This document shows positions 1 through 64,000 of a stretch of DNA of 64,000 bases, one piece after another. This DNA is from Candidatus Rokuibacteriota bacterium. GTDB lineage: Bacteria; Methylomirabilota; Methylomirabilia; Rokubacteriales; CSP1-6. Within the stretch, counting starts at the first letter, position 1; each line of letters begins with the position of its first letter. The position numbers and the translations under genes are program-made. The stretch lies in the NCBI GenBank assembly GCA_003220225.1, contig QHRU01000034.1, positions 1 through 64,000 of the forward strand, given 5' to 3'. The notes beneath the pieces were generated by a model. It saw only the letters and a program-made list of their open reading frames with translations. It was not told where the DNA came from and searched no databases.

Positions 1-2
1 CG

Positions 3-518
<516 letters not shown>

Positions 519-805
519 ATTAGCGCGTCCGCCGCTGTATCCAATCGGTCACAGTTGCGGCGGCCCGGTATCGGATACGTCCCGGCTACGAATGATTTTG
601 CTTGACAGATGTTTCGCAGGGTGTCAGCCGCGCGGCCCTGATCGATTCGGAACGCCGCTCCAGGTGCGTGCGTTGACTCCGAGGCGCGCGAGGAGAAACG
701 GCCACCGAAAAAATCAGGATCGCACGCTGATCGCGTGTCCTGACGGCGCCACGAGTCTCGAAAATCGCGGTGTAGAGTCGGCGCAGAGCAAGAGGAGAAC
801 CGCCG

Positions 806-2191
806 ATGAACACTGTGTTCGATGATGTCCGCCTTGCGTCCGTGACTCAACCGACGGTTGCTTCCGCCGTCGAACTCGAGCGTCTCGGCGATCAGATCGC
901 CGAGATGTCCGCGCACCTCGATGCCGCCACCGCACGGCTGCTCGATCTGATTCGAGAGTTCGACGACCGAGGCGGCTGGGGCAACGGCTTCCGCTCCTGT
1001 GCGCACTGGCTGACGTGGCGCATCGGGCTCGACCAGGGCGCCGCTCGCGAACGCGTCCGCGTGGCGCGGGCGCTAGGGAGCCTGCCGCGCTTGGCCAAGG
1101 CGCTCGCGCGTGGCGAGCTGTCATACTCCAAGGTCCGGGCGCTGACCCGGGTCGCGACGCCCGAGACAGAGGAGAGGCTGCTCAAGGTCGGCAGGGCCGG
1201 TACCGCCGAGCACGTCGAGCGCATCGTCCGTGCCTGGCGGCGGGTTGACCGGATCGGGGAAGCCGAGCAGAGTCGGCAGCGCCATCGCCGTCGCGGACTC
1301 CATGTGTATCAAGACGAAGACGGTATGGTGGTCATCCACGGGCGGCTGGAGCCGGAGACCGGGGCGGTGCTGATGAAGGCGCTCGAGGCAGCCAGAGAGG
1401 TGCTCTCTCAGCCGGAAACGTTCCAGGATCCGGCCGCCGACCCGCCAGCCTTCAGCCAGCAGCAGGCGGACGCGCTGGCCTTGCTCGCCGAGACAGCCCT
1501 GCACCACGGTATCGCTCCCGGGACACCCGGAGAGCGCTATCAGGTGGTGGTCCACATCGATGCGCCGGTCTTGGCTGAGTCTGACGCGCCGGCGGCTCCG
1601 AGCGCACCCGGCCAGTCGGCGCTCGAGGACGGCGCCCACGTTTCCGCAGAAACATCTCGGCGCTTGGCGTGCGATGCGACCCGCGTGGTGATGCGACACG
1701 ACGCAGACGGTCATGTGACGGAAGTCGGCGCCCGAACTCGAACCATTCCGCCGGCGCTACGACGCGTACTGCAGCATAGGGACCGTGGTTGCCGCTTCCC
1801 CGGCTGCGGATTGCCGTTCGGTCAGGGTCATCACATCCGCCATTGGGCGCACGGCGGCCCGACGACGCTGTCGAACCTGGCGATGCTGTGTCGGCGGCAC
1901 CACCGGTGTGTCCACGAAGAGGGCTACCAAATAGAACGACAGCCGGATGGAGTGCTCCGTTTCAGGCGGCCGGATGGCCTCCTACTGCCCGACGTCCCGC
2001 CTCCCGCTGCGGTGCCGACCAATCCGATCGAGACGCTTCGAGCGCAGAACGACAGGCGCGGCGTCGACATCGACGCGCGCACGTCGATGCCCGGCTGGCT
2101 GGGCGGGCGCCTCGACGTCGGCTGGGCAATCGATGTCTTGCACCCGCTGGCTACCGGGGAGATCGATCGCACGTCTGAGGCCGTCGTGTAA
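806..2191 (+). CDS. DUF222 / HNH endonuclease (13E12 repeat family type)
   Basis: A 461-residue protein with an N-terminal helical DUF222 domain (about residues 20-300) and a C-terminal HNH nuclease module (about 330-395). The HNH part shows a Cys pair in CRFPGCG, the HHIRHWAHGG core and the CRRHHRCVHE segment, which supply the zinc-binding and catalytic residues. The start is ATG 806 with an AGAGGAG ribosome site about 10 nt upstream. Such proteins are common as multicopy genes in actinobacteria and are thought to be mobile; their role is unknown. Codon choice looks less GC-biased than the neighbours (for example CAA ATA GAA), so transfer is possible. No transposase or inverted repeats flank it. 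Confidence 0.85.
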   Translation: MNTVFDDVRLASVTQPTVASAVELERLGDQIAEMSAHLDAATARLLDLIREFDDRGGWGNGFRSCAHWLTWRIGLDQGAARERVRVARALGSLPRLAKALARGELSYSKVRALTRVATPETEERLLKVGRAGTAEHVERIVRAWRRVDRIGEAEQSRQRHRRRGLHVYQDEDGMVVIHGRLEPETGAVLMKALEAAREVLSQPETFQDPAADPPAFSQQQADALALLAETALHHGIAPGTPGERYQVVVHIDAPVLAESDAPAAPSAPGQSALEDGAHVSAETSRRLACDATRVVMRHDADGHVTEVGARTRTIPPALRRVLQHRDRGCRFPGCGLPFGQGHHIRHWAHGGPTTLSNLAMLCRRHHRCVHEEGYQIERQPDGVLRFRRPDGLLLPDVPPPAAVPTNPIETLRAQNDRRGVDIDARTSMPGWLGGRLDVGWAIDVLHPLATGEIDRTSEAVV

Positions 2192-2254
2192 GCCCGCACA
2201 GCGGCGGACGACGCGCCGGACTCGGCGGTGGCGGCGCCGCCGCCGACAACCTCG

Positions 2255-3007
2255 CTACGGCAGCGCGGCGACCGTGACCAGGCGGCCGCGGTTGCCCTTG
2301 CGATAGGAGTAGAGCAGCTCCGGATGACAGGCCGTGCACAGGCGCGGATTCTCGATCCGCGCCGGATCGACGCCCGCCTCCGCCAGCAGCTCCTCGTTCG
2401 CCGTCCACAGATCGAGCATCACGCGGCCGTTGGACGCGGCGCGCGTCCAGCGCTCCCAGCGCGCGTGGCCGAACGCCTGTGTGAAGTCGCCGATCACCGG
2501 CTCGCCGACCACGTAGCAGCACGGCCCGATGGACGGCGCGATCGCCGCGCGCAGGCGCGCGGGCCGCGCGCCGAGCCCCGTCGCCGCTCTCACCGCCGCC
2601 TTCGCGGCGCCCTTCGCCGTCCCGCGCCAGCCGACGTGGGCGAGCGCGAGCGCGCCGGCCTCGGCGTCCCACAGCGTGACGGCCAGGCAGTCGGCGCTGA
2701 AGATCGCCAGCGGCATGCCGCGCGCGGTCGTGGAGAGCACGTCGACGGCGCCGGCGACACCGCCGCGCGTGAGGGCGTGGGCGACGTCGGCCCCGTGGAC
2801 CTGGCGGGCGTAGGCGACGCGGGAGAGGTCGAGGCCGGCCGCCGCCAGCGTCTCGCGCGCTCCGGGCGTGAAGGGCGACGTCGGCTCCGACGGCGACGTC
2901 ACGCCGGGACAGTGACGCGTGGTGCTGGCGTGCGGCAGCCCGGCCGCCGTCAGCGCGGGAAACGTGAAGTACCGCGGCGGCTCACCGTGCGGCGTGAGCG
3001 ATGTCAT
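2255..3007 (-). CDS. pgeF: Peptidoglycan editing factor PgeF (YfiH/DUF152, laccase-domain protein)
   Basis: A 250-residue laccase-domain protein. Known members use a zinc site to act as purine nucleosidase-type enzymes, and in E. coli YfiH prevents L-Ser from replacing L-Ala in the peptidoglycan stem. The zinc ligands are visible: the VHG motif (RQVHGADV), the Cys of SADCLAV and the His of AHVGWRG, followed by APSIGPCCYVVG. ATG 3007 was chosen because the homologous part starts there; the frame stays open upstream only because it runs through repeat DNA at 3022-3155. It is the last gene in the direction of the dcw cluster, which fits a cell-wall quality-control role. It may also have its own promoter. 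Confidence 0.9.
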   Translation of the reverse strand: MTSLTPHGEPPRYFTFPALTAAGLPHASTTRHCPGVTSPSEPTSPFTPGARETLAAAGLDLSRVAYARQVHGADVAHALTRGGVAGAVDVLSTTARGMPLAIFSADCLAVTLWDAEAGALALAHVGWRGTAKGAAKAAVRAATGLGARPARLRAAIAPSIGPCCYVVGEPVIGDFTQAFGHARWERWTRAASNGRVMLDLWTANEELLAEAGVDPARIENPRLCTACHPELLYSYRKGNRGRLVTVAALP

Positions 3008-3021
3008 TAGTCGATGATTAC

Positions 3022-3089
3022 ACGATCGAGGAGTGCCCCGGGACGGAGGAGCGCCACGATCGAGGAGTGCCCCGAGACAGAGGAGCGCC
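3022..3089. repeat. Two tandem copies of a 34-bp repeat
   Basis: Copies at 3022-3055 and 3056-3089 differ at two positions. Each ends in GAGGAGCGCC, the left half of the hairpin that begins the dispersed element at 3080-3155. They sit between pgeF and ftsZ and have no obvious coding role. Confidence 0.8.
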
Positions 3090-3155
3090 ACGGCTTTGCC
3101 GGGGCGCTCCGAACATGTGGGGGGGGTATGGGGGGCCATTTCAGGGCCCCCATTT
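3080..3155 (-). repeat. Two-hairpin dispersed repeat element, copy A (3' of ftsZ)
   Basis: Contains hairpin 1 at 3082-3110 (arms GGAGCGCC and GGCGCTCC, inner stem CGGC-TTT-GCCG), a conserved G-rich spacer, and hairpin 2 at 3128-3153 (arms ATGGGGG and CCCCCAT). A second copy lies at 59695-59768. On the minus strand the element starts about 20 nt after the ftsZ stop codon and could act as a transcript end or RNA-stability element. The two copies differ in the inner stem of hairpin 1 but keep its pairing. Confidence 0.8.
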
Positions 3156-3174
3156 CATTAATCCGCGCGACGTC

Positions 3175-4350
3175 TCAATCAGCGCTCCGCCGCAGAAACG
3201 TCGGAACGTCGTAATCGTGCTCGCCGTCCAGCGGGCCGTCGCCCTCGGCGCGTGCCTCGCCGAAGCGTCGCCGCCATGCGGGCGCCGTGCCCGTCGCCGA
3301 CGTGCCGCCCGCGGAGCGCGGTGTGCGCGGCAGGTCCACCACCTTGCCGGCCGGCTCGAGCTGCAGCCTCTTCTCGGCGAAGCCGGTAGCGATGACCGTC
3401 ATCCGGACCTCGTCCTCGAGGCTCGGGTCCAGCACGGCGCCGAAGATGATGTTGGCCTCGTCGTGCGCCGCCTCCTGCACGATGCGCGCGGCCTCCTCCA
3501 CCTCGTGGATCGAGAGATCGTGGCCGCCGGTGAAGTTGATGAGGATGCCCTTGGCGCCGTCGATGGACGTGTCGTCGAGCAGCGGGCTCGCGATCGCCTT
3601 CTGCGCAGCGTCGAGGGCGCGGTTGGCGCCCCGGCCCACGCCGGTGCCCATCATGGCCATGCCCATGCCCGACATGATCGTGCGGACATCGGCGAAGTCG
3701 AGGTTGACGAGGCCGGGCACGAGGATGAGGTCGGAGATGCCCTGCACCGCCTGCTGGAGCACGGTGTCGGCCACGCGGAACGCCTCGAGCAGCGGCGTGC
3801 CGCGATCCACGACGGACAGCAGGCGCTGGTTCGGGATCGAGATCAGCGTGTCGACGACGCTGCGAAGCGCATCGACGCCCGCTTCGGCCTGGAGCATGCG
3901 CTTGCGGCCCTCGAACGTGAACGGCTTGGTGACGACGGCGACGGTGAGGATGCCGAGGTCGCGCGCGAGCGAGGCCACGACGGGCGCGGAGCCGGTGCCC
4001 GTGCCGCCCCCGAGGCCGGCCGTGATGAAGACCATGTCGGCGCCCTGGAGCAGCCGCGTGATGGTCTCGGGATCCTCGAGCGCGGCGTTGCGTCCGACGT
4101 CGGGGTTCGAGCCGGCGCCGAGGCCCTGCGTCAGCTTGCTGCCGAGCTGCACCTTGACGGGCGCCGGCGAGTTGCGCAGCGCCTGCATGTCCGTGTTCGC
4201 CACGATGAACTCGACGCCGGTGAACTGCGCCGCCATCATGCGGCTCACCGCGTTGCCACCGCCGCCGCCGAGGCCGATGACCTTGATCTTGGCCGCCTGC
4301 GGAGCGTCGTCCAGCTCGAAGAGCGGGCGCCGTGCGCGATCTCGCTCCAT
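3175..4350 (-). CDS. ftsZ: Cell division protein FtsZ
   Basis: The tubulin-like GTPase that forms the cytokinetic Z ring; 391 residues. The nucleotide-binding tubulin signature GGGTGTG is at residues 114-120, after the N-terminal [15 protein letters not shown] loop. The C-terminal conserved peptide that binds Fts[10 protein letters not shown], is present at the end. ATG 4350 is chosen because it has an AGGAGG site 5 nt upstream and matches the usual FtsZ start; the frame is open further upstream without homology. It follows ftsA after 112 bp and closes the dcw cluster. A repeat element lies just behind its stop codon. Confidence 0.98.
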
Positions 4351-4462
4351 CCGGCCCTCCTCATGCGCGCGGGCCCTGGCCCGCCGCGTCCGTGCGCTGC
4401 CTGTGCCGGTGGCCTCCGCCGCGAAGAGTGGCGGCTGCTCGCTCCGGCGTGACCGGTCTCTC

Positions 4463-5707
4463 TTAGAGGACTTCACCCAGCCAACCGACGAGCCGCCGGC
4501 CCCAGCGGCCGAGCGTGCCGCTCGTCGTGTCCGTCCACGCGCTGGTCGGGCCCTGCCGCCGCGCGCCGTAGAGCGCGAGGCCCACCGCGGTGGCATACAT
4601 CGGGCTCTTCACCACGTTCGCGAGGCCGCCGACGGCGCCCGGCACGCCGCGGCGCACGGGCTGGTCGAAGACCGCCTCGGCCAGCTCGGGGACGCCCTGC
4701 ATGATCGAGCTGCCGCCGGTGACGACCACACCGGCCGTCGCCGCGTCCTGGAACCCCGCGCGCGATAGCTCCCGCGCGACGAGCGTGAAGATCTCCTCGA
4801 CGCGCGGCTGGATGATCTCGGAGAGCACCTGGCGCGAGAGCTGGCGCGGCTTGCGCCCGCCCACCGACGGCACGTCCACCGTCTCCTCGGCGGGCACCAG
4901 CGCGGTCAGCGCGCAGCCGTAGCGCTTCTTGAGCGCTTCGGCGTCGGCCATCGGCGTGCGCAGCCCGACCGCGACATCGTTGCTGACATGGTCGCCGCCC
5001 AGCGGCAGGATCGCGGTGTGCCAGACGGCGCCGTCGCGGAGCAGCGCGAGGTCCGTGGTGCCGCCGCCGATGTCGATGACGACGACGCCCAGCTCCTTCT
5101 CGTCCGGATAGAGCACCGCCTCCGCGGAGGCGATGGGCTCCAGCACCACGTCCTGCACGGTGAGACCGGCGCGATTGACGGAGCGGATCACGTTCTGCAC
5201 GGAGGTGACGGCGGCGGTGACGACGTGCACCTCCACCTCGAGCCGCACGCCCGACATGCCGAGCGGCTCGCGCACGCCGTCGGCGTCGTCCACCATGAAC
5301 GTCTGCGGCAGCACGTGGATGATCTCCCGGTCCTGGGAGATGTTGATCGCGCGCGCGGCGTCCACCGCGCGGTCGACGTCGGCCTGGCTGACCTCGCGAT
5401 CCTTGCCCGACACGGCGACCACGCCGCGGCTGTTGACGGAGCGGATGTGGCCGCCCGCCACGCCGACGTAGACGGCCGAGACCTCGACGCCCGCCATCTG
5501 CTCGGCCTCGGCCACCGCCTGGCGGATCGCCTCGACGGTCGAGTCGATGTTGACGACGACGCCGCGGCGCAGGCCGCGCGAGGGCGCGGCGCCCACGCCG
5601 ACGACGTCGACGCCGCCTCGTAGGCGCGGCGCCGCGACGATCGCGCAGATCTTGGTGGTCCCGACGTCCAGCCCGACGATCAGCTCCGGCGTCCTGCCCC
5701 GCCTCAC
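4463..5707 (-). CDS. ftsA: Cell division protein FtsA
   Basis: An actin-like ATPase that tethers FtsZ to the membrane; 414 residues, the usual length. The actin-fold phosphate loops are clear: [16 protein letters not shown] at the N-terminus, [15 protein letters not shown] in the middle and [14 protein letters not shown] near the end. The C-terminus ([11 protein letters not shown]) is an amphipathic helix of the kind that inserts in the membrane. Its ATG overlaps the ftsQ stop codon by 4 nt, so translation is probably coupled. ftsZ follows after 112 bp. Confidence 0.98.
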
Positions 5708-6555
5708 CGGACCGCCCCCCGCCGAAGCACCACCTGGTCCTTGAACCTGAGATCGACGCCGCTCACGTCCTGCGTCGCCACCTGCGCCAGCACGCCCTCG
5801 AGCCGCGCGAGGCGCTCGTCCCAGTCCTCCGCGCCCAGCCGCACCTCGATGCCGTCGACGGTGTAGAGGACGGGACCCTCGGCGCGGCTCATGTCGATCT
5901 CCGAGATCTCCGCGGCCAGCCTGTTGCCCGAGCGGAGCAGGGCGCGGATCAGCGCCACCGCCGCGCGCGCCTTGGGCCCCGGCGCCGTGCGCATCGACGC
6001 CAGCTCCTCCTCCGTGAGGCCGCTGATCACGGGGGCGCCGGGGACGACGGCGCGCCGCTCCTCGCCGAGCACGCGGCCGTCCTCGTCCATCCAGTGCAGC
6101 CGCGCGGCGTGCACGAGCGTGAACGGGCGCCGCTCTTCGACGACGATCGTCACACGGTTCGGCAGCTCGCGAACGACGTCGGCGCGGCGGATCTCCGGCA
6201 GCGCGGAGACGCGCGCGGCGACGGCGCCGCCGTCGAGGGTCCAGAGGTTCGCGCCGGGCGGGATGGCGGCGGCGGCGAGGATGCGCGGCACCGGGACGCG
6301 CGAGGCCCCGCGCACCTCGACGCCGGCGATCGCGAAGCGCGGCGACGTGGTGACCCAGCGCGCCCCCGCCAGCGCCGCCGCGACGCCCCCGAGCACCAGG
6401 ACGCAGACGGCGGCCCGCCGCGTGAGCCGTGCGAGGGCGCGGGCCCGCCGGCGCCGGCGCGCGGGGCCGGTGCGCTGGCCGGCGACGAGCGGCGTGCGCT
6501 CGCCGAGGTCGGCGGGCGCGGCGCCGCCGCGCGGGGAGAGCAGGCCTCTACTCAC
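5704..6555 (-). CDS. ftsQ: Cell division protein FtsQ (POTRA domain)
   Basis: A bitopic division protein of 283 residues linking the early and late divisome. It has a basic cytoplasmic tail, one membrane segment (about residues 40-58, AVCVLVLGGVAAALAGARWV), then the POTRA domain starting at FAIAGVEVRGASRV, and the FtsQ beta domain. No ATG lies near the expected N-terminus; GTG 6555 fits because it overlaps the murB stop (GTGAGTAG). Upstream in-frame sequence lies inside murB and is antisense-like noise. Its stop overlaps the ftsA start. Confidence 0.9.
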   Translation of the reverse strand: MSRGLLSPRGGAAPADLGERTPLVAGQRTGPARRRRRARALARLTRRAAVCVLVLGGVAAALAGARWVTTSPRFAIAGVEVRGASRVPVPRILAAAAIPPGANLWTLDGGAVAARVSALPEIRRADVVRELPNRVTIVVEERRPFTLVHAARLHWMDEDGRVLGEERRAVVPGAPVISGLTEEELASMRTAPGPKARAAVALIRALLRSGNRLAAEISEIDMSRAEGPVLYTVDGIEVRLGAEDWDERLARLEGVLAQVATQDVSGVDLRFKDQVVLRRGAVR

Positions 6556-7423
6556 CGAGGATGCGGATCTCGGTCTCGAGCGTGATCCCGAAGTGGCCGT
6601 GGACGCGCTCGCGCGTGAGCTCCATGAGGCCCAGGATGTCGGCCGCGCCGGCGGCGCCGCGATTGACGATGAAGTTGGCGTGCTTGGACGAGACCTCCGC
6701 GCCGTTGACCCGCTTGCCGCGCAGGCCGGCCTTCTCGATGAGCCGCGAGGCCAGGTCGCCCGCGGGATTCTTCCAGACGAAGCCGGCCGAGGCGAGCGCC
6801 AGCGGCTGCGTGGCCTTCTTCTGCTTGAGCCGCGCCCTGATCTCTTTCTGGATCTCGGGCAGCGGCCGTCGGTGCAGCTGCAGCCGGCAGCCGATGAGGA
6901 TCGCGCCCTGCGGCAGGTAGAACGCGCGGTAGCCGAAGGCGCCGGAGGGCTTGAACTCGCCGAGCGATCCGTCCGGGTGCAGGAAGTACACGGCGCTGAC
7001 GAAATCGCCGATCCAGCCGTCGGCGGTTCCCGCATTCATGGCCAGGGCTCCACCGATGGTGGCGGGAATGCCGACGAGACATTCGATCCCACCCAGATTG
7101 AGGGCGGCCGCTTCTCTGATCAGTGCGGAGAGACCGACGCCCGCGCCGGCCAGCGCCTCCTCGCCGTAGAACTCCGCGCGCCCGAGGCAGCCCTCGAGCT
7201 TGAGCACCACGCCGCGGATGCCGCGGTCGCGCACCACGAGGTTGTTGCCGCCGCCGACGACGGCCACCGGCAGCTGCTCGCGGTCGGCGAACATCAGCGC
7301 GTGGCGGATGTCCTCGACGTCCTGGGGGACGACGAAGATGTCGGCGGGGCCGCCGATGCGCAGCGAGGTGTGGAAGCTGAGCGGTTCCTTGAACCGCACT
7401 TCCCCCCGGATCTCTCCTAACAT
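6548..7423 (-). CDS. murB: UDP-N-acetylenolpyruvoylglucosamine reductase MurB, with Phe at the catalytic Ser position
   Basis: Flavoprotein that reduces UDP-GlcNAc-enolpyruvate to UDP-MurNAc; 291 residues, type II-like in length. The FAD-binding region shows VVGGGNNLVV and GIPATIGGALAMNAG; the substrate Arg is at GYRAF (residue 166) and the catalytic Glu near the C-terminus (about 285). The motif that normally reads SAG[S/C]xFKNP reads SAGFVWKNP, so the proton-donating Ser (Ser229 in E. coli) is Phe215, codon TTC at 6779-6781. A Ser codon TCC would be one base away. The gene starts directly after the murC stop (TAA then ATG, zero spacing). Confidence 0.95.
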   Translation of the reverse strand: MLGEIRGEVRFKEPLSFHTSLRIGGPADIFVVPQDVEDIRHALMFADREQLPVAVVGGGNNLVVRDRGIRGVVLKLEGCLGRAEFYGEEALAGAGVGLSALIREAAALNLGGIECLVGIPATIGGALAMNAGTADGWIGDFVSAVYFLHPDGSLGEFKPSGAFGYRAFYLPQGAILIGCRLQLHRRPLPEIQKEIRARLKQKKATQPLALASAGFVWKNPAGDLASRLIEKAGLRGKRVNGAEVSSKHANFIVNRGAAGAADILGLMELTRERVHGHFGITLETEIRILGE

Positions 7424-8818
7424 TTAGGCCCTCCGTTCCTGCGAATCGGCTTCGAGCCGCTGCAGAATCTCGGGTCCGAGCTGGCTCACGTCGCCCGCGC
7501 CGAGCGTCAGCACGATGTCGCCCGGGCGCGTGATCTCGCACACGTGGTCGACGATGCGCTGGCGATCGCTGCCGAGATAGGTGACGTTGCGGTGGCCGTG
7601 GGCGCGGATGCCCTCGGCGAGGTCGGCGGCGGTGACGCCGGCGATCGGCGCCTCGCCGGCGGGGTAGATGTCCATCACGATCAGCACGTCCGCCTCGTTG
7701 AAGGCGGTCAGGAACTCCTCGAACAGGTGCTTGGTGCGCGTGTAGCGGTGCGGCTGGAACACCGTCACGATCCGGCAGTCGAACCCTGCCTTGGCGGCGG
7801 CCAGGGTGGCGCGGATCTCGACGGGATGGTGGCCGTAGTCGTCGACGACGGTGACGCGATCGACCGTGCCCCGTACCTGGAAGCGGCGCTGCACGCCCGC
7901 GAACGCGGCCAGCGCCTTGCCGATCGTCACGAACGGGATCTCGAGGTCGAGCCCGACGCCGATGGCGGCCAGCGCGTTGAGGACGTTGTGGCGGCCCGGG
8001 ATCGCCAGCGCGCACTCGCCCAGCAGCGCGCCGCGCCGGTAGACCTCGAAGCGGCTGGTCATGCCGGCCAGGTGCAGCCGGCGCGCGACGAGGTCGGCCC
8101 CGGACTCCAGCCCGTAGGTGACCACGCGCTTCTCGATGCGGGGGATGAGCCGCTGGATGTTCGGCTGATCCAGGCAGAGGACGGCGGCGCCGTAGAACGG
8201 CACCTTCGAGACGAAGCTCACGAACGCCTCCTGGATGGCCTCGAGGGTGCCGTAGTGGTCGAGGTGCTCGGCGTCGATCGTGGTGACGACGGCGATCGTC
8301 GGGTCGAGCTTCAGGAACGAGCCGTCCGACTCGTCGGCCTCGGCCACGAGAAACTCGCCCTGGCCCAGCCGCACGTTGCCGCCCAGGCTCGTCACGCGCC
8401 CGCCGACGATGATCGTCGGGTCGTAGCGGCCCTCGGCGAGCACGGCGCCCACCATCGACGTGGTCGTGGTCTTGCCGTGCGTGCCGGCCACCGCGATGCC
8501 GTACTTGAGCCGCATCAGCTCGGCCAGCATCTCGGCGCGCGGGATCACGGGGATCGCGCGCTGGCGCGCGACCTGGACCTCGATGTTGTCGCGCGCGACG
8601 GCCGAGGAGTAGACGACCACGTGCGCGCCCTCGACGTGCGCCGCCTCGTGGCCGATGAACACCTTCGCGCCAAGGGCCTCCAGGCGCTCGATGGTCTCGC
8701 TGCGACGAATGTCCGAGCCGGTGACGCGGTACCCGAGATTCAGCAAGATCTCGGCGATCCCCGACATCCCGGCGCCGCCGATGCCGACGAAGTGGATCTG
8801 CTGGTAGCGCTTAAACAT
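7424..8818 (-). CDS. murC: UDP-N-acetylmuramate--L-alanine ligase MurC
   Basis: Adds L-Ala to UDP-MurNAc in the cytoplasm; 464 residues. The N-terminal UDP-binding domain starts [15 protein letters not shown], the ATP loop is [12 protein letters not shown], and the later ligase motifs [12 protein letters not shown] and FQPHRYTR are the MurC-type versions. It overlaps the end of ftsW by 8 nt. In most dcw clusters murG lies between ftsW and murC; there is no room for it here. Confidence 0.98.
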
Positions 8819-9908
8819 GGGCGTGCTGGCTGATGTTGAGGAGCATGCCCGTGCCGAGCATCGTCATGAGCAGCGCCGAGCCGCCGAACGAGATGAACGG
8901 CAGCGGCAGCCCCTTGGTCGGCAGCAGCCCGGTGACGACGCCGAGGTTCACGAGCGTCTGCGTGGCCAGCAGCACGGTGATGCCGAGCGCGAGATAGGCG
9001 CCGAACGCGTCCGGCGCCCGGAGCCCGATCCGCAGCCCGCGCCAGATGAGGACGGCGAACAGCGCGACGATCGCCACCGCGCCGACGAATCCGAGCTCCT
9101 CTCCGACGATGGCAAAAATGAAATCGGTGTGGGACTCCGGCAGGTAGAACAGCTTCTGCCTGCTGCCGCCGATGCCCTGGCCGACGAGGCCGCCGTTGCC
9201 CAGGGCGAGCCACGACTGGATGATCTGAAAGCCGCTGCCGCGCGGGTCGCCCCACGGATCCACGAACGCGGTGATCCGCCGCATGCGGTAGGGCGCCATC
9301 CACACCGCGAGCACGATCAGCGGCAGCGCCGGAGCCGCCACCCATGCGAGGTGCTTGACGGGGCTGCCCGCGAGATAGAGGAGCCCGAACGTGAGCGCGA
9401 TCAGCGTCATGCAGTTGCCGAGGTCGGGCTGCACCAGCACGAGCCCCGCCAGCAGGCCGGCCACGAGCAGCGGCGGCAGGACGCCCGTACGGAAGTCTTC
9501 CAGCTCGCCGCGCTTTTTCGCGAGGAACGCCGCGAGGTAGAGAACGAGCGCGAGCTTCGCCAGCTCTACCGGCTGGAAGGACACCGGCCCGAGGCGGATC
9601 CAGCGCCGCGTGCCGTTGATGGCCTGGCCGATCGGCGGCACCAGCACCAGCACGAGGAGCACGACGGCGACGAGCAGCGCCGGCACCACCGCCTTCTCGA
9701 GCCAGCGGTAGTCGCAGCGCAGCGCCGCCCACAGCACGCCGGCGCCGATGAGCGCCCAGAAGAGCTGCTTCTTGAGGAAGAAGTACGGATCGTGGAAACG
9801 ATCGGCGGCCACGATCGCGCTCGCCGAGTACACCATCACCACGCCGGCGGAGAGCAGCACCACCGCGGCGCCGAAGAGCCAGACGTCGGGCGTGAGCTGC
9901 CGCGGCAT
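8811..9908 (-). CDS. ftsW: Peptidoglycan glycosyltransferase FtsW (SEDS family)
   Basis: Polytopic SEDS glycan polymerase that works with the FtsI transpeptidase in septal peptidoglycan synthesis; 365 residues with about ten membrane segments. Family signatures include [50 protein letters not shown] and the C-terminal [14 protein letters not shown]. Its start overlaps the murD stop by one base (TGATG) and its end overlaps murC by 8 nt. Confidence 0.97.
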
Positions 9909-11305
9909 CAGGCCAGCTCCTCGACGAGCTGCTTGAAGAGGTCGCCGCGATGCTCGTAGTTGTCGAACATGTCGAAGGACGCGCAGGCGGGCGACAGGAG
10001 CACGACGTCGCCGGCGCGCGCGGCCCCGCGCGCCGCCTGGATCGCGCTCGCGAGCGTCTCGGCGGCGCTGACCCCGATGCCGGCGGAGGCCAGGGCGGCG
10101 GCGATCCGGCCGCCGTCCTCGCCGATGACGACGGCGTGGGTCACCCGGTCCCGCGCGGCGTCGGCGAGCGGCGTGAAGTCCTGGCCCTTGCCCTTGCCGC
10201 CCGCGATGAGGACGATGCGCTCGGCGAAGGATTCCAGCGCCTTGATGGTCGACGCGACGTTCGTGCCTTTCGAGTCGTTGTAGAACTGCACCCCGGCCAC
10301 GTCACGCACGAACTCGATCCGGTGCGCGACGGCGCGGAAGCGTCCGACGGCCCGGCGGATCGCCTCGACGCCGATGCCCGTCCACAGCGCGCAGGCGGTG
10401 GCGGCCAGCACGTTCTCGACGTTGTGGGCGCCGCGCAGCTGGATCTCGGCCAGCGGACAGATCCGGTCCCCGTGGCCGTTGAGCCGGGCCACCAGCCAGC
10501 CATCGTCGACGAAGACGCCGTGCTCGAGGGCGCGTTGGCGGCTGAACCACAGGACGTGGCCGCGCGTGCGGGAGGCCAGGCCGCGCGCCGCCTCGTCGTC
10601 GGCGTTGAGGACGGCGCAGTCGTGCTCCGTCTGGTTCATGAAGATGCGCGCCTTGGCCTCGAGGTAACGGGCGAACGTGCGGTGCCGGTCGAGGTGGTCC
10701 GGCGTGACGTTCAGCACGGCCGCCACCCGCGGCTGGAAGGCCTCGATCGTCTCGAGCTGGAAGGAGGAGACCTCGGCCACCACCAGGCCGCCGGCGGGAA
10801 AGTCGAGCGCGCGCGCCGCGAGCGGCGTGCCGATGTTGCCGCCCACGAAGACCGGCCGCGGCTGCTCGGCGAGCAGCGCTCCCGTGAGCGCGGTGGTGGT
10901 GGTCTTGCCGTTGGTGCCGGTGATGGCGATCGTCTCGGCCTCCATCGCCCGCCACGCCAGCTCCAGCTCGCCGATCACCGGCACCCGGCGCGCGCGCGCC
11001 GGCGCGAGTTGCGCGCCGTCCAGCGGCACGCCCGGGCTCACGACGACGAGCTCGACGCCGTCGAAGGCGGCGGGGCCGTCGATGAGCCTCACGCCGGCGG
11101 TGGCCAGCGCGGCGACCTCGGGGCCGAGCGAGGCGACGGGCTTGGCGTCGGTGCCGCACACGTCGGCGCCGGCCGCCGCCAGCAGGCGCGCGGCCGCGAT
11201 CCCGCTCTTGGCGAGGCCGACCACCGTCACGTGGCGGCGCGCCAGCGTCGCCAGGTACCCGCGGCCTCTCGTCGCCACCTCGACCTCCTCCGCGAGATGC
11301 GTCAT
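9908..11305 (-). CDS. murD: UDP-N-acetylmuramoylalanine--D-glutamate ligase MurD
   Basis: Adds D-Glu to UDP-MurNAc-L-Ala; 465 residues. The N-terminal domain reads VTVVGLAKSGIAAARLL, the ATP loop is AITGTNGKTTTTAL, followed by VAEVSSFQLETI and NVTPDHLDRH, and the C-terminal domain has YNDSKGTNVAST and IAGGKGKGQDF, which mark MurD among Mur ligases. It follows mraY after 52 bp and is translationally linked to ftsW. Confidence 0.98.
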   Translation of the reverse strand: MTHLAEEVEVATRGRGYLATLARRHVTVVGLAKSGIAAARLLAAAGADVCGTDAKPVASLGPEVAALATAGVRLIDGPAAFDGVELVVVSPGVPLDGAQLAPARARRVPVIGELELAWRAMEAETIAITGTNGKTTTTALTGALLAEQPRPVFVGGNIGTPLAARALDFPAGGLVVAEVSSFQLETIEAFQPRVAAVLNVTPDHLDRHRTFARYLEAKARIFMNQTEHDCAVLNADDEAARGLASRTRGHVLWFSRQRALEHGVFVDDGWLVARLNGHGDRICPLAEIQLRGAHNVENVLAATACALWTGIGVEAIRRAVGRFRAVAHRIEFVRDVAGVQFYNDSKGTNVASTIKALESFAERIVLIAGGKGKGQDFTPLADAARDRVTHAVVIGEDGGRIAAALASAGIGVSAAETLASAIQAARGAARAGDVVLLSPACASFDMFDNYEHRGDLFKQLVEELA

Positions 11306-11357
11306 CCGGCTGTCCTTCTCAGGCTCGCCTCGGCCGCGGACGGCCTGCGGCTTCGCA

Positions 11358-12440
11358 CTACCGTAACTTCAGCGTGGTCAGCGCCAGCAGCGCCAGCGCG
11401 AACGACACGATCCAGAAGCGCACCACGATCTTGGGCTCGGGCCAGCCGGTCAATTCGTAGTGGTGGTGCAGCGGCGCCATGCGGAAGACGCGGCGCCCCG
11501 TGAGCTTGAACGAGGCCACCTGCACGATGACCGACCCGGCCTCCACCACGTAGATCCCGCCGATGAGTGGCAGCAGCAGCTCGGCCTTGGTCAGCACGGC
11601 CAGCGTGCCGATCGCCGCGCCCAGGGCCAGCGAGCCCGCGTCGCCCATGAAGACCTCGGCCGGATGGCAGTTGAACCACAGGAACCCGATGGCGGCGCCG
11701 ATCAGCGCGCCGCAGAACACGGACAGCTCGCCCGCGCCGCGCACGTTGAGGATCTTCAGATAGTCGGCCGCCCGGAAGTTGCCCGTCAGGTACGCGATGA
11801 CCCCGAAGGCGGCGCCGGCCATCACGATGGGACCGATGGCCAGCCCGTCGAGCCCGTCGGTGAGGTTGACCGCGTTCGACGCGCCGATGATCACCAGCAT
11901 CGCGAACATGAACCACCACACGCCCAGGTGCAGGAGCCAGCCCTTGAAGAACGGGATCGCCAGCACCGGCTGCCATGCCTCGGCCGACTGCCAGTAGACG
12001 ATCTGCAGCAGGGTCAGGGCCAGGATCACCTGCGCGGCGAGCTTGCCGCGCGCGGGGACCCCGCGCTTGGTACGGATCTTCGTCCAGTCGTCCCACATCC
12101 CGATGAGGCCGTAGCCCGCGACGGCCAGCATCGCGACCCAGACGTAGCGGTTGGTCAGGTTCGCCCACAGGAAGGTCGAGCCGAGGATGGCGCAGAGGAT
12201 GATGACGCCGCCCATCGTCGGCGTGCCCTTCTTCGCCAGGCGGTGGTGCTCCGGCGTGTCCTCGCGCAGCGTCTCGGTGCCGTGCTGCATGCGCCGGAGC
12301 CGGCGGATCAGCCACGGGCCGACGATCAGCGAGATCACCAGCGCCGAGATCAGTGCCATGAAGGACCGGAACGTCAGGTAGCGAAAGACGTTGAAAACGA
12401 TGTGGTCCTTGGCGAGCGGGACGAGCAGGTAGTAAAGCAT
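11358..12440 (-). CDS. mraY: Phospho-N-acetylmuramoyl-pentapeptide transferase MraY
   Basis: Integral membrane enzyme that transfers phospho-MurNAc-pentapeptide to undecaprenyl phosphate, giving lipid I; 360 residues and ten membrane segments. The catalytic and Mg-binding motifs are visible: GTPTMGG, the Asp pair in GMWDDWTK, NAVNLTDGLDGLA, and the C-terminal PLHHHYELTGWPE loop. It starts 9 nt after the murF stop. Since murG is absent from the cluster, lipid I made here must be converted to lipid II by an enzyme encoded elsewhere. Confidence 0.98.
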   Translation of the reverse strand: MLYYLLVPLAKDHIVFNVFRYLTFRSFMALISALVISLIVGPWLIRRLRRMQHGTETLREDTPEHHRLAKKGTPTMGGVIILCAILGSTFLWANLTNRYVWVAMLAVAGYGLIGMWDDWTKIRTKRGVPARGKLAAQVILALTLLQIVYWQSAEAWQPVLAIPFFKGWLLHLGVWWFMFAMLVIIGASNAVNLTDGLDGLAIGPIVMAGAAFGVIAYLTGNFRAADYLKILNVRGAGELSVFCGALIGAAIGFLWFNCHPAEVFMGDAGSLALGAAIGTLAVLTKAELLLPLIGGIYVVEAGSVIVQVASFKLTGRRVFRMAPLHHHYELTGWPEPKIVVRFWIVSFALALLALTTLKLR

Positions 12441-12449
12441 CGCCCATTC

Positions 12450-13850
12450 TCACCCGGCGGACCGCTCGCTCCGGGCCAGCCGCGCGACGAGCGCGTCCAC
12501 CACGCGCTCCATCCGCATACCCCGCGAGCCCTTGACCAGCACGACGTCGCCCGGCGTCAGCCGCTTGAGCAGGTGCGCCACCGTGTCCTCGAACGTCGGC
12601 GCGTGATGCGCTTCGGCCAGTCCCGCCGCGCGGGCCGCCTCGACGGCCAGCGCGGAGGCGCGCCCGAACCCCACGAGCTCGTCGGCGGGGAGCGCGGCGA
12701 CCATGCGCCCCACCTCGCGGTGGTCCTCGTCGCTCGACGCGCCCAGCTCCAGCATGTCCCCGAGCACGACCACGGCGCGGCGGCCGGCGCGGCGCGCGGC
12801 CAGCGTGTCGAGCGCCGCGCGCACGGAGGCGGGGCTGGCGTTGTACGTGTCGTCGAGGATCGTCACCTCGCCGGCGCGCTTCCAGATGCCGCGCCCGCCG
12901 ACGGGCCGGGCGGCGGCGAGGCCGCGCGCGATGGCGTCGAGCGGCAGCTCGAGGGCCACGCCGACGGCGGCCGCGGCCAGCGCGTTGGCCACGTTGTGGC
13001 GGCCGGCGAAGGCCACGCCGACGGGCTGGCGCCGGCCGCCCGCCTCCAGCGTGAACGCGAATCCCGCGTCCGTGTCCGTCGCCTCGCCGACGATCCGCAC
13101 GGTGGCGGAGGCGGCGCGGCCGAACGTGACCACGCGGCCCTTCGCCTCGCGCGCCATCGAAGCCACGCGCGGGTCGTCGGCGTTCAGCACGGCGATCCCG
13201 GAGGGCGACAGCGCGCGCACCAGCGCGACCTTCTCCTCCCGCACGCCTTCGATCGTGCCGAGGAACTCCGTGTGGACGGCGGCCACCATGGTGACCACGC
13301 CGACCGTCGGCCGCGCGATGGCCGAGAGCGTCGCGATCTCGCCCGCCTGATTGGTCCCGAGCTCCACGACGGCCGCGCCGTGCTCGGCGCCGAGGCGCAG
13401 CAGCGTGAGCGGCAGGCCCCACTGGTTGTTGAACGACGAGGCGGGCTTGAGCACGTCCCAGCGCGTGGCGAGCACCGCCGCCGTCAGCTCCTTGGCCGTG
13501 GTCTTGCCGATGGAGCCGGTGATGGCGACGACGGGGACGGAGAACCTCGAGCGATGCCAGGCCGCCAGCCGGCCCAGGGCGCGCGTGGTGTCCTCGACGA
13601 GGACGAGCGGCACGTTGGCGGGCGGGTCGTCGGGCAGCGTGTGGACGACGACGCAGGCGGCGCCGCGCGCGGCGGCGTCGGCGAGGAAGGCGTGGCCGTT
13701 CAGCCGGTGGCCGACGATCGCGAAGAACGCCTCGCCCACCTGGAGGGTCCGCGAGTCGATCGACACGCCGGCCACGGGGACGCCGAGGTCTCCGCTCACC
13801 AGCGCGCCCTCGGTGGCGCGGACCAGCTCCTGGACGCTGAACGCCGCCAT
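12450..13850 (-). CDS. murF: UDP-N-acetylmuramoyl-tripeptide--D-alanyl-D-alanine ligase MurF
   Basis: Adds the D-Ala-D-Ala dipeptide to the UDP-MurNAc-tripeptide; 466 residues. It carries the MurF-type P-loop AITGSIGKTTAKE, then FNNQWGLPLTLL, VVELGTNQAGEI, ADDPRV and the C-terminal ILDDTYNASPASV motif. ATG 13850 was chosen because an AGGAGG-type site lies just before it, overlapping the murE stop, and because MAAFSVQELVRAT matches the family N-terminus; the longer frame upstream is not homologous. Confidence 0.97.
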   Translation of the reverse strand: MAAFSVQELVRATEGALVSGDLGVPVAGVSIDSRTLQVGEAFFAIVGHRLNGHAFLADAAARGAACVVVHTLPDDPPANVPLVLVEDTTRALGRLAAWHRSRFSVPVVAITGSIGKTTAKELTAAVLATRWDVLKPASSFNNQWGLPLTLLRLGAEHGAAVVELGTNQAGEIATLSAIARPTVGVVTMVAAVHTEFLGTIEGVREEKVALVRALSPSGIAVLNADDPRVASMAREAKGRVVTFGRAASATVRIVGEATDTDAGFAFTLEAGGRRQPVGVAFAGRHNVANALAAAAVGVALELPLDAIARGLAAARPVGGRGIWKRAGEVTILDDTYNASPASVRAALDTLAARRAGRRAVVVLGDMLELGASSDEDHREVGRMVAALPADELVGFGRASALAVEAARAAGLAEAHHAPTFEDTVAHLLKRLTPGDVVLVKGSRGMRMERVVDALVARLARSERSAG

Positions 13851-13857
13851 GCGCCTC

Positions 13858-15351
13858 CTAACGCGCCCGCTCCGACAGCAGCCGCCGCGCGACGTCGCGG
13901 TCGTCGAACGGCAGCACGTCGGTCCCGACGATCTGGTACGTCTCGTGCCCCTTGCCGGCGATGACCACCGTGTCGCCGGGCCCCGCCCACGCGAGCGCGG
14001 CGGTGATCGCCGCACGCCGGTCGGCGAGCCGCCCATAGCGATCGCGCTCGCGCCAAACCCGCGCGACGCCGACGGCGATCTCCGCGATGATCGCGTCGGG
14101 ATTCTCGGAGCGCGGGTTGTCCGAGGTGATCCACGCGCGGTCGGCCAGGCGGGCGGCGATCTCGCCCATGATCGGCCGCTTGGTCCGATCGCGGTCGCCG
14201 CCGCACCCGAACACGACGCCGAGCCGCCCCGACGTGATCTTGCGCGCCGTCGTCAGCACCCGCTCCAGCGCGTCAGGGGTATGGGCGTAATCCACGATGA
14301 CGAGGAATGGTTGCCCCGCCCGCACCTGCTCGAACCGGCCGGGCACCGTCTGCACGCCGCTGAGCGCGCGGGCGGCGGTGTCCGGCGCCAGCCCCAGTGC
14401 CCACCCGACGCCGAGGGCGGCGAGCAGGTTCATCACGTTGTGCTCGCCGATCAGCGGCGAGGCGAGCGCCAGCCGGCCCGCCGGTGTGGCCACCGTCAGG
14501 CGCACGCCGTCGAGCGTCGAGGTCCACTCGCTGGCGCGCACACGGTTGTCCGGGCCGAGACCGTAGGTCAGCGTCTCGAGGCCGAGCCCCGCCACCATAC
14601 GGGCGGCGGCCGGGTCGTCGCCGTTCACGACGGCGACGCGCCGCGGCTTCGGCGAGGCGGCGAGCAGCTCGAAGAGCCGGCGCTTGGCGCGCCCGTACTC
14701 CTCGAGCGTCCCATGGAAGTCCAGGTGGTCCTGCGTGAGGTTCGTGAAGACGCCGACGTCGAACGCCAGCGCGTCGACGCGCGAGAGCGCCAACGCGTGC
14801 GAGCTGACCTCCATGGCCACGCCGCGCACGCCGCGCTCGCGCATGGCGGCCAGCATCGCCTCGATCTCGAGCGCCTCCGGCGTCGTCTGTCCCGCCGGCC
14901 GGATCTCGTCGCCGACGACGTACTGAATGGTGCCGAGGATCCCGGTGGCGCCGCCGCGCGCGCGCAGCAGCGCGTCGACGAGGTAGGAGGTCGTGGTCTT
15001 GCCGTTCGTGCCCGTGATGCCCACCAGCGTCAGCGCGCGCGAGGGATGGTCCCAGTAGGCGCCGGCCAGCGCGGCGAGAGCGCGGCGCGCCGACGGGACG
15101 ATGACCTGGGGCACAGGAACGTCGGCGACCGGCCCACCCTCGGTCACGATCAGCGCCGCGCCGCGCCCGACGGCCTCGGGGACGAAGCGCCGCGCGTCCT
15201 GCTTGAAGCCGGGCACGGCCACGAAGGCGTCGCCGCGCGCGACGCGCCGCGAGTCGGCGGTCAGCCCGGTGACCGCCGCCGGCGGGGTGCCGACCATCCG
15301 CTTGTCGGACAGCGCGTCCAGCAGCACGCTCACGGGCACCTCGCGGGGCAT
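13858..15351 (-). CDS. murE: UDP-N-acetylmuramoyl-tripeptide synthetase MurE (meso-DAP type)
   Basis: Adds the third stem residue. The DNPRSENPD motif (DNPR signature) indicates meso-diaminopimelate rather than lysine as substrate, as expected for a diderm. Other motifs: LTADSRRV, GITGTNGKTTTSYL, TTPEALEI, VSSHALALSRVD and NLTQDHLDFHGT. About 497 residues. ATG 15351 lies one base after the ftsI stop; an in-frame GTG at 15366 is the alternative and would overlap ftsI by 14 nt. Neither has a clear ribosome site. Confidence 0.96.
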   Translation of the reverse strand: MPREVPVSVLLDALSDKRMVGTPPAAVTGLTADSRRVARGDAFVAVPGFKQDARRFVPEAVGRGAALIVTEGGPVADVPVPQVIVPSARRALAALAGAYWDHPSRALTLVGITGTNGKTTTSYLVDALLRARGGATGILGTIQYVVGDEIRPAGQTTPEALEIEAMLAAMRERGVRGVAMEVSSHALALSRVDALAFDVGVFTNLTQDHLDFHGTLEEYGRAKRRLFELLAASPKPRRVAVVNGDDPAAARMVAGLGLETLTYGLGPDNRVRASEWTSTLDGVRLTVATPAGRLALASPLIGEHNVMNLLAALGVGWALGLAPDTAARALSGVQTVPGRFEQVRAGQPFLVIVDYAHTPDALERVLTTARKITSGRLGVVFGCGGDRDRTKRPIMGEIAARLADRAWITSDNPRSENPDAIIAEIAVGVARVWRERDRYGRLADRRAAITAALAWAGPGDTVVIAGKGHETYQIVGTDVLPFDDRDVARRLLSERAR

Positions 15352-15352
15352 G

Positions 15353-17332
15353 TCAACGCGCGTCACCGGCGCGCGGGCCGCCCGGCAGCAGCGTGAGGCG
15401 AGCGACCGCGTCCTCGTGCACGCGCTCGCCGGGCACCGGCGTCTGCTGCGCGACGCGCCCGCGGCCGGCGAGCTCGACGCGCACGCCGAGCGGCGCGAGC
15501 ATCGCCAGCGCCCTGCGCAGCGTGCGCCCGCGCACGTCGGGCATGAGGCCGGCGCTGAGCTCGGCTTCGGTCAGATGATCGGTGGCCACGAGCCGCACGC
15601 GCGCGGCGGCCGCGGCATCGGCGCCCGGGCCGGTCACGATCTGGATCGGCGCCGCATCGCGCGGCGGAACCTCCAGGTAGCGCAGCACCGGGCCCGCGAT
15701 CGCCGAGAAGACCGGCGCCGCCGCCTCGCTGCCCCACTTCTCGGTCTTCGGCTCGTCGAGCAGGACGAGCAGCACGAGCCGCGGCTCGTCGGCGGGCACG
15801 AAGCCGACGAACGACAGCACGCCGGGAGCGCGCGAGTAGCGCCGCGTGGCGGGATCGAGCTTCTGCGCGGTGCCCGTCTTGCCGGCGACGTCGTAGCCGG
15901 GGACGGCGGCGAGGTGACCCGTCCCGTGCTCGACGACCCGCACGAGCATCCGCGACAGCGTGCGCGCCGTCTCGAGCGAGACGACCTGGCGCACGGCGCG
16001 CGGCTCGACGCGGCGCACCTCGCGCCCGTCGGCGTCGAACTCCGCCTTCACGAGGCGGGGCTGCATGAGCGTGCCGCCGTTGGCGACGGCGCCGACGGCG
16101 GCCAGCATCTGGAGCGCGGTCACCGAGACCTCCTGGCCGATGGACATCGTGGGCAGGGAGAGCGGCGACCAGCGCTGCGGATCGCGCAAGACGCCGCGGC
16201 TCTCGCCGGGCAGGCCCACGCCCGTGGGCGCGCCGAAGCCGAAAGCCGTCATGTAGCGGTGGTACCGGTCGCGCCCCAGCGCCAGGCCCACCTTCATGGA
16301 GCCTACGTTCGAGGAGTTCTGCAACACCTCGCCGAAGGAGAGCCAGCCGAACTTGCGCCAGTCGTGGATGGTCGTCTTCGCGATGGTGAGCTGGCCATTC
16401 TCGGCCCAGATGCGGTCCTCGGGCCGCACCACGCCCTCCTCGAGGGCGGCCGCGGCGAGGATGACCTTGAACGTCGAGCCCGGCTCGAAGGGGTCGGTGA
16501 CCGCCCGGTTGCGCCAGACCTCGCGCGAGGACACGGCGAGGAACGCGTTGGGATTGAACGTCGGCCGCAGGGCCAGCGCGAGCACGTCGCCCGTGCGCGG
16601 GTCCATCGCGATCGCCATCGCCGCCCGCGCCTGCGTGCGGCGGTACGCGGCGTCGATCTCGCGCTCGGCCAGGTACTGGATCGTCGTGTCGAGCGTGAGC
16701 ATCACGCCCCGCCCCGGCGCCGGGGGGGCGAGGATCTGCTGGCTCGCGAGCTCGCGGCCCAGCGCATCGCGCCCCACGATCGCCCGGCCCGGGGTGCCGG
16801 CGAGCGCGTCGTTCCACGCGCGCTCCACGCCCTCGAGCCCGCCGTCCACGCCCTCGAAGCCGAGCACGTGCGCCGCCAGCTCGCGGTTGGGATAGAGACG
16901 CAGCGGCTCGTCCAGGAACCCGAGCCCCGGCTCGCCGAGCGCGCGCACCCGCGCGACGACGGCCGGCGGGAGCTTGCGCCGCAGCCAGACGAAGGCCTTG
17001 CCGGAGGTGAGCTGCGCGTGCAGCTCGCGCTCCGGCGCGTCGAGGATCGGCGCCAGCCGCGCGGCGACGCGCACGGGATCGCCCAGCGCGCGCGGCTGGG
17101 CGAAGAGTGACTCGGCGGGCGTGGAGGTCGCGAGCGGCGCGCCGTGGCGGTCGACGATCGGACCCCGCGCGCCGTGCAGGGTGACCGTGCGCGAGTACTG
17201 GCGCTCGGCGAGCGCCGCCAGCTCCGCGCGCTTGACGATCATCAGCCAGCCCAGCCGGCTCGTCAGGCCCCCGAACGCGACGGCGAGGAGCGCCGCGAGT
17301 ATCAGGACCCGCGTCCGGAGGGCCGGGGTCAC
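15353..17332 (-). CDS. ftsI: Septal penicillin-binding protein FtsI/PBP3 with C-terminal PASTA domain
   Basis: Transpeptidase that cross-links septal peptidoglycan; 659 residues. One N-terminal membrane anchor (about residues 8-32), a PBP dimerisation domain starting RGPIVDRHGAPLA, then the three transpeptidase motifs: SxxK in EPGSTFKVI, SxN in NSSNVGS and KTGT in VAGKTGTAQK. A PASTA domain (about 585-650, LMPDVRGRTLRRALAML) closes the protein; PASTA domains on PBPs are more usual in Gram-positives and in deltaproteobacteria-like groups than in E. coli. GTG 17332 overlaps the ftsL stop by 4 nt. Confidence 0.96.
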   Translation of the reverse strand: MTPALRTRVLILAALLAVAFGGLTSRLGWLMIVKRAELAALAERQYSRTVTLHGARGPIVDRHGAPLATSTPAESLFAQPRALGDPVRVAARLAPILDAPERELHAQLTSGKAFVWLRRKLPPAVVARVRALGEPGLGFLDEPLRLYPNRELAAHVLGFEGVDGGLEGVERAWNDALAGTPGRAIVGRDALGRELASQQILAPPAPGRGVMLTLDTTIQYLAEREIDAAYRRTQARAAMAIAMDPRTGDVLALALRPTFNPNAFLAVSSREVWRNRAVTDPFEPGSTFKVILAAAALEEGVVRPEDRIWAENGQLTIAKTTIHDWRKFGWLSFGEVLQNSSNVGSMKVGLALGRDRYHRYMTAFGFGAPTGVGLPGESRGVLRDPQRWSPLSLPTMSIGQEVSVTALQMLAAVGAVANGGTLMQPRLVKAEFDADGREVRRVEPRAVRQVVSLETARTLSRMLVRVVEHGTGHLAAVPGYDVAGKTGTAQKLDPATRRYSRAPGVLSFVGFVPADEPRLVLLVLLDEPKTEKWGSEAAAPVFSAIAGPVLRYLEVPPRDAAPIQIVTGPGADAAAAARVRLVATDHLTEAELSAGLMPDVRGRTLRRALAMLAPLGVRVELAGRGRVAQQTPVPGERVHEDAVARLTLLPGGPRAGDAR

Positions 17333-17712
17333 GGAGTGGCGACCTTCTCCACGGCCGCCACCCGGTTCTTCTGAGCGGCCGCGAGGCCGGTGGTACCGGT
17401 GACGTACTCGCGGGCCAGGTGCACCTGCCCGCGCGCGGGCACGCTCAGCCCGAGCTGACGCGCCCGCTGATCCACTCGGACCGGCGAGCGCAGCGTGGCC
17501 ACCTCGATCTCGAGCTGGCGGATGAGCGTCTCCGTACGCGCCCGCTCGGCGCGCAGCGCGTCCAGCTGATAGGCGAGGGGCACCTGCTGCACGCGCAGGC
17601 CGACGACGAGCAGCGCTCCGACGACGAGCACGGCCGATATGGCCAGGGCGGCGGCGAACGAGCGCCGCACGCGCGGATCCGGTTCCCGGTGGAGCCTCTG
17701 GTGCTTGATCAC
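17329..17712 (-). CDS. ftsL: Cell division protein FtsL-like (short bitopic coiled-coil protein)
   Basis: A 127-residue protein with a short cytoplasmic tail, one membrane segment (about residues 16-38, rich in A, L and V) and a coiled-coil-prone part (LRAERARTETLIRQLEIEVATL) before a segment RVDQRARQLGLSVP that is typical of FtsL ends. Sequence conservation in this family is weak, so the call rests on topology and on its position between rsmH and ftsI. GTG 17712 overlaps the rsmH stop in GTGA. In known systems FtsL joins FtsB and FtsQ to activate FtsWI. Confidence 0.85.
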   Translation of the reverse strand: MIKHQRLHREPDPRVRRSFAAALAISAVLVVGALLVVGLRVQQVPLAYQLDALRAERARTETLIRQLEIEVATLRSPVRVDQRARQLGLSVPARGQVHLAREYVTGTTGLAAAQKNRVAAVEKVATP

Positions 17713-18587
17713 GACGTCCGCTCCAGCACGCGCAGCTTGGCGCTCCGGGCGCGGGGGTTCGCCCGCACCTCGTCGTCCCCGGGCGTCAGGGGCGACGGCT
17801 CCAGCTCCGCGAAGTTCGCGGCAGCGAGCGCACGGAACGTCTGCTTCACGATGCGGTCTTCGCCCGAGTGGAACGAGATCACGCCCAGCCGTCCGCCGAG
17901 GGCGAGCAGGCCGGGGATCTCCTGGAGCGTCTGGCGGAGCGCTCCGGTTTCGTCGTTCACCGCCATGCGCAGCGCCTGGAACGTGCGCGTGGCGACGTGC
18001 GTCCGCTTCGGCCACGCGGCGCGCGGCACGGCGGCCCGGACGGCGGCGACCAGGTCGCCGGTCGTCCGCAGGGGACGGCGCCTCACGATGACGCGCGCGA
18101 TGCGCCGCGCGAACCGCTCGCCGCCGTGCTCGTACAGGAGGCGCGCCAGCTCGGCCTCCTCCGCGTGGTTCACGAGATCGGCCGCCGTCTCGCCGCGCGA
18201 CGGGTCGAGGCGCATGTCGAGGGGCTCGTTCTGCTGGAAGCTGAAGCCGCGGCCCGACTCGTCGAGCTGGTAGCTGGACACCCCGAGGTCGAGGAGCACC
18301 GCGCGCGCCTCACGAATGCCGTGCTCGCCGGCCACGCGCGCGAGCTGACGGAAGTCCGCGCGCGCGAGCGTGACGCGCTCCGCGTAGCGTGCCAGCCGAG
18401 CGCGAGCCCGCGCGAGAGCCTCGGGATCGACGTCGATCCCGAGCAGACGCACGTCGTCGCCGCTCGTCCTCAGCACCGCCTCCGCGTGACCGCCCATTCC
18501 CACCGTCCCGTCGATCACCCAACCCCCGCGGCGCGGTCGCAGGACAAACGCGACCTCGTCCACGAGGACGGGAACGTGAACCGCTAG
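17709..18587 (-). CDS. rsmH: 16S rRNA (cytosine1402-N4)-methyltransferase RsmH (MraW); start codon unclear
   Basis: AdoMet-dependent methyltransferase acting on C1402 of 16S rRNA; about 290 residues. Motifs: IDGTVGMGGHAEAVL (AdoMet loop), LLGIDVDPEAL, LLDLGVSSYQLDE, FSFQQNEPLDMR and ISFHSGEDRIVK. The conserved N-terminal HVPVL lies at 18564-18578, but no ATG, GTG or TTG precedes it within the non-overlapping region; the first canonical codon is GTG 18563, which would cut the motif off. Homology begins where the mraZ stop codon sits (CTAG), mirroring the 4-nt overlaps of the neighbours. The end coordinate given is where homology begins, not a proven start. Confidence 0.93.
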   Translation of the reverse strand, partial: LAVHVPVLVDEVAFVLRPRRGGWVIDGTVGMGGHAEAVLRTSGDDVRLLGIDVDPEALARARARLARYAERVTLARADFRQLARVAGEHGIREARAVLLDLGVSSYQLDESGRGFSFQQNEPLDMRLDPSRGETAADLVNHAEEAELARLLYEHGGERFARRIARVIVRRRPLRTTGDLVAAVRAAVPRAAWPKRTHVATRTFQALRMAVNDETGALRQTLQEIPGLLALGGRLGVISFHSGEDRIVKQTFRALAAANFAELEPSPLTPGDDEVRANPRARSAKLRVLERTS

Positions 18588-19027
18588 ACTCCCAGGGCCG
18601 ACAGCTTGTCGTAGAGCGAGGCCAGCTTCGGCTGGCCGGTGCGGTCGTATTCCTCGAATCGCGCGCGGTCCCACACCTCGAACTTGTCGAGCCCGCCGCC
18701 GACGAGCGTCACGTTCTTGTCGAGGCCCGCGTCCTTGCGCGTGTCCGGCGCGATGAGGATGCGTCCCGCGCCGTCCATCGCGACGTCCTTCGCGCGCGAG
18801 ACGTAGAGCCGGCTGATCTCGCGGACCTCGCTGTTGAAGCGCGACTGCTCTCTCAGCTTCGCCTCCATGCGCTCCCACTCCGGCAGCGGGTACACCTCGA
18901 GGCATTCGCCGTCGGGCACGGCGACCAGGTCTCGGCCCTCGTAGCGGGCCAGCACGTCCCGGAACTTCGCCGGGATGCTCAGCCGCCCTTTGGCGTCCAC
19001 CGTGCCCGGATACCGTCCCCTGAACAT
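18584..19027 (-). CDS. mraZ: Transcriptional regulator MraZ
   Basis: 147-residue DNA-binding protein with two SpoVT/AbrB-like halves (MFRGRYPGTVDAKGRLSIPAKFR and AMDGAGRILIAP). In studied bacteria MraZ binds repeated GTGGG-type boxes upstream of itself and controls the dcw operon. Exactly such boxes lie 22-46 bp before this gene, so autoregulation is expected. It is the first gene of the cluster and overlaps the homologous start of rsmH. Confidence 0.97.
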   Translation of the reverse strand: MFRGRYPGTVDAKGRLSIPAKFRDVLARYEGRDLVAVPDGECLEVYPLPEWERMEAKLREQSRFNSEVREISRLYVSRAKDVAMDGAGRILIAPDTRKDAGLDKNVTLVGGGLDKFEVWDRARFEEYDRTGQPKLASLYDKLSALGV

Positions 19028-19048
19028 TGGCCCCCTGGGTCGGCTGGA

Positions 19049-19073
19049 CCCACTTCATCCCACTTCGCCCCAC
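19049..19073 (-). promoter_or_regulatory. MraZ operator: three GTGGG boxes at exact 10-bp spacing
   Basis: On the minus strand GTGGG occurs at 19073-19069, 19063-19059 and 19053-19049, in the context GTGGGGCGAA, GTGGGATGAA, GTGGGTCC. This matches the known MraZ site (repeats separated by 5 bp). The boxes lie between the -10 element and the mraZ start, so bound MraZ would block initiation or escape. Confidence 0.9.
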
Positions 19074-19083
19074 CTTGTTGCCG

Positions 19084-19113
19084 AATTTACAGTTGCCCAA
19101 TCAGGCCTGTCAA
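19084..19113 (-). promoter_or_regulatory. Sigma70-type promoter of the dcw operon
   Basis: TTGACA at 19113-19108, an 18-bp spacer and TAAATT at 19089-19084, read on the minus strand. The predicted transcript start (about 19077) falls immediately upstream of the MraZ boxes. The surrounding 60 bp are clearly AT-richer than the rest of the window. Confidence 0.8.
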
Positions 19114-19159
19114 GGGAAAACCTTCGGATTTTTTAGACAAATATGCTACCCACCCGTTT

Positions 19160-19180
19160 GGCCGACGGATGGGGTCGGCC
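19160..19180 (-). terminator. Possible terminator hairpin after the M48 protease gene
   Basis: Inverted repeat GGCCGAC, 7-nt loop, GTCGGCC, about 40 nt after the stop of the M48 gene and before the mraZ promoter. No T-run follows, so the function is uncertain. Confidence 0.35.
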
Positions 19181-19219
19181 CCCCACTCGGTGCACGCCGG
19201 ATGGTGGAAACGGGGCCGG

Positions 19220-19990
19220 CTAGCGGGGCCGGTAGTACTGCAGCGCTTCGGGGGTCCAGGCCTCGATCTGAGCGATTCGTGTCTGAGGCGCGGGGTGGGT
19301 CGACAGAAATTCCGGCTGTCGAGGGCCGCCCAGCGAGGCCATGCGGACCCACAGGTCGCGCGCCGCGGACGGGTGATAGCCAGCCTTGGCCATGAAGATG
19401 AGCCCGAGGTGGTCGGCCTCCGACTCCTGCAGGCGACTCCACGGCAGAAGCACACCCACGGTCGCGCCCGCGCCGAGGGCGGCGGCGACCAGCTGCACCG
19501 TGGGCCCGTCACGCCTCGCGAGCGCGCCCTGAACGGCAAGAAGCCCGCCTTGCACGGCGAGCTGCTGGCTGAGCCGCTCGCCCCCGTGGCGCGCGATCGC
19601 GTGCGAGACCTCATGGCCGAGGACGGCGGCCAGCCCGGCGTCGTCGCGGGTGATCGGCAGGATCCCCGTGTAGACGGCGACCTTGCCGCCCGGCAGGCAG
19701 AACGCGTTCGCCTGCTTGTCCTCGAGGACGCGGAACTCCCACTGGTAGTCCGTGCGTCCGGTGGCCTCGGCGATCCGGGTGCCCACGCGCGTGACCTGCT
19801 CGTTCAGCGCGGGATCATGGGACACGCGCGCCTTCTGGAGGATCTCCTGGTAGGAGCTGAGCCCGAGCTGGATCTCGGTACCCTCGGGGATCAGCAGCAG
19901 CTGTGGGCGATTCGTGAGCGGCACCGTCTGGCAGGAGGCGACGGCGCCGAGGAGTGTTGCGACGATCAGGGGCCGCGCGGCAGCACGCAC
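19220..19990 (-). CDS. M48-family metalloprotease lipoprotein (BepA/LoiP type)
   Basis: A 256-residue periplasmic zinc protease. A lipoprotein signal LIVATLLGAVASC ends in the lipobox Cys. The active site HEVSH (in LGHEVSHAIARHGGE) and the downstream Glu ligand (ESEADHLGLIFMAKAGY) are intact, and the C-terminus STHPAPQTRIAQIE is typical of M48 proteins linked to outer-membrane quality control. GTG 19990 gives a perfect signal peptide and lies 7 nt after a TAGAAT hexamer, so the mRNA may be leaderless. The frame upstream of this start is not homologous. Confidence 0.9.
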   Translation of the reverse strand: MRAAARPLIVATLLGAVASCQTVPLTNRPQLLLIPEGTEIQLGLSSYQEILQKARVSHDPALNEQVTRVGTRIAEATGRTDYQWEFRVLEDKQANAFCLPGGKVAVYTGILPITRDDAGLAAVLGHEVSHAIARHGGERLSQQLAVQGGLLAVQGALARRDGPTVQLVAAALGAGATVGVLLPWSRLQESEADHLGLIFMAKAGYHPSAARDLWVRMASLGGPRQPEFLSTHPAPQTRIAQIEAWTPEALQYYRPR

Positions 19991-19997
19991 GGCCCGT

Positions 19998-20003
19998 ATT
20001 CTA
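19998..20003 (-). promoter_or_regulatory. -10 element TAGAAT, 7 nt before the M48 gene start
   Basis: TAGAAT on the minus strand, then 7 nt, then GTG 19990. The spacing puts the transcript start at or next to the start codon. The same arrangement occurs before other genes in this window. Confidence 0.5.
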
Positions 20004-20009
20004 GCCGAG

Positions 20010-20504
20010 CTAGGCGCGGGCCTCGCGGATGAGCCGGGTGAGCGGCGCGCGTGCGGCGACCGGGCGGGGCTCGAGGTCCGCCATGCAGAGGAACGGGCAG
20101 CGCGACTCCGAAGCCGCGGCGTCGCCGGCCACACGCAGCGCGCGCGCGGACGGACCGATCGAGACGAAGACGTGCAGCACGCGCCCGTCGCGCACGCACT
20201 CGCCGATCACGTCGGGAGGCGTCTCGAGGGTGGGCGCGTCGGGCGCGGGCGAGATCACGAGGGAGCGCACGCGGCGGCTGCGCGCGAACCACGGCAGCTC
20301 GCCCAGCGGGTCGAAGCCGTCGGGCAGCGGCGCGTCCAGCTCGACCAGGTAGCGCAGGAGCCCGAAGTAGCCGGGCAGCGCGCGCGCGAGACGGCCCTCC
20401 AGCACGGGCAGCGCCAGCTCGAACGTCAGCGGACTGATGATGCGGAGGCCGATGGCACGGCCGGCGGCGGACGCAGCGGAGCGGTGGTTCGGGGGCAGGT
20501 CCAT
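20010..20504 (-). CDS. Uncharacterised protein
   Basis: About 164 residues from ATG 20504; earlier ATGs at 20516 and 20531 lie in a tandem 15-bp repeat (ATGGCGCACTC units), so the start is uncertain. No signal peptide, membrane segment or family motif is recognised. The sequence has a conserved-looking core (LTFELALPVLEGRLARALPGYFGLLRYLVELDAP, seen as separate segments) and a Cys pair near the C-terminus (SRCPFLCMADLEP). It ends 19 nt before the start of the M48 protease gene. Frame quality (strong third-position GC, no competing homology on the other strand) supports coding. Confidence 0.55.
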   Translation of the reverse strand: MDLPPNHRSAASAAGRAIGLRIISPLTFELALPVLEGRLARALPGYFGLLRYLVELDAPLPDGFDPLGELPWFARSRRVRSLVISPAPDAPTLETPPDVIGECVRDGRVLHVFVSIGPSARALRVAGDAAASESRCPFLCMADLEPRPVAARAPLTRLIREARA

Positions 20505-20570
20505 TGAGTGCGCCATCGCCGAGTGCGCCATGGCGTCGCAAACTCCGGGCCGGGCGCGCCCGTTCCCCAA

Positions 20571-20590
20571 GTGTCTGAAAACCCAGACAC
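20571..20590. other. Perfect 7-bp inverted repeat
   Basis: GTGTCTG, six bases, CAGACAC, upstream of the uncharacterised gene. Could be an operator or the remains of a terminator. It stands out as AT-richer than its surroundings. Confidence 0.45.
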
Positions 20591-20615
20591 CGCCCTCGCC
20601 GACAGGGCCGGATCG

Positions 20616-20655
20616 CTGGCCCGTGGCTGGGCAGGGGCGCCCAGTAACGGGCCAG
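20616..20655 (-). terminator. Strong hairpin directly after the prepilin-like gene
   Basis: A 40-nt near-perfect stem: CTGGCCCGT, 2-nt mismatch, CTGGGC, 6-nt loop, GCCCAG, 2-nt mismatch, ACGGGCCAG. It begins immediately after the stop codon at 20656. No T-run follows on the minus strand, so termination may need Rho or the hairpin may protect the 3' end. Confidence 0.6.
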
Positions 20656-21219
20656 TCAGCGGTTGCGGAGGCGGACGTGCGTGGTGAGCACGGTCGAGAC
20701 GCTCGAGCCAGCCACGGAGTAATCGGGCCGGGTGACGAGGACGATCTCGACGCTGCGCACCTCGGCCGGCGTCGTGGTCGGCGCGCCGGCGGCGTCGAAG
20801 TAGGTCAGCGTGAGCGCGCGCACGCCGTTGATGATCGGCTGCGCGCCGCCGCCCGCCTCGCGTCTGAGGATCGCGCCGTCCAGTCGCCACGTCACGCGCT
20901 CGCCGCGGGCCGCGATGACGCCGTCGCCGTCGAGGTCTTGCTGGAGCACGATCTGCTCGGGGGCGGCCACGGCGACGGCGGCGAAGCCCTGACCGCCGCG
21001 CCCGGCCCCGCGAATCTCCGCCGTCAGACGCGCCATGGCCACGCGCGCGCTCTGCTGCGTCTCGGCGCGCGCGGCCCCGTACGCCCACGCGCGCTGGCCC
21101 TCGTCGAGCAGCGTGACGACGGCGGCGGCCACGAGCCCGAACGTCACGAGGGCGACGAGGAGTTCGGCGAGGGTCACGCGGGCAGCGTCGTCGGCGACGC
21201 TGCCCGCGTCAATGTCCAA
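20656..21219 (-). CDS. Type IV prepilin/pseudopilin-like protein (PilW/PulJ type), N-terminus altered
   Basis: About 187 residues. The hydrophobic N-terminal helix TLAELLVALVTFGLVAAAVV with Glu at position 5 and the following QQSARVAMARLTAEIRGAG are characteristic of minor prepilins. The processing site is degenerate: the residue before the mature start, normally Gly (G|FTLIE), is Arg here (R|VTLAE), and the leader is coded by a perfect 15-bp inverted repeat at 21176-21209. The original 5' end may have been replaced. No other pilus gene is nearby. A GTG inside the palindrome is the alternative start and would leave no leader peptide. Confidence 0.6.
   Translation of the reverse strand: MDIDAGSVADDAARVTLAELLVALVTFGLVAAAVVTLLDEGQRAWAYGAARAETQQSARVAMARLTAEIRGAGRGGQGFAAVAVAAPEQIVLQQDLDGDGVIAARGERVTWRLDGAILRREAGGGAQPIINGVRALTLTYFDAAGAPTTTPAEVRSVEIVLVTRPDYSVAGSSVSTVLTTHVRLRNR
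21176..21209. repeat. Perfect 15-bp inverted repeat across the prepilin 5' end
   Basis: ACGCGGGCAGCGTCG, loop TCGG, CGACGCTGCCCGCGT. It spans the codons just before the prepilin hydrophobic helix. Looks like a hairpin or a rearrangement scar. Confidence 0.8.
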
Positions 21220-21280
21220 TAAGTCAGACGGCGATTCAGCCTGCGACGAGTGCCAGCAGCCTCCGTTCGGAGAGGGGACG

Positions 21281-22693
21281 TCAGCCGATGGACGGTCGCT
21301 GCTGGCGCCACGGCCGCGCGCGCTCGAAGGCCGCGGAGGCGCGGAGCACGAGCGTGTCGGCGAAGCGGCGACCCACGATTTGCAATCCGATTGGCAATCC
21401 GTCCTTCGTGAATCCGCACGGCACGGACGCCGCGGGCTGGCCCGTGAGGTTGAACGCGGGCGTGAACGGGATCCAGCCGTAGAACGAGACGGCGCGGCCG
21501 GCGATGGCCCCGGGCGTGTCGAGCCCGACCTTGAAGGGCGCGCACGCGATCGTCGGCGTCAGCAGCAGATCGTACTTCTCGAAGAAGGCGCGCGGGTGCT
21601 GCCACCAGTTCAGCCGATCGAACCACGCCTGCACGTAGCGCGTCGGCGGGTTCTTCAGCGTGGCCTCGATCAAGCGGAGCAGGCCCGGCTCGATCAGGTC
21701 GCGCTGGTCGAGGTACGGCGCCATGCGCGTGGCGATGCCGCCGCAGAAGATCTGCTCCCAGCACTCCATCATCGAAGGCCACTTGGGCTGGACCTCGTCG
21801 ACCCGGCACCCGAGCTCGCGGAACGCCTTCGCCGCGCGCGCGCACACCGCGCTGACCTCGGGGTCCACGACCTCGGCGAACCCGAGGTCGTCCGTATAGG
21901 CGACGCGCAGCGCTTTGAGGTCCCGGCCGAGCCCGCGCGAGTAGCGCGCGCCATCGGCGGGCAGCGAGGAGGGATCGCGCTCGTCGGGCCCCGCGCAGAC
22001 GTCCATCGTGAGCGCCGCGTCGGCGACGGTGCGCGTCATCGGACCGATGTGCGACAGGCTCCACGCCCCGCTCGGCGGGTGCAGCGGAATGCGGCCGTAG
22101 GAGGGCTTGAAGCCGTAGACGCCGGCGCACGAGGCCGGGATGCGGATGGAGCCGCCGCCGTCGGTGCCGACGTGCAGCGCGCCCATCCCCGCGGCCACCG
22201 CGGCGGAGGCGCCGCCGCTGCTGCCGCCCGGCGTGCGATCGAGGTGCCAGGGATTACGCGTGGGCCCGAACACGAGGTTGTGGGTGGCGCCGATCCAGCC
22301 GAAGGTCGGCGTGTTCGTCTTGCCGACCATGATGCCGCCGGCGGCCTTGAGGCGCTCGACCATCGGCGCGTCCTCGGTGGGGACGTTGTCGCGGTAGAGC
22401 GGCGTGCCGAAGGTCGTGCGCACGCCCCGGGTCACCACGAGGTCCTTCACGCCGAAGGGCACGCCGTGCAGCGGCCCGAGCCGGGCGCCCCGCTTGCCGA
22501 CGGCGCGCTCGGCCGACTTCGCCTCGCGGCGCGCCTGGTCGGCGTTGATGAGCACGAACGCGTTGAGGCGCGGGTTGACCTTGTCGATGCGCGCGAGCAG
22601 CGCGTCCACGATCTCCACGGGGGAGACCTTGCGGCTGCGGATCAGCGCGGCCTGCTCGGTGGCGGACAGCCAGTTCAGGTCGGTCTCAGGCAT
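21281..22693 (-). CDS. Amidase (amidase signature family)
   Basis: 470-residue amidase-signature hydrolase related to GatA and bacterial amidases, probably cytoplasmic. The Ser-cisSer-Lys triad is present: Lys in GIMVGKTNTPTFGW, the Gly/Ser-rich PGGSSGGASAAVAAG, and the nucleophile Ser in DGGGSIRIPASCAGVYGFKPS. The start ATG has an AAGGAG ribosome site. It follows the dipeptide ABC permease genes by 49 bp on the same strand, so it may act on an imported amide or peptide-like compound. It is unlikely to be GatA because no gatB or gatC lies nearby. Confidence 0.9.
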   Translation of the reverse strand: MPETDLNWLSATEQAALIRSRKVSPVEIVDALLARIDKVNPRLNAFVLINADQARREAKSAERAVGKRGARLGPLHGVPFGVKDLVVTRGVRTTFGTPLYRDNVPTEDAPMVERLKAAGGIMVGKTNTPTFGWIGATHNLVFGPTRNPWHLDRTPGGSSGGASAAVAAGMGALHVGTDGGGSIRIPASCAGVYGFKPSYGRIPLHPPSGAWSLSHIGPMTRTVADAALTMDVCAGPDERDPSSLPADGARYSRGLGRDLKALRVAYTDDLGFAEVVDPEVSAVCARAAKAFRELGCRVDEVQPKWPSMMECWEQIFCGGIATRMAPYLDQRDLIEPGLLRLIEATLKNPPTRYVQAWFDRLNWWQHPRAFFEKYDLLLTPTIACAPFKVGLDTPGAIAGRAVSFYGWIPFTPAFNLTGQPAASVPCGFTKDGLPIGLQIVGRRFADTLVLRASAAFERARPWRQQRPSIG

Positions 22694-22742
22694 GGGAAGG
22701 AGCTCCGGGTTGGAGACGATTCATGACACCGTTTCGACCGCA

Positions 22743-23651
22743 TCACCGCGAGCCTCGGAGGCGCGGATCCAGCGTGTCGCGCAGGGCGTCGCCGAGCAGG
22801 TTGCTGCCGAACACCGCGAGGCTGATGGCGATGCCCGGGAACAGCACGAGATGCGGCGCCTTCTGCGCGTACTCCGCGGCGGAGACGGACAGCATGCGCC
22901 CCCACGAGGGGTACGGCTCCGGGATGCCCAGGCCCAGGAACGACAGCGTGGCCTCGACGAGGATGGCGCTGCCGAGCTGGGCCGTGCAGAGCACGATGAA
23001 CGGGCCCACCGTGTTGGGCAGGATGTGGCGGAAGGCCGTCCGCAGGTGGCGCACGCCCAGGGCGCGCGCCGCCTCGATGTACTGCATCTCGCGGATGCTG
23101 AGCACGCTGGCGCGAATCACGCGCGCCGCGCGCGGGATGATCGGGATCGAGATCGCGATGATGACGTTGCGGACCGAGGGACCGAGCGAGGCCGACATGA
23201 CCAGCGCCAGCACGAGCAACGGCAGGCCCTGCAGGATGTCGAGCAGCCGCTGCGTGATGAGGTCGGTCTTGCCGCCGACGTAGGCGGACAGCAGCCCGAT
23301 GATGCCGCCCAGCACGGAGCCCATCAGCGTGGAGCCCACGCCGACGAGGAGCGAGACCCACGCGCCGTGCACGATGCGCGAGTAGATGTCACGGCCGAGG
23401 TGGTCGGTGCCCAGCCAGTGCTCGGCGTTCGGCCGGCCGAGCGTGTACGTCGCGTCGGTCGCGATCGGGTCGTGCGTCTGCAGCCAGGGCGCCAGCACCG
23501 CCGTCACCAGCATGATCGCCGTGATGGCGCCGCCGGCGGCGCCGAGCGGCTTGCGCCGGATGAACCGGCCGAGCGTGGTCCCCCACCCCGGCCGCGCGGG
23601 GGCGCCCACCACCACGAGGTCGACGGGCACGCCGACGGGGCTAGCCACCAT
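22743..23651 (-). CDS. Peptide/nickel-type ABC transporter permease, DppC-like
   Basis: Inner-membrane permease of 302 residues with about six membrane segments. The N-terminal OppC/DppC domain and HWLGTDHLGRDIYSRI, and the EAA-loop segment EAARALGVRHLRTAFRHILPN that contacts the ATPase, are present. It overlaps the DppB-like gene by 11 nt. No DppD or DppF ATPase gene follows; the next gene encodes an amidase. Confidence 0.93.
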   Translation of the reverse strand: MVASPVGVPVDLVVVGAPARPGWGTTLGRFIRRKPLGAAGGAITAIMLVTAVLAPWLQTHDPIATDATYTLGRPNAEHWLGTDHLGRDIYSRIVHGAWVSLLVGVGSTLMGSVLGGIIGLLSAYVGGKTDLITQRLLDILQGLPLLVLALVMSASLGPSVRNVIIAISIPIIPRAARVIRASVLSIREMQYIEAARALGVRHLRTAFRHILPNTVGPFIVLCTAQLGSAILVEATLSFLGLGIPEPYPSWGRMLSVSAAEYAQKAPHLVLFPGIAISLAVFGSNLLGDALRDTLDPRLRGSR

Positions 23652-24594
23652 AGCGCACGCGCGGGTCGAGCACGCCGTAGAGCATGTCGACGAAGAGGTT
23701 GCTGAGGATCACCACGATGGCGATGAACATCACGAGGTTCTGCACGATCGGGTAGTCGCGCCACAGGATCGCCTGCACGAGGAACCTTGCGACGCCGGGC
23801 AGGTTGAAGACGGTCTCGGTCACCACGAGACCGCCGATCAGGAACGCGAACTCGATGCCGATGACGGTGACCACGGGCAGGATCGCGTTCTTGAGCGCGT
23901 GGTGCCAGATGACCACGCGCTCCGCCTGCCCCTTGGCCCATGCGGTGCGGATGTAGTCCTCGCGCATGACCTCGAGCAGCGAGGAGCGGGTGATGCGCAT
24001 GATGAGGGCCGAGGAGCGGTAGCCGACGGCGAGCGCGGGCAGCGCGAACTGGATCGCGTGCGCCCTGAAGTTCTCCGTCGGCTTCACGTAGGTCAGCGGC
24101 GGGATCCAGCCGAGCCACGAGACCATGCCGAGGATGATGACCATGCCGAGCCAGAAGGACGGCATCGAGAGCCCGGCCAGGCTGAGCACGCGCAGCACGT
24201 AGTCGAGCGTGGTGTCCTGCCGCACGGCGCTGATGACGCCCGTGGGGACGCCGAGCACGACGGCGACGATGATGGACAGGACCGCCAGCTCGATGGTCAC
24301 CGGGACGAGCGGCCGAATGACTTCCCACGCCGGGACGTCGTAGCGGTACGACTTGCCCAGGTCGCCCGTCAGGATCTGGCGCATCCAGTCGAGGTACTGG
24401 ATCCAGTATGGGCGGTCCATCCCGAGCTCCTTGAGGATCGCCTGCTTCTCCGACTCGTTCACGTAGCCGGCCGTGGAGAAGAGGATGTCGACGATGTCGC
24501 CGGGCGCCAGGCGCAGCAGGGTGAAGATGACGATCGACATGCCGACCAGGGTCAGGATGGCGATGCCGAGACGTTGGGCGACGTAGCTCTTCAT
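23641..24594 (-). CDS. Peptide/nickel-type ABC transporter permease, DppB-like
   Basis: 317-residue inner-membrane permease. N-terminal helix YVAQRLGIAILTLVGMSIVIF followed by RLAPGD, the family's opening motif; the EAA-like loop is YIRTAWAKGQAERVVIWHHALKNAI. The start is 4 bp after the stop of the binding-protein gene. Together with the DppC-like subunit it forms the membrane channel of a dipeptide/oligopeptide-type importer. Confidence 0.95.
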   Translation of the reverse strand: MKSYVAQRLGIAILTLVGMSIVIFTLLRLAPGDIVDILFSTAGYVNESEKQAILKELGMDRPYWIQYLDWMRQILTGDLGKSYRYDVPAWEVIRPLVPVTIELAVLSIIVAVVLGVPTGVISAVRQDTTLDYVLRVLSLAGLSMPSFWLGMVIILGMVSWLGWIPPLTYVKPTENFRAHAIQFALPALAVGYRSSALIMRITRSSLLEVMREDYIRTAWAKGQAERVVIWHHALKNAILPVVTVIGIEFAFLIGGLVVTETVFNLPGVARFLVQAILWRDYPIVQNLVMFIAIVVILSNLFVDMLYGVLDPRVRYGG

Positions 24595-24598
24595 GCGG

Positions 24599-26209
24599 CT
24601 ACTTGTCCCGCCAGACCTCCTGCATGCGGCCGAAGTTGTAGATCGACTGGTGCGGGATCAGGTTCTTCACGAACGGCCGGTGAACGAAGTAGTCGAGCTT
24701 CCAGTCCAGCAGCGGCCGCGCGGCGTCGTCCTCGAGCTTCTTCTGCAGGGCGGCCACCTGGGCGAACCGCTTCTTGGGATCGAGCTCCTGCGACTGCTGC
24801 TCGATCATCTTCATCACCTGCTCGTCGCAGTAGAAGCTGTAGTTGCGCGGCGAGCCGCAGGCGTAGTTCTCGAAGTAGTTGGCGTCCGGGTCGTCGGGCC
24901 CGATGCCGGTCAGGTTGGCGCCGATCTGGTAGTCACCGCGGGTGGCGGTGGCGTGCCACTGCGCGGTCTCGATCTGCTTGAGCGAGGCCTCGATGCCGAT
25001 CTGCTTCAGCTCGTTGATCACGAACGACGCCATGTCGACATAGACGGCGATGGCCCGCGTGACCATCTCGACCTTCAGCGGATTCTGCGGGGTGACGCCG
25101 GCCTCGGCCAGCAGCTGCTTCGCCCGCGGCTTCTCGTCGGCCGGCTTGCCGTAGCCGGGCAGCGCGTTGAGGTCCCGGTCGAGCAGCCCCCAGAAGCCGT
25201 GCGGCTTGGGCGCCATGGACGCGCCGACCACGGCCCCGCCCTGATGCACCGCCTGCACCAGCGCGCGGCGGTCGATGGCCCGGCTGACGGCGAGCCGCAC
25301 CTTCGCATTGTTGAAGGGCGGCTTCTTCATGTTCATGATGATGTTGTCGTTCACGTTCTGGCTGTACGGCGTGACCGCCAGTTCGGGGACGGCCTTCTTG
25401 AGCTGTTCGGCGGCGGTCTTCGTCGTCTCGCCCGGGAAGGCGACGTCCACCGCGCCCGACTGGAGCGCAGCCGTGCGCGTGCCGCGCTCGGCGATGACGA
25501 TGTACTTCAGCCCGTCGAGGTACGGCCGGCCCTTGACGAAGTAGTCCGGGTTCTTGACGAACTCGACGAACTCGCCCTTGCGCCACTCCTTCAGCTTGAA
25601 CGGGCCGGTCCCGATGCAGGCCGTTCGGTAGTTGGCGGGCGGCACGTGAGCGGCGTAGACCGGCGTGTAGCCGGAGGCCAGCATCATCAGCAGCGACGGC
25701 TGCGGGCGCTTGAGGTGGAAGATCACCGTGTGGGGGTCCGGCGCCTCGATGGTCTGGACGTTGGTGTACCAGTCCTTGCGCGGGTTGATGCGCAGCTTGG
25801 CGGGCGCGTCCGGCGCCTCGCGCAGCATGTCGAAGGTGTACTTGACGTCCTTCGACGTGAACGGCTGGCCGTCGTGCCACTTCACGCCCTTGCGGAGGAA
25901 GAAAACGAGGTTGCGGTAGTTGTCCTGCCACGACCACTTCTCGGCCAGCTCGCCGATGATCGTGTCCAGGCTCTCCGTCTTCTTCAGCGGGTCGAAGAGC
26001 ACGAGGTTGTTCAGGCACGGCATGGCCGGCCACACCGTCGAGATCGTCGAGGTCTCGTGGATCGCGAATCCTTGAGGCAGGTCCTCCCGCTGGGTGATGT
26101 TCAGGGTGCCGCCGGCTTTTGGCGTCTGGCTGATGGCCGGCGTGCCGAATGCGATGACGAGGGCGAGGCTGACGACGACGAACGATATCGTGGCGCGCCT
26201 GCGCGACAT
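24599..26209 (-). CDS. ABC transporter solute-binding protein, family 5 (DppA/OppA-like)
   Basis: Periplasmic binding protein of 536 residues. Cleavable signal peptide (MSRRRATISFVVVSLALVIA, then AIS-Q). Family 5 features: GGTLNITQRED, the KGVKWHDGQPFTSKDVKYTFD motif and FNNAKVRLAVSRAIDR. ATG 26209 has a GGAGGA site and gives a proper signal sequence; the longer frame does not. A good promoter lies at 26251-26279. The substrate cannot be read from the sequence; the downstream amidase hints at a peptide or amide. Confidence 0.93.
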   Translation of the reverse strand: MSRRRATISFVVVSLALVIAFGTPAISQTPKAGGTLNITQREDLPQGFAIHETSTISTVWPAMPCLNNLVLFDPLKKTESLDTIIGELAEKWSWQDNYRNLVFFLRKGVKWHDGQPFTSKDVKYTFDMLREAPDAPAKLRINPRKDWYTNVQTIEAPDPHTVIFHLKRPQPSLLMMLASGYTPVYAAHVPPANYRTACIGTGPFKLKEWRKGEFVEFVKNPDYFVKGRPYLDGLKYIVIAERGTRTAALQSGAVDVAFPGETTKTAAEQLKKAVPELAVTPYSQNVNDNIIMNMKKPPFNNAKVRLAVSRAIDRRALVQAVHQGGAVVGASMAPKPHGFWGLLDRDLNALPGYGKPADEKPRAKQLLAEAGVTPQNPLKVEMVTRAIAVYVDMASFVINELKQIGIEASLKQIETAQWHATATRGDYQIGANLTGIGPDDPDANYFENYACGSPRNYSFYCDEQVMKMIEQQSQELDPKKRFAQVAALQKKLEDDAARPLLDWKLDYFVHRPFVKNLIPHQSIYNFGRMQEVWRDK

Positions 26210-26250
26210 GCGATTCCTCCCCGATGAGGTCCGGCGCTGAGTGGTGGCTG

Positions 26251-26279
26251 AGTCTACGTGAAAACTCAAGAACGCTCAA
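26251..26279 (-). promoter_or_regulatory. Sigma70-type promoter of the ABC/amidase operon
   Basis: TTGAGC at 26279-26274, exactly 17 bp, TAGACT at 26256-26251 on the minus strand. The ATG of the binding-protein gene follows about 42 bp later with its own ribosome site. Confidence 0.65.
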
Positions 26280-26282
26280 CAG

Positions 26283-27536
26283 TTACAGCAGGCGGACGAG
26301 CAGGTGCACGCCGTAGATGGCGCCCCCGGCGAGGCCGCCCACGACGGTGCCGTTCACGCGGATGTACTGCAGATCGTCGCCCGCGTGCTCGTCGATCAGG
26401 CGCACCACGCCCTCGGGGCCCAGCGCGCGCACGCCGTTGGCGATGAACTCGGCGATGCGGCCGTGGTGGCGCAGCACCAGCTCGGACACGCGCGCCTTCA
26501 GCCAGTCGCCGACCTGTGCGCGCAGCGCGGCGTCGGTCACCAGCGCCTGGCGCGCGCGCTCGAGCCGCTCGGCGATCCACGCCGCCGCCTCCGAGCGCGG
26601 GGCGGCCAGATCGGCCAGCAGCGTGCGGCGCAGCGCGGCCGCGAGGTCGTCGAGCAGCGCCACCACCGCCGGCGTCGCCAGCAGCTCGTTCTTCGCGGCC
26701 TCGACGCGCGCGGCCAGTGCTCCGTCGGTGGTCAGGCGCGTCTCGAGCTCGGCCACGATCTCGCTGGCGCGCGCCCGCAGCGGGTGGTCGGGATTCTTCG
26801 CCACCTCGCGCAGCCCGGAGTGCAGCGCGGTGACGATGCGCTCCCGGTCGAGCACGCCGAGCAGCTCGGCGAGGCCGATCCAGAGCCGCGGGTAGACGCC
26901 CATGCGCGCGCGGTAGCGCGTGAGCAGCTCGTCGATCACCTCGGCCACGGTGGCCCGCACGGCCGGGCGCTCGATCGCGTCCGCCAGCGCCAGCACGATG
27001 GCCTGCACCACGCGCCCGTCCCAGCCGTTGTCGCGCGCGATGCGCAGCGCGGCCGCCAGGGTCGGCGCGGCCGGCTGGGCGACCAGCAGCGCGCGCAGCC
27101 GCGCCACCAGCTCGGACGCCGTGGCCGGGGTGAGCTGCTCGGCCGCCCAGCTCGCCACCGCCCGTGTGGCCGTCTCGAGGTCCGCCTGCGACACGCGCTC
27201 GGCGCCGCGCGCGAGCAGGTCGGCCACGTCCACGCGCTCGATCTCCTGCACGACGTAACTCGGCGTGAGCACGCGGCCGCCGACCATGGCGCCGACGCGC
27301 TCGGCCAGCCCCTCCCAGTTCGCCGGGATCAGCGCGGTGTGCGGGATGGGCAGCCCGAGCGGGCGGCGGAAGATCGCGGTGACCGCGAACCAGTCGGCGA
27401 GGCCGCCGACGACGCCCGCCTCGGCGACGGCGAGCAGGAAGCCGCCCCACGACGTCGCGCGAAACGGAAACGCCGCCACCGCCAGCGCGGCGGCGGCGAG
27501 CAGGACGCCGAGGGCGAGCCGTCGCTGGCGGCGCAC
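26283..27536 (-). CDS. DUF445 family membrane protein
   Basis: 417 residues. One N-terminal membrane helix (LALGVLLAAAALAVAAFPF), a second near GGFLLAVAEAGVVGGLADWFAVTAIFRRPLG, a long helical middle and a C-terminal hydrophobic segment GGLAGGAIYGVHLLVRLL. The motif GGLADWFAVTAIFRRPLGLPIPHTALIP is diagnostic for DUF445 (YjiN/YheB relatives), whose function is unknown. GTG 27536 fits best, 4 nt after the stop of the esterase gene; upstream frame lies antisense in the esterase. Confidence 0.88.
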   Translation of the reverse strand: MRRQRRLALGVLLAAAALAVAAFPFRATSWGGFLLAVAEAGVVGGLADWFAVTAIFRRPLGLPIPHTALIPANWEGLAERVGAMVGGRVLTPSYVVQEIERVDVADLLARGAERVSQADLETATRAVASWAAEQLTPATASELVARLRALLVAQPAAPTLAAALRIARDNGWDGRVVQAIVLALADAIERPAVRATVAEVIDELLTRYRARMGVYPRLWIGLAELLGVLDRERIVTALHSGLREVAKNPDHPLRARASEIVAELETRLTTDGALAARVEAAKNELLATPAVVALLDDLAAALRRTLLADLAAPRSEAAAWIAERLERARQALVTDAALRAQVGDWLKARVSELVLRHHGRIAEFIANGVRALGPEGVVRLIDEHAGDDLQYIRVNGTVVGGLAGGAIYGVHLLVRLL

Positions 27537-27540
27537 GACG

Positions 27541-28437
27541 TCAGCGTCCGAGCAGGAAGTCGAGCATGCGCTCGGTGGCGGGTGGGCCCGGGGGATACGT
27601 GTGCGTCCCGCGCGCCTCGCCGCCGCTCCACGCGTGGCCCATGCCGGGCACGAGCCACGTCTCGAGCCGCGGGTGGCCGCGCGCGTCGCGGTGGACGGCG
27701 TGGACGGCGCCCTCGGCCGGCTCGGTCGTCGCGCTCGACGCGCCGAGCGCGCGCGCGAGCATCGCCTCCAGCGCTGAGAGGTTGAGGGGGCTGACGACCG
27801 CGTCGGCATTGCCCTGCCAGAGGGAGGCGCGCAGCGGCAGCGTCGTCAGGCCCGCGGCGCGCAAACACGCGGCCGCCGAGACGCCCGGCTCGGCGCCGAG
27901 GCCGCGCATGCACTGGATGGCCCCCGTCGACCCGACGCCGCAACGGTAGGCGCCGCCGGCCATCACGCCGATGCCGGTCACCACGCGCGGCGCCGCGCAC
28001 GCGAGGTTCACGGCCATGAAGCCGCCCGCGGAGAAGCCGAGCACGACGAGGTGCGGATCGCGCAGGCCGCGCTCGGTCTGCACGCGGCGCGCGAGCGCCA
28101 GGATCTCACCCACCTCGCCTGCCGCCGGCGAGGCCTCGTCGGCGAACCAGTTCCAGCAGCGGTAGGCGTTGTCGCGCCGGCTCTGCGCGGGGTAGACGAC
28201 CACGAGCCCGCGGCGCTCGGCCACGTCGTTGAGCCGGGTGCCGAGGGCAAAGTCCTCCGGCGTCTGCCAGCAGCCGTGCAGCGCGACGACGAGCGGCCCC
28301 ACCGGCGGCGTGCTCGGTGTGAAGAGCGCGTAGCTGCGGCCCTCGTGTCGGCCGCTGGCGAACGTCCCGGCGGCGCGCGCCGGGGCTGCCGCGAGCGTAG
28401 CCAGCAGGATCATGACGACAACGCATTTTTCGATCAT
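27541..28437 (-). CDS. Secreted PHB-depolymerase-type esterase (LpqC-like alpha/beta hydrolase)
   Basis: 298 residues with a signal peptide (MIEKCVVVMILLATLAAAPARA). The oxyanion segment LVVALHGCWQ, nucleophile elbow GFSAGG, Asp in QGNADAVVSPLN and His in GMGHAWSGG complete a catalytic triad of the esterase PHB depolymerase family. The natural substrate may be a polyester, feruloyl ester or similar. ATG 28437 lies inside the first copy of a 69-bp tandem repeat; an internal ATG at 28413 is an alternative. The frame runs further upstream only through the repeats. Confidence 0.88.
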   Translation of the reverse strand: MIEKCVVVMILLATLAAAPARAAGTFASGRHEGRSYALFTPSTPPVGPLVVALHGCWQTPEDFALGTRLNDVAERRGLVVVYPAQSRRDNAYRCWNWFADEASPAAGEVGEILALARRVQTERGLRDPHLVVLGFSAGGFMAVNLACAAPRVVTGIGVMAGGAYRCGVGSTGAIQCMRGLGAEPGVSAAACLRAAGLTTLPLRASLWQGNADAVVSPLNLSALEAMLARALGASSATTEPAEGAVHAVHRDARGHPRLETWLVPGMGHAWSGGEARGTHTYPPGPPATERMLDFLLGR

Positions 28438-28627
28438 TTCACCGCTCGCCTCGCCGGAGGCACCGGCTCGGCTCGCACTGCCATCTCGGCTCGCATTTTC
28501 GGTCATTTCACCGCTCGCCTCGCCGGAGGCACCGGCTCGGCTCGCACTGCCGTCGGCTCGCATTTTCGGTCATTTCACCGCTCGCCTCGCCGGAGGCACC
28601 GGCTCGGCTCGCACTACCGTCGGCGGG
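28424..28627. repeat. Three tandem repeats (periods 69 and 67 bp)
   Basis: Copies begin at 28424, 28494 and 28561. Shared core on the plus strand: TCATTTCACCGCTCGCCTCG followed by CCGGAGGCACCGGCTCGGCTCGCACT read as separate blocks. Each copy contains the inverted repeat GCCTC-CGGC-GAGGC (minus strand). The copy nearest the esterase supplies its start codon, and the farthest copy includes the stop codon of the adenine deaminase gene. There are no spacers, so this is not a CRISPR array. Confidence 0.9.
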
Positions 28628-30326
28628 ACGGCAGCAGCACGCGGGCAGCCTTGACGTCCCAGACGCCGAGCGGGGTCAGGCGCGCGGCCGGCAGGAAGTC
28701 GGCGGACAGGAACAGCATCGTGAAGAACGGTTCGTGGAACGAGGAGCCGCGCTCGGTGAGGTGCCGGGACAGCTCGCGCTCGTGGCGCGCGGCCTCCGGC
28801 AACTCGGCGCGCGTCATGATGCCGCCGAGCGGCAGCGGCAGCTCCCAGGCCACGTCGTCGCCGTCCACCAGCACCACGCCGCCGCGGACCTCGAGCAACC
28901 GGTTGACCGCCCGCGCCATCGACTCCGGGCGGCGCCCGAGCGTCAGGATGTTGAAGTCGGTGGAGATCGTGCTCGCCAGGCCGTCCAGGCGGTCGGCAAA
29001 GCCCGCCACGAGAGCCGGCGCCACCCAGCGGCCGCGGCGATCGACGAGGGCGGCGTGCAGATCGCCCGGCTGCGGCGCGCGCTCCTCGACCTTCGTGATC
29101 ACCGCGCTCACCAGCCTCAGGACGGGAAACGTCGCGCGGCCGGGGAGCCGGAAGTCGGCGGCTCGCGCCCGCCAGCGCGCCGTCAGCCGCGCCGCCGGCG
29201 TCGAGAACACGCGCCGCCAGGACGGCTCGGGGATCGGCACGAGCGTCCGGCCCTCGCGCGCGGCCACGCGCCCGCGCGCGACGACGGTCTCCGGCCGCGG
29301 CTCGCTGAGGTCGCGCAGCAGGCAGATGTCCGCGTAGCGGCCCGGCGCGATGCCGCCGAGGTCGGCGTCCTTGCCGAAGTAGGTCGCCGGGTTGAGCGTC
29401 GCCATGCGGTAGGCGTCCAGCGGCGGCACCCCGCGCTGCATCGCGGTCCGGATCAGATGGTCCACGAAGCCGTGCTCGAGGACGAAGGCCGGCATCGAGC
29501 CGTCGGCCGTGAGCATCGCGCGGGCGGCGAGTCCCGGCGCCTCCTTCAGCGCATCGAGCAGGTCGCTGAGGTCGGGACGCAGCGAGGACTCGCGGAGCAT
29601 GACCGCGATCCCCAGCCGGGCGCGGTCGAGGACCTCGCGCGCGGTGATCGGCTCGTGGTCGGAGCTGAGGCCGCCGGCGGCGATGGCCGCGAGCCTCTCC
29701 ACCGAGGCGCCGGCGGTGTGGCCCTCGACGCGCTGGCCGCGCGCGAGCGCCAGGTCGAGGCGTGCGAGCAGATCTGGATCGCCGGCGTGCACCTCGGGCC
29801 AGCGGGTCACCTCGCCGGCGGCGACGGCGCTCGGGTGCGCGAGGGCGCGGGCGAGGTCACGCAGCGGGAACCGCCTGGCCTCGTCGGTCGTCCGGCTCTG
29901 GGCGTGCGGGCGGATCATCCAGTAGAACTTCACGGGCGAGCGGGCCAGGGCGTCCGCGACCGCCGTGAACGCGCGCACCCCGCCCAGCTCCCAGAACTGC
30001 AGCGTGTCGGCGAAGAGGGTGGTGGTGCCGAGCGCCAGCACGTGCCGCGCCAGCGCGGAGGGCGTGATGACGTGCGCGGGGTGGACGTGGGGATCGACGT
30101 AGCCCGGCACGAGGACGCGCCCGCCCGCGTCCAGCACGGTCGTGCGCGCGCCGACCATGTCGTCGCGCGCGCCGACGTAGGCGACACGCTCGCCGTGGAC
30201 GGCGACGTTCGCCGGGTAGAGCTCGCCCGTGTAGACGTTGAGAAGGGTCCCGCCGCGGACGTAGAGATCCGCCGGGGCGGCGCCGCGCGCGACGGCGGTG
30301 AGGCGCCGTCGCTCGGCGACCTTCAC
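28614..30326 (-). CDS. ade: Adenine deaminase
   Basis: 570-residue amidohydrolase converting adenine to hypoxanthine and ammonia in purine salvage. Metal site in YVDPHVHPAHVITPS, substrate region GTTTLFADTLQFWELGG, EGHTAG, GLSSDHEPIT, LTADGS and the C-terminal ADE domain (AALVDRRGRWV, GLASTISTDFNILTLG). GTG 30326 overlaps the stop of the preceding small gene in GTGA. The start region of the ORF upstream is antisense noise. Its stop lies within a tandem repeat array. Confidence 0.9.
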   Translation of the reverse strand: MKVAERRRLTAVARGAAPADLYVRGGTLLNVYTGELYPANVAVHGERVAYVGARDDMVGARTTVLDAGGRVLVPGYVDPHVHPAHVITPSALARHVLALGTTTLFADTLQFWELGGVRAFTAVADALARSPVKFYWMIRPHAQSRTTDEARRFPLRDLARALAHPSAVAAGEVTRWPEVHAGDPDLLARLDLALARGQRVEGHTAGASVERLAAIAAGGLSSDHEPITAREVLDRARLGIAVMLRESSLRPDLSDLLDALKEAPGLAARAMLTADGSMPAFVLEHGFVDHLIRTAMQRGVPPLDAYRMATLNPATYFGKDADLGGIAPGRYADICLLRDLSEPRPETVVARGRVAAREGRTLVPIPEPSWRRVFSTPAARLTARWRARAADFRLPGRATFPVLRLVSAVITKVEERAPQPGDLHAALVDRRGRWVAPALVAGFADRLDGLASTISTDFNILTLGRRPESMARAVNRLLEVRGGVVLVDGDDVAWELPLPLGGIMTRAELPEAARHERELSRHLTERGSSFHEPFFTMLFLSADFLPAARLTPLGVWDVKAARVLLPSRRR

Positions 30327-30589
30327 TTCTGCTTGCGTGTGGACGCGCGGTAGGCGGCCGCGCCCGCCGCCATGCCGGCGCGCAGGCCGCGGCCGATCCG
30401 CGCCGCATCCTTCAGCGCCTGCCGCACGTGGGGCTCGGCCTGACGCAGCGTGCGCTCGAGCATCTTGCGGGTCTGCTTGTCGAGCTTCTTGAGCCGCGCG
30501 CGGGCGTCGCCGCGCGCCTTGCGGGTGTCGACCTCCAGCTTCTTGAGCTGCTTCACGAGCGTCTTCCACTGGGTGTCCAGGCCGGCCAT
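30323..30589 (-). CDS. Small basic coiled-coil protein
   Basis: 88 residues, rich in Lys, Arg and Leu with heptad-like spacing (WKTLVKQLKKLEVDTRKARG) and an Ala/Gly-rich C-terminal part ending in TRKQK. No family recognised. It is joined to the adenine deaminase gene by a 4-nt overlap. A charged, helical protein of this kind might bind nucleic acid or membrane, but this is a guess. Confidence 0.6.
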   Translation of the reverse strand: MAGLDTQWKTLVKQLKKLEVDTRKARGDARARLKKLDKQTRKMLERTLRQAEPHVRQALKDAARIGRGLRAGMAAGAAAYRASTRKQK

Positions 30590-30668
30590 CGATGCCCTCC
30601 TTGTGCGCTGCTTGGCTGGATTATGCGGTAATTGTCGCGACGGCGCCCGCTCAACCGTCCTGCCTCGC

Positions 30669-30674
30669 TACAAT
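30669..30674 (+). promoter_or_regulatory. -10 element TACAAT, 7 nt before the arfB-like GTG
   Basis: TACAAT then 7 nt then GTG 30682. It overlaps the alternative ATG 30673, which could not be on an mRNA started here. Confidence 0.5.
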
Positions 30675-30681
30675 GACTGCC

Positions 30682-31113
30682 GTGAGCGACGCGATTCAGG
30701 TCAGCGATACCGTGCGCGTGCCCGCGTCCGCGCTCACCGTTCGGGCCGTGCGCGCCTCGGGACCCGGCGGCCAGAACGTGAACAAGGTGGCGACGAAGAT
30801 CGACCTACGCGTGGAGCTCGACGCGATCGAGGGCTTGCCGGAGCCGGCGCGCGAGCGGCTGCGCACCCTGGCCCGCCACCGGCTGGACGCCGACGGCCGC
30901 CTGGTCGTCACCAGCCAGGTGACGCGCAACCAGGCCCGGAATCTCGAGGACGCCCGCGACAAGGTGCGCGCGTTGATCGCGGCCGCGCTCGTGCGCCCGC
31001 GCCACCGTACGGCGACCCGTCCGACAGCCTCCTCGCGCGAGCAGCGGCTCGGCGCCAAGCGCGCGCGCAGCGACGTCAAGCGGCAGCGCGCGCGCCCCCG
31101 CACCGAGGACTGA
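30682..31113 (+). CDS. arfB: Peptide chain release factor-like hydrolase (ArfB/YaeJ type)
   Basis: About 143 residues. The catalytic GGQ motif is in RASGPGGQNVNKVATKIDLR, and the basic C-terminal tail (REQRLGAKRARSDVKRQRAR) is the part that enters the empty mRNA channel of stalled ribosomes in ArfB. Function in known relatives: release of nascent chains on non-stop ribosomes. GTG 30682 is favoured because a TACAAT element sits 7 nt upstream; ATG 30673 is in frame three codons earlier. The gene converges with the indolepyruvate oxidoreductase gene, leaving 2 nt between the ends. Confidence 0.88.
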   Translation: MSDAIQVSDTVRVPASALTVRAVRASGPGGQNVNKVATKIDLRVELDAIEGLPEPARERLRTLARHRLDADGRLVVTSQVTRNQARNLEDARDKVRALIAAALVRPRHRTATRPTASSREQRLGAKRARSDVKRQRARPRTED

Positions 31114-31115
31114 TC

Positions 31116-34100
31116 CTAGAAGCCGAGCGCGCGGACCTCCGCGCGGAAGCGACGCACGTTGGCGAGCTTGATCTCTTCGTAGCCGCGGATGAGGTCGGGC
31201 AGGTTCGCCAGCTTCACCGCGCGGGCGTGGGAGGCGGCGTCCAATCCCACCAGCGCCTGGTCGACGAGCGCCTTGTACTCGCCGACCAGCGCCCGCTCGA
31301 CGCGGCGCACCTCGGCCCGGCCGAAGGGATCCAGCCCCGAGCCGCGCAGGCGGCGCATGGCGCGCAGCGCGCGGAAGACGCCCTCGAACCAGCGTCCGAG
31401 CTTGATCTTGCGCTGCCAGCCGAGCGCGCGAAGCATCGGTGGATGGAGGTTGTAGTGGATGGTCACGCCGTCGGGGTACTGCTCCTTCAGCGCGGCGGCG
31501 AGGTCGTTCTGCAGGTGCAGCCGCGCGACCTCGTACTCGTCCTTGTAGGCCATCAGCTTGAAGAGGTGGCGCGCGACGGCCTCGCCGAGGGCGGTCGTGC
31601 CCGGCGTCGCCGCGCGCTCGGCGTCTCGCACGCGCGTCACGAACTCGACGTAGGAGCGCGCGTAGGCGGCGTCCTGATACTCGATCAGCTCGGGCACCCG
31701 GATCGCGAGGAGCCGGCGCAGCTCGCCGTCCGCACCCGCCGAGTCCACCAGCGCGCGCGCCTCGGGATGCAGGTGCAGGGCCGGCTCGACCTCCGCGGCG
31801 CCCACGCGACGCACCTTGCGCGCCGCCACGAGCTCCGGATTGACGACCGCGAGCCGGCCGGCGCGGAACGCCTGCGTGTTCATCTCGACCGACACCCCGT
31901 TCAGCGCGATCGCGCGCTCGATGGCCTGCGCCGCCACCGGGATGGCGCCCGCCTGGTAGGCGGCGCCGAGCACGATGAGGTTGGCGGCCATGTGGTCGTC
32001 GAAGAGCCGCTCGGCCAGGCCGAGCGCGTCGAGATAGACGTTCTCGTCCTTGCGCGTGAACCGGTCGATCGACGCGTGGAGTCCCGACGCTTCGGGGAAC
32101 TGCACGTCCGTCTTCGTCACCATGGCTCCCGTCGGCACCTGGCTCGTCGACACGACGGCGATCGTCCGCTCACCGCTCGCGTGGTCGAGGTTCTGCGGCG
32201 ACGTCGCCACGAGGATGTCGAAGCCGAGATAGCAGTCGGCCTCGCCGGCGGCCACCTTGTTGGAGACCTCCACCGCGCGCTCGGAGATCTTGAGGTGCGA
32301 GACGACGGGGCCGCCCTTCTGACTGAGACCCGTCTGGTCGAGGCCGCGCACGTGCTTGCCGTCGAGCAGCGCCGCGGTGCCGAGGATCTGGTTGACGGTG
32401 ACGACCCCGGTGCCGCCGATGCCCGTCATGAAGACGTTGGCCGTGGCCGGCACCCTGAGCGCCGGCTCGGGCAGGTCGCGCTCGGCCTGGAAGACCTTGC
32501 GCTGCTTGGCTCTCGGCTCGCCTTTCGGGATGACGGTCAGGAACGACGGGCAGTCGCCGCGCAGGCACGAGTAGTCCTTGTTGCACGACGACTGGTGGAT
32601 CTGCGTCTTGCGCCCGAACTCCGTGTCCACCGGCTGGACGGACAGGCAGTTCGACTTCACGCCGCAGTCGCCGCAGCCCTCGCAGACCGACTCGTTGATG
32701 AACACGCGCAGCGCCGGGTTCTCGAGCCGGCCGCGCTTGCGCAGACGGCGCTTCTCGGCGGCGCAGCGCTGGTCGTGGACGAGCACGGTCACGCCGGCGA
32801 TGTCGCGCAGCACCCGCTGCGCCTCGTCGAGGCGGTCGCGGTGCCAGACCTCGGTGCCGCGGCCCCAGCGCGCGCCCGCGTCGTACTTGTCGGGCTCGTC
32901 GGTGGTGACGATGATGCGCTTGACGCCCTCGGCCTCGAGCAGGCGCGTCAGGTCCGGCACCGGCATCGCGCCCGCCGCGTCCTGGCCACCCGTCATCGCC
33001 ACCGCGGAGTTGTAGAGGATCTTGAACGTCACGTTGGTCCCCGCCGCGACGGCCTGGCGGACCGCGAGCGAGCCCGAGTGGAAGAACGTGCCGTCGCCGA
33101 GATTCTGGAAGATGTGCTTCATCTGGGTGAACGGCGCCATCCCGACCCACTGCACGCCCTCACCGCCCATGTGGGTGATGCCGAACGTCTGGCGCTCCGG
33201 CATCGAAAGCGCCATGCCGTGACATCCGATGCCGCCGCCGGCCATCGAGCCCTCGGGCACCACCGTCGAGCGGTTGTGCGGGCAGCCCGAGCAGAAGAAG
33301 GGCTGGCGCGCGAGCGTCAGCGGCGCGGGGCGCTCGCGCAGCGCTTCCAGCAGGGCGACCCGCGCGGTGATGGACCCGAGGCTGAGCTTCTTCTCCAGGC
33401 GCGAGGCCAGCAGCAGCGCGATGCGGTCGGCGTCCAGCTCGCCGTTGGCGGGCACGAGCGGGCGGTCCTGCTCGTCCTGCTTGCCGACGATGCGCGGCCG
33501 GTCGCTCTGGTTGTAGAGGACGTCGCGGATGAACGTCTCCACGAACGCGCGCTTCTCCTCGACGACGAAGAGCTCCTCCAGGCCGCGCGCGAACTCGCGT
33601 ACGATCATCGCCTCCATCGGCCACAGCAGCCCGACCTGCAGCAGGCGGATGCCGTAACGCCGCAGCGCCTCGTCGTCGAGCCCCAGCTCGCGCAGGGCCT
33701 CGCGCAGGTCGTAGTACGTCTTGCCGGCAGCCGCGACGCCGAGCCACGCCTCGGGCGTCGGCACCGTGATCCGGTTGATCGGGTGGGCCCCCGCGAAGGC
33801 TTTCGCCGCCTCCAGCCGCCCGTAGTGGATCTCGCGCTCCAGATCCAGGCCGAACGGCGGCAGCAGCATCGGGTTCTGCGTCGCCCGCCATGGCTTGCCT
33901 TCCCACGTGAAGCCCGGATCGCGGATGGTCAGACGCTCGCGATGCACGACGGCGGTGCCGATCTCGTCGGCGACGTTGGTGACGATCTTGAAGCCGACCC
34001 AGAGCCCGCAGTAGCGCGACATCTCGAAGCCGTAGCGGCCGAGGTCGAGGATCTCCTGCACGGTGCCGGGGAACAGCGTCGGAAAGAACGCGTCGTAGAA

Positions 34101-34589
34101 AGCGACCTCGGAGTGCGTGGGCAGCGTGGAGGACTTCGAGAGCGGGTCGTCGCCGGCGAGCGCGAGCACGCCGCCCCAGCGGCCGATGCCCGCGTAGTTC
34201 GCGTGCTTGAAGATGTCGCCGGTGCGATCGACGCCGGGCCCCTTGCCGTACCACATCCCGAGCACGCCGTCGTACTTCGGCCGCGGGAACATGTTGGCGA
34301 GCTGGGCGCCGTAGATCGCGGTGGCGCCGAGGTCCTCGTTGAGGCCGGAGATGAAGACGACGTCGTGCTCGGCGAGCAGCTTCGGGTTGCGCTCGAGCGT
34401 GAGATCGAGGCCCCCGAGCGGCGAGCCGCGGTAGCCCGAGATCAGCGTCGCCGTGCGCACCCCGCGCCGCGCGTCGGCGCGGTGCTGATCGAGCGGCAGG
34501 CGAACGAGCGCCTGGATGCCGGACAGAAAGATCGTGCCCTCGTCCAGGCGGTACTTGGCGTCGAGCGTGAAGTCGTCGTGACTCGCCAT
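31116..34589 (-). CDS. Indolepyruvate ferredoxin oxidoreductase family protein (fused alpha-beta-gamma)
   Basis: A single 1157-residue chain that joins the domains of 2-oxoacid:ferredoxin oxidoreductases. N-terminal pyrimidine-type TPP domain (TLISGYRGSPLGGLDLTL), TPP/Mg region with FFCSGCPHNRST and GIGCHGMALSM plus NLGDGTFFHSG, iron-sulphur motifs in NESVCEGCGDCG and the following Cys-rich part with SCNKDYSCLRGDCPSF, then the gamma domain GIGGTGVVTVNQIL. Such fused enzymes oxidise aryl- or branched-chain 2-oxoacids to acyl-CoA with ferredoxin. ATG 34589 has a GAGGAGAG site. A promoter is at 34632-34660. Substrate not resolved. Confidence 0.93.
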   Translation of the reverse strand: MASHDDFTLDAKYRLDEGTIFLSGIQALVRLPLDQHRADARRGVRTATLISGYRGSPLGGLDLTLERNPKLLAEHDVVFISGLNEDLGATAIYGAQLANMFPRPKYDGVLGMWYGKGPGVDRTGDIFKHANYAGIGRWGGVLALAGDDPLSKSSTLPTHSEVAFYDAFFPTLFPGTVQEILDLGRYGFEMSRYCGLWVGFKIVTNVADEIGTAVVHRERLTIRDPGFTWEGKPWRATQNPMLLPPFGLDLEREIHYGRLEAAKAFAGAHPINRITVPTPEAWLGVAAAGKTYYDLREALRELGLDDEALRRYGIRLLQVGLLWPMEAMIVREFARGLEELFVVEEKRAFVETFIRDVLYNQSDRPRIVGKQDEQDRPLVPANGELDADRIALLLASRLEKKLSLGSITARVALLEALRERPAPLTLARQPFFCSGCPHNRSTVVPEGSMAGGGIGCHGMALSMPERQTFGITHMGGEGVQWVGMAPFTQMKHIFQNLGDGTFFHSGSLAVRQAVAAGTNVTFKILYNSAVAMTGGQDAAGAMPVPDLTRLLEAEGVKRIIVTTDEPDKYDAGARWGRGTEVWHRDRLDEAQRVLRDIAGVTVLVHDQRCAAEKRRLRKRGRLENPALRVFINESVCEGCGDCGVKSNCLSVQPVDTEFGRKTQIHQSSCNKDYSCLRGDCPSFLTVIPKGEPRAKQRKVFQAERDLPEPALRVPATANVFMTGIGGTGVVTVNQILGTAALLDGKHVRGLDQTGLSQKGGPVVSHLKISERAVEVSNKVAAGEADCYLGFDILVATSPQNLDHASGERTIAVVSTSQVPTGAMVTKTDVQFPEASGLHASIDRFTRKDENVYLDALGLAERLFDDHMAANLIVLGAAYQAGAIPVAAQAIERAIALNGVSVEMNTQAFRAGRLAVVNPELVAARKVRRVGAAEVEPALHLHPEARALVDSAGADGELRRLLAIRVPELIEYQDAAYARSYVEFVTRVRDAERAATPGTTALGEAVARHLFKLMAYKDEYEVARLHLQNDLAAALKEQYPDGVTIHYNLHPPMLRALGWQRKIKLGRWFEGVFRALRAMRRLRGSGLDPFGRAEVRRVERALVGEYKALVDQALVGLDAASHARAVKLANLPDLIRGYEEIKLANVRRFRAEVRALGF

Positions 34590-34631
34590 GCTCTCCTCGA
34601 GAGACGGGTTCGCGGCCGGGGCCCGGACGTT

Positions 34632-34660
34632 ATGATACGGGCGCGCGCAGGTCGAATCAA
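34632..34660 (-). promoter_or_regulatory. Sigma70-type promoter of the indolepyruvate oxidoreductase gene
   Basis: TTGATT at 34660-34655, 17 bp, TATCAT at 34637-34632 on the minus strand; the ATG follows about 43 bp later. The same AT-rich spot contains TATGAT on the plus strand, so the region may drive both divergent genes. Confidence 0.6.
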
Positions 34661-34745
34661 ACGGCCTATGAAGTCGTGCGACCTTCGGATTTCGCGGGGC
34701 TGGGGCCCCGCCGTCCGAGGCGAGCCTATGATCGGAGAAACCGCG

Positions 34746-35693
34746 ATGGCGATCGGCCTCTGCCTCATGATCGAGGGACAGGAAGGGCTCACGTGGGAGC
34801 GCTGGCGCCGGCTCGCCCGCGCCGCGGAGGACGGCGGCTTCGAGGCGCTCTTCCGCTCGGACCACCTCACCGGCCTCTTCGGCGATCCCAAGCGCCCGTC
34901 GCTCGACACCTGGGCCTCGCTCACGTGGCTCGCGTCGAACACGAGCCGGATCCGCTTCGGTCCCCTCGTGTGTCCGCTGACCCTTCACCACCCGGCCCTG
35001 CTCGCCAAGCGAGCAGCGGGGGTGGCCGAGCTCTCGGGCGGACGCCTCGACCTCGGCATCGGCGCCGGCTGGCACGAGGGCGAGCACGCGATGTTCGGCG
35101 TCCCCTTCCCGCCGCTCAAGGAGCGGATGGACCGCTTCGAGTGCGGCGCGCGCGCCATCCGCGCGCTCTGGCAGGGCCGGCCGGTCACCCTCGAGCAGCC
35201 GTACTACGCGCTGCGCGACGCCGAGAGCTACCCGCTGCCGCCGGGCGGCCGGGTCCCGCTGATCGTCGGCGGCCGCGGCGAGAAGCGCACGCTGCCGATC
35301 GTCGCCGCCTGCGCCGACGAGTGGAACATCACGCGCATCACGCTCGACGAGTACCCCGCCAAGCGCGGCGTGCTCGACGCGCTCTGCCGCAAGGCGGGCC
35401 GTGATGCGAAGGCGATCCGCGGCTCGCTGATGGTGCCCTACATCGTCGGTCGCGACGCGCGCGAGCGTGACGCGCGGCTGACGAGGGTGCGTCAGATCTT
35501 CCCGCGGGTGCCGGACACCGAAGCCGCCTGGCGCGCGGCCGGCTTTCTCTATGGCGAGCCGGCGCGCCTCGTGGACGAGCTCAAGCGCTGGGAGAAGGTC
35601 GGCGTCGCGCGCGTCATGCTCCAGACGCTCGACATGGAGGACCTCGCGGCGATCGAGCTGCTCGCGCGCGAGGTCGTGCCCGCGTGCCGCTGA
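34746..35693 (+). CDS. LLM-class flavin/F420-dependent oxidoreductase
   Basis: 315-residue TIM-barrel oxidoreductase of the luciferase-like monooxygenase class. Visible signatures: GFEALFRSDHL, RIRFGPLVCPLTLHHPALLAKRA (read in parts), LSGGRLDLGIGAGWHEGEH and VPLIVGGRGEKRTLPIVA. Whether it uses F420 or FMN is not decidable here. ATG 34746 was chosen because GGAG lies 8 nt upstream; ATG 34728 is the alternative. The open frame extends far upstream only because it is antisense to the 3.5-kb oxidoreductase gene. Overlaps the GNAT gene by 10 nt. Confidence 0.9.
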   Translation: MAIGLCLMIEGQEGLTWERWRRLARAAEDGGFEALFRSDHLTGLFGDPKRPSLDTWASLTWLASNTSRIRFGPLVCPLTLHHPALLAKRAAGVAELSGGRLDLGIGAGWHEGEHAMFGVPFPPLKERMDRFECGARAIRALWQGRPVTLEQPYYALRDAESYPLPPGGRVPLIVGGRGEKRTLPIVAACADEWNITRITLDEYPAKRGVLDALCRKAGRDAKAIRGSLMVPYIVGRDARERDARLTRVRQIFPRVPDTEAAWRAAGFLYGEPARLVDELKRWEKVGVARVMLQTLDMEDLAAIELLAREVVPACR

Positions 35694-36103
35694 CGATCCG
35701 CGAGTGCCGGCTGGACGAGTGCGCGCAGGTGCTCGAGCTGTGGCGCAGCGCCGAGGCGATCCCGCGCCCGACCGACACGCTGCCCGCCCTCGAGCGGATC
35801 GTTCGCGAGCATCCGGACACGCTGCTGGTGGGCGAGGAGCAGGGACGCCTCGTGGGCACCGTCATCGCCGGCTGGGACGGCTGGCGCGGTGGCATCTATC
35901 GCCTCGCCGTCCTGCCGGAGTGCCGACGGCGCGGCGTCGGTCAGGCGCTCGTGGCCGAGGCCGAGCGGCGGCTCGCCGCCCGCGGCGCGCGGCGCCTGAA
36001 CGCGATGGTCGCGCGCGACGAAGCCCACGCCAGAGCCTTCTGGGACGCCGCGCCGGGCTGGGGCCGCGACGCGCGCTGGCAGCGCTATACGAAGGATCTC
36101 TAG
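35684..36103 (+). CDS. GNAT-family N-acetyltransferase
   Basis: 139 residues with the full GNAT fold: LTIRECRLDECAQV, the beta-strand VGTVIAGWDGWRGGIYRLAV and the acetyl-CoA loop PECRRRGVGQALVAEAE. The C-terminal FWDAAPGW resembles the FY/FW motif of RimI-like enzymes. GTG 35684 lies inside the last codons of the LLM gene, so translation is probably coupled. The substrate is unknown. Confidence 0.85.
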   Translation: MPLTIRECRLDECAQVLELWRSAEAIPRPTDTLPALERIVREHPDTLLVGEEQGRLVGTVIAGWDGWRGGIYRLAVLPECRRRGVGQALVAEAERRLAARGARRLNAMVARDEAHARAFWDAAPGWGRDARWQRYTKDL

Positions 36104-36139
36104 GTCGCTACCGAGGAGACAGACAGGACGCGGCGCCTG

Positions 36140-36394
36140 TCAGGAAGCGCCGTTGCACAGTCGAACGAACGCGTATCCGAGGCTGTTGATCTGGCTGCCG
36201 ATCTCCGTCTGGCCCCGGCGCTCCGTCCGCCGGCGCTCGCCCCGCGGAGCCGACCGGCGCTCCCCGTTGATGCGGCGCTCGCCGTAGCGGCGGTCGAGGA
36301 TCACCTGGACGTCGACCTCGCTCGAAAACTCGCGCGAGAGGTACCGGTACAGGTCCAGCTGCTGGCGGGAAACGATGAAGAGGTGCTCGCCCAC
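36140..36394 (-). CDS. Small protein with repeated DRRxGERR-type basic motif
   Basis: 84 residues: an N-terminal part LFIVSRQQLDLYRYLSREF with alpha/beta look, then VQVILDRRYGERRINGERR and further Arg-rich repeats, ending in a neutral tail. I do not recognise a named family. It lies 9 nt after (downstream of) the NYN gene on the same strand. The start is GTG 36394 preceded by an AT-rich stretch. Confidence 0.6.
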   Translation of the reverse strand: MGEHLFIVSRQQLDLYRYLSREFSSEVDVQVILDRRYGERRINGERRSAPRGERRRTERRGQTEIGSQINSLGYAFVRLCNGAS

Positions 36395-36403
36395 GATTTT
36401 CTT

Positions 36404-36943
36404 TTATCCGATCGGACCCCGGCTCGTCAAATGGGATCGCAACCGTGCGAGGGCGCGGCGGGCGGTGCGGTCGTCCCGCGACGGCCGCCGCGGGTTGCCG
36501 CCGCGCCGAACGGGGCCGCGGTCATCCTCGTCGTCGTCTTTGTCGTCGTCGCCGGCGGGCCCGGCCACTGGCGCGCGTAATGCCGCCGCGAAGTCCTCGG
36601 CCGAGACCGCGACAGCGCCCGCGCGGCGCGCGGCGTCGCGGACCGCGCGATCCGACGAGGCCACGACCGTGCCGGCGCCGCCTTTCGCCGCCAGCGCGCG
36701 CAGCACGTCGTCCGCCGTCTCGGGCGGTCGCGAGAACACGACCTGCACCTGGCCGCGCGCGGGAGCCCCGGCCTCTCGCCGGGCGCCGTCGAAGACCACG
36801 ATGAAGTCGTCGCCCGTCCGGCGCGCCGCGGCCCCGACGGCGACCAGCAGGGCCGCGCGGCCCGCCTCGAGACTCTCGGCCTCGCGCCCGCGAAAATCCG
36901 GATCGCTCCGGATCACGTTGTACCCATCCACCAACCACTTCAC
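36404..36943 (-). CDS. NYN-domain ribonuclease-like protein (YacP/Rae1 type)
   Basis: 179 residues. The PIN-like NYN fold is marked by WLVDGYNVIRSD at the N-terminus, FIVVFDGARRE in the middle and GTVVASSDRAVRDAARRAGAVAVSAEDFAAAL. B. subtilis Rae1 (YacP) is a ribosome-associated mRNA endonuclease, so an RNA-cleaving role is plausible. The C-terminal tail has an acidic run (DDDKDDDEDD) and then basic residues. GTG 36943 start. Confidence 0.88.
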   Translation of the reverse strand: MKWLVDGYNVIRSDPDFRGREAESLEAGRAALLVAVGAAARRTGDDFIVVFDGARREAGAPARGQVQVVFSRPPETADDVLRALAAKGGAGTVVASSDRAVRDAARRAGAVAVSAEDFAAALRAPVAGPAGDDDKDDDEDDRGPVRRGGNPRRPSRDDRTARRALARLRSHLTSRGPIG

Positions 36944-37009
36944 GGGGCGTGAGACTCCCTTGGTGCGCGGCGCCGCCGGTGCGTCGGGGCCGCGCGACTC
37001 GGGTGATGT

Positions 37010-37155
37010 CGTCGGGGGTGGCGAGCCGGTGCCCCCGGGCGACCCGTGTTTCGGGTATCGCGTCGGCCCCGGCTATGAATCGGTGCACGCTGACAGGCGC
37101 GACCCATCGTCGATTTGCGTGGTCGACCGGGGGCGCCGGCTCGCCACCCCCGACG
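37010..37155. repeat. Near-perfect 28/29-bp inverted repeat flanking about 88 bp
   Basis: Arms at 37010-37038 and 37127-37155 are complementary with one mismatch (core GGGGGTGGCGAGCCGG against CCGGCTCGCCACCCCC). The right arm ends 2 bp from the stop codon of the minus-strand reductase-hydratase fusion gene. It could be a very large transcript-end hairpin or a small non-autonomous element. The inner 88 bp hold no ORF of note. Confidence 0.8.
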
Positions 37156-37157
37156 CT

Positions 37158-39959
37158 TCACGCGTCCTCGCGGCGCAAGGGTAGCGGCCACGAGCCCCGC
37201 GCGAAGAAGCGATCGATGCCGGCGCGCCCGTCGTCGCTGGCGGTGAGCTCCCCGAAGCGGCGCGCCTCCAGAGCGAGACCAGCCTCCAGCCCCTCGGTGA
37301 GACCGACACGCACGACCTCGAGGATGGCGGCGGCCGGCGCCGCCCGGGGTACCGCGGCGTGATGCGCGAGCAGCCGCGTGATCTCCGCGTCGCGCTCGAC
37401 GTTGGGGAACGCGAGCGTCGAGGCGTCGGCGAGCGGCGACCACAGCGTGCCGCCGAACTCGCCGATCACGAGCCTCCGCGCGACGCCCAGCGCGTGCGAC
37501 AGCGCGTCAGCCGGCGCGACCTCGTCGACGATGCCCAGCGCCTGCGCGCGGGCCGCCGAGCGGCGCCGCCCGTCGAGCAGCATCGCCAGCGCGTCCACGA
37601 GCAGCGTGTACATCTGGCCGCCGACGAGTCGCGCCCGGCGCGCCGCCAGTCGCGGCAGCATCTGGGTGGCGCCGAAGCCGGGGATCACGTGCAGGTTGAT
37701 CTCCGGCTGCCCCAGCTCGGCGCGCGCGCCGGCCACCCGCCAGGCGCAGGCCATCTGCAGCTCGTTTCCGCCGCCGAGCGCGTAGCCGTCGACCGCCGAG
37801 ACGACGGGCGCCTTCAGGCGGCCGATCCGCGCGAACAGCCGCTGCGCCCGCCCGGCGAACGCGGTCACGTCCTCCGGGCGCGGGAAGGCGCGCAGCTGGC
37901 GGATGTCGGCGCCGGCGACGAACATCGAGCCCGCGCCCGCCAGCACGACCGCGCGCAGATGGCGCTCGCTCTCCAGCGCGTCCAGGGCGCGCTCCAGATC
38001 GTCGAGCACCTCGGCGCCCAGCGCGTTGGCGGGCGGGGAATCGAGCGTGACGAGCGCGACGAGCTCGGGAGCGCCGGGGCGCACGGGATCGATCCGCGCG
38101 CGCACGGTCTTGCCGTCGAGGAAGCGCGAGCCCCACGCCTCGTAGACCTGGCGCGCGGTGCGCGCGGTGTCGAGCGCCTCCGTGGCGCCGACGCGGACCG
38201 TCAGCGTGCCGGAGTGACGGTTCTCGCGGAGCGCCTGGTTGGCCTCCGCGAGGTCGTCCCACGCGTGGATCTCCGGCGAGTGAACGGCGAGGACGCCGGC
38301 ATCGACCAGCCGCGCGCACTCCTCGGCCTGGTGGGCGTTCGAGAGGTGGCTGCCGAGGACCGAGAACGTCGGGAACAGCACGCGCTTGCCGTGCATCCAG
38401 ACGTTCGGCGCGTAGAACGAAAAGCGCCGGCCCTCGCTCGGCTCCACGTAGACGACGGCCCCCGTGAACGGCCGCGCGAGGAAGGTGCTCGTGCCGAGCG
38501 TGTCCTGGCCCGCGCGCTCGACGACCACGTCGGGATAGCCCCGCGGATTGTCGGCGGTCGCGAGAAGCCGGCCGACGGCCAGGCCGAAGGGCTTGAGCGT
38601 CGCGTCCTGGTAGCGGCGATACGCCTCGGGATCGGTGTCGTAGTCCGGCATCGCGTCGGGCCAGACGAAGCCGCGCGCGCCGCCGAGCGTCTCGAGGCTC
38701 ACCGCGCCCGCGAGGCCGCGGACGCTCTTGAGATGCGCGGCCTGCGCGTCCGTCCGCGTGGCGGCGACCACGCGCGCGCCCATGGCCAGCGCCGTCTCGA
38801 TCGCGTCTTCCGCGACGCGATCGTCCGGCGCGTCGCTCGGCCCCGTCGGGGTCAGGCCGTGGTAGACGAGCACACCCTGGTGCGGACGCAGCCCGACGCG
38901 CGCGTACATCTCGGTGACCGGCGCGGTCCCGGGCTTGCCGAGGAACGTGAGTGTGTAACCGCTGGTGGCGCCGTAGAAGACGAGCCGCCCGCCGTGACCG
39001 AGCAGGTCGATCATCCGCGGGAAGAGGTCGCGGCCGACCGACGAGACGATCACGTCGATCGAGTCGCCATCGCTCACCGTCCGCACGCGCTCCGTGAACG
39101 CCCGGCCGGCTTCGATCCAGCGCGCGCGCGCCGCGGCCTCGGCCGGCACCGGCGTGAAGATGCCCGCGAAGATCGCCTTGATCCGATTCACGGCGGCGGC
39201 GCCGCGCTCGGCGATGAGCCGCACCTTGGCCTCGGTCGAGACGAGCCCCGTCACGCGGGCGCCGCGCAGGACCGCGCACGCGACGGCGTAGAGGCCGGTG
39301 CCGCCGGCGGCGCCCTCGACGAACACGCGCTCGTCCGGCCGAACTCCGGCCACGTCGTAGAGCGCCTTGTAGACCGTCTCGAGATCCAGCATGTACGACG
39401 CCGCCTCGGGCAGGGTCAGGCGGTCCCCGTGGCCGAGCCACTGCGGCGCCTGGCCGCGCACGAACTGCGCGAACGACCCGTCCGGCGTCTCGTACCCCTG
39501 GATCTTGAAGTCGGCGTGCATCGGGTCCTCTCCGGCCCGGGGCGAGAGGAGGTCGGACACGCCGGGATAGAGCACGCGCAGCTCGCCGACCTTCAGCCGG
39601 CCCTCGCGCGCGACCTCGGCGCCGACGGCGGCGACCAGGATCAGCGCGCCGCTGCCGGGCACGTGGAGGTCGCGATCGTGCAGGTCGAAGACGGAAATCG
39701 GCACGCCGCACGCGGCGAACACGGTGTTGTACGTGAGGCCCGCGTAGAGCACGTAGCCGAGCGCCTCGTTGGGGCCGATCGCGGGCAGCGGCTGGGTCAC
39801 CGCGCGCAGCGCCTCGCGCGGCTCGCCGTGCGCCGGCCGCCCCTGCGCGTCCTTGAGCACCGCCCATACGTGGTGGCGCGCGGGCAGCGCGTCGAGGCCG
39901 GGACGGAACGGCGCGCCGAGCGGGAGCGGCGGCGAATCGCCGCTGTACCAGTCGCTCAT
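37158..39959 (-). CDS. Fusion of crotonyl-CoA carboxylase/reductase-like enzyme with enoyl-CoA hydratase
   Basis: 933 residues. Residues 1-620 are an MDR-type reductase of the crotonyl-CoA carboxylase/reductase group: LTYNTVFA (Asn78), IQGYETPDGSFAQF (Glu157), and VWMHGKRV with LGSHLSNAHQA (His538) match the group's CO2- and substrate-site segments. The nucleotide-binding half seems duplicated (about 210-340 and 360-535). Residues 630-880 are a crotonase: ALGGGNEL and LGQPEINLHVIPGFGATQ carry both catalytic Glu residues. This could hydrate/dehydrate a 3-hydroxyacyl-CoA and reduce or reductively carboxylate the enoyl-CoA in one chain. ATG overlaps the MetE-like gene end by 4 nt. Confidence 0.85.
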   Translation of the reverse strand: MSDWYSGDSPPLPLGAPFRPGLDALPARHHVWAVLKDAQGRPAHGEPREALRAVTQPLPAIGPNEALGYVLYAGLTYNTVFAACGVPISVFDLHDRDLHVPGSGALILVAAVGAEVAREGRLKVGELRVLYPGVSDLLSPRAGEDPMHADFKIQGYETPDGSFAQFVRGQAPQWLGHGDRLTLPEAASYMLDLETVYKALYDVAGVRPDERVFVEGAAGGTGLYAVACAVLRGARVTGLVSTEAKVRLIAERGAAAVNRIKAIFAGIFTPVPAEAAARARWIEAGRAFTERVRTVSDGDSIDVIVSSVGRDLFPRMIDLLGHGGRLVFYGATSGYTLTFLGKPGTAPVTEMYARVGLRPHQGVLVYHGLTPTGPSDAPDDRVAEDAIETALAMGARVVAATRTDAQAAHLKSVRGLAGAVSLETLGGARGFVWPDAMPDYDTDPEAYRRYQDATLKPFGLAVGRLLATADNPRGYPDVVVERAGQDTLGTSTFLARPFTGAVVYVEPSEGRRFSFYAPNVWMHGKRVLFPTFSVLGSHLSNAHQAEECARLVDAGVLAVHSPEIHAWDDLAEANQALRENRHSGTLTVRVGATEALDTARTARQVYEAWGSRFLDGKTVRARIDPVRPGAPELVALVTLDSPPANALGAEVLDDLERALDALESERHLRAVVLAGAGSMFVAGADIRQLRAFPRPEDVTAFAGRAQRLFARIGRLKAPVVSAVDGYALGGGNELQMACAWRVAGARAELGQPEINLHVIPGFGATQMLPRLAARRARLVGGQMYTLLVDALAMLLDGRRRSAARAQALGIVDEVAPADALSHALGVARRLVIGEFGGTLWSPLADASTLAFPNVERDAEITRLLAHHAAVPRAAPAAAILEVVRVGLTEGLEAGLALEARRFGELTASDDGRAGIDRFFARGSWPLPLRREDA

Positions 39960-40981
39960 GAGCGCGCGAGCTCGTGTCTCACCAGGCGCGCGCCGGCGCC
40001 GAGGGCCTGGAGCTTGGCGCGCGCGACCTCGCGCGGCAGCGGCACCATCCCGCAGTTGGTGCACGGCAGCAGGCGCGCGGGCTCGACGTGGCGCAGGACG
40101 CGCCGGATGGTCTCCGCCACCTGCTCGGGGGTCTCGACCTCGCGCGTCGCGACGTCGATGACGCCGGCCATGACGTCCTTGCCGCGCAGCAGCTCGAGCA
40201 GCTCGAGCGGCACGCGCGAGTTGGCGCACTCCAGCGAGACCTGATCGATGCGGCTCTTGGCGAGCAGCGGAAAGGTCCGCTCGTACTGCCGCCACTCCGC
40301 GCCGAGCGTTTTCTTCCAGTCCACGTTGGCCTGGATGCCATAGCCGTAGCAGATGTGCACCGCGGTCCGGCACCGCAGGCCGTCGGTCGCCCGGTGCAGC
40401 GCCTCAATGCCCCACGCCGCCACGTCATCCATGTAGACATTGAAGGCCGGCTCGTCGAGCTGTAACACGTCGAGGCCGGCCGCCACCAGCTCGCGAGCCT
40501 CCTCGTTGATGACGCGCGCGAACGCCAGCGCCAGCCGCGCGCGGTCGCGGTAGTGCTCGTCGGCGAGGGTGTCCACGATGGTCATGGGCCCCGGGATCGT
40601 GAACTTCAGCCGCCGCTCGGTATTCGCACGGGCCCAGCGCACCTCGTCGAGGTGGACGGGCGCGCGGCGGGTGATGGGGCCGGTGACCGTCGGCACCTCC
40701 GCCTTGTAGCGGTCGGCGCGGATGCCGATCGTCACGCGCTTACCGAAGTCGATCCCCTCGAGCCGCTCCAGGAAGCCGTGCACGAAGTGCTGCCGCGACT
40801 GCTCGCCGTCGGTGACGACGTCGATGCCCGCCGCCTCCTGCTCCTTGAGCGCGATCAGCACGGCGTCGCGCTGCGCCTGGGCGAGCGACTCGCGCGGCAC
40901 GCGCCACGGCGCCCAGAGCGTCTCGGGCTCGGCCAGCCAGGACGGCTTGGGCAGGCTGCCCGCGATGGTCGTGTGGAGCAT
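39956..40981 (-). CDS. MetE-like cobalamin-independent methyltransferase (core-type)
   Basis: 341 residues, only the C-terminal catalytic barrel of MetE, as in archaeal-type and core-MetE proteins. Zinc ligands are visible: His and Cys in AVHICYGYG, Glu in VSLECANSR, Cys in LPCTNCGMVPLP. VVTDGEQSRQHFV and LQLDEPAFN are family segments. Core MetE enzymes transfer a methyl group to homocysteine from a corrinoid or other donor. It sits between a metallo-beta-lactamase gene (4 bp) and the CoA-enzyme fusion (4-nt overlap). Confidence 0.87.
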   Translation of the reverse strand: MLHTTIAGSLPKPSWLAEPETLWAPWRVPRESLAQAQRDAVLIALKEQEAAGIDVVTDGEQSRQHFVHGFLERLEGIDFGKRVTIGIRADRYKAEVPTVTGPITRRAPVHLDEVRWARANTERRLKFTIPGPMTIVDTLADEHYRDRARLALAFARVINEEARELVAAGLDVLQLDEPAFNVYMDDVAAWGIEALHRATDGLRCRTAVHICYGYGIQANVDWKKTLGAEWRQYERTFPLLAKSRIDQVSLECANSRVPLELLELLRGKDVMAGVIDVATREVETPEQVAETIRRVLRHVEPARLLPCTNCGMVPLPREVARAKLQALGAGARLVRHELARS

Positions 40982-40985
40982 CGGC

Positions 40986-41741
40986 TCAGGCGACCTGGAT
41001 GATCCCGGGCTCGAGTGGCTTGAAGCGCGCGGCCACCTCGGGATCGTGTCCGGTGACCACGCGCGCGGGGTCGCCGGCCAGCGCGTTGATCGTGTCGAAG
41101 CCCGCCAGCATCTCGGGCAGGTTCGTGATGATCTGCGTCGGCTGGTAGCGCTCGACGTTGCGGTAGAAGTGCGCGGCGTCGGACGTCAGCACCACGCGCC
41201 CGCGCGCCGTCTCCACGGAGACGATCTGCAGGCCCGCGGTGTGGCCGCCGACACGGTGGACGCGCAGGCCCGGCAGCACCTCGACCTCGCCCTCGACGAT
41301 GCGGAGGCGCTGGGCGTAATTGAGCGGGACGAGGTTGGCGAGCGCGCCGACGTTCTGCGACTGGCTGAACGCCTCGTACCGTCCGAAGCGTCCCGTCCAG
41401 AAGGCCACCTCGTCCTTCTGGATCCAGAACTCGGACGCCGGAAAGAGGCGGTGGCCCGCCCAGTGGTCGTAGTGGAGGTGCGAGATGAGCGCGATCGGGA
41501 TGTCGGCGAGCTTCACGCCCATGCGCTCCACCATCAGGGAGGGCCGCACGTAGTTGCGGATGCCGCGGCGCTCGACGTCGTCCTCCATGAAGCCGGTGTC
41601 CACCAGCACCGGATGCGGGCCGCCGAGGATCAGCCAGACGAAGTAGTGCAGCGTGATCGGGTCGTGCGAGTGCTCGCGGAAGAAGAACTGGCAGGCGGTG
41701 GTGTCGCGTTCGGCGTACTTGAGCGCGTAGATCTGGTACAT
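40986..41741 (-). CDS. Metallo-beta-lactamase fold hydrolase (N-acyl-homoserine-lactonase-like)
   Basis: 251 residues. The dinuclear zinc motif HLHYDH is in LISHLHYDHWAGH; the further ligands are His in VGGHTAG, Asp in LTSDAAHF and His in VVTGHDPEV, the arrangement of AHL lactonase-like enzymes. The start has an AAGGAAGGGA site, 11 bp after a CCTTATATAAGG palindrome that contains the stop of the preceding nucleotidyltransferase gene. It could be co-transcribed with the lasso genes, but a role in that pathway is not indicated. Confidence 0.88.
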   Translation of the reverse strand: MYQIYALKYAERDTTACQFFFREHSHDPITLHYFVWLILGGPHPVLVDTGFMEDDVERRGIRNYVRPSLMVERMGVKLADIPIALISHLHYDHWAGHRLFPASEFWIQKDEVAFWTGRFGRYEAFSQSQNVGALANLVPLNYAQRLRIVEGEVEVLPGLRVHRVGGHTAGLQIVSVETARGRVVLTSDAAHFYRNVERYQPTQIITNLPEMLAGFDTINALAGDPARVVTGHDPEVAARFKPLEPGIIQVA

Positions 41742-41751
41742 GCGGTCCCTT

Positions 41752-41763
41752 CCTTATATAAGG
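41752..41763. other. 12-bp perfect palindrome CCTTATATAAGG
   Basis: Contains the TAA stop of the nucleotidyltransferase gene and lies 11 bp before the metallo-beta-lactamase ATG. AT-rich in a very GC-rich background; could be an operator or a weak internal promoter element. Confidence 0.4.
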
Positions 41764-42875
41764 CGCAGCAGCCGGGCGGTGCCCTTGACGCCCTCCCACA
41801 GCACGTGGCGCGCGCGCCGGCCGTATGCCAGCGCCAGCCCGCCGCGTCCGGTCACACCGTACTCCACCGCCATGAATCGTGGCGACGGAAAGAGCAGCGC
41901 CGCGGCGTAACGCGCGCGGCGCCGGAGGCCCGGCAGCGCGAACAGCAGGGCGAGGCTCTCGCGGCCGTCCACGCCCGCGTCAGAGGCCAGCAGAGGATCG
42001 AGCGCGGCCCGGCCGGCCGCGTCCAGCGCGTCCAGGACGCGCGGCGGCAGCGGAGTGGCGAGCAGCGCGGCCACGCTCCGCAGCGCGGCGGCCACCTGGC
42101 GCTCGACGCGGGCGCCCCGCGTGAGGGCGAGCAGCTCGTCCCAGTCGATCGCCCCCGCGTCGCGCCGGACGAGGCGGTGGATGTCGAGCCGCCACAGCAG
42201 CGGCACGTCCGGCGCCTTGTGGACGAGGTGCAGGCAGAGATTGAGCAGCGTCGCCTCGGGGGCCAGCAGCAGCGCCGGCTCGCCGACGACGCGTCCGCGC
42301 CGGCAGCGCGCCCACACGCGCTCCATGTCGAGCGCGTCGGCGAACGGTGGATAGGCCAGCGTCCAGTGCGGCTCGACGACGACGCCGCCGTGGGCGTCGC
42401 GGGCGAGCTCCAGCGTGTACGAGAACTCGCGCGCGAACCCCGGGCGCCGGTCGATCGCGCTGAAGCCCAGCGCCGCGAGCGTCGCCTCGACGGCGTCGAG
42501 GTCGGTCTTGCGGACGAGGAGGTCGATGTCGCCGGCCGGACGAGCGGACGCATGGTCGTACAGCCGCTCGGCGAGCGCGGCGCCTCGCAGCGGCGCGCAC
42601 GCGATGCCCGCGGCGGCGAGCGCGCGGAGGATCGCGGCGAGCTCCGTCTCCAGCGCCAGCGCGCGTGCGGCGACGCCCGCGGCCGCCTCCCGGAGAGCCT
42701 CGCGCACGTCGTCCGGGGCCGCGGACGCGCTCCGCACGACCCGCCGGAAGAGCCACGGCTCGAGCCCCTCGGCCCGCGCCGCCGTCGCCGCGCGGCGCCA
42801 GTCCTCGGCGGTGGCCGACGCGGCCTCGTCGCCACGCAGCAGCGCCAGGAGCAGCGGGTCGGGCGCCGGCCTCAT
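41754..42875 (-). CDS. Nucleotidyltransferase family protein of the lasso cluster
   Basis: 373 residues of the uncharacterised nucleotidyltransferase family (NTP_transf_5 type). The active-site pattern is in ASARPAGDIDLLVRKTDLDAVEATL (GDIDLLV with the Asp pair) and VEPHWTLAYPP. Members often sit in lasso-peptide clusters next to an HPr-kinase-like gene; in pseudomycoidin such a protein (PsmN) was linked to adding hexose to the phosphorylated C-terminal Ser. ATG overlaps the kinase stop by 4 nt. Here the precursor lacks a C-terminal Ser, so the target is open. Confidence 0.87.
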   Translation of the reverse strand: MRPAPDPLLLALLRGDEAASATAEDWRRAATAARAEGLEPWLFRRVVRSASAAPDDVREALREAAAGVAARALALETELAAILRALAAAGIACAPLRGAALAERLYDHASARPAGDIDLLVRKTDLDAVEATLAALGFSAIDRRPGFAREFSYTLELARDAHGGVVVEPHWTLAYPPFADALDMERVWARCRRGRVVGEPALLLAPEATLLNLCLHLVHKAPDVPLLWRLDIHRLVRRDAGAIDWDELLALTRGARVERQVAAALRSVAALLATPLPPRVLDALDAAGRAALDPLLASDAGVDGRESLALLFALPGLRRRARYAAALLFPSPRFMAVEYGVTGRGGLALAYGRRARHVLWEGVKGTARLLRLI

Positions 42876-43804
42876 GCCGTCAGGTCCGCCTCGATCGCCG
42901 CGCGGACCTCGGCGAGCCGGCCGAGGCCGCGCGGATACGCGAGCGTCTTCACCGGCACCGCGGCGGCCACGCGCGCGGCGAGGTCGAACTGCCGCGCCAG
43001 CCGCGAGGCGTCGAGCACGCACGCGTTGAACGTGTTGCGCGTCAGCTCGACGAAGGCGCGGCGCGGCGAGAGCGGGCGGATGGCCACGCCGCGCCGCGCG
43101 GCGCCGGGACGCAGGACATAGAGCGCGCGCAGCGGCGCCGCGCCGCGCGCGCCGCGGGCGCCGAGCGGAAAGACCAGCTTGCCGCCGCGGTCGTTCATCG
43201 GCGTGCCGCGGAGGCCCGGGCCGAGCACGCGCGCCGCCGGCTCGGCGAACAGCTTGATGCGCGGCGGCCCCGGCGCGGCACGGAAGCCGTAGCCGGCGGC
43301 GCGCAGCACGAGCAGATCGTCCGTAAGCAGCGCGTGCCCCGCGCGCACGAACGCCGCGCCGAGCGTGGACTTTCCCCGCCCGCAGTCGCCCAGGAAGCCG
43401 ACGGCGCCTCCGCCCACCACCACCACCGCCGTCGCGTGCAACGGCTCCAGCCCGCGCGCGATGAGCGCGAACGACAGGACCTGGCCGAGCAGGTATGTCT
43501 CGAACGCGCGCGGCATCCTGGCCAGCCCAGGCAGAGGTCGCGCCACGATCCGGCGGCCGTCGGCGGCGACGAGGAACTCGAAGAGTCCCCGCCAGCGCAA
43601 GTATCGTCGCCGGTCGGACAGCATGCGGTCCTCGAACCACCGCCGACCGTCGAGGCGCGGGTGGAGCGTGCGGCGAACGGCGGCGAAGGCGGCCGCGCGC
43701 CCACGCGTGATCTCGACGTCCGCGCGACGGCGCTCGTGGCGCCGCACGCCCGGCAGCGGCATCGCGCTGCGCAGGCGCAATCCGTACAGCTCGCCCGTCG
43801 ACAC
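42872..43804 (-). CDS. HPr kinase-like lasso-peptide tailoring kinase
   Basis: 310 residues. The Walker A loop GFLGDCGRGKSTL and the Asp pair in ALLTDDLLVL are the HprK-type nucleotide site; PPRIKLFAEP and RGGKLVFPLG follow as in HprK-like lasso kinases. Such kinases (for example PadeK, ThcoK) phosphorylate the side chain of the C-terminal Ser of lasso precursors. GTG 43804 lies one base after the precursor stop. No SerB-like or PTS partner is nearby, so a role in sugar uptake is unlikely. Confidence 0.87.
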   Translation of the reverse strand: MSTGELYGLRLRSAMPLPGVRRHERRRADVEITRGRAAAFAAVRRTLHPRLDGRRWFEDRMLSDRRRYLRWRGLFEFLVAADGRRIVARPLPGLARMPRAFETYLLGQVLSFALIARGLEPLHATAVVVVGGGAVGFLGDCGRGKSTLGAAFVRAGHALLTDDLLVLRAAGYGFRAAPGPPRIKLFAEPAARVLGPGLRGTPMNDRGGKLVFPLGARGARGAAPLRALYVLRPGAARRGVAIRPLSPRRAFVELTRNTFNACVLDASRLARQFDLAARVAAAVPVKTLAYPRGLGRLAEVRAAIEADLTA

Positions 43805-43805
43805 G

Positions 43806-43949
43806 CTAGGCGCCTCCGGCCTTGGTCTTCATCCCGGAAGGCTCGGTCCTGGTCTTCATGTTGCCCCGGGTGAGCGTGCGGAGGTCTCCGAAGCGCGTCA
43901 GGCGCGGAGGCCGATAGGGCTTCCTGGTCGGGCGTGCGGGCTTGCTCAT
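43806..43949 (-). CDS. Lasso-peptide precursor (A gene), 47 residues
   Basis: Leader of 28 residues with the YxxPxL recognition pattern (Tyr12, Pro15, Leu17) for the RRE protein, Gly21, and Thr27 at position -2. Predicted core after Arg28: GNMKTRTEPSGMKTKAGGA, 19 residues. Gly1 and Glu8 are correctly placed for an eight-residue macrolactam ring. The tail has Met12, Lys13 and Lys15 as possible plug residues; the only tail hydroxyls are Ser10 and Thr14. The core holds an imperfect repeat (MKTR and MKTK). ATG 43949 overlaps the cyclase stop and has an AGGAG site 7 nt upstream. Confidence 0.87.
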   Translation of the reverse strand: MSKPARPTRKPYRPPRLTRFGDLRTLTRGNMKTRTEPSGMKTKAGGA

Positions 43950-45796
43950 CGCATCGCTCCTTTCACGAGGCGCTCGAGCCATCGGTCGACGGTCACGAGG
44001 GACCAGACCTCCCAGCGCAGATCGCCCTCGCCGCGGCGATAGCGCTCCACCAGCCGCGCGGCGCCGTCGGGATGCACGTAGCGGGCGAGCCGTCCCGAGC
44101 GGTTCGCGAGCGGCGCTCCGCTCTCGCAGACGCGCCTCAGCGCGCGGTCGACCGGCTCGGTCCAGTCGCCCTTGCCCCGCCGGTCGCGTGTGCGCGGCGG
44201 CAGCAGGTCGGCGGCGGCGGTCCGGAGGAGACGCTTGCGCGTACCGTGGCTGGCGCGCCCGCGCCACGGGATCGCGAGCACCAGCTCGACCAGCCGGCTG
44301 TCGAGCAGCGGGTAACGCATCTCGAGGCCCGCGCGGGCGGCCCGGCGCTCCTCGGCCTCGAGCTTGAGGCCGTAGTACGGGCTCGTGATCGACAGGTAGG
44401 TTTGCCACTGCACGTGGGACGGCCACGGCGCGTCGTGTCGCGGGGTCCTCACGCGTCGACGCAGACGTACGCGGCGCGCCATCTCGGCGTCCATCCAGCG
44501 CGGCGGCACGCCCCGGAGCAGCCGCTTGCCCCAGTACCGGACGGCGGCGGGCGCCAGCATCGCTGCCGCGTCGAGCCCGACCTCACGCGCCGAGGCGCCG
44601 TACGCGCGGGCGAACGCGCGCACCTCGCGGGAGAACCCGAGCAGGCGGCCCCCGCGCAGCAGGTCGGCCAGGTAGCCCGGCTCATCGAGGAGCTGATCGC
44701 CGCCCTCGCCGGACAGCACGACACGGCAGCCCGCGGCGCCGATCGCGTCGAGACACCCCGCCATGGTGTGATGGCTGGGATCGACGATCGGCCCGCCGGC
44801 CGCATCGACCTCGGCGTCGAGACCGTCGAGCGGATCAGCGTCGAGCCGGCGCACCGCGTGGCCCTTGAGCCCGGTCGCCTCCGTCACGACGCGCGCCGGC
44901 TCACGCTCGTCCCCGGCGGGGTGGTCGGCGAAAAGTGTGAACGTCTGCAGCGGCGGCGAGCCCTCCCCGCGCTCCTCCCACGTTCGCCCGGCGGCGCAGA
45001 CGATGGCCGAGGAGTCGAGACCGCCGGAGAGCAGCGCGCCCACCGGCCAGTCGGTGCGCAGCCGCGCCGCGACCGCCTCGCGAAAGACCGCGCGGACGCG
45101 CTCGACATACTCGGCGTCCGAGCCGAGCGTCAGCGTGCGCGTGGGATCCAGCGCCCAATAGCGAAAGCAACGCAGGCCGTCGCCATCGACGATCAGCGCG
45201 TGGCCCGGCGGCAGGCGGTGGACGTCGCGCACCAGCGTGCGGTTCTCGTCGCCCGGCCGGAACTCGCGCAGCAGGAGGGCGAGCACCATCTCGTCGTCCG
45301 GCTCGGGACCATCGAGCGCGCGCAGCAGCGGCTCGGCCTCGGACGCGAATCGGAAGACGCCCTGCCGCCACACGTAGTGGAAGGGCTTGAGACCGAGGCG
45401 ATCCCGCGCGCAGAGTAGCCGGCGGCGCCGCGCGTCCCACAGCGCCAGCGCGAAGTCGCCGAGCAGTCGCGCCGGCAGCTCGTCGCCCCAGCGCGCGTAG
45501 CCGCGGAGCACCACGGCCTCGTCGCTCTCGTCAGCGCCGGCCTCGAGCTCGTCCCGATTGTCGAGCCGGCCGTCCCATACGAGCCGGACGGCGCCGGACG
45601 TGTCGGCAGCGGGATGGCGCACGGCGAGCGACGCGCGAGTCGTCGCGAGCAGCCGGTGCGCGAGCCCGATGCAGGCGTCCACCCACACGCCCGCGGCGTC
45701 GGTGCCTCGGTGCGCGAGCGCCGCCGACATCGCGGCGAGCTCGGCGGCCTCCACGACGCCGCCGTCGAGCCGGTAGACGCCCGCGATGCCGCTCAT
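43946..45796 (-). CDS. Lasso cyclase / asparagine synthetase-like protein, copy 1 (C)
   Basis: 616 residues related to AsnB. N-terminal Ntn-type glutaminase-like domain starts MSGIAGVY: the nucleophile Cys2 of true AsnB (MCGIAG) is Ser, so ammonia production is not expected. The synthetase domain has the pyrophosphate loop SGGLDSS at 257-263 and SGEGGDQ, needed to adenylate a carboxylate. Lasso cyclases use this to activate the ring Glu/Asp for attack by Gly1. It directly precedes the precursor gene (4-nt overlap), which makes it the best candidate for the cyclase of that peptide. ATG 45796 overlaps the stop of the second copy. Confidence 0.88.
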   Translation of the reverse strand: MSGIAGVYRLDGGVVEAAELAAMSAALAHRGTDAAGVWVDACIGLAHRLLATTRASLAVRHPAADTSGAVRLVWDGRLDNRDELEAGADESDEAVVLRGYARWGDELPARLLGDFALALWDARRRRLLCARDRLGLKPFHYVWRQGVFRFASEAEPLLRALDGPEPDDEMVLALLLREFRPGDENRTLVRDVHRLPPGHALIVDGDGLRCFRYWALDPTRTLTLGSDAEYVERVRAVFREAVAARLRTDWPVGALLSGGLDSSAIVCAAGRTWEERGEGSPPLQTFTLFADHPAGDEREPARVVTEATGLKGHAVRRLDADPLDGLDAEVDAAGGPIVDPSHHTMAGCLDAIGAAGCRVVLSGEGGDQLLDEPGYLADLLRGGRLLGFSREVRAFARAYGASAREVGLDAAAMLAPAAVRYWGKRLLRGVPPRWMDAEMARRVRLRRRVRTPRHDAPWPSHVQWQTYLSITSPYYGLKLEAEERRAARAGLEMRYPLLDSRLVELVLAIPWRGRASHGTRKRLLRTAAADLLPPRTRDRRGKGDWTEPVDRALRRVCESGAPLANRSGRLARYVHPDGAARLVERYRRGEGDLRWEVWSLVTVDRWLERLVKGAMR

Positions 45797-47520
45797 GGCG
45801 TGAACGTCCGCCGCAGCCACGTCTCGAGCAGCAGGAAGCTCCACAGACGCGCGCCATGAGGCGCGCCGCGCGCCAGATACGCGTCACGCATCCGCTCGGC
45901 CTCCGCCCGGTCGACGTAGTCGAACACACGCGCGTCGGGGCGGAACAGGCCGCGCTCGAGCATCGCCGCGTCCCGGCGGAGCTGCGCGGCACCGTCGGGC
46001 GACGGCACGTGCTCCCCCGGGCGCTCGATCGTGCGCAGCGGCATCCGGCAGCCGAGGGCCCGCTGGACGAATTGCTTGCGGTATCCATGGCGTACGAGGA
46101 CGGCGGGCGGCGTGGCGAGGAAGCACTCGACGACCCGGCGGTCGAGATAGGGATGCCGCAGCTCGATGCCCAGCGCCGCGGACTCCGCGTCGAGCTTCTC
46201 GAGGGCCATCGTGAAGCTCGGAGCGGTCAGCGCACGCCAGCTGGCGGCCGCCATGCGCGTCTCGAAGCGTGGACCGCCACCCTCACCGGGCCACGGCCGC
46301 CGCGCCCGGGCCAGGCGCGGCCGCAGCCAGCGCGGCAGGCGTCGGAGCGCGAGGCGGCGCACCGCGCGGCGCGGACCCGGGGGCAGCGCGGTCCGGAGGA
46401 CGTCCGTGCTCGCGCGCCAGCCATCGTGCCCGTAGGCGCGGGCGAGCGCGGCGGCCTCGCGCCAGGCGCGGATCGGGCGCAGCGAGCCCAGGAGATCACC
46501 GATCGCGCCCCGCTCCGCGGCGCTCGACAGCTCGTCGCCGCCGATGCCGGTGAGCAGCACGCGGAACTCGTGGGCGGCGTCCGCGTCGAACAGCACCGAC
46601 AGTACCGGGTAGCCCTCGTCGTTCGGTGGCTCCGGAGAGGCGGTCAGAATCTCGAGGATGGAGACGTTCGTGCACGTGCGCGGCGGCGCGATGGCGCCGG
46701 CCGCCATGAGGAACGCGATCGCCTCCCAGTCCTCGGCCAGCAGCCCCTCGTGCAGGACGGTCGCGCTCGCCAGCGGTCTGGCATCCCGGCCGCGGACGGC
46801 GCCGGCCACGGCCGCGATCAGCGTCGAATCGATGCCGCCGCTCAGCAGCACGCCCGCCGCCGAGGCGTCGCTCAGGCGGTCGCGCACCGACTCGAGCAGG
46901 CAGGCGGCAAAGTTCGCCGCGTGGTCCTCCTCGCTGACGCCGGGCGCGGAGGCCGCGGGCCTCCAGTAACGGTGGAGCGACAGGCCGCGCTTGCCCACGG
47001 TGAGGACATGACCAGGCGGCACGCGGCGGATGCCCTCGAAGAACGTCGCGCCGGGATCGCGGAAGTCCATCAGGAGATAGTCGGCGATCGTGGACGCGTC
47101 GGGGCGTCGCACAACCGCTGCGTCCTCCAGCAGCGCGCCGACCTCGGAGGCGAACAGCAGACGGCGACCATCCCAGTGGTAATAGAGCGGCTTGACGCCG
47201 AACGCGTCGCGCGCGCAGAGGAGGGTCTTCGACCGCGCGTCCCACGCCGCGACCGCGAATTCGCCCCGGGCATGCTCGAAACGTGCCGGCTGATCGAGTC
47301 GACCGTCCCAGACGAAGACCCGTCCGTCGGTGTCCGCGAACGGCTGCTTGTCCTCGGGCGTTGCCGCCGCCAGGCGGCGATGAGCGAGACCGACCGGGCC
47401 CGCGACCCAGCGGCTCTCGCCGTCCGGACCCCGGTGCGCCAGCGCGCGCGCCATGCGGCCGATCAGCGCGGGGTCGGCCGGCCGCCCATCGAGGTGCACG
47501 GCGCCGGCGATGCCGCTCAT
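45793..47520 (-). CDS. Lasso cyclase / asparagine synthetase-like protein, copy 2 (C')
   Basis: 575 residues, a diverged paralogue of the adjacent gene. It also starts MSGIAGAV without the glutaminase Cys and keeps the pyrophosphate loop SGGIDST (227-233), but reads TGIGGDE where copy 1 has SGEGGDQ. C-terminal HGYRKQFVQRALG matches the region of copy 1 with HGTRKRLLRTAA. Both copies look intact. The second copy may form a pair with the first, act on another peptide or be a relaxed duplicate. ATG 47520 overlaps the B2 stop by 4 nt. Confidence 0.88.
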   Translation of the reverse strand: MSGIAGAVHLDGRPADPALIGRMARALAHRGPDGESRWVAGPVGLAHRRLAAATPEDKQPFADTDGRVFVWDGRLDQPARFEHARGEFAVAAWDARSKTLLCARDAFGVKPLYYHWDGRRLLFASEVGALLEDAAVVRRPDASTIADYLLMDFRDPGATFFEGIRRVPPGHVLTVGKRGLSLHRYWRPAASAPGVSEEDHAANFAACLLESVRDRLSDASAAGVLLSGGIDSTLIAAVAGAVRGRDARPLASATVLHEGLLAEDWEAIAFLMAAGAIAPPRTCTNVSILEILTASPEPPNDEGYPVLSVLFDADAAHEFRVLLTGIGGDELSSAAERGAIGDLLGSLRPIRAWREAAALARAYGHDGWRASTDVLRTALPPGPRRAVRRLALRRLPRWLRPRLARARRPWPGEGGGPRFETRMAAASWRALTAPSFTMALEKLDAESAALGIELRHPYLDRRVVECFLATPPAVLVRHGYRKQFVQRALGCRMPLRTIERPGEHVPSPDGAAQLRRDAAMLERGLFRPDARVFDYVDRAEAERMRDAYLARGAPHGARLWSFLLLETWLRRTFTP

Positions 47521-47927
47521 CGCGCCGGGACCGGGACGCCGACGATTGGCGTGTAGCCGTCGTCGATCGTATCGATCAGCGGTCGCCCGGCGCACTCGAG
47601 CCACGCGTGAGCGGAGAGCCGGTCGGCGTGTCGCGCGACGCCGATACGCAGCGTGGCGGGCGTCCCCTGCCACGCCAGGAGCCAGGCGGTCACCATCGCC
47701 ATCGGCAGACAGCGCGTCCCTGGGACGCGCCGGCCGGCGACCGTGACGAGCCACGCGACCCGCTCCGGCGCCAGCGCGGGGCGGCGCCGGCACGGGGACA
47801 CGGTCAAGAGTCGGCGGAGCGGGAGGACACGCAGCAGCAGCGGTGCGAGGGCGAGGAGCGCCCAGGCGAGTATCAGCGTTCGCCGCTCGGCCGGGCTCAG
47901 CCGCCGCAGGCTAGCGAGCCAGCCCAT
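47517..47927 (-). CDS. Lasso-peptide biosynthesis B2 protein (leader peptidase)
   Basis: 136 residues with a transglutaminase-like fold. The catalytic Cys73 is in VPGTRCLPMAM, His107 in RLSAHAWLECAG and Asp119 in PLIDTIDDG; CLPxA and HAWLE are standard in lasso B2 proteases. An N-terminal hydrophobic stretch (LILAWALLALAPLLL) is common in the family. It removes the leader at the Thr-x|Gly site. It overlaps the B1 gene by 17 nt. Confidence 0.93.
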   Translation of the reverse strand: MGWLASLRRLSPAERRTLILAWALLALAPLLLRVLPLRRLLTVSPCRRRPALAPERVAWLVTVAGRRVPGTRCLPMAMVTAWLLAWQGTPATLRIGVARHADRLSAHAWLECAGRPLIDTIDDGYTPIVGVPVPAR

Positions 47928-48201
47928 CGTCCAGCTCGACGAGCTCGTTGTCCCGCAGGGCCTCGAGGAACCGGGAGAGATCCGCTTCGCAGGTGTCGGC
48001 GGCGACCTCGTACTCGGCGGTCAGCGTCCCGACGATCTCGGCCGCCGAGCGGCCGCCGTCGATGAGTCCCCAGATGCGGCTGCCCACCGCATCGAGGCCG
48101 AAATAGACGCCTGTGCTGAGATTCAGCAGCACGAGCTCGCCCGCCAGGTCGCGGAAAACGACGTCCTTCCGGATGCGGGTGCGCGCCTCCCGGCCGGGCA
48201 T
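47911..48201 (-). CDS. PqqD-family RRE protein (lasso B1)
   Basis: 96 residues. PqqD-like winged-helix fold: VVFRDLAGELVLLNLSTGVYFGLDAVGSRIWGLID (read in parts) and AEIVGTLTAEYEV, then a helical C-terminal end FLEALRDNELVEL. In lasso systems this RiPP recognition element binds the YxxPxL leader motif and hands the precursor to B2 and C. First gene of the cluster; ATG 48201 lies 6 nt after a TAGGCT hexamer, so the operon mRNA may be leaderless. Confidence 0.92.
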   Translation of the reverse strand: MPGREARTRIRKDVVFRDLAGELVLLNLSTGVYFGLDAVGSRIWGLIDGGRSAAEIVGTLTAEYEVAADTCEADLSRFLEALRDNELVELDDGLAR

Positions 48202-48207
48202 GGCGGC

Positions 48208-48213
48208 AGCCTA
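48208..48213 (-). promoter_or_regulatory. -10-like element TAGGCT, 6 nt before the lasso operon
   Basis: TAGGCT on the minus strand, then GCCGCC, then ATG 48201. A weak -35 (TTTCTG at 48237-48232) lies 18 bp upstream. Best candidate for the lasso operon promoter. Confidence 0.45.
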
Positions 48214-48303
48214 GCATGCTCTCGCGCGCGGCAGAAACCGCCGTGTGCGCGCGAGGGATAACCATCACGCTCCGGCCGGACTTCATCGTATGATCGGAGT
48301 CGC

Positions 48304-49920
48304 GTGAGCGAAGCGACCCGGTGGCCCGAGACCCGCGTACGGCACGGAGCCGTCGCCACCCCTCACGCTCTCGCCTCCGATGCCGGCCTCGAGATCCTCC
48401 GGGCCGGCGGCAACGCCGTTGACGCCGCCATCGCCGCCGCCGCCACGCTCGCCGTCGTCTCTCCGCACATGAACGGCGTCGGCGGCGACAACGTGTGGCT
48501 CATCCACGACGCCGTGCGCGGCCGCCTCCGCGCGCTCAACGCCGCCGGCCGCTCCGCCGCCGCCGCCGACCTCGAGGACTACCGCGCGCGCTTCGGGACG
48601 TCGATCCCCGCGCGCGGCGGCGCCGCCGCCCTCACCGTGCCCGGCGCGGTCTCCGGCTGGTGGGCGGCGCACCGGTACAGCCGTGAGGTGATGACGTCGC
48701 CGGTCGCCTGGGCGACCCTCCTCGAGCGCGCGATCGGCCACGCCCGCGACGGCATCGACGTCTCGGCGGGCCAGCGACGGGTAACGGCGGCGACGCCGGC
48801 GCTGTTCGACGCCCGGGCGGATGACGACGTGCGGCGCACGCTCTGGCCGCTCTACCATCCCGAGCGCTTCGCCGACGGCCGGCTCACGCAGCCCGCGCTG
48901 GCCGCCACGCTGAGCGCCGTCGCGCGCGGCGGCGCCGACGAGTTCTATCGCGGCCCGCTCGGGCAGCGGCTGGCCGCCGGCGCCGCCGGCGTCGGCAGCC
49001 CGCTGACCGTGGACGACCTCGCCAAGCACGAGGCGGCCTGGGCGGAGCCGCTGCGGCTGCCATACCGCGGCGGCGAGGCCGCGAGCGTTCCGCCGCCGAC
49101 GCAGGGCTTCGCGGCCCTCGCGATCCTCGGCCTCCTCGAGGGCTTCGACCTCGCGTCGCTGGACGACGCCGACCTCGTGCACCTGACGGTCGAGGCCACG
49201 AAGCTCGCGTTCGAGGACCGCGACCGCTGGCTCACGGATCCTGACGTCGTGGACGTGCCGGTGGCGGTCGCCCTCGATCGCGAGCGGCTCACCGAGCGCC
49301 GGCGTCTCATTTCCCGGCGCGCCGCACGCAGGGTCGACGGGCCACCCGCCGCGGGCGACACGGTCGCCGTCATGACGGCGGACCACGCGGGCAACGCCGT
49401 CTCGATGATCCAGAGCCTCTACCACGAGTTCGGCGCCGGCGTGGTGGCCGGCGAGACCGGCGTGCTGCTGCAGAACCGCGGCGCGTTCTTCTCGCTGGAC
49501 CCGACGCATCCGAACCGCCTGGCGCCGCGCAAGCGGACGGCCACGACGTTGATCCCGTCGATGTACCTCGTCGGGGGCCGGCCGCGCTTCGTCTACGGCA
49601 CGATGGGCGGCGAGGGCCAGCCGCAGACCCAGGCGGCGCTCGTCGCCCGACTGGTGGACCGCGGGCTCGGGCCGCAGGCGGCGGTGGAGGCGCCGCGGTG
49701 GCTGTTCGGTCGCACGTGGGGCGAGCCGACGAAGGCGCTGCGGCTCGAGTCGCGCTTCGACGATGCGGTGGCCGAGCGCCTTCGCGAGCGCGGCCACCAG
49801 GTGCAGGTCGTGGAGCCGTGGAGCGATCTCATGGGCCACGCCCAGGCCATCGCGCTCGACACCGATGGTCTGCGTGCGGGCTCCGACCCCCGCGCCGATG
49901 GCGCGGCGAAAGGCTGGTGA
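48304..49920 (+). CDS. Gamma-glutamyltransferase family protein
   Basis: 538-residue Ntn hydrolase. Family marks: HALASDAGLEILRAGGNAVDAAIAAA (in parts), GVGGDNVWLI, the autoprocessing nucleophile Thr353 in GDTVAVMTAD followed by GNAVS, and the GTMGGEGQPQTQ oxyanion segment. No signal peptide is visible, unlike E. coli GGT, so it may be cytoplasmic. The TTH motif of classical GGT reads TVA, so the donor may differ from glutathione. GTG 48304 start; TATGAT lies 9 nt upstream. Divergent from the lasso operon. Confidence 0.88.
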   Translation: MSEATRWPETRVRHGAVATPHALASDAGLEILRAGGNAVDAAIAAAATLAVVSPHMNGVGGDNVWLIHDAVRGRLRALNAAGRSAAAADLEDYRARFGTSIPARGGAAALTVPGAVSGWWAAHRYSREVMTSPVAWATLLERAIGHARDGIDVSAGQRRVTAATPALFDARADDDVRRTLWPLYHPERFADGRLTQPALAATLSAVARGGADEFYRGPLGQRLAAGAAGVGSPLTVDDLAKHEAAWAEPLRLPYRGGEAASVPPPTQGFAALAILGLLEGFDLASLDDADLVHLTVEATKLAFEDRDRWLTDPDVVDVPVAVALDRERLTERRRLISRRAARRVDGPPAAGDTVAVMTADHAGNAVSMIQSLYHEFGAGVVAGETGVLLQNRGAFFSLDPTHPNRLAPRKRTATTLIPSMYLVGGRPRFVYGTMGGEGQPQTQAALVARLVDRGLGPQAAVEAPRWLFGRTWGEPTKALRLESRFDDAVAERLRERGHQVQVVEPWSDLMGHAQAIALDTDGLRAGSDPRADGAAKGW

Positions 49921-49922
49921 CT

Positions 49923-50705
49923 ATGTCCGCGTGGCGGTGGGGTGTCTACCGGGTCTCGTACTACATCGGCAGGGGCCTGATCCGCGCGGCGCGCATCCTC
50001 GCCTACGCGACGGCGGGCGTGCTCACGCGCAAGGAGCTCGGGCGCGCGGCGGCGGGACGCTGGAGCGACTTCGGGATCGACGAGACCTACGTCCTCTCGG
50101 GACTCTTCACCTGGGAGGAGAACTTCTACTTCCGATTCCTCAAGCCGGACGATCACATCCTCATCGTCGGCGCCGGCTCCGGTCGCGACCTGATCGGCCT
50201 GCGCCGCGCCGGATATCGCGCGGACGGTCTCGAGCCGTCGGCGTCGGCGGTCGCTCTCGCGCGCGCCATGTGCGCGACGGCGGGGGTCGAGGCGGATTTC
50301 CACGTCGGCTGGATCGAGACGACACCGATCACCGAGAAGTACGACGTCTTCATCTTCTCCTGGTACTGCTACAGCTACATCCCCGATCGCGGGACGCGCG
50401 TCGGCGCGCTGCGCGCGGCCAGCAAGCACCTGGCGCCCGGCGGGCGCATCATCCTGAGCTACACCGTGACCGAGCCGGTGACACGGTACCTGCCGCGCGC
50501 GGTCGCCGCCCGCGTCGGCCGGCTCGCGGGAGCCGACTGGACGCCGCTGCCCACCGACATCATCATGTTCGAGCACGGGGGTCTGCACTTCGAGCACCAG
50601 TTCCTGCCCGGCGAGATCGAGTACGAGGTGCAGGAGGCGGGGCTGCGCATCGCCGCGCACCAGGTGGGCGACGACGGGCTGATCATGCTCATGGCGGACG
50701 ACTGA
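49923..50705 (+). CDS. Class I AdoMet-dependent methyltransferase
   Basis: 260 residues. AdoMet-binding motif I ILIVGAGSGRDLIGLRRAGY, motif II GLEPSASAVALAR, and the post-motif FIFSWYCYSYIPDRGTRVGALRAASKHLAPGG. The N-terminal 60 residues are a separate helical segment (VYRVSYYIGRGLIRAARILAYATAG). The substrate is unknown. ATG 49923 is 2 nt after the gamma-glutamyltransferase stop, and its 3' end overlaps the end of the opposite cytochrome gene by 17 nt. Confidence 0.87.
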   Translation: MSAWRWGVYRVSYYIGRGLIRAARILAYATAGVLTRKELGRAAAGRWSDFGIDETYVLSGLFTWEENFYFRFLKPDDHILIVGAGSGRDLIGLRRAGYRADGLEPSASAVALARAMCATAGVEADFHVGWIETTPITEKYDVFIFSWYCYSYIPDRGTRVGALRAASKHLAPGGRIILSYTVTEPVTRYLPRAVAARVGRLAGADWTPLPTDIIMFEHGGLHFEHQFLPGEIEYEVQEAGLRIAAHQVGDDGLIMLMADD

Positions 50706-51909
50706 ACCCGACCTTCGGGGGGACAAGCGCCTCGAAGACCGTGAAGACCGAGCGGCGCGTCTCGTCGAGCGCGCGCCGCACGTCGTCCTCGCCGCCGCCC
50801 GCGCCCTGGCGGAGCAGCGCCGTGAAAAACGCCGTGTAGAACGCGTCCGGGTAGACGATCACGCTGAAGCGCGCCGCCGCCGCGCCGCCCTCGAGCGCGC
50901 GCGCGTAGGCCAGCTCGGCGCGCTCGCCCGGCGCCAGCCGTGTGTCCGACACTTCCCGCTCGAGATCGAGCGTGACCTCGCGGCCGATCCGGCGCTCCAC
51001 GCGCGTGCCGGCGAGCGCGCGCCCCGCGGCGTCCACCAGCTCGGCGCGCAGGAGCACGAGCGGCGTGACGTACGTCGGAAACCGGTGGCCGACGCCGCTG
51101 TTCTCGACGACGAGTCGCGCGGCCACCGTCCCCGCGGCGTGCGGCGGGGTCTCGACGAGCGTGATCGTGAGGCCGCCGCGCACCATGTCGGCGTCGTGGA
51201 TGCCGCGCCAGAGATGACGGCGGTCCGGCATGTGGCAGTCCTGGCACTGCACGCCCGCGGCCGCGAAGCGGCTCGCCTTCCACTCCGCGTAGGTGTTCTC
51301 GAGCAGCGTGCCGTTCAGCGCGTAGCCCTCGGGGCCGAACTGGTGGCAGCCGCGGCAGAACTCCGAGGCCAGATAGGCGGGCGTACGCGTCACCCCGCCG
51401 TGCGGCAGCGTCTCGCGCGGCGCCGCGGCGGCGAGCGAGCCGTCGCGCCGCGGTGGACCGAAGCGCTCGTGGCCGCGGACGTGGCACGCCGCGCACGGGA
51501 TCCCGCGCGCGCGCAGCGCCGGGTCGAAGGCGGGGTTCCGGGCGAGCGCGCCGGGCACGAGCGGCGCCTGCTCGGCGAGCGGCGCGTGGCAGTTCTGGCA
51601 GGCGAGGGCCGCCGCCGGCTCGCGTACGAGCAGCTCGGCGAGCTGGCCGGCCACGCCCGGGCCCATGGCCGCCGCGTGCGTGCTCGTGCGCCAGTCGGCG
51701 AGCTGCGCGGGATGACACGTGCCGCACGCCTCGGGGGCCAGCGACGCCTCGAGCGGCGTGAAGCGCGCCGGCGGCGGTCCCTGCGCGGCCAGCGGCACGC
51801 GCCAGTGGCGCGCGACGAACGACTCGACGGACTCCGCGCGCGCGCCGAGCGCGCCCGCGGCGCAGCCCGCGACGAGCAGAGCCCACGCTGGCCACGCGCG
51901 CGATCGCAT
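50689..51909 (-). CDS. Pentahaem c-type cytochrome (cytochrome c554/c-prime-like)
   Basis: 406 residues, exported (signal MRSRAWPAWALLVAGCAAGALGARA, read in parts; the Cys could also make it a lipoprotein). Five CxxCH haem sites: CGTCH, CQNCH, CAACH, CRGCH and CQDCH. The C-terminal 150 residues have no haem site and look like a beta-sandwich (GLTITLVETPPHAAG, NSGVGHRFPTYVTPL). Such proteins serve as periplasmic electron carriers or reductases. ATG 51909 was preferred over ATG 51921. The tail overlaps the methyltransferase end. Confidence 0.88.
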   Translation of the reverse strand: MRSRAWPAWALLVAGCAAGALGARAESVESFVARHWRVPLAAQGPPPARFTPLEASLAPEACGTCHPAQLADWRTSTHAAAMGPGVAGQLAELLVREPAAALACQNCHAPLAEQAPLVPGALARNPAFDPALRARGIPCAACHVRGHERFGPPRRDGSLAAAAPRETLPHGGVTRTPAYLASEFCRGCHQFGPEGYALNGTLLENTYAEWKASRFAAAGVQCQDCHMPDRRHLWRGIHDADMVRGGLTITLVETPPHAAGTVAARLVVENSGVGHRFPTYVTPLVLLRAELVDAAGRALAGTRVERRIGREVTLDLEREVSDTRLAPGERAELAYARALEGGAAAARFSVIVYPDAFYTAFFTALLRQGAGGGEDDVRRALDETRRSVFTVFEALVPPKVGFSRPP

Positions 51910-51931
51910 GGGCACCACCATAGCAGGCGGC

Positions 51932-51937
51932 TAGAAT
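51932..51937 (+). promoter_or_regulatory. -10 element TAGAAT, 6 nt before the DUF2877 gene
   Basis: TAGAAT then GCTGCC then ATG 51944. Lies in the 34-bp space between two divergent genes; predicts a leaderless mRNA. Confidence 0.55.
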
Positions 51938-51943
51938 GCTGCC

Positions 51944-52768
51944 ATGCGCATCCGTGAGATCACCGGCATCGGCTGGCGCGCGGACGCCGCGCTGCGCGGC
52001 GGCCACGGTGAGGCGCGCGTGCTGGCCGTGCTGTCCACGTCGATCTACGTCGACGCCGGCGGCGAGGTGCTCTGGGTCGGCGCGCGCGACGCGACGCCGC
52101 ACGCGCGCGCGATCCACGCCAGCCGAACGCCCGACGGCTGCGACGCCGGCGCTCGTGTGAGCGTGGCGCTGCCGACGGATGCCCGGCCATGGCGTCCCGA
52201 CGACGCGCCGTCGACCGCGGAGGCGGCGGCGGCGCTGCGGCGCGGCGCCGCGCGGCTCGCCGCCCGCGCGGCCGCGCTCGGAACACCGCGCGGCTTCGGC
52301 GCGTGGCTGCTGGGCGTGCCGCTGGCCTTTCCGCTCGACGGCGCCGGCGCGCGCGCCGACACGCTCGCGCGCGCCTGTGCCGCCGACGATCCGGCGCGCT
52401 CGGCCGAGGCGGCGACGGCGCTGCTCGGCCTCGGGCCCGGGCTCACGCCCGCGGGCGATGACTTCACCGGCGGCGCGTTCTTCGCGCGGGCGCTGCTGGC
52501 GCGCGCGGGCATCGTGGACGCGGCGGCGTGGCAGGCCGGCGCGTCCGCCGTGAGAACGGCCGCCGCGCGACTCACCCATCCGATCGGCGCGGCGCTGCTC
52601 GGCGACCTGCTCGCCGGCGAGGGCTGGGCGCCGCTGCATGACCTCGCGGCGGCGCTGGCGCGGGACGACGAGCCGGCGGCGCTCGACGCCGCGGGGCGGC
52701 TCACGCGCCTCGGCCACTCCTCGGGCTGGGACCTGCTCGCGGGCTTCGTGGCCGGCGCCCGTGCCTGA
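51944..52768 (+). CDS. DUF2877 / AllH-like protein
   Basis: 274 residues. The family signature LLGLGPGLTPAGDDFTGGAFFA is at about residues 163-184, and the C-terminal LTRLGHSSGWDLLAGFVAG also belongs to it. AllH was recently tied to oxamate carbamoyl transfer together with AllF and AllG; those partners are not present here, so the role stays open. Rich in Ala and Arg. TAGAAT lies 6 nt upstream of the ATG. Confidence 0.85.
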   Translation: MRIREITGIGWRADAALRGGHGEARVLAVLSTSIYVDAGGEVLWVGARDATPHARAIHASRTPDGCDAGARVSVALPTDARPWRPDDAPSTAEAAAALRRGAARLAARAAALGTPRGFGAWLLGVPLAFPLDGAGARADTLARACAADDPARSAEAATALLGLGPGLTPAGDDFTGGAFFARALLARAGIVDAAAWQAGASAVRTAAARLTHPIGAALLGDLLAGEGWAPLHDLAAALARDDEPAALDAAGRLTRLGHSSGWDLLAGFVAGARA

Positions 52769-52843
52769 CGGCACCGGACGTGCGTGCGTAGCCGGGTGGG
52801 AGTACAGTAGCGGGGCAGCGCCCATCCCAGCTCGGAGGCATCC

Positions 52844-55408
52844 GTGGATCCCTATCGACTGCCCCGGACGGCCGTGCCGTCCCGCTACGACCTCCGGCTC
52901 GAGCCGGACCTCACGACGCTCACGTTCCGTGGCCAGGAGACCGTCGCCCTCGAGGTGACGGAGAGCATCTCGGAGCTCGTCCTCAACGCGATCGAGCTGG
53001 CCATCGACTCGGCGAGCCTCGAGAACGACCGCGGCGAGACCATCCGGGCCACGGCGACGATGGACGAGGCGACCGAGCGCTGCCGGCTGGCGCTCGCCTC
53101 GCCGGCCGCGCGCGGGCGGTGGCGGCTGCGGCTGGCCTTCCGCGGAACGCTCAACGACAAGCTGCGCGGCTTCTATCGCTCGGTCTACAAGGATCCGAGC
53201 GGCGTGTCGCGCACGATGGCCGCGACCCAGTTCGAGGCCACCGACGCGCGCCGCGCGTTTCCGTGCTGGGACGAGCCGTCCTTCAAGGCGGTGTTCGCGG
53301 TGACGCTCGCGATCGATCCCGCGCTCACCGCGGTGTCGAACACCTCGATCGTCGGCGAGACGCTGGAGCACGGCCGCAAGATCGTCCGTTTCGCCGACAG
53401 CATCGTCATGTCGACCTACCTCGTCGCCTTCGTCCTCGGCGAGCTCGAACACACGGATCCGACGTACGTGGGCCGCGTGCCGCTCAGCGTGTGGTGCGTG
53501 CCGGGCAAGAAGCGGCTCGCGAGGTTCGGCCAGGAGATCGGCGCCGCCTCGCTCGCGTTCTTCGAGGACTACTACGGCCTGCCGTACCCGGGCGACAAGC
53601 TCGACCTGCTCGCGATCCCCGACTTCGCCGCCGGCGCCATGGAGAACCTCGGCGCCATCACCTTCCGGGAGACGGCGCTGCTCGTCGACGAGACGGCGGC
53701 GTCGCACGCGGAGCTGGAGCGCGTGGCCGACGTGGTGGCCCACGAGAACGCCCACATGTGGTTCGGCGACCTCGTCACGATGACGTGGTGGAACGGCATC
53801 TGGCTCAACGAAGCCTTCGCCACCTTCATGGAGATGCTCGCCGTCGACGCCTGGAAGCCCGAGTGGCAGCGCTGGTCGACGTTCGGCGTGTCGCGGGCGG
53901 CCGCGCTGTCGCTCGACGGCCTGCACAGCACGCGCCCCATCGAGTTCCCGGTGACCTCGCCGCGCGACGCGGACGCGATGTTCGACGTGCTGACCTACGA
54001 GAAGGGCGCCTCCGTGCTGCGCATGCTCGAGCAGTACCTGGGCGCCGTCGTGTTCCGCGAGGGCGTGCGCGACTACCTGCGCACACACAAGTTCGCCAAC
54101 GCCGACACCGGCGACCTCTGGGCGGCCCTCGGGCGCTCCGGCCAGCAGCCGATCCCGGGCGTCATGGACGGCTGGATCTTCCGCCCCGGCTATCCGGTCG
54201 TGACGGTGAGCCGCGACGCGGGCGGCACGCTCGTGCTGGCGCAGCAGCGCTTCAACTACCTGCGCGAGCCGCTGCCGCCGGCTCAGGCCGAGCCCGAGCA
54301 GCCGTGGCAGGTGCCGATCCAGCTGCGCGTGTACGCGGGGAGCCAGGCGACCGAAGAGCGCGTGCTGCTCGCCGACCGCGAGGCGCGGCTGCGCGCGGGC
54401 GCCGGCGCGGAGGCGGTGGTGGCGAACGCCGGTGGCCACGGCTTCTATCGCGTGCGCTACGCGCCCGACTTGCTGGACGCGCTGCTGCGGCAGCTCGGGC
54501 GGCTGGCGCCGATCGAGCGCTTCAACCTCGTCAACGACGCGTGGGCGCTGGCGGTGGCGGGGCTGATGCCGCTGACGGCCTACCTCGACCTCACCGCGCG
54601 GTTCCGCGAGGAGCGCGACCGCAACGTGTGGTCGGTGCTCACGAGCTCGCTCTACGCGCTCAACCGGCTGGTGGAGCCCGGCGACCGGCGGCGGCTCGAG
54701 GCCCTCGTGCGCGACCGCGTGAGCCCGGCCTTCACCGCGCTCGGCTGGACGCCGCGCCCCGGCGAGGACGAGCTGACCCGCCAGCTGCGGGGCGACCTCG
54801 TGCGCGCGCTCGGGATCGTCGGTAACGATCCGGGCGTGCGGGCGCGCGCAGCCGAGGTGTACCGCGCGTCCCTGGCCGATCCCGGGGCCGTCGATCCCAA
54901 CGTGCTGCCCGCCGTCATCGCGGTACTGGCGCACGCGGGCGACGCCGCGCGCTACGAGGAATTCCTCAAGCGCTTTCGCGCGGCGGCCACGCCGCAGGAG
55001 GAGCAGCGCTACCTCTACGCGCTGGCCGGCTTCCGCGATCGCGCCCTGGCGCGCCAGACGCTCGAGCGCGCGATCAACGGCGAGATCCGCACGCAGGACG
55101 CGCCGTTCGTCGTGCGGGGCATGCTCATGAGCGTGGACATCCGCGAGCTGGCGTGGGGCTTCGTCAAGGCCCAATGGGACACGATGGACCGCCTCTACCC
55201 CAAGCACGGCATGCGACGGCTGGCCGAGGGCGTGACCGGTCTGGCCACGCCCGCCCTCGAGGAGGACGTCCACCGCTTCTTCGCCGAGAAGAAGCCGCAG
55301 TTCGGCGGCAAGGTGCTGCAGCAGTACCTCGAGCAGCTGCACGTGGCCGTGGTGGCGCGTGAGCGCGAGAAGGCCGCGCTGAGCGCCTACCTCTCCAAGT
55401 TCGCCTGA
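52844..55408 (+). CDS. M1-family zinc aminopeptidase (PepN-like)
   Basis: 854 residues. The substrate-binding motif GAMENLG is at about 264 and the zinc site HENAH at 300-304 with the Glu ligand in WLNEAFATFME (about 322), the gluzincin arrangement of M1 peptidases. A C-terminal ERAP1-like helical domain follows from about residue 500. No signal peptide, so cytoplasmic turnover of peptides is likely. GTG 52844 is preceded by CGGAGG. Followed after 13 bp by a small exported protein. Confidence 0.94.
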   Translation: MDPYRLPRTAVPSRYDLRLEPDLTTLTFRGQETVALEVTESISELVLNAIELAIDSASLENDRGETIRATATMDEATERCRLALASPAARGRWRLRLAFRGTLNDKLRGFYRSVYKDPSGVSRTMAATQFEATDARRAFPCWDEPSFKAVFAVTLAIDPALTAVSNTSIVGETLEHGRKIVRFADSIVMSTYLVAFVLGELEHTDPTYVGRVPLSVWCVPGKKRLARFGQEIGAASLAFFEDYYGLPYPGDKLDLLAIPDFAAGAMENLGAITFRETALLVDETAASHAELERVADVVAHENAHMWFGDLVTMTWWNGIWLNEAFATFMEMLAVDAWKPEWQRWSTFGVSRAAALSLDGLHSTRPIEFPVTSPRDADAMFDVLTYEKGASVLRMLEQYLGAVVFREGVRDYLRTHKFANADTGDLWAALGRSGQQPIPGVMDGWIFRPGYPVVTVSRDAGGTLVLAQQRFNYLREPLPPAQAEPEQPWQVPIQLRVYAGSQATEERVLLADREARLRAGAGAEAVVANAGGHGFYRVRYAPDLLDALLRQLGRLAPIERFNLVNDAWALAVAGLMPLTAYLDLTARFREERDRNVWSVLTSSLYALNRLVEPGDRRRLEALVRDRVSPAFTALGWTPRPGEDELTRQLRGDLVRALGIVGNDPGVRARAAEVYRASLADPGAVDPNVLPAVIAVLAHAGDAARYEEFLKRFRAAATPQEEQRYLYALAGFRDRALARQTLERAINGEIRTQDAPFVVRGMLMSVDIRELAWGFVKAQWDTMDRLYPKHGMRRLAEGVTGLATPALEEDVHRFFAEKKPQFGGKVLQQYLEQLHVAVVAREREKAALSAYLSKFA

Positions 55409-55421
55409 GCCGGAGGCGGTC

Positions 55422-55946
55422 ATGCGCGCTTCGCTCGTGCTCGCGCTGACGCTGGCGCTCCTTCCCCTCTCCGCCGCCGCGCAGCACGCCGGCCATCAGC
55501 ACACGCCCGGCGCGCCGTCCGAGGGTCACCTCAAGGCCCAGGCGTGCCTCGACGAGTTCGACGCCGTCGTGCGCGACGGGCGGGGCTTCGGCCTGGCCTT
55601 CGCGGCCGATCAGCACGGCTATCCCGGCCCGATGCACGTCCTCGAGCTGAAGGACCGCCTCGGCCTGACGCCCGAGCAGGAGGCGCGCGTGCGCGCGCTC
55701 ATGCACGCGATGTTCGCCGAGTCGCGGCCGAAGAGCGCGCGGCTGCTGGACGCCGAGGCGCGGCTGCGCGCGCTGTTCGCCGGCGGCGGCGCCGACGAGG
55801 CAGCCGTGCGCGCGGCCACGGCCGAGGTCGAGCGTGTACGCGGCGAGGTGCGCCTCGTCCACCTGCTGGCCCACCTCAAGACGCGCGAGGTGCTGACGGA
55901 CGCCCAGCGCCGCGCCTACCACGAGGCGCGCTGGCCGGGCCGCTGA
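55422..55946 (+). CDS. Exported Spy/CpxP-like (LTxxQ) protein
   Basis: 174 residues with a signal peptide ([20 protein letters not shown]) and a His-rich mature start ([16 protein letters not shown]). The mature part is helical with [15 protein letters not shown] and [15 protein letters not shown], the LTxxQ-type pattern of Spy/CpxP periplasmic chaperones and metal-stress proteins. The His-rich end could bind metal. It converges with the MbfA-like gene, leaving 1 nt between the ends. Confidence 0.75.
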
Positions 55947-55947
55947 C

Positions 55948-57183
55948 TCACCCGCGGAGGTCGACGCCGAGCACGACGGAGGCGAGGCGGCCGAGCCCGA
56001 AGCTGATGAGCCCGGAGGCGGCGGCCAGCACCGCGACCTCGAGCCCCGAGCGCAGCGCCGAGACGCCGGCCACGCGCGCCTTGAGGACGCCGACGCAGAA
56101 GAGCGCGACGAGCGTCAGCGCGGCCGAGAGCCCCAGCGCCGCCAGCCCCTGCGTGACCATGAACGGCAGCAGCGGCACGACGGAGGCGCCGCCGAACGCG
56201 ACCGCCATCACCAGCGCGTCCCGCACGGGCGCGCCGAGCCGCTGCGGTGCCAGGCCGAGCTCGAAGATCGCGAGCGCGGACAGCAAGATGTCGGGATGGC
56301 GGCCGATGCGCCGCGCCACCTCCGCCGCTTCCGCGCGGGCCATGCCGCGGGCGGCCAGCGCCGCGATCAGCTCGGCGATCTCCTCGCCCGCGTGGTCGCG
56401 GATCTCGCGGCGCTCGCGGGCCAGCTCGCGCTCGTAGAGCTGCCGCTGCGCGCGCGACGACAGGAACGTGCCGATGGACATCGAGAGCACGCCCGCCATC
56501 GCGGAGACGGCGCCGCCGAGGAGCACGACGAGGGGGCCGACGCCCGCGGCGGCGAGCCCGGCCACCACCGCGAACGTCGAGACGAGACCGTCCTGCGCCC
56601 CGAACACGACCTCGCGAATGGAGCCCAGCCGCTCGATGCGCTTGGGCTCCGTGTCGAGCTCCGACATGTGGGCGCGGCCGTCCATGCGGCGCATGGTGGC
56701 CGCCATCACTCCGCCGCCTGCCGACACCGCGCCCTCTGCGCGACGCGCGGGTGCCGCCGTGGCGGCGGCGATCGCCGGCGCCGGGGCCGGCGCCCTGCCG
56801 TCGAAGGTCGCCAGCGCGTGGCGGAACATGTCGCGGTGGTGGCGCTCGCGCTCGAGCGCGAGCCGGAACGAGGCGGCCGCGTCGGCACGCCCGTCCTCCT
56901 CGGCCTCGCGGATCATGCGCGGCAGCGTGACGTCGATCTCCTGCATCTCGCCCGTCGCCGCGGTGACGAGGTTCTCGCGCGTGGACGCGACGGCGCCCAT
57001 CGCCCGCAGGTGCTCGAGGGCGTGGATCGTCTCGGCGCCGGCCGCCTCGAAGAACAGCTGGGCGACGTCCGCCCGGCCCTCGGCCAGCGCCCGGATCCCG
57101 TAGGCGAGATAGCGACGGTTGGCGTCGGCCTCGCCCGCGAGCGCGACCTGGAGGTTCGCGTCCGTGCGGCTCGCTGGTGGCAT
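55948..57183 (-). CDS. mbfA: Membrane-bound ferritin-like iron exporter (rubrerythrin-VIT1 fusion, MbfA type)
   Basis: 411 residues. N-terminal ferritin-like di-iron domain (about 8-150) with helices carrying [28 protein letters not shown] and [16 protein letters not shown], which supply Glu and ExxH ligands. C-terminal VIT1/CCC1 transporter (about 185-405) starts [24 protein letters not shown] and has several membrane helices. MbfA of rhizobia and Agrobacterium exports iron and protects against peroxide. ATG 57183 lies 6 nt after TACAAT; a long upstream open frame is antisense to the protease gene. Confidence 0.9.
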
Positions 57184-57189
57184 GCGCGC

Positions 57190-57195
57190 ATTGTA
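57190..57195 (-). promoter_or_regulatory. -10 element TACAAT, 6 nt before mbfA
   Basis: TACAAT, GCGCGC, then ATG 57183 on the minus strand. No Fur-like palindrome is obvious in the 67 bp between mbfA and the divergent protease gene. Confidence 0.55.
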
Positions 57196-57250
57196 CTCGG
57201 CGGGGCGCCGCTTTGTGTGGCGCCCGGCTCCCGTGATAGGTTCACGAGCG

Positions 57251-59209
57251 ATGAAAGCCGCCCTCGTCCTGGGGCTCGCGGCCCTCACCCTCCTGGCGCC
57301 GGCCGCGGCGTCTGCCGTCAGCATCCAGGAGGCGCTCCTGCTCGCCACGCCCGCCGTCGCGCTCGTCACTGCGGAGGTACGCGGAGAGGTCACGATGAAC
57401 TGCGGGCGCGGCACCGTCACCGTGCGCCCCACGCCGTTCGTCGAGACGGGCACCGGCTGGTTCGTCGACGGCACGGGTTACCTGATCACCAACGCCCACG
57501 TGGTCGATCCCGTGCACCGCATGCCGCCCTGGGTCCTCCACGAGCTGAAGAAGAAGGCCATCGACCAGGCGTGCGTGGACCCGGTGCTGCGCGCGCAGGG
57601 GCTCATGCGCGGCCAGAACCCCAACCTCGAGGAGTCGATCCGCCGCGAGGCCACCGCGCGGGCGCTCGCGACGGCGCAGGTGACGACGTTCCCGCAGCTC
57701 TCCGTGCTGCTGTCGAGCGGGCTGAGCCTCAAGGCCGACGTCGTGAAGTTCAGCCCGCCGCTCGCCTTCGACCTCAACGGCAAGCCGACGGCCGACGCCC
57801 GCCGCGACCTCGCGCTGCTGCGCGTGAAGGAGGGCGTGTATCCCGCCATCCTGCTGCGCGACAACGACCCGAAGATCGGCGACGCCGTGCATATCATCGG
57901 CTTCCCCGGCGTCGTGCAGACGCACGAGCTCCTCAACAGGTCCTTCGAAGCGTCGGTCACCAACGGCGCCGTCTCCGGCTTCAAGCAGGACGCCATCGGC
58001 CAGGACATCATCCAGACCGACGCGGCGGCCGCGCACGGCAATTCGGGGGGGCCCGCCGTCGGCGACGACGCCTCGCTCGTCGGCGTCATGACGTTCACCA
58101 CGCTCTCGACCTCGGGCAGCGCCATCGTGCAGGGCTTCAACTTCCTGATCCCCGCGCGCGATGTGAAGAAGTTCCTCGCCGGCACGCCGGTGACGCTGGG
58201 CCAGAGCAAGTTCAACGACGTGTGGCAGGCGGGGCTCGACGCGCTCTTCGCCGAACGCTACGCGACGGCGGTCAGGCGGATCGCCGAGGCCAACGCGCTG
58301 CAGCCGAACCTGGCCGACGTCAAGCGCGTGTTCGCGGAGGCCGAGCGAAAGATGAAGAACCCGCCGCCGCGGCCCTTCCCGTGGGCGTGGGCGACGCTCG
58401 GCGTGACGCTCCTGAGTGTCGGCATTTACGGCGGCATGTTCGGGCGGCGCTGGTGGAAGAACCGCTTCCGCATCCTGCCCGCGCAGGTCATCGCCGCCAT
58501 CGAGAGCGGGCGCAATCCGCAGCTCGTGGACGTGCGCACGAAGACCGACTTCGAGACGAGCCCGCTCCGCCTGCCGGGCGCCGTGCGGCTCGACCCCGAC
58601 GCCGTGCTGGCCGGACAACCGGAGGCCGAGCCGAGCGTCGAGCGCGATCAGCTCATCGTGACCTACGACACGAGCCCGGGCGAGGCCACGGCCGAGAAGG
58701 TCGCCAACGCCCTGCGCGCGCGCGGCTTCAAGAGCGTGCGCATCCTCAAGGGCGGCCTCGGCGGCTGGACGAACGCGCGGCTGCCGGTGGAGTCGAAGTC
58801 GTACCTGCCGTCGATCGGGCTGGAGATCTACAAGAACCTCACCCTCGGCGACCTCGAGCGCCGCAAGTTCAGGGCGGGCGAGGTCATCTTCAAGGAGGGC
58901 GCCGACGCGAAGGGCGAGGCGTTCCTCGTCCACGCCGGCACCGTGCAGATCAAGCGGACGTTCGACGGCGCGGAGAAGACGCTCTCGACGCTCGGCGAGG
59001 GCGAGCTGTTCGGCGACCTGGCGCTCTTCCGCGAGGGGCCGCGCTCGGCCGACGCGGTGGCCGCCACCGACGTCGAGCTGATGGTCATCAACAACGACCG
59101 TCTCGACTGGCTCATCCGCAACCGCCCGCAGCTCACCAAGGAAGTGGTGCGGCGGCTCTCCGACATGGTCGTCAAGACCGACCGCGAGCGGGCGCTCTCC
59201 AACCGCTGA
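57251..59209 (+). CDS. Membrane trypsin-like protease fused to rhodanese and cNMP-binding domains
   Basis: 652 residues. Signal sequence (1-22), then a trypsin-like protease: His in LITNAHVV (about 80), Asp in RRDLALLRV (about 187), Ser in [10 protein letters not shown] (about 265). A membrane helix follows at about 377-398 ([20 protein letters not shown]), then basic residues RRWWKNR. The cytoplasmic side has a rhodanese-like domain ([11 protein letters not shown] to LKGGLGGW) whose catalytic Cys is Asp473 ([10 protein letters not shown]), and a cyclic-nucleotide-binding domain (about 530-640) with [21 protein letters not shown], a near-standard phosphate-binding cassette. The layout suggests control of an external protease by an internal signal. 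Start ATG 57251. Confidence 0.88.
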
Positions 59210-59649
59210 GCGCCACCGTCCGCGTCCTCGTCCAGCGCCTCGACGGGGGCCTCCCCCTGCCCGGCTACGCCCGCGAGGGCGACGCCGGGCTCGACCTCTA
59301 CGCGCGCGAGTCGGTCACGCTGGCGCCGGGGGCGCGCGCCGTGGTGGGCACCGGCATCGCCGTGGCGATCCCCGCCGGCTACGCGGGCTTCGTCCTGCCG
59401 CGCTCGGGCCTCGCGCTGCGCCACGGCCTGAGCATCGTCAACACGCCGGGACTGGTCGACTCCGGCTACCGCGGCGAGATCCGCGTGGTCCTCGTCAACC
59501 ACGATCCGTCCACACCGGTCACGCTCGCCCGCGGCGACCGCATCGCTCAGCTCGTGGTGCAGCGCGTGGAGCAGGTCGAGCTCATCGAGGTGCAGACACT
59601 ACCGGAGAGCGCGCGCGGCTCCGGCGGATTCGGCTCGAGCGGAACGTGA
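59206..59649 (+). CDS. dut: dUTP diphosphatase, apparently starting at CTG
   Basis: 147 residues. All five dUTPase motifs are present: [47 protein letters not shown] and the C-terminal [10 protein letters not shown]. It hydrolyses dUTP to dUMP and PPi as a trimer. No ATG, GTG or TTG is found between the end of the protease gene and the first conserved residues ([11 protein letters not shown]). CTG 59206 overlaps the preceding stop in CTGA, matching the 4-nt overlaps elsewhere in the window, so a CTG start with coupled translation is likely. Confidence 0.93.
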
Positions 59650-59694
59650 GCCGCGATATCGTGAGCCGCGGTATATAGCGGTATGCGGTATATA

Positions 59695-59768
59695 GAGGAG
59701 CGCCCCGGGTTCCCCGGGGCGCTCCGAACATCGGGGGGGTATGGGGGGCCATTTCGGGGCCCCCCATC
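59695..59768 (-). repeat. Two-hairpin dispersed repeat element, copy B (3' of pal)
   Basis: Hairpin 1 at 59697-59725 is a perfect 13-bp stem with a TTC loop (GGAGCGCCCCGGG and its complement); hairpin 2 at 59741-59767 has a perfect 10-bp stem (ATGGGGGGCC) with a 7-nt loop. It is the partner of 3080-3155. It begins 2 nt after the pal stop codon on the minus strand and separates pal from the convergent dut. GCGGTATATAG occurs twice just beside it (59668-59695). Confidence 0.85.
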
Positions 59769-59769
59769 T

Positions 59770-60324
59770 TTACTGTTGCTTGACCATCAAATGGGCGCGG
59801 CGGTTCTTCGCCCAGCACGCCTCGCTGTGCTCGGAGCACTGCGGCTTTTCCTCGCCGTACGAGATGATCGAGATGCGCCCGGCCTGCACGCCCTGCGCGG
59901 AGAGGTAGTTCTGGGTGGCCTTCGCGCGGCGCTCGCCGAGCGCGAGGTTGTACGCCACGGTGCCCCGCTCGTCGCAGTGGCCCTCGATCAGCACGAGGTG
60001 CTTCGGGTTCGCCTTCAACCATTCCGCGTTGGTGTCCAGCGTCCTCGTCGCGTCCGCCGTGAGCTCGTACTTGTCGAACTCGAAGTGGATGTCGCCGAGG
60101 TTGTCGGCCACCTTGAACCCCTCGATCCGGGGCCGCATGGTGGGCCCGACCGCCGCGGCCTGCCGCGTGCCGCCGTCCATGGAGCGGGGGCCCGTGGGCA
60201 CCGTCATGCTCGAGCCCGATGGCGGCGGCGCCGACGACGACGCCGTGGTCGCCGCGGTCTTCGCACAACCCGTGGCCAGGCCCACGAGGAGGATCCCCTG
60301 CACTATCAGCGCTGTGCTCCTCAT
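59770..60324 (-). CDS. pal: Peptidoglycan-associated lipoprotein Pal
   Basis: 184 residues. Lipoprotein signal ending in GLATGC, a flexible Ala/Ser/Pro region, then the OmpA-like domain: IHFEFDKYELTADA, HLVLIEGHCDERGTVAYNLALGERRA (in parts) and ISYGEEKPQ. The peptidoglycan-binding Asp and Arg (CDERGTVAYN) are present. Pal links outer membrane and wall and is strong evidence for a diderm host. ATG 60324 has a GAGGAGA site. tolA and tolB are not nearby. Confidence 0.95.
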   Translation of the reverse strand: MRSTALIVQGILLVGLATGCAKTAATTASSSAPPPSGSSMTVPTGPRSMDGGTRQAAAVGPTMRPRIEGFKVADNLGDIHFEFDKYELTADATRTLDTNAEWLKANPKHLVLIEGHCDERGTVAYNLALGERRAKATQNYLSAQGVQAGRISIISYGEEKPQCSEHSEACWAKNRRAHLMVKQQ

Positions 60325-60353
60325 CGCGCGTTCTCCTCTCGATGATGTCGTGT

Positions 60354-60788
60354 TCATCGTCCTCGCCCATTCGCGTGGCGGAGGAGCCGTCGCAGCGTGG
60401 CCAGCAGGGCCGGCGCCTCCGCGCGCAATTCGGCGAGCGAGTTGAGGGCGAGCCGGCGAAGCTTTACTTCGCCGGCCGGCCGGAGCATCACCATAACCTG
60501 CCGACGGTCACCCTCGCGGCGACGCCGGGCCACCATGCCACGCTCGACCAGACGGTCCACCAGCTCGACCGCACTGTGATGCCGGATCTGGAGCCGCTCG
60601 GCGACCTTGCCGATCGTCACCGCGCCGCGAGCCTCCAGCCCTTTGATCTGAAGGAGCATCACGTACTGCTGGGGCTCGACCCCCGCGGCCCGCGCCGCGG
60701 TCTCGCGCCGGCCGAGGAGCAGGCGCAGCTGATACCGCCACTCGGCGAGGGTCGCATAATCCAGCGGTCGTGCCCGAGCCGGTTTCAC
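60354..60788 (-). CDS. MarR-family transcriptional regulator
   Basis: About 144 residues. Winged helix-turn-helix: VMLLQIKGLEARGAVTIGKVAERLQIRHHSAVELVDRL (in parts), then the wing GMVARRRREGDRRQVMVML. GTG 60788 is favoured because a perfect TATAAT ends 6 nt upstream; an in-frame GTG at 60836 would place the palindrome 60798-60814 inside the coding region. That palindrome covers the -10, so the protein probably represses its own promoter. Pal follows after 29 bp on the same strand. Confidence 0.85.
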   Translation of the reverse strand: MKPARARPLDYATLAEWRYQLRLLLGRRETAARAAGVEPQQYVMLLQIKGLEARGAVTIGKVAERLQIRHHSAVELVDRLVERGMVARRRREGDRRQVMVMLRPAGEVKLRRLALNSLAELRAEAPALLATLRRLLRHANGRGR

Positions 60789-60794
60789 CACACG

Positions 60795-60814
60795 ATTATA
60801 TCGCTCCACGATAT
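60795..60814 (-). promoter_or_regulatory. TATAAT -10 overlapped by a MarR-type palindrome
   Basis: TATAAT at 60800-60795 followed after 6 nt by GTG 60788. The palindrome ATATCG-TGGAG-CGATAT at 60814-60798 overlaps it. A -35-like TTGCAG at 60826-60821 gives a long 20-bp spacer. Confidence 0.55.
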
Positions 60815-60924
60815 TGAGCCCTGCAAGGGATTGCACACAATTTTCATTTGCACCGGTGTGTACGATGCCTCAACGGCATTGCGTTTGCCTCTCCGACACG
60901 GGGCATCCAGAAATGGCGTGACAC

Positions 60925-60966
60925 ATGGACATCTCACGACGCGATTTCATCCGCGTCTCGGCCGGC
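60925..60966 (+). pseudogene. Remnant: Tat signal start of a formate-dehydrogenase-like gene
   Basis: ATG 60925 codes MDISRRDFIRVSAG, a twin-arginine signal start of the type found on formate dehydrogenase alpha subunits. After 14 codons similarity ends abruptly at GCCGGCAGGGAGCCGGC and the frame continues only to a stop about 30 codons later. It runs head-on into the PsiE-like remnant, which suggests a deletion fused two broken genes. Confidence 0.5.
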
Positions 60967-60973
60967 AGGGAGC

Positions 60974-61133
60974 CGGCGACGAGATTCGCCACGAACGTCA
61001 GCGTCGCGTCGGCGAGCAGGACGACCGCCCCGGCCGCGAGGAGCACGCCCAGTGCCACGTAGAGGACGTCCTCGACGTGGGTGAAGCTCCGCGCGATCCA
61101 GTCACGGGCCGAGGCGCCCGTCGCGCGGGGCAC
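60974..61133 (-). pseudogene. Remnant: N-terminal part of a PsiE-like membrane protein
   Basis: From GTG 61133 the frame reads a basic start, then ARDWIARSFTHVEDVLYVALG and a hydrophobic helix up to LTFVANLVAG, resembling the first part of PsiE-family membrane proteins. After about 53 residues it changes into the antisense of the formate-dehydrogenase remnant and stops at 60870. Full PsiE proteins have about four membrane helices, so this looks truncated. The 324-bp stretch 60837-61160 holds nothing else convincing. Confidence 0.5.
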
Positions 61134-61160
61134 GTCAGCTCGCGCGCCGCGCCGCCCCGC

Positions 61161-61250
61161 TCAATCCGTCTTGGTCACGTCGTCGATGTCGTCCCGGATC
61201 CGGTCCCCGTAGAACCACATCAGCAGGCTCTTGATCACGCTGCCCTCCAT
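61161..61250 (-). CDS. Possible 29-residue small protein
   Basis: ATG 61250 to TGA 61161; sequence begins MEGSVIKSLLMWFYGDR and continues with an acidic part (IRDDIDDVTKTD). It has a short amphipathic or membrane-facing N-terminus and a charged end. No ribosome site is clear. It stands before the PsiE-like remnant, 27 nt away. The composition looks protein-like, but a gene this short is uncertain. Confidence 0.35.
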   Translation of the reverse strand: MEGSVIKSLLMWFYGDRIRDDIDDVTKTD

Positions 61251-61299
61251 TCAGACAGTCTTCGGCAGGACCAGAGAGCAAGGCGGGTGCCGGGGACTT

Positions 61300-62100
61300 C
61301 TACCGCGGCCAGGCGGCAAACGGCTCCGCCCAGGCCCCGAGGGACAGCAGCCGTAGGTGGGCGCTCCACCCGACGGACGCGCGCTGTTCCAGGGTGTTGT
61401 AGCCCCAATCCGCGAGAAACAGGCGGGCGGCAGCCAGCGCCGGCGTGGCGTGCACGGCGTGGAGCGTCTCCAGCAGATCCTCGACGAACCAGAGGCCTTC
61501 GGCACCGGCTTGCAGCCGGTGCGCAACGGCGAGTCGAGTGAGTGACTCGGATTTGGCGACGGTGCGACCGGGCTCGCGGCCGACGATCGGCAGCGCCCCG
61601 AGCCGCCCGTCCTGGGCGGTGAGCAGCGCCCGCGCAAAGCGCTCCGCCTTGGTCGTGACAACGGCGACCGGCGTGCCCGTCGTGACGGCCTCGACCAGAC
61701 GGGCGACCACGCCGGGATAGAAGACGTTGTGACGTACCCAGTCGTCGGGCGCGCGCGCAAACCACGCGTCGCGCACGCCGTTGAGCGCCCGGCCGAGCGT
61801 CTCGGCCTCGAGGCGGGCGCTCGCCAGCAGCCGGCGCGCCGTGGCCAGCCACGCCGCGCGGTCGACCAGCCCGGCGGCGGGCTCGCCGGCGACGACGGCG
61901 TGCAGGAGCACCGGCATCTCCCAGCCGCTCTCGACCAGCGGCCGGTGGGCACCGAACGTCGCGGCCGCTGCGTCGGGGACGTCGCGCGCGCCCGGCCACG
62001 CCTCGCGGTACGCGCGGCGCGCGGCCTCGAAGTACTCCGGGCGCCCGTCGCAGAGGACGCCATCGAAGTCGAGCGCGAGGACGGCCGGGCCGGTCTTCAC
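61300..62100 (-). CDS. HAD-superfamily hydrolase
   Basis: 266 residues. Motif I is LALDFDGVLCDG with both catalytic Asp residues; motif II is VAVVTTKAERFAR; the Lys and Asp of motifs III/IV appear as GRTVAKSESLTRL and LWFVEDLLETL. A helical cap domain sits between motifs I and II, as in phosphoglycolate-phosphatase-like enzymes. The substrate is unknown. GTG 62100 overlaps the stop of the transglutaminase-like gene in GTGA, so the two are probably made together. Confidence 0.85.
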   Translation of the reverse strand: MKTGPAVLALDFDGVLCDGRPEYFEAARRAYREAWPGARDVPDAAAATFGAHRPLVESGWEMPVLLHAVVAGEPAAGLVDRAAWLATARRLLASARLEAETLGRALNGVRDAWFARAPDDWVRHNVFYPGVVARLVEAVTTGTPVAVVTTKAERFARALLTAQDGRLGALPIVGREPGRTVAKSESLTRLAVAHRLQAGAEGLWFVEDLLETLHAVHATPALAAARLFLADWGYNTLEQRASVGWSAHLRLLSLGAWAEPFAAWPR

Positions 62101-62705
62101 TTCTGGCGGAAGCCGACGAGGCCGGCTTCGAGCGAGCGGCGATCCACGCGGCCCAGCCGGCGCTCGAGCGCGCGCGGCAGCAGCCGCGTGTGTGGGACGC
62201 CCACGAGGTGCTCGGCGACGAACCAGAGGTCACCGTCCGACGTCGCCCAGCCCGGACGGGTGCGATCGAAGCGCGCGAGGTTCACCGGTCGCGAATAGGC
62301 GCGCAGGGTGCGGTCGCCGCGCAGGTTCACGTAGCCCTCGAAATAGGAGAGCGCCAGCTCGCGCAGCGAGCGATAGACGGGCGCGCGATAGCGCAGTCCG
62401 GAGAAGTTGGACTTGGCGATCGCGCCCCAGTGGCCGCGCTCGCGATAGACGGCCAGCACGTGGTCGGTGTCCTGCACGGCCTCGAGGTCGAGCAGGAGCG
62501 GCGGGTAGCCGAGGGCACGCAGGGCGACGGCGGCGAAGATCGCCCCCTCCAGGCAGTGCGCGGTGCGCTCGCGCAGGACACGGCGCGGCGACCAGGCGGT
62601 GGACGCAAGATGGTAGGGCATCGCGTCGAGCGCCCGCTGCACGCCAGCGGGCGTGCGCAGCGACTCGAGCATCCGCCTCTCGCGCGGGGAGAAGCCGGGA
62701 GCCAC
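62097..62705 (-). CDS. Transglutaminase-like cysteine protein, uncharacterised
   Basis: About 202 residues. RTAHCLEGAIFAAVALRALGYPPLLLDL (in parts) followed by DTDHVLAVYRERGHWGAIAKSNFSGLRYR is the Cys...His pattern of transglutaminase-like proteins, with Cys about 40 residues before the His. No signal peptide. GTG 62705 is favoured because a GACAAT hexamer lies 6 nt before it; ATG 62672 is the alternative. Linked to the HAD gene by a 4-nt overlap. The function is unknown. Confidence 0.75.
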   Translation of the reverse strand: MAPGFSPRERRMLESLRTPAGVQRALDAMPYHLASTAWSPRRVLRERTAHCLEGAIFAAVALRALGYPPLLLDLEAVQDTDHVLAVYRERGHWGAIAKSNFSGLRYRAPVYRSLRELALSYFEGYVNLRGDRTLRAYSRPVNLARFDRTRPGWATSDGDLWFVAEHLVGVPHTRLLPRALERRLGRVDRRSLEAGLVGFRQK

Positions 62706-62711
62706 CGCCCG

Positions 62712-62717
62712 ATTGTC
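62712..62717 (-). promoter_or_regulatory. -10-like GACAAT, 6 nt before the transglutaminase-like gene
   Basis: GACAAT, CGGGCG, then GTG 62705 on the minus strand. A weaker match than the other leaderless-type sites but with the same spacing. Confidence 0.35.
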
Positions 62718-62807
62718 ACCGATGGCCCCGGTTCCGCGCCGAGCTTTTCGGCTGTGGCTGACGCCAACTCCATGGCAGCGACCCGGGCAACGAGACCTGA
62801 ACGTACG

Positions 62808-62831
62808 AAAGGGGCGGCTCGCCGCCGCCCC
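62808..62831 (-). terminator. Rho-independent-type terminator after the sugar dehydrogenase gene
   Basis: On the minus strand GGGGCGGC, GGCGA loop, GCCGCCCC, followed by TTTC, about 32 nt after the stop at 62863. Perfect 8-bp stem with a short T-run. Confidence 0.75.
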
Positions 62832-62862
62832 CTTCTCTGAGCCCAGGTGTCGTGACGTCAGC

Positions 62863-63999
62863 CTAGTCGTCGTCGCCCTGGCCGTTGTCGTCGGCCTCGG
62901 GTGCCTCGACGATCCGGACGACGACGCCGGTGTTACGGGAGTCAGGGAGGCCGCTGACATTGCCGCCGATATAGATCTCGCCATGCGCGTCCTGGCCGAT
63001 ACCGAGGACGGCCAGCGAGACGCTGCCGCCCGGTAGCACGATCAGCTCGCTGATCGCGCGAAGGCCACTGCCGGCGCCCGCGTTGATGCTGAGCAGGCGG
63101 CCGTAGTCGTGAGGACCGCGGGGGAACTTGAAGAGCAGCGAGAAGTCCGCGAAGACGTACTTGCCGCGCAGCGCCGGGACTGCCTTGCCGTGGTAGACAT
63201 ACCCGCCGATGACGGAATGGCCTTCGTGGTGGGTGTCGTGCTGGGCAATCGGATCGCGGAACGGACGCGGTCCGGAGCGGCAGTCACCCGTCCGCTCGGG
63301 ACGATTGGGGCTCGGGTCGGCAAAGCCGTCGTCGGGCACACTGCCGTTGATGTAGAAGAACAGGGTGCCTTCCTTGCAGTTCCAGCCAGAGTTGCCACCC
63401 TTCGTGACGAGGTCCACCTCCTCGATGTCGTTCTGGCCGACGTCTCCGACATAGAGATCGCCGGTCTTCCTGTCGAACGAGAAACGATACGGGTTCCGGT
63501 GGCCGAGGGCATAGATTTCCGGCACCGCGCCGGGCGTGCGCACGAACGGATTGTCGGACGGCACGCCATAAGGCTTGCCCGGAGAGGTCGAGTTGACGTC
63601 GATGCGCAGGATCTTGCCGAGCGGCGTGTTGAGCTTCTGACCGTTGCCGTTGTCCTGGTGGCCGAAGATCGGCTCAGAGCCACAGACCGCTTTGTGCGGT
63701 GGCGCGGTGACGAACTCCTGGCCGTCCGCGTCGTCGGCGCCGCCGCCGTCGCCCGTGGAGATGTAGAGCAAGGCGTCCGGCCCGAAGGCCATGTCGCCGC
63801 CGTCATGGTTGAACTGCGGCCAGTTTATACGGATGAGCTCTTTGGAGAAGGTGATGCCGGGAGCCGTCGCGCTGCCAAGGTTGGCGGCCCTCCACTCGAT
63901 GATCACGTTGTGATGATCGGAGTTGGCGGCCGTCGTTCCCGGGGTCGCGATGTTGGCCACGCCCGAGTCTCGTCGCTCCGACGTGTAGGTGTAGAACAG
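62863..63999 (-). CDS. PQQ-dependent sugar dehydrogenase (GSDH type), N-terminus beyond window
   Basis: At least 378 residues; the frame is open to the window end (preceding residues FYTYTSERRDSG). Beta-propeller of the glucose/sorbosone dehydrogenase family: NHDGGDMAFGPDALLYISTGDGG, GKILRIDVN, VPEIYALGHRNPYRFSFDRKTGDLYVGDVGQ (in parts), GGNSGWNCKEG, and VIGGYVYHGKAVPALRGKYVFADF. Known members oxidise aldoses in the periplasm with PQQ. The C-terminal tail is acidic. A terminator follows. Confidence 0.9.
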   Translation of the reverse strand: MFYTYTSERRDSGVANIATPGTTAANSDHHNVIIEWRAANLGSATAPGITFSKELIRINWPQFNHDGGDMAFGPDALLYISTGDGGGADDADGQEFVTAPPHKAVCGSEPIFGHQDNGNGQKLNTPLGKILRIDVNSTSPGKPYGVPSDNPFVRTPGAVPEIYALGHRNPYRFSFDRKTGDLYVGDVGQNDIEEVDLVTKGGNSGWNCKEGTLFFYINGSVPDDGFADPSPNRPERTGDCRSGPRPFRDPIAQHDTHHEGHSVIGGYVYHGKAVPALRGKYVFADFSLLFKFPRGPHDYGRLLSINAGAGSGLRAISELIVLPGGSVSLAVLGIGQDAHGEIYIGGNVSGLPDSRNTGVVVRIVEAPEADDNGQGDDD

Positions 64000-64000
64000 A

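Follow-up and report, generated by a model that had tools for sequence, protein, structure and literature searches.

A tandem array between a deaminase and an esterase gene belongs to a dispersed, structured repeat of Rokubacteria that contains stop and start codons

The window analysed here is a stretch of 64,000 nucleotides from a Candidatus Rokuibacteriota bacterium (contig QHRU01000034.1, positions 1 to 64,000). On its minus strand, an adenine deaminase gene (28614-30326; domains Adenine_deam_C, Pfam 3.5e-34, and Amidohydro_1) is followed by the gene of a PHB-depolymerase-type esterase of 298 aa (27541-28437; Pfam Esterase_PHB, 7.4e-27). The junction holds a tandem array at 28422-28624, also on the minus strand, which Tandem Repeats Finder describes with a period of 67, 3.0 copies, 95% matches and a score of 358, the highest of its 11 rows in the window. 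The initial annotation had reported tandem repeats of 67/69 nt between the two genes, and these are real: there are three copies, the unit measures 67 or 69 nt, and the copy-to-copy spacings are 69 and 67. With the in-register copy at 28486-28552 as reference, the copy at 28553-28619 matches at 99% and the one at 28417-28483 at 82%, the latter because its edge is host sequence.

Each copy is also matched, on the minus strand, by a covariance model of a dispersed element. In transcription order these are copy A (28561-28620; 71.6 bits, E = 1.2e-17), the middle copy B (28494-28553; 72.7 bits, E = 5.5e-18) and the last copy C (28425-28484; 75.3 bits, E = 1e-18). The hairpin core of copy A (GTGCGAG...GAGCGGTGA, 28575-28614) contains covarying stems and two GA/GA internal loops, and the same core is found in B (28508-28547) and C (28439-28478). 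The TAG stop codon of the deaminase (28614-28616) lies within copy A, the deaminase-proximal one, which alone reads TAG at this place; the other two read CAG. The motif GGTGAAATG is present in all three copies, and its ATG in copy C (28435-28437) is the called start of the esterase. The stop of the deaminase and the start context of the esterase thus both lie within the repeats, as the annotation had claimed, and many copies elsewhere hold such codons too. Because the two genes are on the minus strand, the copy that the annotation called first is the last in transcription order. Between these codons, the ATG of copy A opens a mini-ORF of 21 codons (28508-28573) with a TGA 1 nt ahead of the ATG of copy B (28504-28506); the latter is in frame with the esterase ATG, 69 nt upstream of it, and might give the esterase an N-terminal extension of 23 residues.

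A search for the unit elsewhere revealed a dispersal through the genome and the family that the initial annotation had overlooked. BLAST placed the 67-nt unit at 27 sites of the 6.03-Mb genome of origin. When up to 3 mismatches are allowed, a 20-nt core has 28 matches in this genome and a reversed-pattern control has 0, so the repeat is not due to chance. We built a covariance model (R1) from 43 copies, out of the 54 distinct ones listed and the window copy. Scoring up to 137 candidates per genome, it gave at least 38 matches in the genome of origin and was positive in 19 of 24 genomes of the same family (Ca. Rokubacteria), with at least 84 matches in one of them (G020), and in 0 of 16 genomes outside the family. 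Of 95 genomes from the phylum, 16 were positive for a strict pattern; each of the 16 belongs to the family, for which 57 genomes were included. Exact matches to the core occurred in 49 DNA stretches when one genome per species was scanned (84,980 species), and 48 of these stretches are titled Candidatus Rokubacteria or Rokuibacteriota. Viral contigs gave no exact match to a 19-nt core pattern, and the Rfam 15 covariance models gave none in 28300-28750 up to E = 1. Among the matches listed in a search of open-licence papers, we found no description of the repeat.

To study its context, we searched the window and 61 loci with the model, which gave 97 matches (hereafter copies) in 66 arrays, with 1-4 matches per array. 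The pattern used to draw the sample of genome contigs required AAATG. Loci L001-L008 were left out because they duplicate loci of the genome of origin, and so was L047, labelled Novosphingobium, which has one match to the 3' half without the 5' half. A loose regular expression was discarded in favour of the covariance model, since it returned 144 'arrays' that were mostly coding noise. The family is non-coding, dispersed, structured and sited in operon-like gene pairs, as expected of small interspersed folding repeats.

The sense-strand consensus reads RTGG[C/T]N-GTGCGAG-SY-GAG, a variable hairpin, CGAG-SC-GAGCGGTGAAATG, then RYYSRARR. The unit thus has a stop-codon site at its 5' edge; its hairpin, which contains two conserved GA/GA internal loops, is followed by GGTGAAATG and by an A-rich tail. 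The tail lies 3' of the sense-strand hairpin in loci of about 71% GC. Conservation ends about 8 nt 5' of GCGAG and about 17 nt 3' of GAGC. In 26 pairs of copies with identical cores at different loci and unrelated flanks, the shared sequence extends beyond the core by no more than 7 nt on the 5' side and 10 nt on the 3' side, which indicates that the copied unit spans about 50-60 nt. The stems and loops follow the order UGC/GCG, GA/GA, GSY/GSC, GA/GA and a variable stem-loop. In an alignment (A1) of the 37 copies with a 13-nt loop segment, 92.6% of cells pair, against 74.9% after shuffling, and the covariation score is 0.409, a value reached by 0 of 500 shuffles, against 0.152; slid pairings score at most 0.119. 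Two of five covariation measures, the pairs changing on both sides (6) and the further pair types (13), are not above the shuffles. RNAalifold recovered 10 of the 12 pairs unaided, and conservation at the GA positions is complete or at least 90%. Wobble pairs form on the sense strand only, with U8.G42 in 35 of 37 copies and U15.G35 in 23 of 37. These frequent U.G pairs and the GA mismatches would favour the sense strand as the one that folds, and the GA/GA loops are probably sheared tandem G.A pairs.

The arrays are strongly biased in placement and orientation. Both neighbouring genes were called for 58 of the 66 arrays; 51 of these lie between co-directional genes in the sense orientation, 6 are antisense, 1 is between divergent genes and none is between convergent ones. 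The excess of sense over antisense arrays (51 vs 6) has p = 6e-10, in a set that includes orthologous loci and is therefore not fully independent. Junctions in the same loci are by contrast evenly distributed between the strands, with 182 ++ and 167 --, besides 17 +- and 16 -+. Neighbouring copies within 300 nt are on one strand in 31 of 31 cases, and their tandem spacing modulo 3 is unbiased (11, 11 and 9). Both the anatomy and the placement of the element are well supported. The adjoining genes look like a mixed housekeeping set, as judged from the starts of their proteins; the names we use for genes other than the deaminase and the esterase are those we take them to have from our own reading of the sequences. 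Two loci are atypical. The antisense array of L029 is inside a gene called on the opposite strand, and in L012 (1923-2137) four tandem copies stand directly ahead of a tRNA-Gln gene instead of a coding gene, the last of them without ATG (GGTGAAAACG).

The 5' edge of the element was analysed in the 63 of 66 arrays with a readable 5' anchor. Where the upstream gene enters the first copy still open and in the frame that reads CAG/TAG, TAG is found in 10 of 11 first copies. It is found in 2 of the 44 that are entered in the main other frame or have no gene open into them (p = 2e-8). These classes exclude four arrays of the third frame (0/4 TAG) and four in the TAG frame whose upstream gene had already stopped before the site. 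When entered in another frame, the element can terminate the gene with the TGA of GAGSTGA, and does so in 14 of 18 copies. We considered whether this TGA is matched to the frame as well. It differs from the TAG-frame copies (p = 0.0004), and not clearly from the baseline of other copies: the T at the GSTGA site is present in 13 of 22 copies without an open gene and in 18 of 28 later copies. It is thus common in any frame, and the in-frame TGA count is no evidence of selection. Among 13 stretches of the genome of origin, four upstream proteins (L009, L011, L014 and L020) end in a repeat-encoded -GSAS. In two species, a gene resembling rplJ runs through the element (L013, 1808-2428, and L030) and has a repeat-encoded C-terminal tail.

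The start test covered the 49 of 66 arrays in which a sense gene lies no more than 150 nt from the last ATG, leaving aside 12 arrays without such a gene and 5 without ATG in the last copy; the gene starts are those chosen by our own codon-usage gene caller. In 21 of the 49 arrays, the next gene is read in the frame of the last ATG, which in 12 of these 21 is the called start itself. In another 15 of the 49, this ATG opens a mini-ORF with a stop that shares 4 or 1 nt with the called start. In-frame and overlapping arrangements therefore total 36 of 49, against 17 and 18 when the other two frames are used, and 23 against 5 and 18 in the 35 arrays with a called start downstream of the ATG. Gene offsets equal to 1 modulo 3 are under-represented (6/49, p = 0.001). 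The overlap of 4 or 1 nt occurs in 15 of 35 cases at element loci and in 23% of non-element junctions at the same distances, which were taken from the element loci (p = 0.009); given this background, the excess is modest. Such overlaps have the geometry of tight translational coupling, which a spacing of about 20 nt nearly abolishes (PMC10666635). Three arrays (L015, L032 and L042) have the GTG of GGTGA as the called start.

Many orthologous junctions lack the element. Among 22 loci with the deaminase-esterase pair, only two carry it, with three copies in the genome of origin (G000) and two in G023; the model has no match at this junction in the other 20. The two copies of G023 are recognised by sequence, one of them being scored by the model, and their hairpins differ from those of G000. 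In the congeners G001 and G002, the deaminase and esterase genes are 1-2 nt apart, without element. Likewise, the queD junction of G000 is filled, while that of G002 reads GGTGAGATG and neither congener has a model match, and the tRNA-Gln/prs junction has four copies in G000 and none in both congeners. In the best 30 loci of each of three genes, picked since other species showed the element there and hence not a random sample, matches were found in 3 for queD (strong, with 2 more weak and 25 without), 3 for prs (27 without) and 3 for rplJ-rplL (one of them weak, 27 without). These junctions are most simply read as sites of repeated insertion, with loss as the alternative. The queD matches of five g19 genomes (G020, G053, G054, G055 and G056) have one in-frame TGA each.

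The spread of the family is probably the result of mobility. The same 38-nt core is found in opposite orientations on one contig (L029, 722-779, and L070, 7482-7539), and these copies share exactly GTGGAC...AAATGGC, a unit of only about 50 nt, as expected of a copied unit. There was no significant sign of recent genome-specific bursts: in 60 arrays, copy identity is 0.645 within and 0.637 between genomes (389/2000 shuffles). We searched for two candidate mobilising enzymes. The Y1 transposase (PF01797) was found neither in G000, which is 97% complete, nor in the element-bearing G001, G006, G007, G016, G023, G043, G065, G066 and G067. It was found in 11 of 56 family genomes, including G020 and G011 (at least 84 and 15 model matches, respectively). 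A RAYT/Y1 mobiliser is thus rejected for the genome of origin only; since G020 has the most matches and carries the gene, the family may still have spread by a REP-like route. Reverse transcriptase (PF00078) was found in 19 of 56 family genomes, including G000, G020, G023 and G067, and not in the element-rich G006, G007, G016, G043, G065 and G066. Its presence does not track copy number and shows no clear link to the element.

That small folding repeats touch stop codons is known. In Streptococcus pneumoniae, BOX provides the stop codon of a gene in 36 cases, and BOX, RUP and SPRITE are over-represented between convergent genes (PMC3049150). They are small, dispersed and folding like the element described here, and BOX is made of a variable number of tandem modules (PMC3049150). 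Unlike them, the Rokubacteria element lies between co-directional genes in the sense orientation and combines stop, RBS-like and start parts in a single unit. We know of no built-in start context in ERIC/RU-1. ERIC/RU-1 is reported to be a repeat of 127 bp that can fuse to the 3' end of a gene and remove its normal stop (PMC2759123), and ERIC alters mRNA stability depending on its orientation, with an effect that depends on ribosomes (PMC2229807). By its description, our element resembles it as a small, probably mobile intergenic repeat (PMC2759123, PMC2229807). The start side recalls the coupling by overlapping stop and start codons (PMC10666635, PMC6728339), with ATGA / TGATG geometry from mini-ORF or element to the next gene. 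In native coupling, the edge of the gene itself forms the junction; here, a dispersed repeat contains the junction or creates it.

REP/REPIN linked to RAYT transposases are described as short, palindromic, dispersed and often clustered (PMC3733652, PMC2817692). The element is also a short imperfect palindrome with many dispersed copies, but three of the four REP features considered are missing. There is no GTAG tag as a rule (the position is mostly GCNG, with the T that gives GTAG in 26% of 65 first copies), and CGTC is absent from the consensus by inspection. Unlike in REP/BIME clusters, 0 of 31 neighbouring copies are in opposite orientation; unlike with RAYT-linked REP, no Y1 transposase gene was found in the genome of origin. 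The ends (RTGGY..GTGCGAG and AAATGRYY) are not, by inspection, the inverted repeats of a MITE, and no target-site duplication was seen by eye at the compared junctions, where the boundaries are ambiguous by a few nt. Integron attC sites have GTTRRRY as core sites. We rejected this candidate because GTTRRRY is absent from the consensus by inspection and the deaminase-esterase order is native in relatives.

We favour, as the probable explanation, that the array arose when a dispersed Rokubacteria element of about 50-60 nt was duplicated in tandem to three copies, and that this element acts as a portable junction between cistrons. Lying in operon-like gene pairs, the element would be transcribed with its neighbours and read as the sense strand. 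At its 5' edge, the upstream gene would be terminated by TAG or by the TGA of GAGSTGA; the hairpin with two GA/GA internal loops would follow the stop site; and GGUGA-AAUG with the A-rich tail would initiate either the next gene itself or a short leader ORF with a stop overlapping the next start by 4 or 1 nt. Initiation at the AUG of the element and coupling could then affect protein ratios. We propose that the element spread by mobility and became established at stop/start junctions, since there it makes good the punctuation that it destroys. A bolder version seems to us unlikely: a mobile RNA-level element whose sense insertion is targeted to stop/start boundaries, and which, with its own stop, insulating hairpin and start, rewires operon coupling across the family without a known transposase.

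The element may instead be a selfish or neutral REP/MITE-like repeat, small, mobile and functionless, with orientation and frame patterns that are tolerance filters: insertions would persist solely at stop/start junctions, and in the orientation that by chance gives back both codons. This account is possible, if less probable than a portable junction. It fits the patchy distribution, from 0 to at least 84 model matches per family genome, the empty orthologous sites, the mixed housekeeping-type neighbours and the precedents of BOX, RUP and ERIC (PMC3049150, PMC2229807). It accommodates less well that stem pairing is kept while sequence changes, or that 51 of 58 arrays are co-directional and sense with none between convergent genes, where the pneumococcal repeats are over-represented (PMC3049150). 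Processing or stability of the mRNA could also be the key, the hairpin and the A-rich single-stranded tail serving as a cleavage or protection site that makes cistrons unequally stable, as proposed for ERIC. The A-rich stretch after the sense-strand hairpin in GC-rich loci agrees with this, as does the orientation- and ribosome-dependent ERIC precedent (PMC2229807), but the frame-matched TAG and the in-frame or overlapping starts would be left unexplained, and we think it even less likely than the bolder version above.

Two further readings have less to recommend them. A covarying structured RNA at leaders, found at queD, rplL and prs/tRNA-Gln in several species, might control a regulon in cis through a bound protein or small molecule. 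Yet we recognised no common pathway among the genes served, as named from their sequences, Rfam has no match, and most of the best loci lack the element at the junction (25, 27 and 27 of 30 for queD, rplL and prs, respectively), which makes this very unlikely. The initial annotation had regarded the array as a local feature in which changes of copy number move the esterase start and tune expression. Three copies in the window, two in G023 and no match in the 20 other loci speak for such variation, as do arrays of 1-4 model matches in the loci examined. But GGTGAAATG is in every copy, and stop and start are in the outer halves of the array. Recombination between direct repeats keeps these halves, so the deaminase-proximal TAG and the esterase-proximal ATG would stay put at any copy number, and all that varied between these codons would be the count of hairpins and additional ATGs. 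The arrangement is also seen in single copies elsewhere. The idea of local tuning is thus not supported, and is to our mind the most improbable of the readings.

A common view of small bacterial repeats is that they are tolerated at the least harmful sites, for example after converging genes. This family occupies tightly packed co-directional junctions, where the harm should be greatest, and carries the punctuation that makes insertion bearable. Gene ends and starts of Rokubacteria can derive from a repeat, as in the GSAS* tails and the MIE/MTE starts. If the start and stop signals are used, the element would be a natural part that exchanges one type of translational coupling for another in many operons, and the empty and filled versions of one junction in related species allow a direct comparison.

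Other repeats share the intergenic space of these genomes. A second structured repeat, approximately CGCCCGACCGTCG...CCGACGGCACATATAAAGGAG, is located ahead of rplL in G001, G002 and G057 (L130, L131 and L134), and the GA-loop element seems to be nested within it in L016, L018 and L021. A third recurrent motif, approximately CCCGGGTGCCC(A/G)YGCCC followed by an A-rich stretch, is found ahead of rplL in L137, L146 and L149 and also after the element in L040, L041 and L055.

Follow-up and report, generated by a model that had tools for sequence, protein, structure and literature searches.

The seven closely packed genes that run from position 48201 to 41754 on the minus strand of the window (the whole stretch of 64,000 nucleotides analysed here) form a genuine lasso-peptide biosynthetic cluster, whose product can be predicted from the sequence and which encodes two unequal AsnB-like proteins: a lasso cyclase, C2, and a second protein, C1, that has lost the catalytic Lys yet is kept under purifying selection. 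C1 has probably been retained as a non-canonical partner of C2, a role that we infer from its pattern of conservation. The kinase of the cluster, K, probably phosphorylates a Thr in the tail of the peptide, the predicted site being Thr14 within a K-T-K motif.

The host, an uncultured bacterium of soil or groundwater, belongs to Candidatus Rokubacteria (Methylomirabilota), and its genome comprises 6.0 Mb in 167 contigs. A sequence-only reading of this DNA had described the gene set as a run on a single strand, and all seven frames are indeed open (Table 1), with the spacing it had given: in gene order from B1 to N, overlaps of 17, 4, 4, and 4 nt, a 1-nt gap, and a further overlap of 4 nt. Its assignments of B1 as a PqqD-like protein and of B2 as a protease with Cys73 and His107 are likewise borne out by the family matches and by the location of both residues. 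Apart from this B2, which also matches Transglut_core3 at 1.9e-21, the genome has none. For C2, the best NCBIfam match is the lasso cyclase family NF033535, at 402 bits and thus under the cut-off of 525. Because every part has a family match and the gene order recurs elsewhere, we count the locus as a lasso cluster. Downstream of N lies a gene for a metallo-beta-lactamase-fold hydrolase, which is preceded by a good ribosome-binding site and is possibly co-transcribed with the cluster as a member of the operon.

Table 1. The lasso-peptide cluster and its downstream neighbour, with positions in the window.
Feature	Coordinates	Strand	Matches
B1, PqqD-like RiPP recognition element, 96 aa	47911..48201	-	PF05402 2.8e-21; NF033536 lasso_PqqD 67.7 bits (under the cut-off of 80 bits)
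B2, lasso leader peptidase, 136 aa, Cys73/His107	47517..47927	-	NF033537 lasso_biosyn_B2 83.6 bits (over the cut-off of 33 bits)
C1 (AsnB-1), AsnB/lasso-cyclase-like, 575 aa, shortened glutaminase half	45793..47520	-	PF00733 4.3e-31
C2 (AsnB-2), lasso cyclase, 616 aa, SGGLDSS loop, Arg525 and Lys542	43946..45796	-	PF00733 Asn_synthase 2.8e-55
Precursor (A), 47 aa	43806..43949	-	NF033521 lasso leader 25.7 bits (cut-off 19)
K, HprK-like peptide kinase, 310 aa, GTG start	42872..43804	-	HprK match 1.2e-4; HprK/PEPCK fold
N, nucleotidyltransferase NTP_transf_5, 373 aa, GDIDLLV motif	41754..42875	-	PF14907 1.2e-50
Metallo-beta-lactamase-fold hydrolase, 12 bp downstream of N	40986..41741	-	PF00753 7.8e-13

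The precursor consists of the leader MSKPARPTRKPYRPPRLTRFGDLRTLTR and the core GNMKTRTEPSGMKTKAGGA. The leader contains YRPPRL, an instance of the YxxPxL motif, and has Thr at position -2, while the core carries Gly1 and Glu8, from which a G1-E8 macrolactam is predicted; all of these features had been read from the sequence before, and the lasso-leader score, which exceeds its cut-off, agrees with them. The C-terminal residue of the core is Ala. The predicted lasso has M 1902.94 (core minus water), to which phosphorylation would add 79.97. The precursors of related loci share the leader and a KT[KR] tail, and the cores predicted for the other two-cyclase clusters likewise have Gly1 and Glu8 (GGAKNRSE, GARKTKVE, GGAQNKNE, and GGGLVRNE over the first eight residues). 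The idea that a second precursor might account for the presence of two cyclases was discarded, because a leader scan of the full window returned this precursor as the only leader-like ORF.

The order B1-B2-C1-C2-A-K-N is found in the window, in two other Rokubacteria genomes (L034 in G019 and L036 in G013), and in an Acidobacteria MAG (L055), where a transposase-like insert separates C1 from C2; a damaged sister locus occurs in G001, a genome of the same genus as the host. By eye, the inserted ORF (L055:6984-7961) is of the REP-associated type, with many short repeats around it. Since other genomes share this order, and since dN/dS between the cluster and the same-genus G001 locus is 0.22-0.34, the arrangement reflects more than chance. 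These values, the open and tightly packed frames of the window, and a gene order conserved across two phyla also argue against the cluster, or C1, being a decaying remnant without a product. We regard such decay as very unlikely, even though the same-genus locus has lost its core and part of C2, the cluster lacks an exporter gene, and the genome encodes no close homologue of the exporter of its relatives, the best match to that of L034 being a 34% ABC protein elsewhere. In the damaged locus (L042, positions 1000-1300 and 1709-1725), the precursor terminates at the end of the leader, with the core deleted, and C2 lacks about 250 nt, whereas B1, B2, and C1 remain open, as does most of K; these losses reflect either decay of that cluster or an artefact of metagenome assembly.

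The exporter bears on another earlier claim, that the cluster is complete. The cluster contains no ABC exporter gene, as had been noted, nor does the rest of the window, and the seven genes are intact, but in related loci (L034 and L050) K and N are separated by a gene for an ABC exporter, 1.9 kb long in L034, so that completeness is doubtful. The product may be exported by another transporter, or it may stay inside the cell. More widely, B2 is present in 28 of 99 relatives, and kinases of the same close clade, taken as those that score above about 340 bits, were found in Methylomirabilota, Nitrospirota, Acidobacteriota, and one Desulfobaccales MAG. A scan of genome contigs with K confirmed at least five loci, and scans of Desulfobacterota and Nitrospirota added one. 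One locus (L080), at a contig edge, has C2-A-K-N.

Both C1 and C2 are AsnB-like, in line with their PF00733 matches and with the sequence-only reading; what did not survive is the notion of two equal cyclases. C2 retains the ATP loop and the catalytic Lys that characterize lasso cyclases, whereas C1 is without the Lys of the R-x-x-K loop that a competent cyclase would carry. In a column comparison with 24 other cyclases, the SGGxDS ATP loop is invariant, C1 included. The position of C2 Lys542, however, is occupied by E, V, Q, E, and S in the five C1 proteins as against Lys in 21 of the 24 other cyclases, and that of Arg525 by Gln in all five as against Arg in all 24. Residues other than Lys at the former position are also found outside C1, as Arg in the first cyclase of L050 and as a shifted Lys in L044. 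An independent alignment places no Lys of C1 opposite Lys443 of beta-lactam synthetase, the catalytic Lys of that enzyme. It is the absence of both the catalytic Lys and the invariant Arg from all five relatives that leads us to conclude that the two cyclases are not equals. Loss of the Glu of the AsnB motif SGEGxDE, by contrast, is not specific to C1, this residue being absent from many single lasso cyclases too.

C1 is not drifting. Its dN/dS of 0.32, similar to those of B1 and B2, indicates purifying selection, and some residues are invariant specifically in C1 (Glu499, Gln486, and an FVQRAL motif), both of which lead us to regard it as maintained. C1 and C2 form separate single clades, with support of 100/99 and 100/100, respectively. 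Scores above 870 bits against the C1 profile were obtained only for the four two-cyclase genomes among 95 in the phylum, and once in 396 Acidobacteriota genomes, a scan that yielded no further C1. The fold of the C1 AlphaFold model matches those of TsnB9, AsnB, and beta-lactam synthetase.

The fully kept PP-loop and the C1-specific invariants, which suggest a new function, would also suit a C1 that is active through another residue and carries out a second reaction, such as formation of another amide bond, amidation of the C-terminus, or just an activation step. We consider this rather unlikely, given that the catalytic loop contains no Lys at all and that the tails hold no conserved second acid. 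The loop itself (residues 499-506) is one of the two least confident stretches of the model. A more specific version of the partnership between C1 and C2, which we put forward tentatively and would not bet on, is a two-subunit cyclase in which C2 provides catalysis and C1, as a pseudo-cyclase, holds or pre-threads the precursor, while the kinase of this subfamily marks the tail Thr in K-T-K; C1 would then be a separable folding subunit. In the open-access literature that we searched, we found no report of two-cyclase lasso clusters or of a second, catalytically altered cyclase.

Two further candidates for cyclase pairs were rejected. One protein (L033_Ca) starts with MCGI, as expected of a glutamine-using Asn synthetase, and the two L050 cyclases (L050_Ca/Cb) are by their tree a recent tandem duplicate rather than a C1/C2 pair. 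The latter flank their precursor (L050:2189-6510), with Arg at the catalytic Lys position in the first, and may possibly represent an independent start of active/inactive pairing.

K is weakly recognised by sequence (HprK_rel_A of NCBIfam at 2e-7, Hpr_kinase_C of Pfam at 1e-3, and HprK in the PDB at 1.2e-4). Its AlphaFold model, with a pLDDT of 89, finds structures of HprK and PEP carboxykinase, two enzymes that share one fold. His123, Lys145, Asp162, and Asp163 do not vary among 19 homologues, and a His-Lys-Asp-Asp motif has been reported to be catalytic in lasso kinases (PMC9266682). The proposed pairing of a kinase with a nucleotidyltransferase is real, as is their adjacency, but the paeninodin- or pseudomycoidin-type tailoring that was proposed along with it does not fit. 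Those systems modify a C-terminal Ser (PMC9266682), which is impossible for the present core with its final Ala, and a C-terminal Ser is found in only 1 of 13 cores paired with close kinases. An ordinary cluster of that type, with K and N acting on the C-terminal residue and with two AsnB-like proteins that serve as interchangeable cyclases, would share the K and N families (PF14907) and the conserved HprK catalytic residues that we observe. It is nonetheless highly improbable in our view, since to the C-terminal Ala are added the loss of the catalytic Lys and of an invariant Arg from each of the five C1 proteins and the separation of C1 and C2 into old clades.

HprK-like lasso kinases act on precursors, helped by B1, and one of them, BsfK, phosphorylates the ring residue Ser3 of BsfA (PMC10368454). 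This experimental precedent, from an A-B1-B2-C-D-K-N cluster with a core ending in Asp (PMC10368454), could be followed here, as the core contains Thr5 and Thr7 within the predicted ring. We nevertheless find a ring site unlikely. Although 8 of the 13 cores have a Ser or Thr in the ring, the other five do not, among them those of L055 and L080, two of the five with Gly1 and Glu8, whereas all 13 have a tail Thr or Ser before Lys or Arg. This [TS][KR] motif extends to [KR][TS][KR] in 10 of the 13. Shuffled tails gave means of 5.7 and 0.74 for the shorter and longer motif, respectively, and the observed counts exceeded those of all 20,000 shuffles, a result whose significance is overstated inasmuch as the motif was picked after inspection and the precursors are related. 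The tails are moreover rich in K and T, and cleavage and ring positions are ambiguous in two of the loci (L046 and L097). Conservation of the tail motif, set against C-terminal Ser and ring Ser/Thr that are not conserved, points to phosphorylation of the tail Thr; we regard it as a strong lead to the site, not as proof.

Together, these observations are compatible with the following predicted series of steps. B1 would bind the leader of the precursor, and K would phosphorylate a core hydroxyl, most likely that of Thr14, before the leader is removed. N might next decorate this phosphate, by analogy with PsmN, which reportedly decorates the phosphate set by the kinase. B2 would cleave after ...LTR, upon which C2 would adenylate Glu8 and join it to Gly1. 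C1, with its ATP loop and without the catalytic Lys, would be maintained as a partner of C2 that is non-catalytic or otherwise repurposed, serving for instance as a scaffold or as a subunit for folding. As an account of the whole operon, with K marking a core hydroxyl (Thr14 being likeliest), C2 closing the ring, and C1 assisting, we hold this explanation with moderate confidence.

By its working and its kinship, the locus belongs with the kinase/nucleotidyltransferase lasso clusters, and the closest in logic is bsf from Bradymonas sediminis (PMC10368454). Both have A, B1, B2, C, K, and N and a core without C-terminal Ser, and the bsf kinase targets a Ser inside its precursor with the aid of B1, an internal target being predicted here too. 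They differ in that bsf has a single cyclase, an ABC exporter, and Ile at -2, and in that its phosphate lies in the ring (Ser3), while here it is the tail that carries the conserved hydroxyl. The pseudomycoidin cluster (psm) of Bacillus pseudomycoides also combines an HprK-like kinase with a nucleotidyltransferase, but it modifies a C-terminal Ser (PMC9266682), unlike the present cluster with its terminal Ala and two AsnB-like proteins. The paeninodin cluster (pade) shares the split B1/B2 and an HprK-like kinase with the His-Lys-Asp-Asp motif, and differs in having C-terminal Ser phosphorylation, no N, and one cyclase. The closest kinases, at 45-54% identity, are those of single-cyclase K/N clusters in Methylomirabilota, Nitrospirota, Acidobacteriota, and Desulfobaccales (for example L038, L054, L093, and L097), which have the same tail [TS][KR] motif. 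These clusters differ in having one active-type cyclase (in L050, the recent tandem pair) and a predicted residue 1 that is mostly Ala, Ser, or Thr with Asp8, as opposed to Gly1-Glu8.

According to a review, no crystal structure of any lasso cyclase exists (PMC13352647). A natural pair, in which one copy is without the catalytic Lys yet under selection, would allow ring closure and the folding of the peptide that precedes it to be tested separately. If the tail site is correct, the tail would join the C-terminus and the ring as a known site of lasso-peptide phosphorylation. The loci also provide a defined set of targets in phyla for which the literature searched contains no report of two cyclases.

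Several other loci of Methylomirabilota deserve mention. One (L049:8291-11394) has two tandem B1-B2 pairs with one cyclase and one kinase. The precursors of L037, L041, and L045 are lasso-like and have a Cys-Leu ending, for example SGTQSLGDAGPMMMPGCL, and their clusters have, or sit near, more distant kinases. Finally, L022, L024, L027, L028, and L051 contain short ORFs whose leaders, PYTKPTLTKHKPLRDIT, are nearly identical and whose tails are very short; these ORFs lie near B1-like genes, in two copies in some loci, and apparently represent a separate RiPP group in this phylum.
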